Source: Ilex aquifolium
Lineage: Eukaryota > Streptophyta > Magnoliopsida > Aquifoliales > Aquifoliaceae
Reading direction: 5' to 3'
Length of the DNA: 64,000 nt
Assembly: GCA_951799425.1 (NCBI GenBank)
Contig: OX637409.1
Coordinates: forward strand, 23,218,501-23,282,500
Shown here: piece by piece, positions 1 to 64,000 of the stretch
Position numbering within the stretch: the stretch's first letter is position 1
How the letters are laid out: each line of letters starts with the position of its first letter
Translations under genes and position numbers: made by a program
The notes under the pieces: model-generated
The model's input: the letters and a program-made list of their open reading frames with translations, nothing else
Told to the model about the DNA's origin: nothing
Database searches by the model: none

Positions 1-1289
1 ATTTATGGGTACATCTTTACATGTTTAGTATTTTTAAATATCACAAAAAGTAAATACTAAATACTTGATGGTAAATATTTGCATTTTTTGTATTTTTAAA
101 TATCAAAAAATTTGAAAACTAAATGCTAATGATGTTAAATATTTTCAGTAATGTTCTTATATTTCAATTTCACCAAATTTAATATGTTAGATGATATATT
201 TTGGGCATATAATGTTTAAATGTTATTGTTTATATTTTTATAAAAAATTCATTATTTTTTTAGAATTTTTGGATCTTCTATCTAGCATTTTTTGCGTATC
301 CGCCCATACCGTGCCGCGATGGTTTTGTACTAATTTATTTCGAATTTCAAGCACACCTGCAGAAGTGATCCTTTGTTTCTATTAAGATAAGGTTTTTTCT
401 AGAGGGTGATTTATGGTGAAGGATTGACTTGCTTTTACTTTATTAAAAGATGTTTTGAAATTTCACTGTAGTGCTCTCACCAAATTGCAACAGCTCTCTC
501 TCACACCTGCATAAGTTGCCTACTGCTTGTTGATCCATGTTTGTACCTTTCTTTTATTTATCTATGTCTTATGCTCTATTAAGGAAAAATATATGGGTGA
601 AGGATCTCATTGTAAAGATTTAGGAGAAGATAGCCAGTTTGAAGTCAATTCTTCTTGGAAACAGCAACATAACAGCACATATTTCCACCAATAAAACCTG
701 TATCTTTTTTCTGGTATTGCTTGCAGCTACAGGAAATCATTCACAGAGCTACTCTTGTTCAAACTAGGCACTGTCAGCATATGGGGGCCGACAATGACCA
801 TCCCATTGATAGTCTTATTATATGCTCCTCTTTATATTAGATGCCATTGTCATTGAAAGTGATATAGAAATACAGTGCATAAGTTGCTTATTCCTTTTGC
901 CTGCCCTTGGTCATGCTGTGGATTTTCACTTCTATGCTCATTCTGATTATTTTTTGGTGCTGGATCCGTCAAATTCTCAACCAAATGTGTTCAATTATGC
1001 GATTAAATGCATCTCTTTGGTTTGAAAACATCATGTCTGCTCCTCAATTTATATAACTTATTGATTGGTATTTGTAATTTCAGCAATTTTGTGAAGTTCA
1101 CTGCTTAGAATATACTGTCCTGTATGCTCAGCAGTTGCCATAGTTGGAATCTTACATACAGCGTTTATCTTTGTAATAAACTGATATGAATTTATCCAAT
1201 ATTGTTTTGTTAAAGTTCTGGTTCGCTTTTATATGTGTTGACTAATGTTATGGAGTGCACATATAATTAGATATGGTGTTTTACTGTAG

Positions 1290-4200
1290 GGCAAGTGGGT
1301 GATGCATCTAGATCCTATTACCAGGGCCAAAGGCTAGATCCAAGAATGGCTTTAGAGAGACAAGGCCCCAAAGATCCCAGATCTCAGCCTCGTGAGGAAG
1401 ACATGGAAGTTGGGTATGAGGATAATCTCTTGTCGCAGACTTTTGAAGGTCTTGAGCAGAAATTCCTTGATGACATCATGAAGCTAAGCAAGGGACAAAC
1501 TGATGCAGAGGATGCAGAAAATGCTAGACATAGGCAGGTTAGTTTATTGTGAATTATCACCTATCTGTACTTTATTATGTGTTCAAGTAGTAAGCACTTC
1601 CGAGGTAAGTCGTTTTCTGAAAAATCCTATCGTCATACGTTCTGGCTAGATACAGAGACTAAGATTGTTATCATTTCCCATTTTGATATTGTTTTCATCA
1701 TCCATTGGTGAAGTAGGGTCCAAAACCTTCGAAGTTAGCCCCACATGTTCAGTTAGAAACTATATGCGGAAAAAACAAAAATTTCTTGTCAGGCCCAGTA
1801 ACTGCACTAATAGGGTGACGCAGACACGCAGTCACTACCTAACTTGGCTCAATCTTTTGAGAACTGTCTGGCCTCAGTTTTATTTCCAGTAACCTGTGAT
1901 TCAAGAATACGAAACTAATGGAGAGACCATTATCATCTAATCGGTTAAACATTCTCAAAGCTACTATGTATTGCAACAACTAAGGATCCGAGCAAATTTT
2001 CAAATCAGTGAATATGCCTCGATAAGTTGTAAAAAACTAGATGCACCAGTGGTCTCCAATTATACGCTTTGTCGCACTTTGGTTCTTTAATTATTAATCA
2101 CACCTATTTGGTCAAAAGTGTGTTCAAAAGAACCAATCGCTGACTGCCACTTATGTTGATAACGAAATTGGTCACGTGCTTCATGTGATTGTAATTGAGG
2201 GGCATTTGGTTGAAAAAATTGACCAGTTAGAGTTAGAGTATATTTAGATATTTAGTTTTAGGGGTAGTTTATTCGTTTACTTTATTTGTGTTACCCTACA
2301 ATATATATGACCTCTATTGTGTATTCTTACAATTATGTTGTTGCGTAGACTAAGGGTGCAAATATTATTCTCTCTTCTTTTCTGTTTTCTTTTCTTTCTT
2401 TCTTTGTCACTTTAATCATAGTTTTCATGGTATCAGAGCGGATTTCGATTCGAAACAAATTAGTGGCTTAGTAGAATAAATCAGAAGAAAATTGTGTGTC
2501 GAAGAATAGAGGGTGACGTCATCACGTGTTATGACATCATCAGTTGGAGGCATATGGGACCATCTTCTTACTTGATTTTTTATGGCTTGGTATGAGTTGT
2601 TTTTGGGTTTGAGTTCATCTGGTATGGTTTTTTAATTTTTTGAAGATTTTTCAAAAAGCTGTCCTAATCTCAGATCTGCAAGGTTTTGTGCAATTTTTTC
2701 ACTGTTTCTCCCTAAAATCTCGTCTAAGAGGTGCGACTTGGGGTTATTAATGCTTGATCGCAGGTTTTACAACATCTTGAACCATTTTGGAGGAATTTTT
2801 TTTGACTCTTTATGGCAAAAACTCTGTTCATCTTTGGCTCTTTGGCTCTCGGTTTTGGATCCTCCACTGTTTGGACTGTTTGTTGATCTGTTAGACTACT
2901 GATTTTGTTGTACATTGGGTCGCCTCTTTACTGATTTGCAGATTTGTTTTTTGTTTGGGTTACGATTGCCAATCTGTTTCACTCTGTTGCTTTTCACAAT
3001 AGGAGACAATGTGTTTCCTTCTTTTGCCAGGAATTGCAGGCCTTTGTATTGTTGCTTTGGGCTGGGCTTAGTTGTGTTCTGTTTGGACTGGGCTTTGTTT
3101 GTTGGCCTCAAGTAATTTGATTGTTGTATGTTATGTTGGTCTCAAATTTTGCTGTCGCTTTGCAGGATTGCAGTTTTCATTCCATGTTGCTAATTTGCTG
3201 GATTTTTGCTGCTGGTTTGCTCTATTTCTTCTTTGTGCTATTGCTGTTTCGTTTGGGTGTCATTGGGTCAACTGAATGTTGGGTTCACTATTGTTTGGTT
3301 GCTGGTTATTGGCCTTAAATTTGGGTCATCTGTTGATTAGTTTGTGATTTTTTCTTTACTTTGGGCCATTTGTCCTAGTTGCTGTTTAATGGCCTTGAAT
3401 TGGGCTTAATTGCTGCTGTGGTTAGGGGTGTTTTTTGTGACGAGCTACTCGGGCTAGGTTCAAATAAAACTCGGCTAGTGTTTTAAACGAGCTGAGCTTG
3501 AACAATATTTTAGGCTCGTTAGGCTCGGCTCAAGCTCGATTCGTTTATATATAAAATAGTCGAGCTACTTGGGTTTAGCTCAGGCTCGGCTCGAGTTCTA
3601 AACGAGTCGAGTTTGAACAATTTTTTAGGCTCGTTTAGAAAAACAAGCTCGTCAGGCTGGGACTCAAGCTCACAAAGCTCGGGTCGATTAACACCTTTAT
3701 GTGTGGTTGCTAGTTACCTTGGCTGCTATTGGTTTGGACTGGTCTTATCTTATGGACTTTGATCTTTTTGGATTTTGGTGGTTCTTACATTGAGCTTTGG
3801 AGATTTGGGCTCTAGATTTGGGTTAATTGCAATTATGGCTAGTGGAAACACTGACCTTCTTCTGACTATGATTGTCAATCAGTTGCAAAAGCTTCTTCAG
3901 CACCCTAATATTCTCTCAGTCTCTCTTTTCATAGGTTTGTTCATTTCGGGTCTTTCAGGTATATCTCAAACTGTTTGGGTCTTTGACCCAGGTGTTGCAC
4001 ATCGCATGGCAAGTGATTCTTCCTTATTTGTATCTACATTTTCTCCTCCATTTGTATTTGTGCTTGCAACCAATGGTACTCAAAATGATTTTGGATAGTG
4101 TTGGGTCTTTTGTTTCATCGCAACTAACACTTCCCGATGTTTATTATATTCCATAACTTACCTTGAATTTGATTCCAGTTAATTAGCTATTTGACTATAG

Positions 4201-7200
4201 ATTTTCAGTTTATTTTTCTTCTTCTGATTGTGTTGTGCAGGATCCGCGTTTTAAGCTTATTGGGATAGGCAGTAAAAAAAAAAGGGTTGTATGTGTTGAA
4301 CAAGTTGCATATTCTAGATATTATTGCCTCTTCTATTGATTTGTCTTATTTTCATTTGAGTCTACAGTCTTCTAGCTTTTATTCGTAGCAATCTCGTCTT
4401 GGTTGTATTTCTCATTCACGTTTGAAATTTTTAGTAAGTTGGATAATTTAGAGTGTCATGACATTTTCAGCTGTAGTGGATGCAAATTAGTTAAATTCAA
4501 TGCATTACCCTTTCATAAAAGTTCGACTAGCTCTCTTGCACTTTTTGATTTGGTTCATTCAGATATATGGGGACCTGCTCCTATTCCCTCTAAAAGAGGG
4601 TGTAGATATTATGTTTCTTTTATTGATGATTATACTATGTATTGTTGGGTTTATCTAGTTGAAATTGTAGAAACGGAACTAGGGTAAGAAAAGGAGAAGA
4701 AGACGAAAGAAAATAATCTGTGTGTGAGTTGTTTTGTCATACCCTCTCTTATTTATATTGAACCCTATCTTAGGTAATTACAATATTACCCAACATAAAT
4801 ATAAAAACTAAAAATAATAACTCTTAACATTTCCCGTCAAGTTGGTGCATAAAGATAAAAAATGTCTAGTTTGGAAGAAAGATTATTAAAGGTACCTCGA
4901 GACAATGGTTTTATAAAAATATTACCAAACTGATCACCAAACTTGATATATGGAGCGATAATCTCTTTTCGCATTAGGAGATCTCAAATAAAATGACAAT
5001 CCACTTCTATGTGTTTGGTGCGCTCACGAAACACTAGATTATTGACAATGAAAATAGCTGCATGATTATCACAATACATTTGCATAGGAGAAGATACACT
5101 AATACCCATATCACAAAGTAAAACACGCACCCACAACATTTCACACGCCATGTGTGTCATAGTCCGATATTCAGCCTCTGCACTTGAACATGCAAATACA
5201 TTATGTTTCTTGCTACACCAAGCACCAAGATTAGAACCCACAAATGTGCAATAATCAGAAATAGATCGTCTATCAGTACGACTACCTACCTAGGTAGCAT
5301 CAGAAAAGCCAACAATAGTCGTACATGATGAATACCGATATAATAATCTTTTCTCGGGTGTTCAGCCTCCCAATGACGCTTGTAAGGAGCATACATAAAT
5401 TGACTACTTACTCCAACTGTAAATGTTAATTCAGGATGCGTAACTGTGAGGTAGATCAGTTTATCGGTCAATCTCCGATAGTGCCCTATGTCATCAAAAC
5501 TTTCCCACTATCAGCGTCTAACCTGACTGTAGAATCCATAGGGGTGTCAACTGGATGAGCACCAAGAGTACCAGCTTCATATAACAAATCTAATACGTAC
5601 TTTCGTTGGCATAGATTGATACTTTCTTTTGATCGAGTAACTTCAATCCCTAAAAAGTAACGAAGAAGACCCAGATTTTTAGTGTGAAACTGTTTCTCCA
5701 AATATAGTTTAAACTTGCAATACCATCAAAATTATCCCCACTAATGATAATGTCATCAACATGTACAATGAGAATGATAGAACGACGCATAAACACTGAA
5801 TGATCTGAAATAGAATGCTGAAAATCATATTATCAAACCAAACACGTGGTGATTATTTTAGACGATATAGTCTTTCTTCAGGTGATATACTAATTGTTCC
5901 TTACTAGAAGTAACATAACGTGGGAGTTGAACCATATATATTTCCTCCTGTAAATTTTCATGTAAAAAAACATTCTTTATATCCAATTAACCCTTGCCAA
6001 GCACGTGGTGATTATTTTAGACAATATAGTCTTTCTTCATGTGGACATACTAATTGTTCCTTACCAGAAGTAACATAACTTGGGGGTTGAATCATGTATA
6101 CCTCCTCCTGTAAATCTCCATGTAAAAAAACATTTTTTATATCTAGTTGGTACAAGGGTCAATCACGACAAGCTGCCATCAAAATAAGAATTCTAACAGA
6201 GTTAAATCGAGCAACATGGGAAAAAGTCTCACTATAATCCACACCATATGTCTGGATGTAGACTTTGCCAACTAACCGTGCCTTCATACGCTCAATGGAA
6301 CCATTGGGATGATATTTCACAATGTAGATCTAATGACAGCAGACAAGTTGCTTACTGGAAGGAATAGAAGTTAGGTCCCATGTATGATTGTCGTGAAGGG
6401 ATTTCATTTCTTCATCCATAGCTAGTTTTCATCTAGGAGATATCAATGTCTGTTGCAAAGAATTAGGAATAAATACAAAAGACAAGGATGATGCAAAACA
6501 ACGAAAAGATGAAAAAAGCTAATGTAAGAGACAAAATTAGAAATTGGATGTTGGATACAAGTACGAGTATCTTTCCTTAATGCAATAGACAAATCAGAAG
6601 AGGATGAACTGCCTGGTGGCTGAGAGGGTAGAACCTCAGTAGAATTAGGACATTGCTGTGGAGCTGGAGTATATGGAACAACCAGTCTCTGCTTGGAACA
6701 ACGATAAAACTGCAAGGGAGGAATAGTAATAGAAGAGGATGAAGATGCACAATCTGGTAGAACAGACAACAAGAGCTCCCCGACTGGGAAAGACTAAATC
6801 TGGGAAAAGTGTATGTCCTGATGCAGAAAAAAAAGATGACTCAAAAAAGATAACATCAGCTCTGCCATAGTATCGGCGAGAAACAAGATTATAACAACGA
6901 TAATCTTTTTGAATACGAGAATATTCCAAAAAGAAAAAAAACACTTAATCGAGCTAGGTGAAAGTTTATCCTGACCCAGACCGAGAAGATGAACAAATGC
7001 GACACAGCAAAAAACACGAGGAATAAGATGAAATGTTGATTTATCAGGGTATAGTAACGAGAAAGGGGATTGATTGTCTGAAATAGGGGAAGACATGCGA
7101 TTAATAAGATAGATTGAAGTAAGAACTGCATCAGCCCACTATGGTTTTGGTACATACATGTTAAACATCAAGGCGCAGACAACATCCAACAAATGACAAT

Positions 7201-9455
7201 GGTTATGTTAAACAACGCCATTTTGTCGAGAGGTATGTGAACATATGGTTTGGTGGATTGAATATACTCAAGAACATTGTCAAACTGAATAATTTTAATA
7301 CGTATATCAAACTGAACCAAAATTTCATTATAAAAAGGAATAAAGACTTTGGGCAAATCAGATTTGTCTTTCATAAAAATTAACCAAGTCATATGAGAAA
7401 AAATATCAACAAATATTACAAAATATTGAAAACTTGAGATACTTTTGACTCTTGGAGGAGCCCAAATGTCCCAATGGATGTGACCCCGCATATATGGTTA
7501 CTCAGCCTTCCTCATCTTCTTGGATCATTGATTCAGGAGCTAGTACCCATATGTTTGGTATGTTATCTTTATTCTCTAACGTTCATTCGTCAAACTCACG
7601 TATTGTGTTAGCTGATAGTTCTTTTCGACCAGTACATGGGACTGGCGATCTCTGTCCTACTCTGTTTTCCAAAAAACACTCCAAACTACTTTGGGTAGTG
7701 CGCTGTCAATTCAATTATCATGTCATGAATAGTCCGTTCGATGCAGCCAGGCTCTGCTGTTGGTGGAAGTTTATGAAATCAACAAAACATATCTGTTATA
7801 AAAGTTCGAAGACTTCTTTGCAGAGGCAACACAACATCTGCACCTTTCAGCTCAGTAATGATATCACATAGCTCAAGCAAGGAGATCTCTTTCTTGCTGA
7901 TTACTGTGCCAAGCAGTTTTGGGGAAGAAATGAATCATTATAAGTCGTTCGTGTGATGGGGCACTGTGAAGGATGCTGAGACTTGTGCCATGATAGTGAA
8001 GAATAGGGTTATGGTTTTGCAGTTTCTGTCTGGACTGAACCCAGAGTTGAATTTGCATTTTTATTCCTAACCAGAATCTCTAGAAGGTTCATGTCTGTCA
8101 AGTTCCATTGAATATGTCCGTGAATAGTTCATTATCTATTACTGCAGGCTATGGGAGAGTGAATTTGTCAGCTGGTGTCGCCCTTTTTCAACTACCCATG
8201 ATTTTAAGATTCCTGCTCTCACATGAACAGCTACTTCACCACCCCTCTTAACCGTCTCTCTTCTTCACATACTATGAATGAACGTTCAATATTTGGATAG
8301 AATTGAGGTATTGGTAGTGATTCTATTTTACACCACATCGCGTGTATTCTGTTTTGTGGTGCTATTGAGGTACATGAAGAACATATATCTTTATTTTCCT
8401 AAATTTTGGCATAATTTAGTTTGCATGACTAGTCTATGGGCTAAAGTATGTCATCATAAAAGAATGACCCTACTTATCATTTTTGTGCCATGCTAGGACA
8501 ACTATGATCAGGATACTAGTAGCACATTTCTGCAACATCAGATAAGCGTGATAGACCAAAGTATCTTTGATCATATATAATCTATCATGGAGACCAAGGA
8601 TACTCAAGTGGCTAGTAGTTCCATCCTCCATGTGGGTGACACAAGTTTGAGTCTCAATGAAGTTGATGTTCTGCACTCACCCAAGTCGTCATATTTTTAG
8701 CATGACCAAAGTTAGAATTGTATAACAGTCAACTAGACAAGAATGTTGCAGTTGCATTATCTACCAGGGCAGTACCTTTCGAGCTCCTTCAGAACTTATT
8801 GTGTATAAGAACATGCAGGAATCTGCTGGTTTTAGTTGTTGTCCATTGCTATTTATAATGTCTTCTTTTGCTTGTCATTATCTTTGTAGTTTATCCAATT
8901 TCAAATCGTGCGAGGCCCATTGATATTGATAGTTTATGTTGTTTCCAATGCAACTTTGAATTCAATTGTCGTGCATAGAATATTTGGAGAGTGGCCACCT
9001 GAAATGAAGGAGTTTAAAAGTATTTCATGGACTCTCTTTCTTGCCTTCATGTTGAATTAAATATTATTGTCTTTGATGGTCTTATATAATATGTGCGTGT
9101 TTTTCAGAGAATAAATGCAATCAATGCACAATATGAAGAACAGTTAGCTGCACTTCGAGCACAGCATGCCAGTCATAGAGATGAGTTCCTTCGGAGGGAA
9201 TCTCATGGACGACAACAGCAGTACCAGCAGGCAATGGACCATTTCACTAGCACCGACATGGGTCCCAGTGACCCTCACGGTTATGGTGCAGCTGTAGCAC
9301 CAGGTGGAGAGCAACTTCGAGCCTATGGTGGTGATAACTACGATTCTTATAGGGAGCAGACCCGATTCCTTGGGAATACCAGGGATCGCGGATTTGAGTC
9401 CCGAGGTCAATATCCTGGGGGTCGTGTCTATGACACCGCCTCACGCTATTACTGA
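1290..9455 (+). CDS. conserved plant coiled-coil protein, last two exons (5' part outside or unseen)
   Basis: Two exons, 1290-1537 and 9108-9455, join in frame and end at TGA 9453-9455, giving about 197 C-terminal residues. The first exon starts after a TAG acceptor with two bases that complete a codon, so at least one upstream coding exon is missing. I could not identify it in 1-1289, and no in-frame ATG near 1290 makes a convincing start. The protein has an acidic stretch (EEDMEVGYEDNLLSQTF), then a helical, Glu/Gln/Arg-rich segment (INAQYEEQLAALRAQHASH) typical of a coiled coil, then a Gly/Tyr/Arg-rich, probably disordered tail ending YDTASRYY. I see no enzyme motif, signal peptide or membrane segment. 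The intron between the exons is 7.57 kb and full of retrotransposon debris. I do not recognise a named family. Arabidopsis may have the counterpart next to UBP8 (At5g22040), but that is from memory. Exon structure is fairly sure; function is unknown. Confidence 0.75.
2428..2439 (+). promoter_or_regulatory. copia primer binding site
   Basis: TGGTATCAGAGC is the canonical site complementary to the 3' end of initiator tRNA-Met. It directly follows an LTR ending in CA, so it fixes the orientation and the 5' LTR boundary of this element. Confidence 0.75.
3425..3701. mobile_element. hAT-type MITE with GCTCG-rich body
   Basis: The left end is GGGGTGTT and the right end AACACC, an imperfect inverted repeat. 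The body is a series of degenerate GAGCTCGGCTCGAG motifs in both directions, a widespread plant MITE type. The flanks are TGTGGTTA (3417-3424) and TGTGGTTG (3702-3709), an 8-bp target duplication with one mismatch, as expected for hAT. It lies inside the plus-strand copia remnant and is therefore younger than it. Confidence 0.6.
4666..4829 (-). repeat. 3' LTR of the minus-strand copia
   Basis: On the minus strand the segment begins TGTTAAGAG directly after a purine-rich stretch (GACGGGAAA) and ends with CA next to integrase sequence of the other element. It is about 164 bp and TC-rich towards its 3' end, like many short copia LTRs. Confidence 0.55.
4666..7491 (-). mobile_element. Ty1/copia remnant, minus strand (integrase, RT, RNase H, 3' LTR)
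   Basis: Reading the minus strand from 7491 down: integrase core (SSFQYFVIFVDIFSHMTWLIF, then FDNVLEY), reverse transcriptase (about 6345-5500, with KARLVGK and ETFSHVARFNSVRIL), a polymerase box VHVDD in place of the usual YVDD near 5750, RNase H (ACSSAEAEYRTM, DNHAA, RTKHIEVDCHF at 5241-4984), then a purine-rich stretch and an LTR at 4829-4666. Frameshifts and stops separate all domains. Gag, protease and the 5' LTR are missing. The RT carries a tandem duplication of about 159 bp (5843-6160). The LTR end at 4666 falls within the integrase frame of the plus-strand copia, so this element appears to have inserted there. Confidence 0.75.
7492..8110 (+). mobile_element. third copia fragment: protease and gag pieces
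   Basis: At 7510-7650 the plus strand encodes a copia protease start with intact active site (WIIDSGASTHM, then IVLADSS). At about 7960-8070 a gag-like piece (VLQFLSGLNPELN) appears in a broken frame. Protease before gag is the reverse of normal order, so the segment is rearranged or joins pieces of two elements. Confidence 0.5.
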
Positions 9456-11296
9456 CTTAATTTTGCTTTAGGTAGCATATAAAGCTTCCTCTCTGCCTTT
9501 TTGCTGTCCTAAGGTTCATTCCTCTGTGGTTGTATTTGCAGACTATAATTGCTTCACTCTCCCCTCTTAAAAGTTTTTTCTTATCCAGCTCCATGTTGAT
9601 TGTCTTCTGGTTGTAATGCTTGTTATTCTGCAGTCCATAGAGTTGGCTATTTGTCATTATCTTAGCAGTATTTACTTCACTAGTAGTGCTTATTCTTGTG
9701 TGGATTTTTTTTTTTTAATTTTTCTGGATGTACTCCCTCTTCTTCCAAGCCTTTTTTTTTTTCTTGTGAAAAAAAAGAATGGGGGTAAAGGAGAGTGTTT
9801 AAAGGCCATCCCGATAGACCCTCATTGGTGGAATCATGATGCTTCTGATCGCGTTCATTATTCCTCTCGGGAACGAATTTAGTTAAGCAACAACTGAGCT
9901 CCAATTTGGATTTCAAGACTCGAGTTTTTAACCTCAAGTTGAGAAGTTCGGTCAGTTTTCTATTGGACTACTTCACTCAGTGGTCTCTTCTTCCAAGCAT
10001 AATCACATGTATTGTTGCATATGTATAAGTGTATTGTTTTTATTGATTACTTTTATGATAGAGTGATCAAATATGATTTTATTTTTATGGGGACAATATT
10101 TTTTCTCTTGGATTATTGCTAGTATATGAATATAGGCCAACCAGAGAGAGGTAGTGACTTTTGCAAATCCATATACTGTGAATGAATAGATATCCATCAA
10201 ATGGATGTAGTGATAATGAACCACAATATTGAATAGGTTGTGAGATTGCACTTTTGCATTCAATCTCTCTAGTTATCTCTATTTTATTTTGAAAATTGAT
10301 TCGGTGTGATAATTTTTTTTTTTTCAATGGTCAGGGATATTCTGGTTAATTTATGTATATTTCGATTAATCCTCTCTTGAGTTTAGTTAAAAGCAGGTCA
10401 TTTATACTAAGACTAAGATATTAATGATGATGAATTTCTCATGGGTTAGTTTCAAGAAATTGTTAAGTTTCAAACTTTAACTTGTCTTTATTATCACTTA
10501 GGTTATCCTTACACGTGATGCAATAACATTTTACTATGGAAGTGTGATAACAACTAACTGACAATGAATGTGTGACTATTTGATATATATACGTTTGGTT
10601 AATATAAAATTATTTGGATAAATATCACTAACCCCCCTTGACTTGAGGGGTGTTTATGTAATAAAATCAAATGTCAAGGACTATGAGTGATATTTACTTA
10701 AATCCTTTGAAAGTGTGATTAAAAACAATATTAGGATATATATATATATTAGAAGTAATTCGTACTTGAAGACATGATGTAACATAAAGTAAGAAGTGAT
10801 GGAGTTGGGGGAAGAAAAATTCAATGTGAATGGTTTTGAGAGGGATATTGATAGTCATTGAATAAGTCTATTTAAAACCGTTAAATAAGATTATTAAAGT
10901 TTGTTTTATATTATACATAAAAATAAGTTTTTATCCCTTCGTTCTACTCAACCAAATTAGAGATATTGACTAGTATTACTAAGTACTAACAACTTAATCG
11001 AAAGACCGAAAGCTCCCCTAACCCATGGAGGGGAACACTTTTTTTTTTTTATTAATGCTGCTAATAAATATAATATATGCAGACTTATTATAAGTTTAAA
11101 ATAATAACAAAAATACCCCCGAAGATATGACAAAATAGAGTAAATGGGGAAAACATATTTTTTATTTATTATAATAAATATAAATATAAAATCACCAATT
11201 CCATTAGAGTCTTTGAGATACAATTATTGATGGAATATTGGCATAATCCTATATAGGATTACGTGTATCCTTAATTTTATATATCTCAGACAACTC
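9456..11296. other. intergenic region between the coiled-coil gene and UBP8
   Basis: This region holds the 3' untranslated part of the upstream gene, a SINE (9751-9984), a short hairpin repeat (10616-10703, with TAAATATCACT facing AGTGATATTTA) and AT-rich sequence with TA and T runs. I see no gene. Confidence 0.5.
9751..9984 (-). mobile_element. SINE copy 1, with 14-bp target duplication
   Basis: A 234-bp insert lies between two copies of CTCTTCTTCCAAGC (9737-9750 and 9985-9998). It has a T-run at its left end, that is, a poly-A tail on the minus strand. The body resembles the insert at 53268-53510. Long duplications plus a tail and no coding sequence fit a SINE. It sits about 300 bp past the stop codon of the upstream gene. 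Confidence 0.75.
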
Positions 11297-11304
11297 TATA
11301 AATA
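11297..11304 (+). promoter_or_regulatory. possible TATA box for UBP8
   Basis: TATAAATA lies 593 bp before the start codon, followed by pyrimidine-rich leader sequence. An AAG|GTGAGT motif near 11390 could be the donor of a 5'-untranslated intron ending before the CT-rich stretch at 11780-11810. This is inference only. Confidence 0.35.
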
Positions 11305-11889
11305 TATTCTCCAATGACAAACAAGTAATTCATATATATCTCATCTTCTCTCTCGCCAACTTCTCTACTCTTTGTCTACTTTAATTTTAAGGTGAGTATA
11401 TATATATAATATCGGATTAACTTATTGTACTGTCTTAATATATATATTGTTAACCTTTAAATCTATTTTCGTCGAATTAACTTATTAAAATATATCATAT
11501 TTTATATTATATATATACATATGAGATATGTATAAAATTTTCTGAAAATATTAAAAGAAAACATAACAGACCCATCAGGCCGTTACCAGTTTGCGTCGAT
11601 TTTCTCCGCACATGTTCCTCGGCCTGTCTTTTTTTTTTTTTTCCTTTTGTTTTTTTAAGGTTTTTGGACAACAGATTGTCTTGATTTCAAGAGAAAAAAA
11701 TATAGAAATAATTTTATTAATTTTTTCTTCCCCAGATTTCTAATTCTCTTCACAGAAAAAAGCTCCACTTGTTTCTCTGCAACTCCGCCTCTCTCTCTCT
11801 CTCTCTCTAACATGATCTACATTTCTGTAAGTCTCTTTTGCCATTTTTGAATCTGTCACACCAGCAAATACTCTCTCTCTTCCCGGAGA

Positions 11890-34642
<22,753 letters not shown>

Positions 34643-35468
34643 CATAATTTCAGAGCAATCAACTAATGAGGCTAGATTATTTCTTTTTGTCAGCTTAGTC
34701 TAACAAGCATTATACTAAAGGTAGCATTCTTTGGTCTCCGGTGCTATATAGTTGTCACTGGTGGAGTTTTCAAGATATGGAACAGAAATGAAGATTGTAA
34801 GAATAGTTTTGGTGCCAGAGACAATGTAAAATAGTCGCATCCAAGGAGGTCAGAATCATACTTCAGAGCGCCTTCAAGATTTGTAAGATTAGAAACTTGT
34901 GTAACCTCTCTTTTTCTTTTTTTACCCTAACAATTGAAAGCCGTCTGAAGAAGTTTTTTTCCCTACTATAATGTAATTTTTTAAACAATTGACGTATTCG
35001 GCAAGACAAAATTCTTGCAATTGTTTGATTGGCAATCTAAAGAATTGCATTAGCAATATTGGTGCTCTTAATTTCACCCTAACAGATGGTTTGAATTTTT
35101 GAGCCATTGAAATGTATTAACAAGAGGAAATTCTTTGAAAGTGCTTTTTGATAGGCTATTTTATCAATTGCATTCTTCAATTTTGGTGCTCATAATCTCA
35201 GTGTTGCAGTATTCATTGCTTCTTTCCTTTGTAGTTTTCTTTCCATCTAATGTCATTGAGTTCACAGGTAATCTCTATGCAGAAAAGGAAGTGAGAATCC
35301 ATTGGAGCTACACTAGGAGCTCAGTATCAGTCAGATTCAATCTTTCACTTCTTCAGGTAAAAAGGGAATCTGATCCAATGGAAAATGTAGATTTTTTAAG
35401 CTAAAAACTACATATGATACCAAGGAATGCCTCTGTTTGGAAGGTGTTTGTCGGAAATATAGTATAGT

Positions 35469-35562
35469 TCCCTTTTTTTTTTTTAACAGTGTTTACATGA
35501 AGAGGAGTGGGTGAGGTTCAAACCCGCAACCCTTAGGTCCAAGGTGGTTGGCCATTACTGAA
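35469..35562 (-). mobile_element. SINE-like insert
   Basis: A T-run at the left end is followed by a body whose minus strand contains AATGGCCAACCACC and GGGTTTGAACCTCACC, resembling tRNA A and B boxes. The flanking repeat is weak (ATAGTTC on both sides). Confidence 0.5.
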
Positions 35563-35580
35563 TCCTCATAGTTCACATTC

Positions 35581-35701
35581 TGTTTTTTTTTTTTTGGTCA
35601 CTATTCATACAGGGGAGGGGGACTTGGTGAGACTCGAACGCTACACTAGGAGGCAAGGCGAGAAATAGAAAGGCACTAACCACTAGGTCATTCCTCTTTA
35701 C
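35581..35701 (-). mobile_element. SINE with 18-bp target duplication
   Basis: TCCTCATAGTTCACATTC is present exactly at 35563-35580 and 35702-35719. The insert starts with a T-run and on the minus strand shows TAGTGGTTAGTGCC and GCGTTCGAGTCTCACC, good matches to pol III A and B boxes. It inserted beside the preceding SINE. Confidence 0.8.
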
Positions 35702-36229
35702 TCCTCATAGTTCACATTCATTAGGTTAATGGTTGCCATGGTCAAATAATAGGTTGTGGGGTGCAGTGGTACAATACGGGTATATTGGAGATTTTCAACG
35801 TATATTTGGTATTTGAGTTTTACCAGATTTAGTTATATCACTAATTTTGAGATTAAGTGTAACTGTTTTAAGTGATTAACCGTGATTAAGAGTTTTTAAC
35901 TAATGCCTATAAATAAGTTGTAACCCTATTGGATTCTCATAAAGTGAAATCAACTGCTCCCATAGATGCAAGGAACACACTTGTATATAATGGGTCCGAC
36001 TTGAATGGATGGTAGAGAGAAATGTGACTATATATATTTTTTTCTTATATCTATTATGAGGGGTATAAATGTCAAAATATTCATTTTGGAAATATCGTTA
36101 AAAGACAAACATTGACAGGGTATCGGTGAAATTTTAGGATATGCAACGGGTATCTCTAAAATTTGTATCTATTTACAAAAAGAGTGTTGATAACATTTTT
36201 CCTAATAAGGACTTGAGGACTATTACGGT

Positions 36230-36750
36230 GCTGAAAGAGATATCATATGAAAATTTATAAACTTTTAAGGTCTAGTTAATAACATTTTAAGGGGTTAAGT
36301 TATAACTCAAAGAATTATGATCAATTATACAATATTGTGATCGATTATAAAAAATATAAAATTTAAAAGTCAAGCTCTGCTTTTAAATATGAAATTATGA
36401 TTGATTGAGATTAATTATGATTGATCACGACATTTCATTAATATTCATAACTCTTATCCTTTGTAAGATTTAAATTATGCTTTAACGTACCAAAAAGAAA
36501 AAAAATAGGTATTAATATTGTCGATTATTACCTTTTACGGGAAAGTTATAACTTTAAAATGAGAATTTATAATTGTTTAAGGGAAGATCATGATCAATCA
36601 CATACATTTATAATCGATTATGAAATTTCTGTATTGATGCTAATTTTCTGTGATCGATTATACTTTTTAAAAAATATAATTTACACTTTAAAAAAACTAT
36701 AACTTTACTTTAAAAAAAATTATAAATTTTGATACTAATACCAACGCGGT
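36230..36750. repeat. repeat with ATCGATTATA motifs (copy 1)
   Basis: Many interspersed GTTATAACTT and GATCGATTATA motifs occur, ending AACTTTACTTT(A)n...GATACTAATACC...GGTACC. A second copy with the same style and ends lies at about 52980-53580. The type is not known. Confidence 0.45.
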
Positions 36751-38191
36751 ACCTACCTAATCCTTTGCCATACAAGAGAGTGAGAGTGGATGGATGGTGT
36801 TTGTTTTTCGAAACCCATGGGATTATCATGTGTGTACAACTTAAAAAATGGAAACCTGAAAAAGAATCTCCAGCATTGAAGTGGGCAACAAAGAAAAGGT
36901 TATGTCACTGCTGAGTCCTGTCCTACCATTGCTAGCCCCTGTCTGTCTATGCTGCTCTAGCTTCCCATCTATGTGACATGACAGCCCATCCAGACATTTT
37001 TAATTAAAAACAAAGTAAAAGTAACAGTAAATCAATCACCTATCTTTTAGACAAGACCTCCACTAAATTCCAAAAATACCTCTAAGCATGATTTGACATT
37101 ACAGATTCTGCCAGATCAAACCCCACCACAACAAACCAAAAAAACACCAACTACTGTAATGTGCATAGCAAAACATTAACTATTTAAACTTTACTTTCAT
37201 AGCCCACCACATACAAAATCTTGCTGATTTGAAATATTTAAACTTTACTTTCAGTTCATACCAAGTGGTGGCTAGATCATCTCCTCTCTGAGACAAAAGA
37301 AACCATGTATTGGATGAAGAAAATCACTGTGTAACGATTTGGAATCGTATGCTTTATTATTGTTCGTTTTTCGAATTAGGTTTGTACCGTGTGTAAGTTG
37401 TAGCAAACCAAACATTATCGCATGTTGAAGTATGCATGAAGTACTTCAACATGCTTAGTCTTGTACGTTGCAAGTCGGGATGTTGCGATCAAGTTCACAA
37501 TTTTGTTTTTTTACTTTTTCGTCGAAACGTATTCATATATATGAAAACGAATCAATAGTTAAATAAGAAAACGACAAATGTTTCAGAAGTAACTAAAATT
37601 AATTTATATTGTGAGCGTGCAGGGCGGTGAATAACCAAAAAAAAAAATCAAGAACAACAACAAAATATTAACTTGATTGGTTTAACAAAATATTCACTCT
37701 ACTTGATTGCACTTCTTTTTTCCCATTGGCTCATTATCTTTTGAGTTTAGTGAATAAGAACCACCAATGATTTTTAAAATGTTATAATTTCTTAAGTCTT
37801 TATCCTCTCCCGGGATTATTTCAAAGAAAATATAACTCAAATAGAGCACTCTACGTGATACTTAAGTGATACCATATTAAAAATTATTGTGGACACCACT
37901 GATCTAAAAGATAATAAAATATATAAATTTTACACGTGTTATATTCTAGCTGATGGAAAATAAAAGATATGGTATCAAAAAGTTTCGGTACCCTAATTGA
38001 ACCCATGAGAGAGAGAGAGAGAGAGAGAGAGATTGATTGAGAGTTGTAGAGTTGGATGGCGACTTAGAATACAAGGGAAGGGAGCAAGCATGGGTTTTTG
38101 TTACAGAAAAAGCTACCAAGAAACCCTTTTGAAACAACGAGCTAGGGTTTCAGACAGCAGTAATCTGTCTGTTGAGAATGTTTTCTGTGGA

Positions 38192-38223
<32 letters not shown>

Positions 38224-38569
38224 ACACACACTAACTTTGATGCGTATAGTATCTTTTGTGTATCCCGAGATGGTCTTTCTTATCATGTTGAACAATACTA
38301 TTAATATTTAATTTATTTACCTAGTTTATCGAGATTATTTTAGGAGAAAGTTATACATTACGTGCCTGAATTGTAAAATTTCTTTGAATTATTTTATAAT
38401 TATTGATTAAAAAATAATAAAATAAAAATTTCATACATTATAGATTTTTATTTAATAAAAAACAAAAATATAATATTTTAATACCACAAACGTCTCGAGA
38501 GAAAGTGCCGTCAATTCTTGGTTTCATTTCAAGTCTCAGTTTCTTGCTATAAGGGGTTGTCTACAGTAC

Positions 38570-38800
38570 CAACAAAAATTCGGTATCTTATTAATATTTA
38601 TTATTTTTATGGGTATTTTTATCACTGTTATAAATATTTTTATCATTGTTATAATATAAAAAAAAAATTGTAAAAATAATTACCATAATATTGCTAAAAA
38701 CACCATGATAAATTTTATTATTATAAAAATGCTCACAAAATTATAAAAAATATTAATAAAAATAATAAATTTTAAATTTTTTTAATTCGATTCCGTACTG
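38570..38800. repeat. AT-rich long inverted repeat (MITE-like)
   Basis: The left part (AAATTCGGTATC...TTATTAATATTTATTATT) and the right part (AATAAATTTTAAATTT...TTCGATTCCGTACTG) are imperfect reverse complements, so the segment can fold into one long hairpin. Confidence 0.45.
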
Positions 38801-40456
38801 AAGTCCTTGCTGTAATGTCATGACCTGATCAAATGAGGGTGACAGATGAACACTTGAACTGTATCCATCAACCCTCAACTGCTTGGAGTACTGCATTTAT
38901 CTCTCTGCCTACTTTTTTTTTCTTTCTCTTTAAGACAATTTTATATTAAACCCATATCCATAGAGTAAATTTTTATTACAAGAAATCACCCGTTATTTAT
39001 AAATATCGATTAAATTTGAGAGATTTGCCCAAGTCCCACCCTATATGCCACTCAATTACTTGTGCGGGTTATCTCTATACATAAATGGTTTAGTTGTGTT
39101 TATGAGGGGATTGCGACGATAATTTTTGTAGAACAATACCTTAAAACGACATAACTTAATTTGAAGTTAATAAGTTAAAATTGCTAATCGTCGATATTAA
39201 TCTAAACATGACAAATCTCACTATCATAGTTATTGAAATGAGTCATTATCAAACACAAATAACCAATTTTTAATACAATAAACTCTTTTAATTTATATTA
39301 CATGAAAAAATAGTGATTTTTTAAAGATTTTTTTTCATTTTGTCCGAATGAATGTAGAATTAGCAGATATTTTTTTTTTTTTTTAACTTTACTAGTATAT
39401 GGATAGAGTGAACTTTAAGTGACAAAAAAGTTCTATAGTTTGAGGTTTCTGGTTCACAGGTTATACTTGTCGATCCAAGCACAACAAGATTGATAAATAT
39501 ATCAGGTTAGTGTCTATTCATCTAACAGATTAATCAATAAAGTTGAATTTGAATTTACTAGTACTCGACACGATTCTAAAATTAAACGATTAGTACTTGA
39601 ATGATATAATTCAAAGAGATCCTAACAAAAATCATTTTTTTTAAAGAATAACATGATCTAAATGTGATTAAAATCCCTATCTAGTAAGCCTGATCTCAAT
39701 ACAATTACTTATTTATAAAAAAAAAAATTAGCACAATTCGAGGACAATATTACTTATATTAATTCTCTTATTCGCTCTTTATACTAACAGCAACGGGCCG
39801 GAACAAAAAGAAATTACTTTTTCTTTATACAAAAAATACATAATCTGAATCTACCGAGAAAATAAGAGAAAACTATAAAAAGTTGTATAATTAGATTAAC
39901 TAATTAAAACTCGAACTATATAGAGACAATTTATTGGAATAACCAAATCCCTAATTTTTTCCCAAACAAGGTTAAAAAAATTCCTAATGGTATGACAGTT
40001 ATTATATAAAAAGAATAAAAATACATGCCATTTGTAATATAGAAAAGCTGACATGTTTTGATAAGTAATCACTCTAGAACTCCTACATAGAGGACAAATG
40101 GTCCTCACTACCACATTGGACCATAATGGCATCTTCACAACAAGTAGAAACACACATGTACAAACACACACACAGACACAGAGATAGTCTGAAGTCTGAT
40201 GGTTAAAACAAATGCACATTGTAACAGTACATGTTGTTACTACAACTTATGAAGTTCAAGATAAATGCAATCACAAAGAATCCCAGTCCCTTCACAGAGA
40301 CCACATACTAAAATAGGGCAAAAGTACATGCCATAAAGATGCTGAGAATTTAATGAGGCTTCCTGCTATGAGTTAGGAGACTTCATCAACCTCAGATTTA
40401 AGCAGTTTCAGAAAATTTAAAAAAAAAAAAAGTACTTATTATAATACTCCATTGTC

Positions 40457-43448
40457 TCAATATAATCCAAGAGATGTTTGACTTCCTTCTCCTGCAACTG
40501 CATGATCCAACTTTGCTTGCTTATTGCCATCCAACTTTAGTCCAAAGTGGATGTGAGGGAAATGTGCCCACTGCAAAAACAACAGTAAAGCTATGCATCA
40601 GCCTTCAATTCCACTTCTACCATGTCCTTAGTATTAGAGTAAATAGTATTCGACATGATATCAGAATCTAGAGATCTTGAGTTCCATTATACCAAACCTC
40701 ATCTCTTACTATACAAAAAAAAAAAAATTAGAATCACGTAAATAGATCACCCACGAGTGGCCACCCGTGAGGTGGAGTATGAGATAAGCACTTACGTTAC
40801 ACTTTTTTCAAACAATAACAACTTAAACTCTTATTATGGATACCTACCATATGTTACAGTACAGTAGCTTACAATGTTTTCCCTTTTTTGATTATTTATT
40901 GCATTTTTTCTCAGCACAAAATGAAGCATGTGAAGTTTTTTGTTTTTTTTTTTCTAAAATAAAATGATTCTACCGAATACAATTAACAAAGAGGTACCCC
41001 TAAAAAGAGTGAGCACCACTTCATAAACAAAACCATATAACCTAAGCAAGTAGAATTATGAGGGAAGTATAGACCCTAAACCAACACTTTGACACTTCAT
41101 AGAAATACACTTAACTCGTCCGGATTAAGGTGGGCATGTTTCATATCAAAGTATTAGTGGGCATGTTTCTTCATGTGGTTTCTTGGATACAATGTTCCAA
41201 TTTGTACTTTTAGATAAAGGAGGGATGCAAATGGCCCTCATAAAAAGGGAAAAAGGAATCCTCAAACTTCTATCAAAATATGTGTAGGTTTTCTTTACAA
41301 AGTTCAAGGAAGATTGCAAAACAAAGGATAGTTGATAAGTGTTGGATTTACACTAAAAACACACCATATAACTTATTCTTCACCCTAGCAATTGGTCCTA
41401 GATTTATGGAAGTTCAAATGATTGGTACTGGAGAAATCATAGAATCACTAAAATAAAAATGATATATAAGCAACATTAGTGTAATCTGCCAAGCAATATT
41501 TTCTCTTTGTTTAGCGAGAAAAGGTTTGAGAGACTTGTTACACGAAATGTTGGGACTTGGCTTTGGAGATCGGCAAACATGTGTAAAAACGAAAAAGTTG
41601 GCTATATTCTACAGAGATGACAATAGGTTTCCCACAGCTGCAGGAGAGACTTATTACCACATGGGAATGCTAGTTCTCTTATCATTCTTCTCTAATTTAT
41701 TGTCCTTTGTTTTGGTGAAAATTCTCGTATCGTAATGTTGTTGGGAAATAATCTGCGGGCCTAACTTACCAATCTAATCTAATGATGTTATTGGAGTGCC
41801 ACTGTTTTTGATTTCTTAGCTGTGACTTACGTTTTTGGCTGCTGTGCTAAAAGCTTCGCGGTGGCTAATGTCGGGATTGCTTGCCTTTATCCTTTGAATC
41901 TCCTCCCTGTAAAATTAAACACATCAAAAAAAAGTTCGAAACAATGGTATTTTTTGCCCCATCTGCTAATGTTGAAGCTGTATCTAGAACGATTCATATC
42001 TTTAGTAATCTATTTATGTCTCTTTGCTTGTGAACTAGAACATGACTATACAAGGAAGTGCAAAAAAAATTCATGAAACAGTGAACAAATAGATGTTAAA
42101 AGCTACCCCAACTTACTTAATGAATCGGTTATACGCAGAAGGAACACGTTGTCGCTTCTCTGGGGCTGCAAAAGATTATGATATATCGCTATAGTGAGAA
42201 GGATTGTTAATTTCCTATTCATGAACAAAAATGCAGTATAGAAAGTCCAACAAATTGGCGTGTATGTTGATGACAATGTGCATGGCTCTATGTTTCTAGT
42301 TAAAAATAGAGGTCCCAATTTGCATGCTTGTATGGATGGATGACCATTGATGATAGAGGAAGACCAATTTATATATGTACCATTCACTCCATTAACAAAC
42401 TTAACTAGTGATTATGCAATGCAAAAACCTTAGGCTAGGACTAGGACAGTTAATTACTGCCTCCCCTAGAGATTTTATATGTCTTTCCAATGATGTAGTG
42501 TAAGTTGTGGCATCTGGTTCTAATGAGATCAATGTCTTCCACGGACTCTAATACTAGTTTGGAGCACGTTCGAACGACATTGTCTTTATTTTATTTTATT
42601 TTTACCATTTTGCAACCTTTTTTTCTTACCATTTTGCAACCTTTTTTTCAGAAATTCGAAGTTTTTTCGAGTTTATTTTGGAGTATGTTACATTATTTTT
42701 TAAAATTCGAGTAGGGTTTTGCTATTATAAATAGTCAATTACATAGTCCACCGAGGGGAGAGCATTTGAGACTTTTTAATAAGTGCATATATTTTCTTGG
42801 GGAGTTTTCCCAATTTTTTCCTTTTGTTCTTTGTATTTTCTTTTTGATGAAAAATTAAAAAAGATGGATTTATCCCCAACAAAGATATAGCAAAACTGTA
42901 ATTCCTAATGGGGTTATGGCATAGACTGAGGAGATGAGGTTTTGAAATGTTCAACCTGTAAAAGGACTTGACATACATTACAGCACACCATCACAATTGA
43001 TGAGTTGGATACAAAGGTAAGGTCACAATCACACTAGGTCATGAATGAGGCAACAACACAAGTGTCCCTTTACCATTTAATAATGGAGAGTTGCTCCATT
43101 CCATTACAAGTGGCCTTGATAAAGAGATGGGGCTGTGTTTCGAATTGAAAAATCTGGCCAAATTCTCGGAGCTAATGAAGTGTGGGCTGGCGTGGCATGG
43201 TTCAATAGTATTATTATTACTGTAACCGTTGAAGTTTTCATTGGGACCAAACATTATTAGGTCATGGTTTAATTCAGGTTTGATTTTTGTCCCAAAACTA
43301 TTATTATGGAAAAAGTGCCAGTTGGTAGTGGACAGTACTGGTTTCAATATTTTCTTGCCCTTTTAAATGAAGTCTGAGTAGTTGGTTATGCATTTAGACC
43401 TCACTATCAGCCTTAACATTTAGCGTAGGCCTCAGGGTACTACTCTCT

Positions 43449-43485
<37 letters not shown>

Positions 43486-46464
43486 CACGGCGTATGGGAG
43501 GCATTCTAGGTTCATGTTCAGCAGATTCAAAGGCTGCAAATTTGCTGCATGTAGAAGTCGACCCAATGTTCTTACTAACATCTTCAAAGCTGGATTGTTG
43601 TCTCTGCAACTTCTTACAAACAAGTAAGGCATGAAAACAAGCAAACAGTCCCATTTATTTTTATTTTTCATTGGTCAAAAACAATGTATGTACCTCAACA
43701 AAATCAATGATATATATATATATATATATGTAAGTATGTATGTATATATACTTGGCTTAGCCAAGAAAAATGATAATCAGACCAGACAAGAGGAAAGAAG
43801 GAAGGATGGAAGAAGAAGGTATGAAGGTTCAGAATAAGAGAAAATTAATCACAAGAAAGAGAACTGCTATAGATAAACTACAAGAAACTGAGGAAATTAA
43901 ACAACAATTTTTTTTTTTACTTACCCAAAAAAAAAACAATATTTTTATTAAATATGAAAAAACTAGCATATTCTTCTCTATAATATATGTCAAAGAATCT
44001 GGGCTAGCAAATATATGTAAATGTAAATGCTGAGGAATCTTGGTCACTGAAACCGATGTCTATTTCAGTATTTTCTTGGTGACCCAAAAAATAGGAGACC
44101 AAAAGAATCTGATAATTTTATATATGTGTGTATATATATATATACACAGTTACACACACATATACCTGGAGATCTTGGGGAGGAAGTGTCTGAAGCAAAG
44201 CTCCCATATTAACAGACAGCAAATTTGCGCAATGCCCACATCTGACAGTCACAATGGTCAACATACTGCTGCATGGAACACTAACCTGCCACCATATATA
44301 TATATATATATATATGCAATTCAGAACCAAATTAGCAAGTAAGCAACAGTGAGTAATCTCAATTCTTCTTATCAGAAATGAGCTTGCCTTGGAATGTATG
44401 CTCTCTCTCTCTCTCTCTCTCTGAACCCGCCTTAATGCTACACTGAGACTAGGTAGTATTCTCTCACTGTGTTTTCCGAGTGACTAGCTAGGACCCAACC
44501 AAAATGGACGAAGCAGACTTGGGATTATTTCGTCGAAACCAGACAAAGAAGCATAAAGCCTTTGATCTGCAGTGGATGAACCCAAAATATGCTGACTCCT
44601 CTTCTGGATTGGAGACATAGTCTTAAAGGGTTTAACTTCCTCTAAAGTTATATTCGATGCTTGATATACAGTTGATATAAGCAAATATGTTATGAGTACA
44701 AATCAGGAAGAAAGAGGGACAAAGGAAGGAGACAGCAGGAGGATGTGAGGTTGGTAATTTAACAGGAAGAAATAGGAGAATAACAAGGTGTAGATGGCAA
44801 TGAAAACAAACAGCAAAGCCCACACTTAGAAGAAGAAGAATAACAAATGCTTAGATCTGCATCACACACACACACACACTATATATATATATATATTTCC
44901 CTTTGGGTGCTTCGTTTGGATGGAGATGAAGAGTGGTACTGTTGTCACTATATATGCAAAGTTTGAGGGCACTTCTCGGCTATGATCTTAGACATCAGAG
45001 AGACCTCTTGTGGTAAGAAATTAATAACTGTAAGGACTGCCCTTCTGTTAAAAGAAGGGTTCCCAAATCGCAATATCTCTTTCCTTTCGGTGCTCCTGAC
45101 TTTTCTGCCTGGATAATGACATAGCAAATATGGAGAGAGAGAGAGAGAGAGAGATAGAGGGGGGAAAACGACGTGACTGGAACAGAAATCACAAAAGTCA
45201 TAACGAAGATGGCCATGAATAAAGAGAGAAAATCATAGAGTAGATTCGCTGCTCGATCTTTTCACAGTCTGTAAGATGACACCATATAAATTTTTGCAAA
45301 AGTGAAATACACACAGATATATACATTGCAGCAAGATGAACAAAAAATGATTTCAAAATGGTTCTTCAAAAAAGTAATATCATGATGAAAGGAGAGGTCG
45401 AAAAAGAAAGAAAAAGCAGTTCTTATGGCCATGATTTTCTTTTGGCAACTCTCTTCATTATATCTTGCACAACGAAAGGCTTGTATTAACTGAAGATCTT
45501 AGAGAGGGAAAGAGAAAAAAAAAACACCCACAATTGTCAACAACCCGACAAAGTTTTATGAAGATGCTTAAGTGGTCATAGAGAGCTGGTATGAACAGAA
45601 GAACCCACCTTCGAGAGAGAGAGAGGGAGGAGAGAGAGAGAGGGTTGCAATGGCATCATAGAAGTTGTACAATTATTTCTGAGACCAGACGTACGAACAT
45701 GAGAAAATGAAGGAAAACATATAAGTAATGACCTACTAAATTAAATGGAAACAATATCAACAGTGTTATAATTAAATATAGTCTAAGATAAGACTTGACA
45801 ATAAGTTTTACTTTTGAAAATCTTGGAAAAAGCATCATATTGACTTATGCCATGACCTCAGAAGAACCCTAAATTCATAGCCGTTGTCATGAACATAGCC
45901 TGAGATCCTTATATATGGCTATAGGACAATAAAACCAATTATAGTTAGAGTCGCTGATATCTAACCACTAAGGGATTTCCAGAAGTTTAAAACCACTGGA
46001 TAGAGGCTCCTACTCCTAGGTACCATTTCCCGTCATTTCATGGAAATTCAAGATGATATCTGAGGATTTCAGAACATACCCACTTATGAATTAACATAAA
46101 ATATGACTCGTTATAAAGATATTAAGCAAATTCTAGTGATTCACAAATTTCTAACATGGAAGTTGGTCATGGTGGAATTGATGAAAGAAGGACTTGATAT
46201 TAATTGCGTGTAAGGACAATCATATGCTTCAATTCTATTTCTTACCAGTCTTCTGTGCTGAAATTTTATTCATCATCACCCACAAAAGATCAGGAATGGT
46301 AACTGAACATTGTCCATTAAAATCATGATAAAACTGAGTTGAAACTCGTGCTGGTCCATTAGAAGTTAAAAGAAGAGAGAGAGAGAGTATTATACCGCTA
46401 GAACGGTGTTGCAGAAATTGCAGTGCACATAACAAACTCGTTCTGGTGTCTTTTCCATGGACAT
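40457..46464 (-). CDS. YAB2: YABBY transcription factor, YAB2-like (6 exons, complete)
   Basis: Nuclear DNA-binding protein that promotes abaxial identity and blade growth in leaves and floral organs. Exons in order on the minus strand: 46464-46396, 44285-44166, 43603-43489, 42165-42117, 41906-41831, 40570-40457. They join in frame to 180 residues, normal for YAB2. A C2C2 zinc finger uses Cys15/Cys18 ([12 protein letters not shown]) and Cys39/Cys42 ([19 protein letters not shown]). The HMG-like YABBY domain is at about 102-158 ([55 protein letters not shown]). The tail ends [11 protein letters not shown]. The NMGALL and [14 protein letters not shown] motifs favour the YAB2 group over FIL/YAB3 or YAB5. 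The first of two nearby ATGs (46462-46464) was chosen; the second is two codons later. The exon 3 acceptor TTGCAG at 43604 could instead be TAAG nine bases upstream. No defect is seen. Confidence 0.9.
43451..43482 (+). repeat. (GA)16 microsatellite beside a YAB2 splice donor
   Basis: An uninterrupted 32-base GA run on the plus strand, CT in the transcript, begins about six bases inside intron 3 of YAB2. Confidence 0.9.
43604..46395 (-). other. YAB2 introns 1 and 2 with microsatellites
   Basis: Intron 1 is 44286-46395 and intron 2 is 43604-44165. They carry many short GA/CT, TA and CA runs (for example 44291-44315, 44399-44422, 44864-44896, 45134-45153, 45613-45642). No other exon or element is recognised. 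Confidence 0.5.
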
Positions 46465-46990
46465 TTTAGCGGATCCTCGATCGGTCACTAAAAGCTGTTT
46501 CACAAAATAAGATGAAGCAGAAGACGACTATGCAGATCTTGATCTCTAGATAAGGATTCAGCAAAAAGACAAAGAAAAGAAAAAGAAAGCCAAGTGAGAA
46601 GAAAAGAGAGGGTGGTATAAATGTTGGTGTATAGAGAGAGAGAGAGAAAAGTGTCCAAAACCCAAAGATGAGGATTGGACTGGTCTGGTCGGTATTGGAG
46701 TGATGAAGAGAGTGAAGTGGAAATACGGATTAGTGGTTTTGTAATGTGGATGGATAGGCGGTTTTTGGGCAAAGGTGAGAGAGAGAGAGAGTGGGGAAGG
46801 GTGTGTTATGATTGAGGGAATGAGTGGGTGGGAGTGACCCATTTCTAACCATCCTGGCTTTTTGTGTAGCGGACGAGGGGGGCGAGATATTAATGCTCGG
46901 AATGTTTAGGGATGAGGGAGGGGGAATACTTAAGCTTAAAGAAGAGAGAGAATATGTCCACAGCTTTGATACAAGATGACCTCTAATTTT
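46465..46990 (-). promoter_or_regulatory. YAB2 leader and proximal promoter region
   Basis: The sequence upstream of the YAB2 start is CT-rich on the coding strand, with CT runs at about 46635-46648 and 46777-46791. Such pyrimidine runs are common in plant leaders and core promoters. No clear TATA box was found. Confidence 0.35.
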
Positions 46991-47135
46991 TGTCGTGAAA
47001 GATGCTGTAAAATCTAAATAAAATTCAAAAAATTGTGACTTAAATGCATATCATCTTTTAGATGAGTGGGTCATATTAATTGTTTCAGTGTCACCCACTC
47101 ATCTAAGGGATTATTTGCATTTGAGTTTTAACTTT

Positions 47136-47335
47136 GAGCAGTAATGCTATCCTGACTAAAATTAAGAATCAAATAAAGAGCCCAAATGATATGACAGTTG
47201 CTGATATGCCCCATTTGTCCTTGATTTAGAGAAGACGAAAAGATTTTGCGGATATGACAGTTAATGAGCAACTGTCATGTCATTTGGGCTCTTTATTTAG
47301 CCCCTAATTTTGGTCAACATAACATTACTGATTTT
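47136..47335. mobile_element. MITE with about 65-bp inverted repeats
   Basis: The left arm (GAGCAGTAATGCTAT...AAAGAGCCCAAATGA...GACAGTTG) and the right arm (CAACTGTCATGTCATTTGGG...TAACATTACT) are near-perfect reverse complements. It abuts a second element with the same GAGCAATGCTA-type end. Confidence 0.65.
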
Positions 47336-47492
47336 GAGCAATGCTACATAGACTTAAAAACTAAACTTGATAATTACAACCATTGATTTCACTGTGGTTC
47401 CCAGCATTTATTAGAACTCACTACCTATTCAATGGTTGGATTATTAAGTCTAATTTTTAAATCTAATTTTTAAGTCCATCTAACATTACTCT
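47336..47492. mobile_element. MITE of the GAGCAATGCTA type
   Basis: It begins GAGCAATGCTACATAGACTT and ends AAGTCCATCTAACATTACTC, inverted matches. A similar element lies at about 52117-52297, and a related one at about 54678-54863. Confidence 0.5.
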
Positions 47493-47727
47493 TTAATTTT
47501 TGATTTTCATTTGAATTATGTAACATTTTCCTTTTGTCATTTACGCGGGTGACACAGAAGTTATTGAAATTCAATATTCAATGAAATGTGTAAAAAAAAT
47601 GTTTACATTTAAGGCTGAAGATTATTGTTGCCATAATTTTAGGTTTGAAGTTCGATTCTTAAAATAAATTTGTTATTTGTTCGACATATATTGTTTATGA
47701 GCAATTCTACTTAGACAGGTGCATTTT

Positions 47728-48514
47728 TTTTTTCGGTGCTTTGAAGATGGAACCTTAGTCACTTAGATTCCCTTATAAAAAAACACTAGTAATGTCTACC
47801 GTCAGAAAAGAAAATATATAAGACAGTTCAGCTCCTAGCTTGGCAAGGCAGTCAGCGCATTGGTTACCCTCCCTCAATGTGTGCTTTGGGATGATGTTAT
47901 TCGCGCGGATGATGTATCTACAGTTCTCAATGAGGGTTTTGAAAGGGTGGCAATCTATCATGCTCCTAGTAAGAAGGTTGAAGGTATCAATTGAATCAAT
48001 TTCAAAGATGCAGTTGATTCCTCTGTTATGGACCATTTGGAAGCCTTTAAAGGTTGCCCACAGTTCAGCTTTGAGACTGGTAGTCTGGTTAATTCTCCCA
48101 GCGAAGCCCTCCTTCCAATATCCTATATCATCTCTTAGAATCCCTCCAATGCCAGCATTTCCCGGATTCCCTCTCGAGTAGCCATTGGTGTTGATCTTGA
48201 ACCAGCCTGTATGAGGGAAAATCCAACTAATAAGTTTAATTTAGGAGGAAAAGATAGGACTTGGGAGCTTGTAATCTTAAAAGCATCAACTGTTTCTTGG
48301 GTAAACAGTCTGGTTTTTATCTTCTCTATGCATTCACTGTTCCTGTATTTCCAAATGCCCAATAGGATAGACATGAAAACAGTTGAGGCCAAGGTACTCC
48401 ATACCAAAAAGTCTTAGCTCTTGTGCAGCAGTACTTTCTGCACCATTCTGGGAGGCTAAGGGCTTTGACTATGTCTCTAACTTGAGGGTTTAGAAATTTT
48501 TCCAAACTTCATGT
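47728..48514 (-). mobile_element. 5'-truncated LINE with 14-bp target duplication
   Basis: GACAGGTGCATTTT flanks the insert exactly (47714-47727 and 48515-48528). A T-run at the left end is the poly-A tail on the minus strand. The minus strand encodes a plant L1-type RNase H tail in broken frames (SGLKAELWATF-like region near 48060, then FEIDSIDTFNLL and LREGNQCADCLAKLG), preceded by a segment typical of the zinc-knuckle region. About 790 bp of the 3' end is left, which is usual for LINE insertions. Confidence 0.85.
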
Positions 48515-48679
48515 GACAGGTGCATTTTGAATTTACATTGTAATCAATAGTCAAAATGCAATTTCTATTTACACACCATAGTGTTTTAGGATCCATTTTA
48601 AATTTATTTTATGGCATGCCTAGTCTCTTAGGTTATGAGAGATTATATCCAATGTAGACAAGGTTTGTGTATTTTGTGG

Positions 48680-49690
48680 AGTAGACTCTTTTGAGTGTGT
48701 TTCTATTTGTGCTTGATTGAGATCATTTTTTATTCCTTCCCTAAAGAGCAATACCGCTCTCCGCCCTAGAAATTCATTATAAGATTGATTGGAAATAAGA
48801 AAATAAAGCAAAATAAGAGTACCAAGAAATACGTGGTTCGGCACATTGCCTACATCCACGAATCTAAATGTTCAATGGGCTACATTGATTTATTATTGAC
48901 GATGATTGATTACATGGAGCTCAACCTTATTTATAGGGTGATAATTACACAAGATAAAGATAAATTACAAATGTCTATCATTATTTGTAGTTATTAAATA
49001 AACTTAGATATGGACGAATTTTTTTTGCGTATTTCTATCTAGATATTGATGGATTTTTTTTCTAATCCTATCATGTCACTAATACTCCCCTCATGTTGGT
49101 ACACTGATATCAGTTGATGTGTCTAACTTGAACTAAAAAATGAGATGGTTGCTTGTTAGTCGGATGATGTAACTACTTTAGTGATGAAACTCCTCTGCAA
49201 GCTCCCCCTTGAAGATAATGTGGGACAATTTTTTTTTTTTTTCCAAATTTTTTTTTTTCATTTCACATGGAACTCTTCATTTGCCCGAGATACCCACTTT
49301 GAGTTATCCTCTTTTCAAGGTTTGATTCCCAATAGTCCAACTAATGACTTTGATGAAACAAAGGTAGCCTAACTTGAGATTTGTTACAAATCAAAACATT
49401 GAAACAAAAGATAAGATAACATGGTATTAGGTCATAGGTGGAGGATAGCCAATTCTTGATGGTGGTATTTGTTTCCGGCCATGCATAACGGTTCACGGCA
49501 ATGAGACTCCAGCCAAGCTTAATGTCGTCAATAGGAAGATCAACACATGTAAAGTATTGATAAAGCAGAAGCAAATTAAAGTATGGTCGACCCCCGCTCT
49601 GATTTTATAATATAATAGAGATCTAAAAGAGTAAAGAAAATTGAACAAGACAAAGAATAACGTAATTCGACAAATTACCAACATCTATAG
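48680..49690 (-). mobile_element. LTR retrotransposon remnant
   Basis: On the minus strand a purine tract ATGAGGGGAGTATTAG near 49080-49095 is followed by LTR-like sequence running to about 48680, with a TATAAATAAGG box near 48935. Sequence at 49095-49690 has the CTCCCCCTTGAAGATAATGTGGG style of copia 3' regions. No readable pol domain is left. Confidence 0.45.
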
Positions 49691-49724
49691 ACCTCTTCTA
49701 AGCCTATCATATCTCTAATTAGGC

Positions 49725-49905
49725 TTGTCAAAATCCGACACGTCACGATTAATCAACACGAATTAAGCGGGTTTGGGTGAGACCTTAACGGGTTCGAGTG
49801 GTAAACGGGTTGACCTGTTAGACACGTTTAATAAACGAGTCGTGTTCGGGTTAGCCATGTCAACCCATTTATCACTTGTTTATCCGTTTAAATAAAAATA
49901 ATATA
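49725..49905. repeat. fragment of a hAT-like repeat
   Basis: The sequence CTTGTCAAAATCCGACACG...CGGGTTTGGGTGAGACC...AACGGGTTGACC is a widespread plant repeat style with alternating GGGTT and AACCC motifs. No right end or target duplication was found. Confidence 0.35.
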
Positions 49906-50746
49906 ATAATAAATTAATAATTATTTTAAAAAATTAGGCATAATTTTTTTTAGTGACAGCCACATAAAATATATATATATTATTTTTAGTGATAGCCACA
50001 GAATTTTTTTGACACTAGAGGACATGTGAATTACTTCCAACTTAAGTCAAAATATTTCATATGGTTTTAGGTGTAAGGTGTAGTCAACTGAAAATAGTTG
50101 TAGTGATATGTTTTACAAGTTTGAGATAATGACTTATGAGCAAGAGACTCGTGCGATGTAGGAGATTTATATGTTTATGCAATCTATCTTATAGCTCTGT
50201 CATGAGTTTGCACCCATACCCAATTCGTTTAATTTTCTCAATAGTATTAGAGAAGAAGGAAAAGAGAAAGATATAAATTATAACGATAAGGGAGAGAAGT
50301 TGAAAGAGTAGGAAGTAAGTCAACCGCTACCCATAAGAGAGAAGTTCGCGTTTATACCCCGCAATCTTAAGGTCTAATAACAGAGGCGGTGACCAGTAAG
50401 TCGACCGCTAACCTCATCATACCTTTGAGATCAAGGATAATTTTTCCACAAACTATGAAATTTTTAACTTAATGGTAATTTTTCCATCTGTTTAACATAT
50501 TTTAGGTAAATAAATGTTACATTCCTGCTAAATTTAAGTGTGGCATTTTAGTTGTTTTCTTCGATTTTCTGTGGCATAAGACATGCCAAGCTCTTGCCGT
50601 AGTCTATTATATTGTAACGTTGATTGAATTTTACTTTTGCTTCCCAAAATTATAGAAGCGGTTATTTTTCTTTGATCTCATGGCTACAACACAAATTTCA
50701 GATGAACGAAATCAAGTAAATCTGTTAGACTCAAGTTCATACAGGC

Positions 50747-51097
50747 CAGTGTCGTCCTTACTCCTGGGCAAGTGAGGCGGTTGCCTAGGACCCCCATTTG
50801 CCTAAGGGCCCTGTTCGCGTATATTTCATAAAATTATGTTAATAAATTTTAAGAAAATAAAAAATTAAGATGTTTCATAAAAAAAATCAAAAATATTTAA
50901 AAAATATTCTTCTTTAAATTATAAATATATGTCCATTCAAAAAAAAATCGTACTATGTTGTTGTACAAAAAATTACAAGACTTTACAGGCAATTACAAGA
51001 CTAAAAGATATAAATTTAAATATTTAAAATAAAAATAAATAAATTATTCATTTCTAAAAATTTTGCATAGGCCTCAAGTATTCTTGAGTCGGCCTTG
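50747..51097. mobile_element. non-autonomous hAT element with 8-bp duplication
   Basis: ATACAGGC flanks it exactly (50739-50746, 51098-51105). The ends CAGTGTCGTCC and GAGTCGGCCTTG are imperfect inverted repeats of the CAGGGCCGGC type typical of hAT. The body is AT-rich and non-coding. Confidence 0.7.
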
Positions 51098-51894
51098 ATA
51101 CAGGCAATGAAACTGAAACTCTGGATATATGCATAGTTATGCCTTATACTATGTTCGACCACTGAACTGACTCGTGCGGGTAAATGTATCTTATATACCA
51201 TTATCATTTTATTGCCTTGATATCTTATTCATAGTCCACCATTTGTCAATTCATTTCCTGAAATATGCCAGCACAAAGCTGAGTAGGTTGATGTGTTAGA
51301 TTCATCATTTGTATTTTTTTGATGTGTAGTCATATTCAAGATTGGTGCGAAAGACTTTGCACATGCATTTGGCAGCCTGTACACTTCACACTGTGAGATT
51401 GTCCTCTAGAGGAGTATTGTGAACAGAACTATTTGCTCACATTTAACCAATAGTTTGAGTTCTGACGAATAAAACGCTCATTGAATCTGTACAAGTTGTT
51501 TTAGTGATCGAACAAAGAATAAGACGTAAACTCGCATCTAGAAACTAGATTAACCAATGCGTTGGATTGAAGGTGATTTAATGCATTCGAAATTTTCATT
51601 TCAATCACAAGCGTAATAAAGACGCATGGTTAGACAATTCTCTCCTCCTCAAGAAACTAGGATATTGAAAAGTACCCACCCTTTCGGGGTTGAGCAGACG
51701 ATAAGACGATATTACAACAATTTTCTATTATTCGTCTGTTGTCCCCGTCCTAGGGCATCACATCGTCTTCTATTATTCGTCTGTTGTCTTCATCCCAGGA
51801 CAGCGCTTACTTGGTGAAGATTATAAGTTTAAGAACTATTTTTTGTCAAATTTCTTGAAAGAAAAAAAAATAACAGTAAAGCTTAACCTCATTA

Positions 51895-52500
51895 AGGGCA
51901 TCTCCAATGTTGACTCAAACTCAAACTCAAATTTGAGTAAAAAATTGAGTGAAAAGCTTGATTTGATATAGATTTCTCTAATGGACAAACTCAAATTTAA
52001 AGAAATGTAAACTCAAATTTAAAGTTGGGTGAGATATGACCATTAAATCTTTTAAAAGAGTGAAGTCTGACCATTGAAGATTTGAGTAAATATTTTAGTC
52101 TACCTTTATTTGAGGGAAAATGTTATTTGAACCTAATTTGGGGACCTTATTTAGGGACCTAATGATGTAGAACCATTGGATTGGTTGTGGGCTCCATATA
52201 ACATTGGAACTCACAACTAATCCAATGGTTACATTGAAGCTACATCATTAGGTTTCTAAATAAGGTCCCCAAATTAGGTCCCTCTAGCATTGCTCTTAAT
52301 TTTTCACTTACAATAGTTGAATTTGGGGACTTAATTGTGAAAGTTGAGTAGCTAAGGCCATTTCCGGTCCTTACTCAAATATAAATTTGAGTAAAAACAG
52401 ACTAAAAACAAGCTCCAGTCTTTGACTCAAACTTATATCAAATGAAGGAAGACTCAACTTTTTACTCAAATTCAACTATTGTAAGTGAAAAATTAATTAG
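51895..52500. mobile_element. GCATCTCCAA-type element with MITE inserted
   Basis: It begins GGGCATCTCCAATG and is rich in CTCAAATTTGAG motifs, like the larger element at 55774-57431. It is interrupted at about 52117-52297 by a MITE whose arms 52132-52170 and 52240-52278 are near-perfect reverse complements (39 bp, 2 mismatches). A second terminus-like motif, GGCCATTTCCGGTCC, lies at about 52353, so two copies may be joined. Right end uncertain. Confidence 0.45.
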
Positions 52501-52979
52501 CTTAACTATAATTAGTTCAAGAATGAAAAATTAATTGTCTATCAAGAAATTTCTATATCGTGTGATTAAAACTCAATTAGGTCATTAAAAATCGATTTTT
52601 GATATGAATCTAATCCAAATTTAAATTCAATTAGCCAAATATGAAATTATATTTGTAACTAGTAATTTGAATTAGAATTTGTTATATAACTTAGTTCATA
52701 GGATTGGATTTAAATGTACCATTACCTGATCTTATTGTGGTCATATCAAAATTATTTATATACAAGTAAATGAGGAAATTGAATGGCTATTTCCTGAAAT
52801 TGGTTTAAAATTCCTAGGCAATTTGCTGTAATATAGCTCTAATTTTAGTTATTAGGATCTTTTAACGGATTCAACCACAACTGATCATAAGACTTTCTAA
52901 ATAAAGTGTCGTTGAAATACATATATTGGAGCAACCTCCTACGAAGTTGGGTTCTTTTGTTGATTAATTAGGGAAAGCA

Positions 52980-53592
52980 TATGGTACCGTCTGCGGTACT
53001 GTATCGAAAATTATAATTTTTTTAAGGTGTAAGTTACAACTTTTTCAAGATAAGTTACGATTTTTAAAATGCATGATCAATCATGAAATATTGCAATCGA
53101 TACCGAAGTTATAACTTTCAAATGTTAAGTTATAAATTTTAAAGCTCACCTTACATCTTATAAGGGAGAAGTTACAACTGGTTAAGGGAAACCCATGATT
53201 GATCATGGCGGTTTATAATCGATCATAGTCTTTTCTTGAGCAATTGTAATTTTTCTTTTAAATGTTTTTTTTTTTTTTGATAATTAAAAAAAAGGTGGGG
53301 GTAAGGAAGAGCGTCCAACGACCACCCCGTTAGGCTCTTACCGGTGAGATCATAAGGCCCCTGACCGCGCCTGAAACATCTCTCGGGACTAGACCTAGCT
53401 AGGCTAGCATAGCGGCCAACCACTGAGCCCTAATGGAGACTCCAAGACTTGAATTCTCAACCTCTGAGTGAGGAGTAAGACCAGTACCACCACTAGATCA
53501 CACTATTCGATTTTCTTTCAAATGTTTAACTTTACTTTAAAAAAAAAGAAGTTATAATCGAATGTATGATACCAAATTTTTTTTTTGGGTAT
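52980..53592. repeat. repeat with ATCGATTATA motifs (copy 2), holding a SINE
   Basis: It starts GGTACCGTCTGCGGTAC, continues with GTTATAACTT and GATCATGG/GATCGATCATAG motifs, and ends AACTTTACTTT(A)n...GATACCAAA as in copy 1. A SINE (53268-53510) is inserted in it. Confidence 0.45.
53268..53510 (-). mobile_element. SINE copy 2, with 17-bp target duplication
   Basis: TTTTCTTTTAAATGTTT (53251-53267) and TTTTCTTTCAAATGTTT (53511-53527) flank a 243-bp insert that begins with a T-run. The body is the same family as the insert at 9751-9984 (shared GGGGGTAA, CCTCTCGGGA-type blocks). On the minus strand TAGTGGTGGTACTGG and GGTTGAGAATTCAAGTC may be decayed A and B boxes. Confidence 0.75.
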
Positions 53593-54380
53593 TGATGGTT
53601 CTCGGAAAATACCGTCCAAGCCCAACCGATGAGATACTAACGAGTTTTAGTAGGGTTGTTTGAATGAGAAGTTTTTCTATAGGAAGTGGGTGGCACAGAA
53701 TGTGATAGTGGTTCACCTTAGCTGATGGACTAAGACTACTTCCACTTTAATGGAGTCTCCTGTTCCTTCAAGGTGTATATTGATTCTAGGTGAGAACAAA
53801 AAGATAATAGGCGCCAGGCCTTTACAAGGATTTATACGTTGCTGGATGTCCAGGGCTCTAGGATGCTGTGGGGAAGATGAAGATGATTCACTGGTAGGAT
53901 AACACTGTTCTATTTATATGATTCGCCCCTCCTAGGGTTTCTGGTGGCTCCTTCTACCTTTCTGCTGATTCTGTAGGGATCTTCTGTCCTTACCTTACAA
54001 GTGTCTCTGCTAGTCGGCGTTACTGTGTCCACGATCTCTGGATCGTTACGCGCCACTGCTCTCTGCGTCCAGGAGGGTGTAATTGTTGTATGTTTCAGAG
54101 ATGGTCCCCTTGTCCTTTGGACGCGTGGCATGGCGGGATGCTTCCAGGGTAAGGGTTTGGCTTCTCTCTCCTGGGCTGTCCTAAAACTGGACAGATTTGG
54201 GGCTTGGGCTGGATTGTTGATCTTCTGGTGTCATCGGGCTTGGTCTCTTGGCTCTTTCTACCCTTGATGTGGGTCAACTAGAGGCACTTCTCTTGGGCCG
54301 ATGAGCCCAGCCTGTGGGTTCTCAAGATGCATTGGGCTTCGAGGCCATGGCGGCCCATGCCCAAAATTCCACCCTTATCA
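53593..54380. mobile_element. solo LTR with GGTAT target duplication
   Basis: A 788-bp segment begins TGATGG and ends TTATCA and is bordered by GGTAT on both sides (53588-53592, 54381-54385). It is more GC-rich than its surroundings and has TATTTATATG near 53911. No internal region, primer site or second LTR is present, so it is best read as the scar of recombination between two LTRs. The parent family is unknown. Confidence 0.65.
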
Positions 54381-54677
54381 GGTATCATAGAGTTTCCCAA
54401 TTAATTAAAGAATTTATGTTCGAATTGATCAAAATCTAATTCAAATTTGATTTGTACCTGATTGCATAGACCTAATCCATCTGGTATATAATGTGCAAAA
54501 CTTCAAGCCATCAAGGCCGTGGGTCCATGCATGTACATTGAATGACTGGATATGAATCAGCCCATTCCATGAGCCCATCAAGAAATGAAACTGATCAGCC
54601 CCGGCATTTCACTTTTATTCATTTAATATTCTAAATTTGTTCACCATGTAACCGGTTTGGTCAAACCATATCATGTA

Positions 54678-54863
54678 GAAAAATGTTATTTGGACCTTAT
54701 TTGACAATCTTATTTAGAGACTTAATGATATAACTTCAATGCAATCATTGAATTAGTTATGAGTTCCAATGTTAGATGTAGCCTACAACCAATTCAATTA
54801 TTGTACATCGTTACGTCCCTAAATAAGGTCCTCAAATAAAGTCTTCATACCATTGCTCTATAA
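54678..54863. mobile_element. diverged MITE
   Basis: GACCTTATTTGACAATCTTATTTAG... and ...CTAAATAAGGTCCTCAAATAAAGTC are imperfect reverse complements. The layout matches the MITE at about 52117-52297. Confidence 0.5.
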
Positions 54864-56197
54864 TCAATGTAGATGTTGATATGGTGTGGATTTTTTTTTA
54901 AAGGGGTGGCTAACCCTTGGGTGGCCCAATGATTGAGTATGATCTTTGGTAACCCAATTCAAATCACGGTGGTCAGTCGCTGAGTTCGAAAGAATAATCG
55001 GTACAAGCTTGGATAATTTGTAATAAAAATAAAATTTAATTCACCCTATTAGTGGTAATTTATTTGGTCTTCATTTTTAATCTTATTTTTTGGTACATGT
55101 TACTTAATCACATATCAATATTGTATTGTGTATTCTTAAGTTATTAAATTAGGTGGTGTTTATTAAACTCAATTCAGCCCTTAAAATAAATATATTATGT
55201 ACTTTAAATTAAGTATGTTTGATAAATAAAATGAATATCTCTAAATATATTAAGTACATCTCAGCAATAAACTAAGATATTAAGTAGGAGATTTTACTAT
55301 TTGGATGTATTAAAGGTATTTTAGATTTTTGTTAACAAACTTAACCGTGTAATTTGGTCTAGAAATAACAATGGCATTATGTTTTTTATTTTTGTAGGTT
55401 AAGGGTGTCGTGAGAAATGGCATATCGATATAATATAATTTGAAATTTACCAAACGATATAAAATAATCCGCAATGCAATTTTATTTTTAGTGACATAAT
55501 TAATTTAGTTATTAAAAATATGAAAATTTTAGTGATGCCGTGAAAATCGTCGCTGACGGTTTGTTTGGATGAATTTTGGGGAGGGTTTTGGATTGGCTTC
55601 TCCAAACCCAAACCCCTTTTTGTAAATATGAGATTCAACAATCCAATTCATACTCATGTTTGATATATAATACATACATATGTAGGACCTACGGATATAT
55701 CATAATTATTAATAACTATTTGTCATATAAATGACTATTTTACCCTTGATCAATCCAATTCATACACACGTTAGAGCATCTCCAACCATGACTCAAATTT
55801 AGACTCAAATTTGAGTAAAAAGCTTGATTTGATATAGAGTACTCAAATGGACAAACTCAAATATCTACTCAAATCTTTTAAAAAAAATTATTATTGTCCC
55901 AAAACTCATTTTTTTTGTCTCATTCAAATCGTGATATTTGATAAAATAAATGAAACTTGCATATCTCTCCACAAATGGGTAATTAAAAAAATGAATATGT
56001 ACACAGTATTAAATGGGAGTAAAGAAACCACCATAGAATTCTAAAATTGTTCTAATTCTTTATCATTTTTTATAAATCCAGATAAAAAAAAGAAAAAAAA
56101 TAACTATTTTGACATAGCCTGGTCTGAAGAACACAAATTTTTTAAATTTGTGGGTAGCGAAGGCTTAAAATTTCAGGAAGAATCGGTAGCCTGAAAT

Positions 56198-56985
56198 TAG
56201 GGGTGTTCAAATTTCTGACTGGCCCCAAGTTCCTACCCTACCCGACCCTACCCTACTGAACGGTTAGCCGCAAAAATCGGGTAGGAATGCGGAAGAATTT
56301 TTGGTCTTCCGATTAAATCGGGTAGGAATGCGGAATAACCATCCATTTCCGCATTCCTACCCTACCCTACCCGCATTAATTAATTAAACAAAAAAAAACC
56401 CTAATCTACTGAGTCTTGATAGCACCTGGGCCTCACACCTCACTCCACTGCTCCTCCTAAAAAAAACCCTAAGCAAACGTGTTTTGTTGTCTTGTATGCT
56501 GGACAGACTGACCTTAAACATGCACATATTATGTTTGATGAAATATCTAAACCATGTATTGTATCTAATAACGCGATACTCGATGCGTTTGGGAAAAATG
56601 GGGACATGAGTTCTGTTGTTTTGCTCTTTGAACGTATGCGTTTGGGAAAATGATTCAATTATGGTGGATTGATGTTCATATTTTCTTGTATTTTATTATA
56701 ATTCTTATTGTAGTTATTTTAGATTTTAGTGTTATTGATTTATTGTGTTGTTAAATTGGTGCATGTTATTTAATTAAATTGTTAAAATGATTTAAAAATT
56801 AATAGTTACAAAAGTGTTTACCCGACTTCCTACCCGATTTTCTACCCGATTAATCGGGTAGGAAGTCGGGTAGGAATACCACACCTGTCGGGTAGGGTAG
56901 GCCAAGAAAAAATTCTTCCGCAAAGTATCGGGTAGGAAGACGGAAGAGCATATTTCCTACCCGTAGGGTAGGGTGAACACCCCTA
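56198..56985. mobile_element. non-autonomous hAT element carrying a PPR gene fragment
   Basis: Perfect 12-bp ends TAGGGGTGTTCA / TGAACACCCCTA are bordered by CCTGAAAT on both sides (56190-56197, 56986-56993), the 8-bp duplication of hAT. Subterminal parts are packed with CTACCC/GGGTAG motifs. The central part includes an open stretch that reads as pentatricopeptide repeats (see next entry). No transposase is present. Confidence 0.85.
56471..56653 (+). pseudogene. captured pentatricopeptide-repeat (PPR) gene fragment
   Basis: The plus strand is open for 60 codons up to TGA 56651-56653. It reads LYAGQTDLKHAHIMFDEI, then KPCIVSNNAILDAFGKNGDM, then SSVVLLFERM. This is the spacing and wording of PPR motifs (LYA-G-x-L-x-A-x-x-x-FDEI; V-S-x-NA-x-L-x-A-x-x-K-N-G-D-M; A-x-x-LFERM). 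A typical Trp (VSWNA) is Asn here and an Ala is Val, so it may be decaying. There is no start codon or targeting peptide. It is a fragment of a host gene inside a hAT element, not a working gene. Confidence 0.75.
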
Positions 56986-57435
56986 CCTGAAATTGTGCTA
57001 CTGATAGTGTTTAATTCAAAAAAATCAAAAAAAAATTAATAGGTAGGTTTAAGGTTTATATAGTATGAAAAATAGGTGAATTATAGTTTTAAAAAAATAC
57101 AAGAAATCAAGAAGATAGAAGATGAAAAGGAAAAAAACTTACCTACAGGCCTTCAAATGATTTGTGAAAGTTTCGATGATAGTCGGTGATGAAAACAATG
57201 TAGTAGAGAGAGGCAGAGAACAAGTCGTTGAAGAAGTCTTTTAGTTTTGGATAGGTTAAAAAGTTACCGTTAGAAATTTGGTATAGAATTTGAGTCTACT
57301 TCAATTTGGGTTCAGAATAAGTTTTACCTTGATTTGATATAGATTTGAGTCTAAGGTTGGAGAATTTTTTTGACCCATTTTGACTCAAATTTAAAATTAA
57401 ATCTATATTTGAATCAAGATTTGAGATGTTCTTAA

Positions 57436-57628
57436 CCCCTTACTCATCTTTCCAAACCCACCCTCTATGTTTGACGAAACCCATAATCATGAGTTTAATC
57501 TTCAAGCTAGCTACGAGCCGAGTTTGGAAATCCGAGACTAAAATTTTCATACAAACATGTGATTTGGGGGTCATTTGGACTATTTTCCTCAAACCCATCT
57601 TACCAAACTCTCCCATATCAAACAGCCC
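57436..57628. mobile_element. Tourist-like MITE (TAA-flanked)
   Basis: TAA borders it at 57433-57435 and 57629-57631. The right end CATATCAAACAGCCC is the Tourist-type terminus. Inside, the minus strand resembles the neighbour's GAGTTTGG...GGGTTTG sequence. The left end is poorly matched, so it may be a partial copy. Confidence 0.45.
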
Positions 57629-57631
57629 TAA

Positions 57632-58050
57632 GGGCCTGTTTGATATGTTTTTTGGGAGGAATTTGGATTGGCTTGTCCAAACCCTTCCAAACCCAAAGAT
57701 GAGATTCAACATTCAATGTTGTTCATACCCATGTTTGGTATGCGCAGGGATATATAACTATTATGCTAATATATTTGTATTTAAATGACTATTGTACCGC
57801 TTAACCAATTTAATCCAAACATGGGTATGAATATATGAGGGGTATAAATGTCATTTGAATGTTAAACCCATTAACCTACATATGAAACCCACCCCCCATG
57901 GGTTTCATGAAACTCATGAACTTGGGTTTCATGACCGGGCCATGTTTCAAACCCTATACTAAATGCATGGCTGTCAAACATGGGTTTAAGGGGGTTTATT
58001 CCCCAACCCATGTTCTAAAACCCCCTCAAACCCACATACCAAACATGTCC
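57632..58050. mobile_element. Tourist-like MITE (419 bp, TAA duplication)
   Basis: The left end GGGCCTGTTTGATATG and the right end CATACCAAACATGTCC are inverted repeats of the Tourist type. TAA flanks both sides (57629-57631, 58051-58053). It is non-coding. Confidence 0.75.
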
Positions 58051-58199
58051 TAAGAGTGTATTTGGATGATAAAATAAAATAGGATATCACTTGTTGGATA
58101 TAATAATTTGATTTGGGGACCCACATATACTATGTTTGGGAAGCTACTTTTAGAATCGAATAACTCCATTGGGCCATATCCCGACCAACATGTACACTA

Positions 58200-59730
58200 T
58201 GATGGTGTTTGGATAGTGGGTTAAAGGTGGTTATCCACTAGTTGGATGGGATAAAAAAGGAGTGGGACCCAGATAACCCTTGTTTGTGAAGCCATTTTTG
58301 AGATTGGATACAAATCACGGGTCAAGCCTTGACCCGGTTGCTACAGTGCCACTTAACCCTGCTATACCGGCTACACTTAACCCACCCATCCCATGGGTTA
58401 CAAACCCAGGCAAGAGGATAACCCCACCCACTGACATATTTGCCCCTCCTCTCTTTCTTCTGTCAGTCGGCCCCCTCTCTTCTCCTCTCAACCAGAGTGC
58501 AGAAGAAGCTAAGCTCGTCCATATTGCAGGCTGAGCCGTTGCAATTAGAAAGAGAGGGTTGGAGAGAAGGAGCTATTGGAGTCCTAGCAGAATCAAAGCA
58601 AATAGAGGAGAGAAAATGAACTGAAGTCCATCAGCTCTCAGATTCAATCGAATTTGCAAACTGCCTTTGGCTCTGTAAGTTTTGATCTTTCTCTCTTTCT
58701 GAATTTTTGTTGGCCTGTTTGATCATGTTGAAAGAGAGAGAAAATTCCAGCGACTCCCAGGGAAAGCATAGAGAGCACATTTCTGAGGAAAAAGATGAGA
58801 ACCCAGATGAAAAAATCAGATTTCCTAAAAAGGGTATCAATGTTCTAAGAGAACCAGAGATGGGTTGTGATGTATCTGAGTAAAAACCCTCAAAAAAAGG
58901 ATTTAATGGTGGCGGTGGGATGTATATGGGAAGATGCAGACCACGGGTAGATGAATGGTTCTGCTTCTGGGTTTGATATATTTGATATAAAAAAGATTTA
59001 AAATTACACTTAGATCCCCTGAAATTTGTCACATAATTATTCAGACCCTTTAATATTTAAAATATTATACACAAACTCTCTCAAGTTTAAACATGCGTAA
59101 CACTTAGACCCCTCAAAATAAATATATTCGTTAATAAATTACATTTAGACTCCTGAAGTTTGTAGTAGGTATATAATACTCAGACTCCTTAAATTTAAAA
59201 TATTATACTTTGACAAAAAATACTCCAATCAAAAATAAATATCAAATATTTTAAATTTTATAACCAAAATTCATATTCTATTGTATCATTTATTGAAATA
59301 AAATTAAAAATAAAAATTTAATTTTTTCTTAAAAAATCGTAATTAGTATATAATTATACTATCTATTGAAATGAAACAAAAAAAATTAAACAATGGGTCT
59401 AAGTCATATACAATTTTTATATGTTTTTATGTATATGTAAAAAATGTATAATTTTATTAGGATAATTCACCAGTCCAAACATAGGATATGATTGGTTTGG
59501 ATGAGAATGGATAGAGTCATGGGTAAAATGATAAACTATTACAAAATTATTTGTGTAATCTATGGGGTCCACTGAATTACATATTTGTTTCCCAAACAAA
59601 GGTTGTGATTAGATATATCTCTAAGGTTAGGGTTTTAGAGTGTATGAGTGAGTTTGACTTGGATGAGTTGGGATATAAAAAAACAAATCCTACCCTATCC
59701 AACCCCATTACCCAAACACACCCTATATTT
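58200..59730. mobile_element. possible large MITE carrying a leader-like host fragment
   Basis: GGTGTTTGGATAGTGGG near 58203 and CCCATTACCCAAACACACC near 59703-59721 are loosely inverted. Between them, 58440-58960 looks unlike a transposon: CT-rich on the plus strand, a donor-like CTCTGTAAGT near 58671, then GAGAGAGAAAATTCCAG. It resembles the 5' leader and first intron of a plant gene but has no recognisable protein. Low certainty. Confidence 0.3.
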
Positions 59731-60133
59731 TAGCTTGTCTAGGTGGGTTTATTGTAACCCACCAGCAGGTGGGATAAATTATGGCCAGGCAGGATTTGAG
59801 CACACACTCACCTTTCTACCCTTCATCTTTTAAGCCCCAGCAAGATTGAACTCTTTTTATGGGGTATGTTAGTATAATTGTAATAAAAAAGGCTTGAAAT
59901 CCATGGGACCCATAAAATTTTAACTACACTAGCCAAACATAGAATTAAATAGGAATACATCCATTTTCTTTCCAATTCCAGTAGTTGGACTGGATTGGAA
60001 TGAGTTGGGTAGGCTAAAAAGACAATGACACTTTATATCTTAAAAGTTTTATAAGTTCTCAATTTATACATCAAAGGATTAAAATGGTAATAAACAAAAA
60101 TTAGAATGAATATAAACTATATATATTTTTTGA

Positions 60134-60136
<3 letters not shown>

Positions 60137-60172
<36 letters not shown>
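60137..60172 (+). repeat. 36-base G homopolymer
   Basis: An unbroken run of 36 G follows TTTTTTGAACC. It is 1.3 kb upstream of RFC1. Its length in the assembly may not be exact, since such runs are hard to sequence. Confidence 0.85.
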
Positions 60173-60174
<2 letters not shown>

Positions 60175-60344
60175 AAAGGGACTAGGAGACATGTAAGTAC
60201 TAAAAAACTTTGATTGTGGAGAAAATATTTAATGTAACGATGATATTATGTTATCAAAAATATGAGACATCATCGATTTTATAAGAATGAGCTTCATTTA
60301 TTTATATTTTTATATATGATATAATATATTTGTATTAATATTAA

Positions 60345-60893
60345 GGGTTAATTGCACTAAAGGTCCCTAAAGTATGAGATTTGTCTCATTTTGGTCTCCA
60401 ATATTTTAATTGCACTATTTTGATCCCTGAAATATTGAATACGTTTCTATATGGTCCCTCAAGCAGACAACGTTCAGATTGCTAACGATTTTTTATCATA
60501 AACTTATCACGTGATACTTAAATATGGGCAAAAAAAAAATAATTTGGATAACTCTACCAAATTTTTACTCAAATTTTGATTAAATAGCTATCCATATTAC
60601 ACAGTTTTAATCACGAGTTATCCAAATTTTTGTCAAAAGCTGTCCATATTACACATTTTTTGTCAAGAGTTACCCAAATTTTGTTTAAGAGCTACCAAAA
60701 TTATTTTATGTTCATATTTAGGTATTACGTGACAAGTTTATGATAAATTTTTTTTAGCAATTTGGACGCTGTCTACTTGAGCGACTATATAGAAACATAT
60801 TAATCCTTCAGGAACCAAAATGTTGCAATTAAAACATTGGAGACAAAAATAAGACGAACCACATACTTTGCGGACCTCCAATACAATTAACCC
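60345..60893. mobile_element. MULE-type MITE with 9-bp duplication
   Basis: TAATATTAA flanks it exactly (60336-60344, 60894-60902), the 9-bp duplication typical of Mutator-like elements. The ends GGGTTAATTGCACTAAAGG and CCTCCAATACAATTAACCC begin a long imperfect inverted repeat that continues through AGTATGAGATTTGTCTCATT / AGACGAACCACATACTTTG. It ends 614 bp before the RFC1 start codon. Confidence 0.8.
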
Positions 60894-61173
60894 TAATATT
60901 AATTGGTGATAACACAAATCATTAACCAAACATTTACTCGTGATCGTGAGCTGTGGAAAAAAATTGATTACTTCAAAACCGCACAAATTTTTGTTGAAAA
61001 TTGATTACGATCGAAAGGCTGAATTTGCAGAACCCCAGTTTTAGTGGGACCCCTCCTTCCTTCCGCTGCAATGAATTGGCAGGGGGTGTTCTTGAAAGGT
61101 CCCTCTAGACAGACTGCAGAATAGCATAAAACCCTCTTGTCTATCGTCTCGTATAAGTGCGACTAACACACTC

Positions 61174-61446
61174 GTAAGTAGCAACGCCTCTCTCTCTCTC
61201 TCTCGTTTGAAACCTGAAATTTTTCGTTCTCAAAAAGATCTTCCAATACTAGGTGAAAAATATTTATTTTTTTTGTTCCTGATCAATTTTTATTTACTTT
61301 TTGGCCGCAAGAAAGTAACTTTTTCTATTGACATTGGTATCCATGAATACGAAACCCTGAATAAAAACCCTAACCCCAAAAATATAAATATGGGTTTTTG
61401 AATATTTTTATATATATATTTTCTGAATTACTGATTGTGTTATACA
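61174..61446 (+). other. possible 5'-untranslated intron of RFC1
   Basis: CTC|GTAAGTAG at 61174 and TTATACAG at 61446 could be donor and acceptor of an intron in the leader, which begins near a CT run (61191-61204). This is inferred from consensus only. Confidence 0.35.
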
Positions 61447-61506
61447 GACAAAACCCAAAGAACGGATTCCAACATTGTAACTTTCAAATTGGGGCAAAGT
61501 TGAGAA

Positions 61507-63569
61507 ATGGTGAGTTGCGGTTAGTAATGAGTTTTGATTACTTAAATGTATAGTTTTCGTATCAAATGCAATTTTGGTGAGTTACGCATTGTAATTGCTC
61601 TTTTCAGTTCCACTGAAAGTTGATTTTTGTTTTTGCTATATGGGTTTTTATTTTTGTTGGTTAGAGAAACGTTAATTTGGTATTTTGTTTGTTTTTGAAT
61701 TAACAGTCAGATATTAGGAAATGGTTCATGAAGCAACATGACAAGGGTAGTGGCAATGGCAGTGGATCAAAGTCCGTCAAACCCACGACGTCGGAGAAGC
61801 CAGCCATCTCGATGCCAGAGAAACCAGTGAGTAATATTGTTCGATTCGTCGTGTTCTGGAAAGCTCTGCTAAGTTTTGTCCTCATTGGTTGCTACTTTAA
61901 CATGCACAGTAGTTATAGAGACAGACAACTGAAGAAAATGCAAGCTAGAAAGAAATTCCTTGTGACTTTGCATTGTTTGCTTCGCTATATTTAAGGGAAC
62001 TTAACTTATGTAATAAGTAAATTCTAATGTTTCTGTGGGTATCTCAGGTGCATGCAGACCAAGAAAGTTCAGGCAGAAGGAAAACTAGCAAATATTTTGC
62101 TACTGATAAACAAAATACGAAAGAGGAGAAAAAAGTGGAGGAACTCTCAGCAAAAAGGAAGGCCCAAAAAGGTAGTGGAGAATTGTCTGGTGATGTGAAA
62201 CCCCCGCTTGGGAAGAAATTTCGTAAAGTCAATGATGACGACGACGATGATGACTTTGTTTCGCCCAATTCAAGTAAGGGGTTAAGTGATGTCACTCCCA
62301 GCAAGAAATTGAAGAGTGGTATGGGTAGGGGCATTGCCAAGAAATTTGTTGTTACAAGTGATGAAGATGATGTTGATTATAAAGATACCAAATCTCATCT
62401 TAAATCTGGTGGAAGAGGTCGTGGTGGAAAAAGTGCATCAGCGGCACCAGTTGGTGGGGGAGGCATGGATATTGATGAAAGTGATGGAGATAATGTTGAT
62501 GATAAAAACACAAAATCTCTCAAATCCAGTGGACGTGGCCGTGGTGGTAGAGGTACTTCAACAGCACCAGCTGGTGGAAGAGGCAGAGGTGGTGGAGGAC
62601 GTGGTGGATTCATGAATTTTGGTGAAAGGAAAGATCCCCCGCACAAAGGGGAGAAGGTCTAGAAATATTTTTCATCATTGAAGTAGTTTATCAGAAATAT
62701 CTTTTTCTTTACATTGTGGACATCTTTTGGTCTCAGGAAGTTCCTGAAGGTGCCCCTGATTGTTTAGCTGGTTTGACTTTTGTTATTAGTGGAACACTTG
62801 ACAGGTAATTCTTTTCATTTTAAAGGGTCGTTCACTATTTTATTGGGAACTGTGTATGTAGATTTGGAGGACAAAATCTTCTTGGTATCATAAGTAGCTT
62901 CTTGCTGGGAAGCTCTTCAATATTAGTTATCGAGTCTGCCTCAAAATAAATGATGAGATCAATTTTTTTAGTGCCATGATAACCTGCAAGTCTAATCTAG
63001 GTCTGTCAATTTCTTTCTTATTTTGCCTAGTTTCCCTATATCTGGAAAAAAAAATTAAATATATGGTTGTATCAACTTGAGTTTGTCTTGAACTATTTTT
63101 ATACTTTCAGTCTGGAAAGAGAAGAAGCTGAGGATTTGATTAAACGACATGGCGGTCGTGTTACTGGATCTGTTAGCAAAAAAACGGTCTTTTCATGGAA
63201 CTCTCTTTTCTTTGCTTAGGTTTGTGGTAATGTATTGGCATGAGATTTACATTGTTTCTTCGCAGAATTTTCTCTTGTGCGATGAAGATATTGAGGGACG
63301 GAAATCTTCTAAAGCCAAAGAACTGGGGTTTGTTAGCTAGCATTAATATATGATATATATCTTGTTTTCATTCTTTCCGTTTTTCTGAGTAATTTTCATG
63401 CCTTCTATTTCTTTGTGTAGTACTACCTTCCTTACTGAGGATGGGCTATTAGATATGATTCGTGCATCAAACACATCAAAAACAGCTGCAAAAGAAGAAC
63501 CAAAGAAACCTGCAGACAAAATGGTTGTGTCATTGCCAAAGAAAAGTCCTCAAAGATTAGAAACAAAGA
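61507..63569 (+). CDS. RFC1: replication factor C subunit 1, 5' part (continues past the window)
   Basis: Large subunit of the clamp loader that opens PCNA and places it on primed DNA. Exons: 61507-61509, 61707-61826, 62048-62656, 62737-62804, 63111-63186, 63266-63327, 63421-63569, joined in frame to 362 residues of about 950 expected. The start matches plant RFC1 (MSDIRKWFMKQHDKG); DIRKWF resembles the PCNA-binding start of RFC1 proteins. Residues about 45-240 are Lys-rich, acidic (a run of seven Asp) and then Arg/Gly-rich (RGRGG). A BRCT domain follows (APDCLAGLTFVISGTLDSL, DLIKRHGGRVTGSVSKKTN, AKELGTTFLTEDGLLDMIR), the DNA 5'-phosphate-binding module of RFC1. The AAA+ and C-terminal parts lie outside. 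The first coding exon holds only the ATG. Donors of exons 3 and 5 are weak (GTCTAG, GTCTTT), but the protein alignment requires them. The exon 7 end (A|GTACGC) is provisional. Confidence 0.9.
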
Positions 63570-64000
63570 GTACGCTCCGAATTACTCCATGCATTAGTTG
63601 ATGTATAGTCAGTTTTCGTCAAAATATTTTATGCTGTCAAACTGCCTTCTTTCTGTTGCTACTTAAGTTTTAATGTTTTGTGAGCACTACATTGTCATTC
63701 TGATATTGGCATATTGATAGGTTTTCGGCCTTTGGCTATTTTTGTTTGACGATGGCTCTAGAGCAAGGGGTAGATGATGTTTCTTATTTTTAAAAAGTGT
63801 TTGTTTTTTGATTGGTTTAGTCTACAAGGCTTATTTATATATATGATTTGCTAGGACAGTTTGAATGTGTAGTGTTGCATCGAGTCCCCAACAATTGCGG
63901 AAACTTTTATCTGAGGTAATTTTTAATGTCAAGATGGCATCTAATTAAATTCAGCAAATAAAAATACAGAGAAGATGATCTGGAATTTGATTTCTAATGA
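63570..64000 (+). other. RFC1 intron sequence to the window edge
   Basis: After the provisional donor at 63570 no further RFC1 exon can be recognised; the sequence is T-rich and intron-like. Confidence 0.5.

Follow-up and report, generated by a model that had tools for sequence, protein, structure and literature searches.

A short hAT-type transposon family in which some copies very probably carry a captured fragment of a PPR gene

Introduction

The locus studied here raises the question of how a piece that reads as a pentatricopeptide repeat (PPR) gene came to lie within a short transposon, and of whether this piece still serves a function there. The locus is an element of 788 bp (positions 56198-56985) in a 64,000-nucleotide stretch of Ilex aquifolium DNA, which was analysed as a whole and is referred to as the window. 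We propose that the window copy is very probably a Pack-hAT, a non-autonomous hAT-type transposon that has taken up part of a plant PPR gene, and that it arose in two steps.

Results

The ends of the element and its assignment to the hAT superfamily

The preliminary description of this DNA had given the coordinates of the element and of its PPR frame correctly. The perfect 12-bp inverted ends and the exact 8-bp duplication that it reported were confirmed in the window (Table 1), where the ends TAGGGGTGTTCA and TGAACACCCCTA are perfect reverse complements and where the end motif has four further matches, each with two mismatches. Among the 22 distinct elements read from the genome, the 8-bp duplication is identical in 18 (among them L017, if its right end is taken to have lost 1 bp) and matches at 7 of the 8 positions in three (L013, L014 and L021), while the rearranged L020 has no matching duplication and was retained as a negative. 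With so many identical and near-identical duplications, the boundaries of the window element are not attributable to chance.

Table 1. Parts of the element and its flanking duplications, in window coordinates.
Feature	Position	Strand	Basis or remark
Left copy of the target-site duplication, CCTGAAAT	56190..56197	.	Sequence; identical to 56986-56993
Left terminal inverted repeat, TAGGGGTGTTCA	56198..56209	+	
Left subterminal region	56210..56387	+	Common to PPR and PPR-less copies
End of the element's own leader, ...CCCTAATCTACT	56388..56410	+	Alignment; common to L024, L025 and L027 with small differences
Foreign stretch, first piece	56411..56458	+	Found in L021 but in no PPR-less copy
Filler AAAAAAAACCCTAAG where the internal deletion lies	56459..56473	+	Bases 1-14 identical to 56391-56404 in the leader
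PPR coding fragment, probably captured	56474..56655	+	Frame stays open as far as TGA 56651-56653
3' part of the element proper, from CAATTATGG onwards	56656..56973	+	8 GGGTAGG/CCTACCC in the element's last 188 bases
Right terminal inverted repeat, TGAACACCCCTA	56974..56985	-	
Right copy of the target-site duplication, CCTGAAAT	56986..56993	.	Sequence

The terminal inverted repeats of hAT elements are short and start like those of Ac, with (C/T)AGGG, and subterminal clusters of a short repeated motif are typical of Ac and its relatives. The ends of the present family are short and begin like Ac (TAGGGGTGTTCA, perfect in the window copy), and its target-site duplication is 8 bp long. The motif GGGTAGG/CCTACCC occurs eight times in the first 190 bases of the window element and eight times near its right end, with none in the middle 410 bases, as compared with a mean of 0.04 GGGTAGG on either strand per whole element in 1000 base shuffles. 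Apparently, the family is a multicopy, non-autonomous hAT-like one, presumably moved by a hAT transposase. The element strand folds back strongly (RNA z -9.5 and DNA z -9.4, with 20 shuffles each); this pairing stems mainly from the inverted subterminal repeats, between which the PPR DNA sits.

Copies with and without the PPR piece

The family was profiled by searching once the 800-Mb genome to which the window belongs; as scoring was applied to the best 40 of 2052 first-look candidates, all copy numbers are minimum values. The PPR piece (query 274-456) is wholly or nearly covered at 29 of these best 40 of 2052 places, the window copy included; at the other 11, the match is limited to query positions of about 1-190 (up to 1-213) and 459-788. 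The 22 elements that were read are the window copy and L008-L028 (L002-L007 duplicate L009-L014 and are not counted again); the piece is present in 16 of them (window copy, L008-L021 and L028) and missing from six (L022-L027). Hence, the comparison of same-end relatives that the preliminary description had suggested yields both kinds of copies, and its alternative of an open stretch present in all members as non-coding sequence does not hold. As in gene-capturing hAT elements, a host-gene fragment is missing from sister elements.

The mean K2P distance is 0.062 among 15 PPR copies (L017 left out) and 0.141 between the PPR and PPR-less forms, a value which overstates their divergence because unlike centres are aligned in some columns. 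Within the PPR form, the inner branches of the tree are mostly very short, with a support of 0.2 to 0.8 and of 0.99 for the L008 and L012 pair; such short branches would be the pattern expected from a burst.

No other copy of the element was found in the window, where the remaining matches are short ones among its own repeats and chance-level ones (E 0.012 or more). Elsewhere in the genome, L028 (G000:C18:22190280-22192050) bears a nested insertion of 549 bp with inverted termini (GGGTTAATTGCACTGGAGG... and its complement) in a TA-rich part of the element. The element in L026 adjoins a stretch (G000:C10:6816680-6816927) that is 70% identical to element positions 543-785 in the opposite orientation, and that is possibly a diverged relative.

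The foreign stretch and its breakpoints

The PPR and PPR-less copies agree to ...CCCTAATCTACT (56410), and again from CAATTATGG (56656). The agreement up to 56410 is seen in L024, L025 and L027, the 586-bp copies being without the leader. The left breakpoint follows CTACT (56410) and the right one precedes CAATTATGG (56656), so that the whole foreign stretch, about 56411-56655, is longer than the PPR frame alone. Its first piece (56411-56458) was captured either along with the PPR gene or separately.

Between the breakpoints, L024, L025 and L027 contain TTTTGTTCACAGATC...ATGGATGAAATGACTCCACAATCATCTGCT..., a possible intron end followed by a putative transposase start. These PPR-less copies retain the splice-acceptor-like TTTTGTTCACAG, then ATGGATGAAATGACTCC...; the putative transposase start matched no family and, in L025, is interrupted by an in-frame stop. 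That the breakpoints lie in the leader and in the tail, on either side of this putative start, fits what a replacement of the transposase predicts, and the simplest reading is that foreign DNA took the place of a transposase gene.

Two smaller repeats lie in the foreign DNA. Near its 3' junction, positions 56636-56650 are an exact 15-bp repeat of 56583-56597 (ATGCGTTTGGGAAAA at both 56583 and 56636), and the last bases of the PPR piece, that is the repeated ATGCGTTTGGGAAAA, are possibly a second filler. The first foreign piece is partly duplicated, in CACTCCACTGCGCCTCACACCT-like units, in L008, L012, L013, L015, L028 and, by translation, L017; these units are a small tandem repeat growing inside the captured DNA.

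The PPR identity of the foreign piece

The preliminary description had read a 60-codon stretch as PPRs, and this reading is borne out: the HMM search that could have refuted it shows PPR homology. The window frame (56471-56650) is open up to its TGA and scores slightly over the cut-off of the NCBIfam PPR model (21.1 bits, cut-off 20), and under those of Pfam PPR_2 (E 8e-5, 23.1 bits, cut-off 30) and Pfam PPR (22.4 bits, cut-off 25). The majority frame of the copies reaches 27.3 bits with Pfam PPR, over the cut-off of 25, and 27.8 with PPR_2 (cut-off 30). The long form, L021 (1167 bp), has an open frame of 167 codons (L021:423-923:-) with 47.7 bits for PPR_2 and 37.4 bits for PPR, well over the same cut-offs, which makes the PPR reading secure. 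Residues 37-164 of L021 match a synthetic PPR-DYW protein with an E-value of 2.3e-38, such E-values being inflated for repeat proteins. The best two matches of L021 are PLS-type designs (PPR-DYW and PLS9-PPR), and this one listing suggests that the donor was a PLS-class PPR gene. A 102-codon frame on the reverse strand matched no Pfam family.

The long form, the internal deletion and the filler

In L021, the foreign stretch extends from element position 224 to about 950. The short form of the window copy and L021 have the first 48 foreign bases in common (window 56411-56458 and L021 224-271). The next 497 bases of L021 (element positions 272-768) are missing in the window copy, after which both go on with CAAACGTG (L021 769, window 56474). 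As L021 reads ...SNDPFVQTCFVV... in one frame across the point at which the window copy is interrupted, the long form is the older of the two and the short form is derived from it. The long form was found in one of the 22 elements read, and the two-step order therefore rests on one copy.

In the window copy, the 497 bp are replaced by the 15-bp filler AAAAAAAACCCTAAG. An A-run followed by CCCTAA is a motif common in plant gene leaders. The filler being such a simple A-run with CCCTAA, it came probably, though not certainly, from the leader of the element. Abortive gap repair with template switching could leave a filler whose first 14 bases repeat the element's leader, and the deletion could have been sealed in this way with nearby element DNA. 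For Ac/Ds, abortive gap repair has been put forward by Rubin and Levy (1997, cited in PMC2213677).

Changes in the PPR frame among copies

Substitutions were counted in 15 PPR copies (L017 left out), changes inherited by several copies being counted repeatedly. They fall almost evenly on codon positions 1, 2 and 3 of the PPR frame (23, 21 and 22; chi-square P 0.96), so no codon constraint was detected among these copies. The numbers of amino-acid changes, silent changes and stops are 42, 21 and 3, and those expected from the spectrum of the element's other parts are 58.8, 19.3 and 2.5. The amino-acid share (42/63 versus 75% expected; one-sided P 0.08, two-sided P 0.14) is a weak deficit that leaves some room for leftover constraint. 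An extra stop occurs in three of the 15 copies (L009, L010 and L019), and the frame, 76 codons in all, has no ATG before its codon 37, which is one. A coding or selected frame is not upheld by these counts, and the PPR piece is most likely passenger DNA that evolves without protein constraint. In the non-PPR parts, changes from the majority base are frequent for C-to-T and G-to-A (0.061 and 0.051 per site) as compared with A-to-G and T-to-C (0.006 and 0.004), an excess that would be expected for methylated DNA.

No Rfam family matched the window at its gathering score. Four RNA-family hits at 55500-57600 and, in a search of ten loci, eight in L005 and L006 were all under the gathering scores and were judged to be due to chance.

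Other features of the window

A ubiquitin carboxyl-terminal hydrolase gene probably has an exon at window positions 31803-32237 (+; Pfam UCH, 85.2 bits, cut-off 23.9). Probable remnants of retroelement polyproteins lie on opposite strands at 6797-7138 (-) and 7449-7868 (+), with Pol_BBD over its cut-off (36.5 bits) and SH3_retrovirus under (20.3 bits). A reverse-transcriptase-like domain at 47776-48240 (-; RVT_3, 59.2 bits, cut-off 21.6) is probably a retroelement remnant as well.

Discussion

A proposed two-step origin of the PPR-carrying form

From these data, we propose the following succession of events. The transposase region of a hAT element would have been lost, and about 730 bp of DNA including part of a PLS-like PPR gene acquired, which corresponds to the state of L021. 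A second rearrangement would then have deleted 497 bp of the captured DNA, leaving the short leader-like filler. The resulting short form, in which about 177 bp of PPR-like coding sequence are kept, would have spread with a transposase supplied in trans. The ends, the duplications, the forms with and without the PPR piece, the long form, the deletion and the filler are directly seen in the copies. It is homology, rather than a comparison of donor and copy, that points to the capture, and gap repair with template switching may have operated in both the capture and the deletion. The order of events before L021 is that which we infer.

Alternative explanations

The PPR DNA could have been enclosed instead of copied in, if part of a PPR gene lay between two adjacent family members whose outer ends came to act as one transposon and whose inner ends decayed. 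This route has been proposed for Pack-TYPE elements, hATs included (PMC8903248), and in L021 an internal stretch of 12 bases, at element position 506, does resemble the right end; lying inside the PPR frame and having three mismatches, this match is probably a chance one. Against such a fusion, the window copy is devoid of any internal end match, even when three mismatches are allowed, and internal matches occur in five of the 22 elements read (L008, L012, L016, L021 and L027), one in each and all with three mismatches. The position of the breakpoints around the putative transposase start of other copies is also what a replacement predicts, and we regard the fusion as rather unlikely. Even less credit can be given to the idea that the insert is a chance similarity in a short open frame instead of a PPR gene fragment: the window copy taken alone scores under the curated Pfam cut-offs, but the long frame of L021 exceeds them with two PPR models and matches a PPR-DYW protein, which rules out a chance open frame for practically all purposes.

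Another possibility is that the fragment is functional, either because a fold-back transcript yields small RNAs that affect the donor PPR gene, or relatives of it, or because the frame is translated. The strong RNA fold-back (z -9.5 versus 20 shuffles) and the many similar copies with the fragment (29 of the best 40 of 2052 places) speak for it, whereas the pairing comes mainly from the inverted subterminal repeats on either side of the PPR DNA, no codon constraint was detected, three of 15 copies have an extra stop and the window has no Rfam match at the gathering score. We hold such a function to be very improbable, and the hope expressed in the preliminary description that the fragment could seed new PPR genes or make small RNAs is left unsupported by the codon counts, the late first ATG and the extra stops. 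It would be a bold speculation, with very long odds, that one capture of the 5' part of a PPR gene, trimmed by self-templated repair and amplified to tens or more of fold-back copies, became a dispersed source of small RNAs against a PPR subfamily. The capture of a passenger fragment, followed by its trimming, is thus the reading that we retain.

Comparison with known gene-capturing transposons

The family is an unusually legible case of gene capture by hAT elements, as three states stand side by side: copies without PPR DNA, a long capture, and a trimmed capture with its filler. Since these states are kept together, knowledge of the donor gene could allow the capture to be read at the level of single bases. 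The family could also account for spurious PPR fragments in the annotation of this genome.

In the preliminary description, gene capture was said to be less often reported for short hAT elements. The rarity is fairly stated, and the maize Ds paper also terms hAT gene capture rare (PMC3260210), but the phenomenon is not new, as it is known in maize Ds, in grapevine Hatvine-6 and in the Pack-hATs surveyed in maize and rice (PMC8903248). A PPR fragment inside a hAT was met in no report of the literature searched, many journals lying outside that search.

In maize, two Ds2 and nine Ds-l4 elements carry gene fragments, the modal length of Ds-l4 being about 1 kb, and the authors cited excision-break repair as a possible route of capture (PMC3260210). 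Like the present family, Ds2 and Ds-l4 are non-autonomous hATs with short ends and captured gene pieces; unlike it, they hold pieces of other genes (a text search of PMC3260210 found no occurrence of pentatricopeptide), while here one capture recurs at 29 of the 40 places scored (best 40 of 2052). Paired sets with and without a short gene fragment also occur in cluster #18 of Zm-Pack-PIF, where 52 fragment-free elements have a mean length of 402 bp and 72 elements carrying 163 bp of a gene have one of 535 bp; in contrast to our family, this cluster is of the PIF type and its donor gene was identified (PMC8903248). Grapevine offers two parallels (PMC2528002). Hatvine-6, a hAT family, has also taken up genic DNA, but its elements have a transposase coding sequence in common and their listed duplication is 9 bp long. 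Cactavine-5 acquired a portion of a PPR gene, as our family probably did, but it is a CACTA element, and the capture is present in two copies. Finally, Pack-hAT-N8_XT of the western clawed frog is, like the present family, a multicopy hAT that carries part of a host gene and has distinct target duplications, but it is an animal element with 291 bp of a 5' UTR, found on three chromosomes (PMC8277862).
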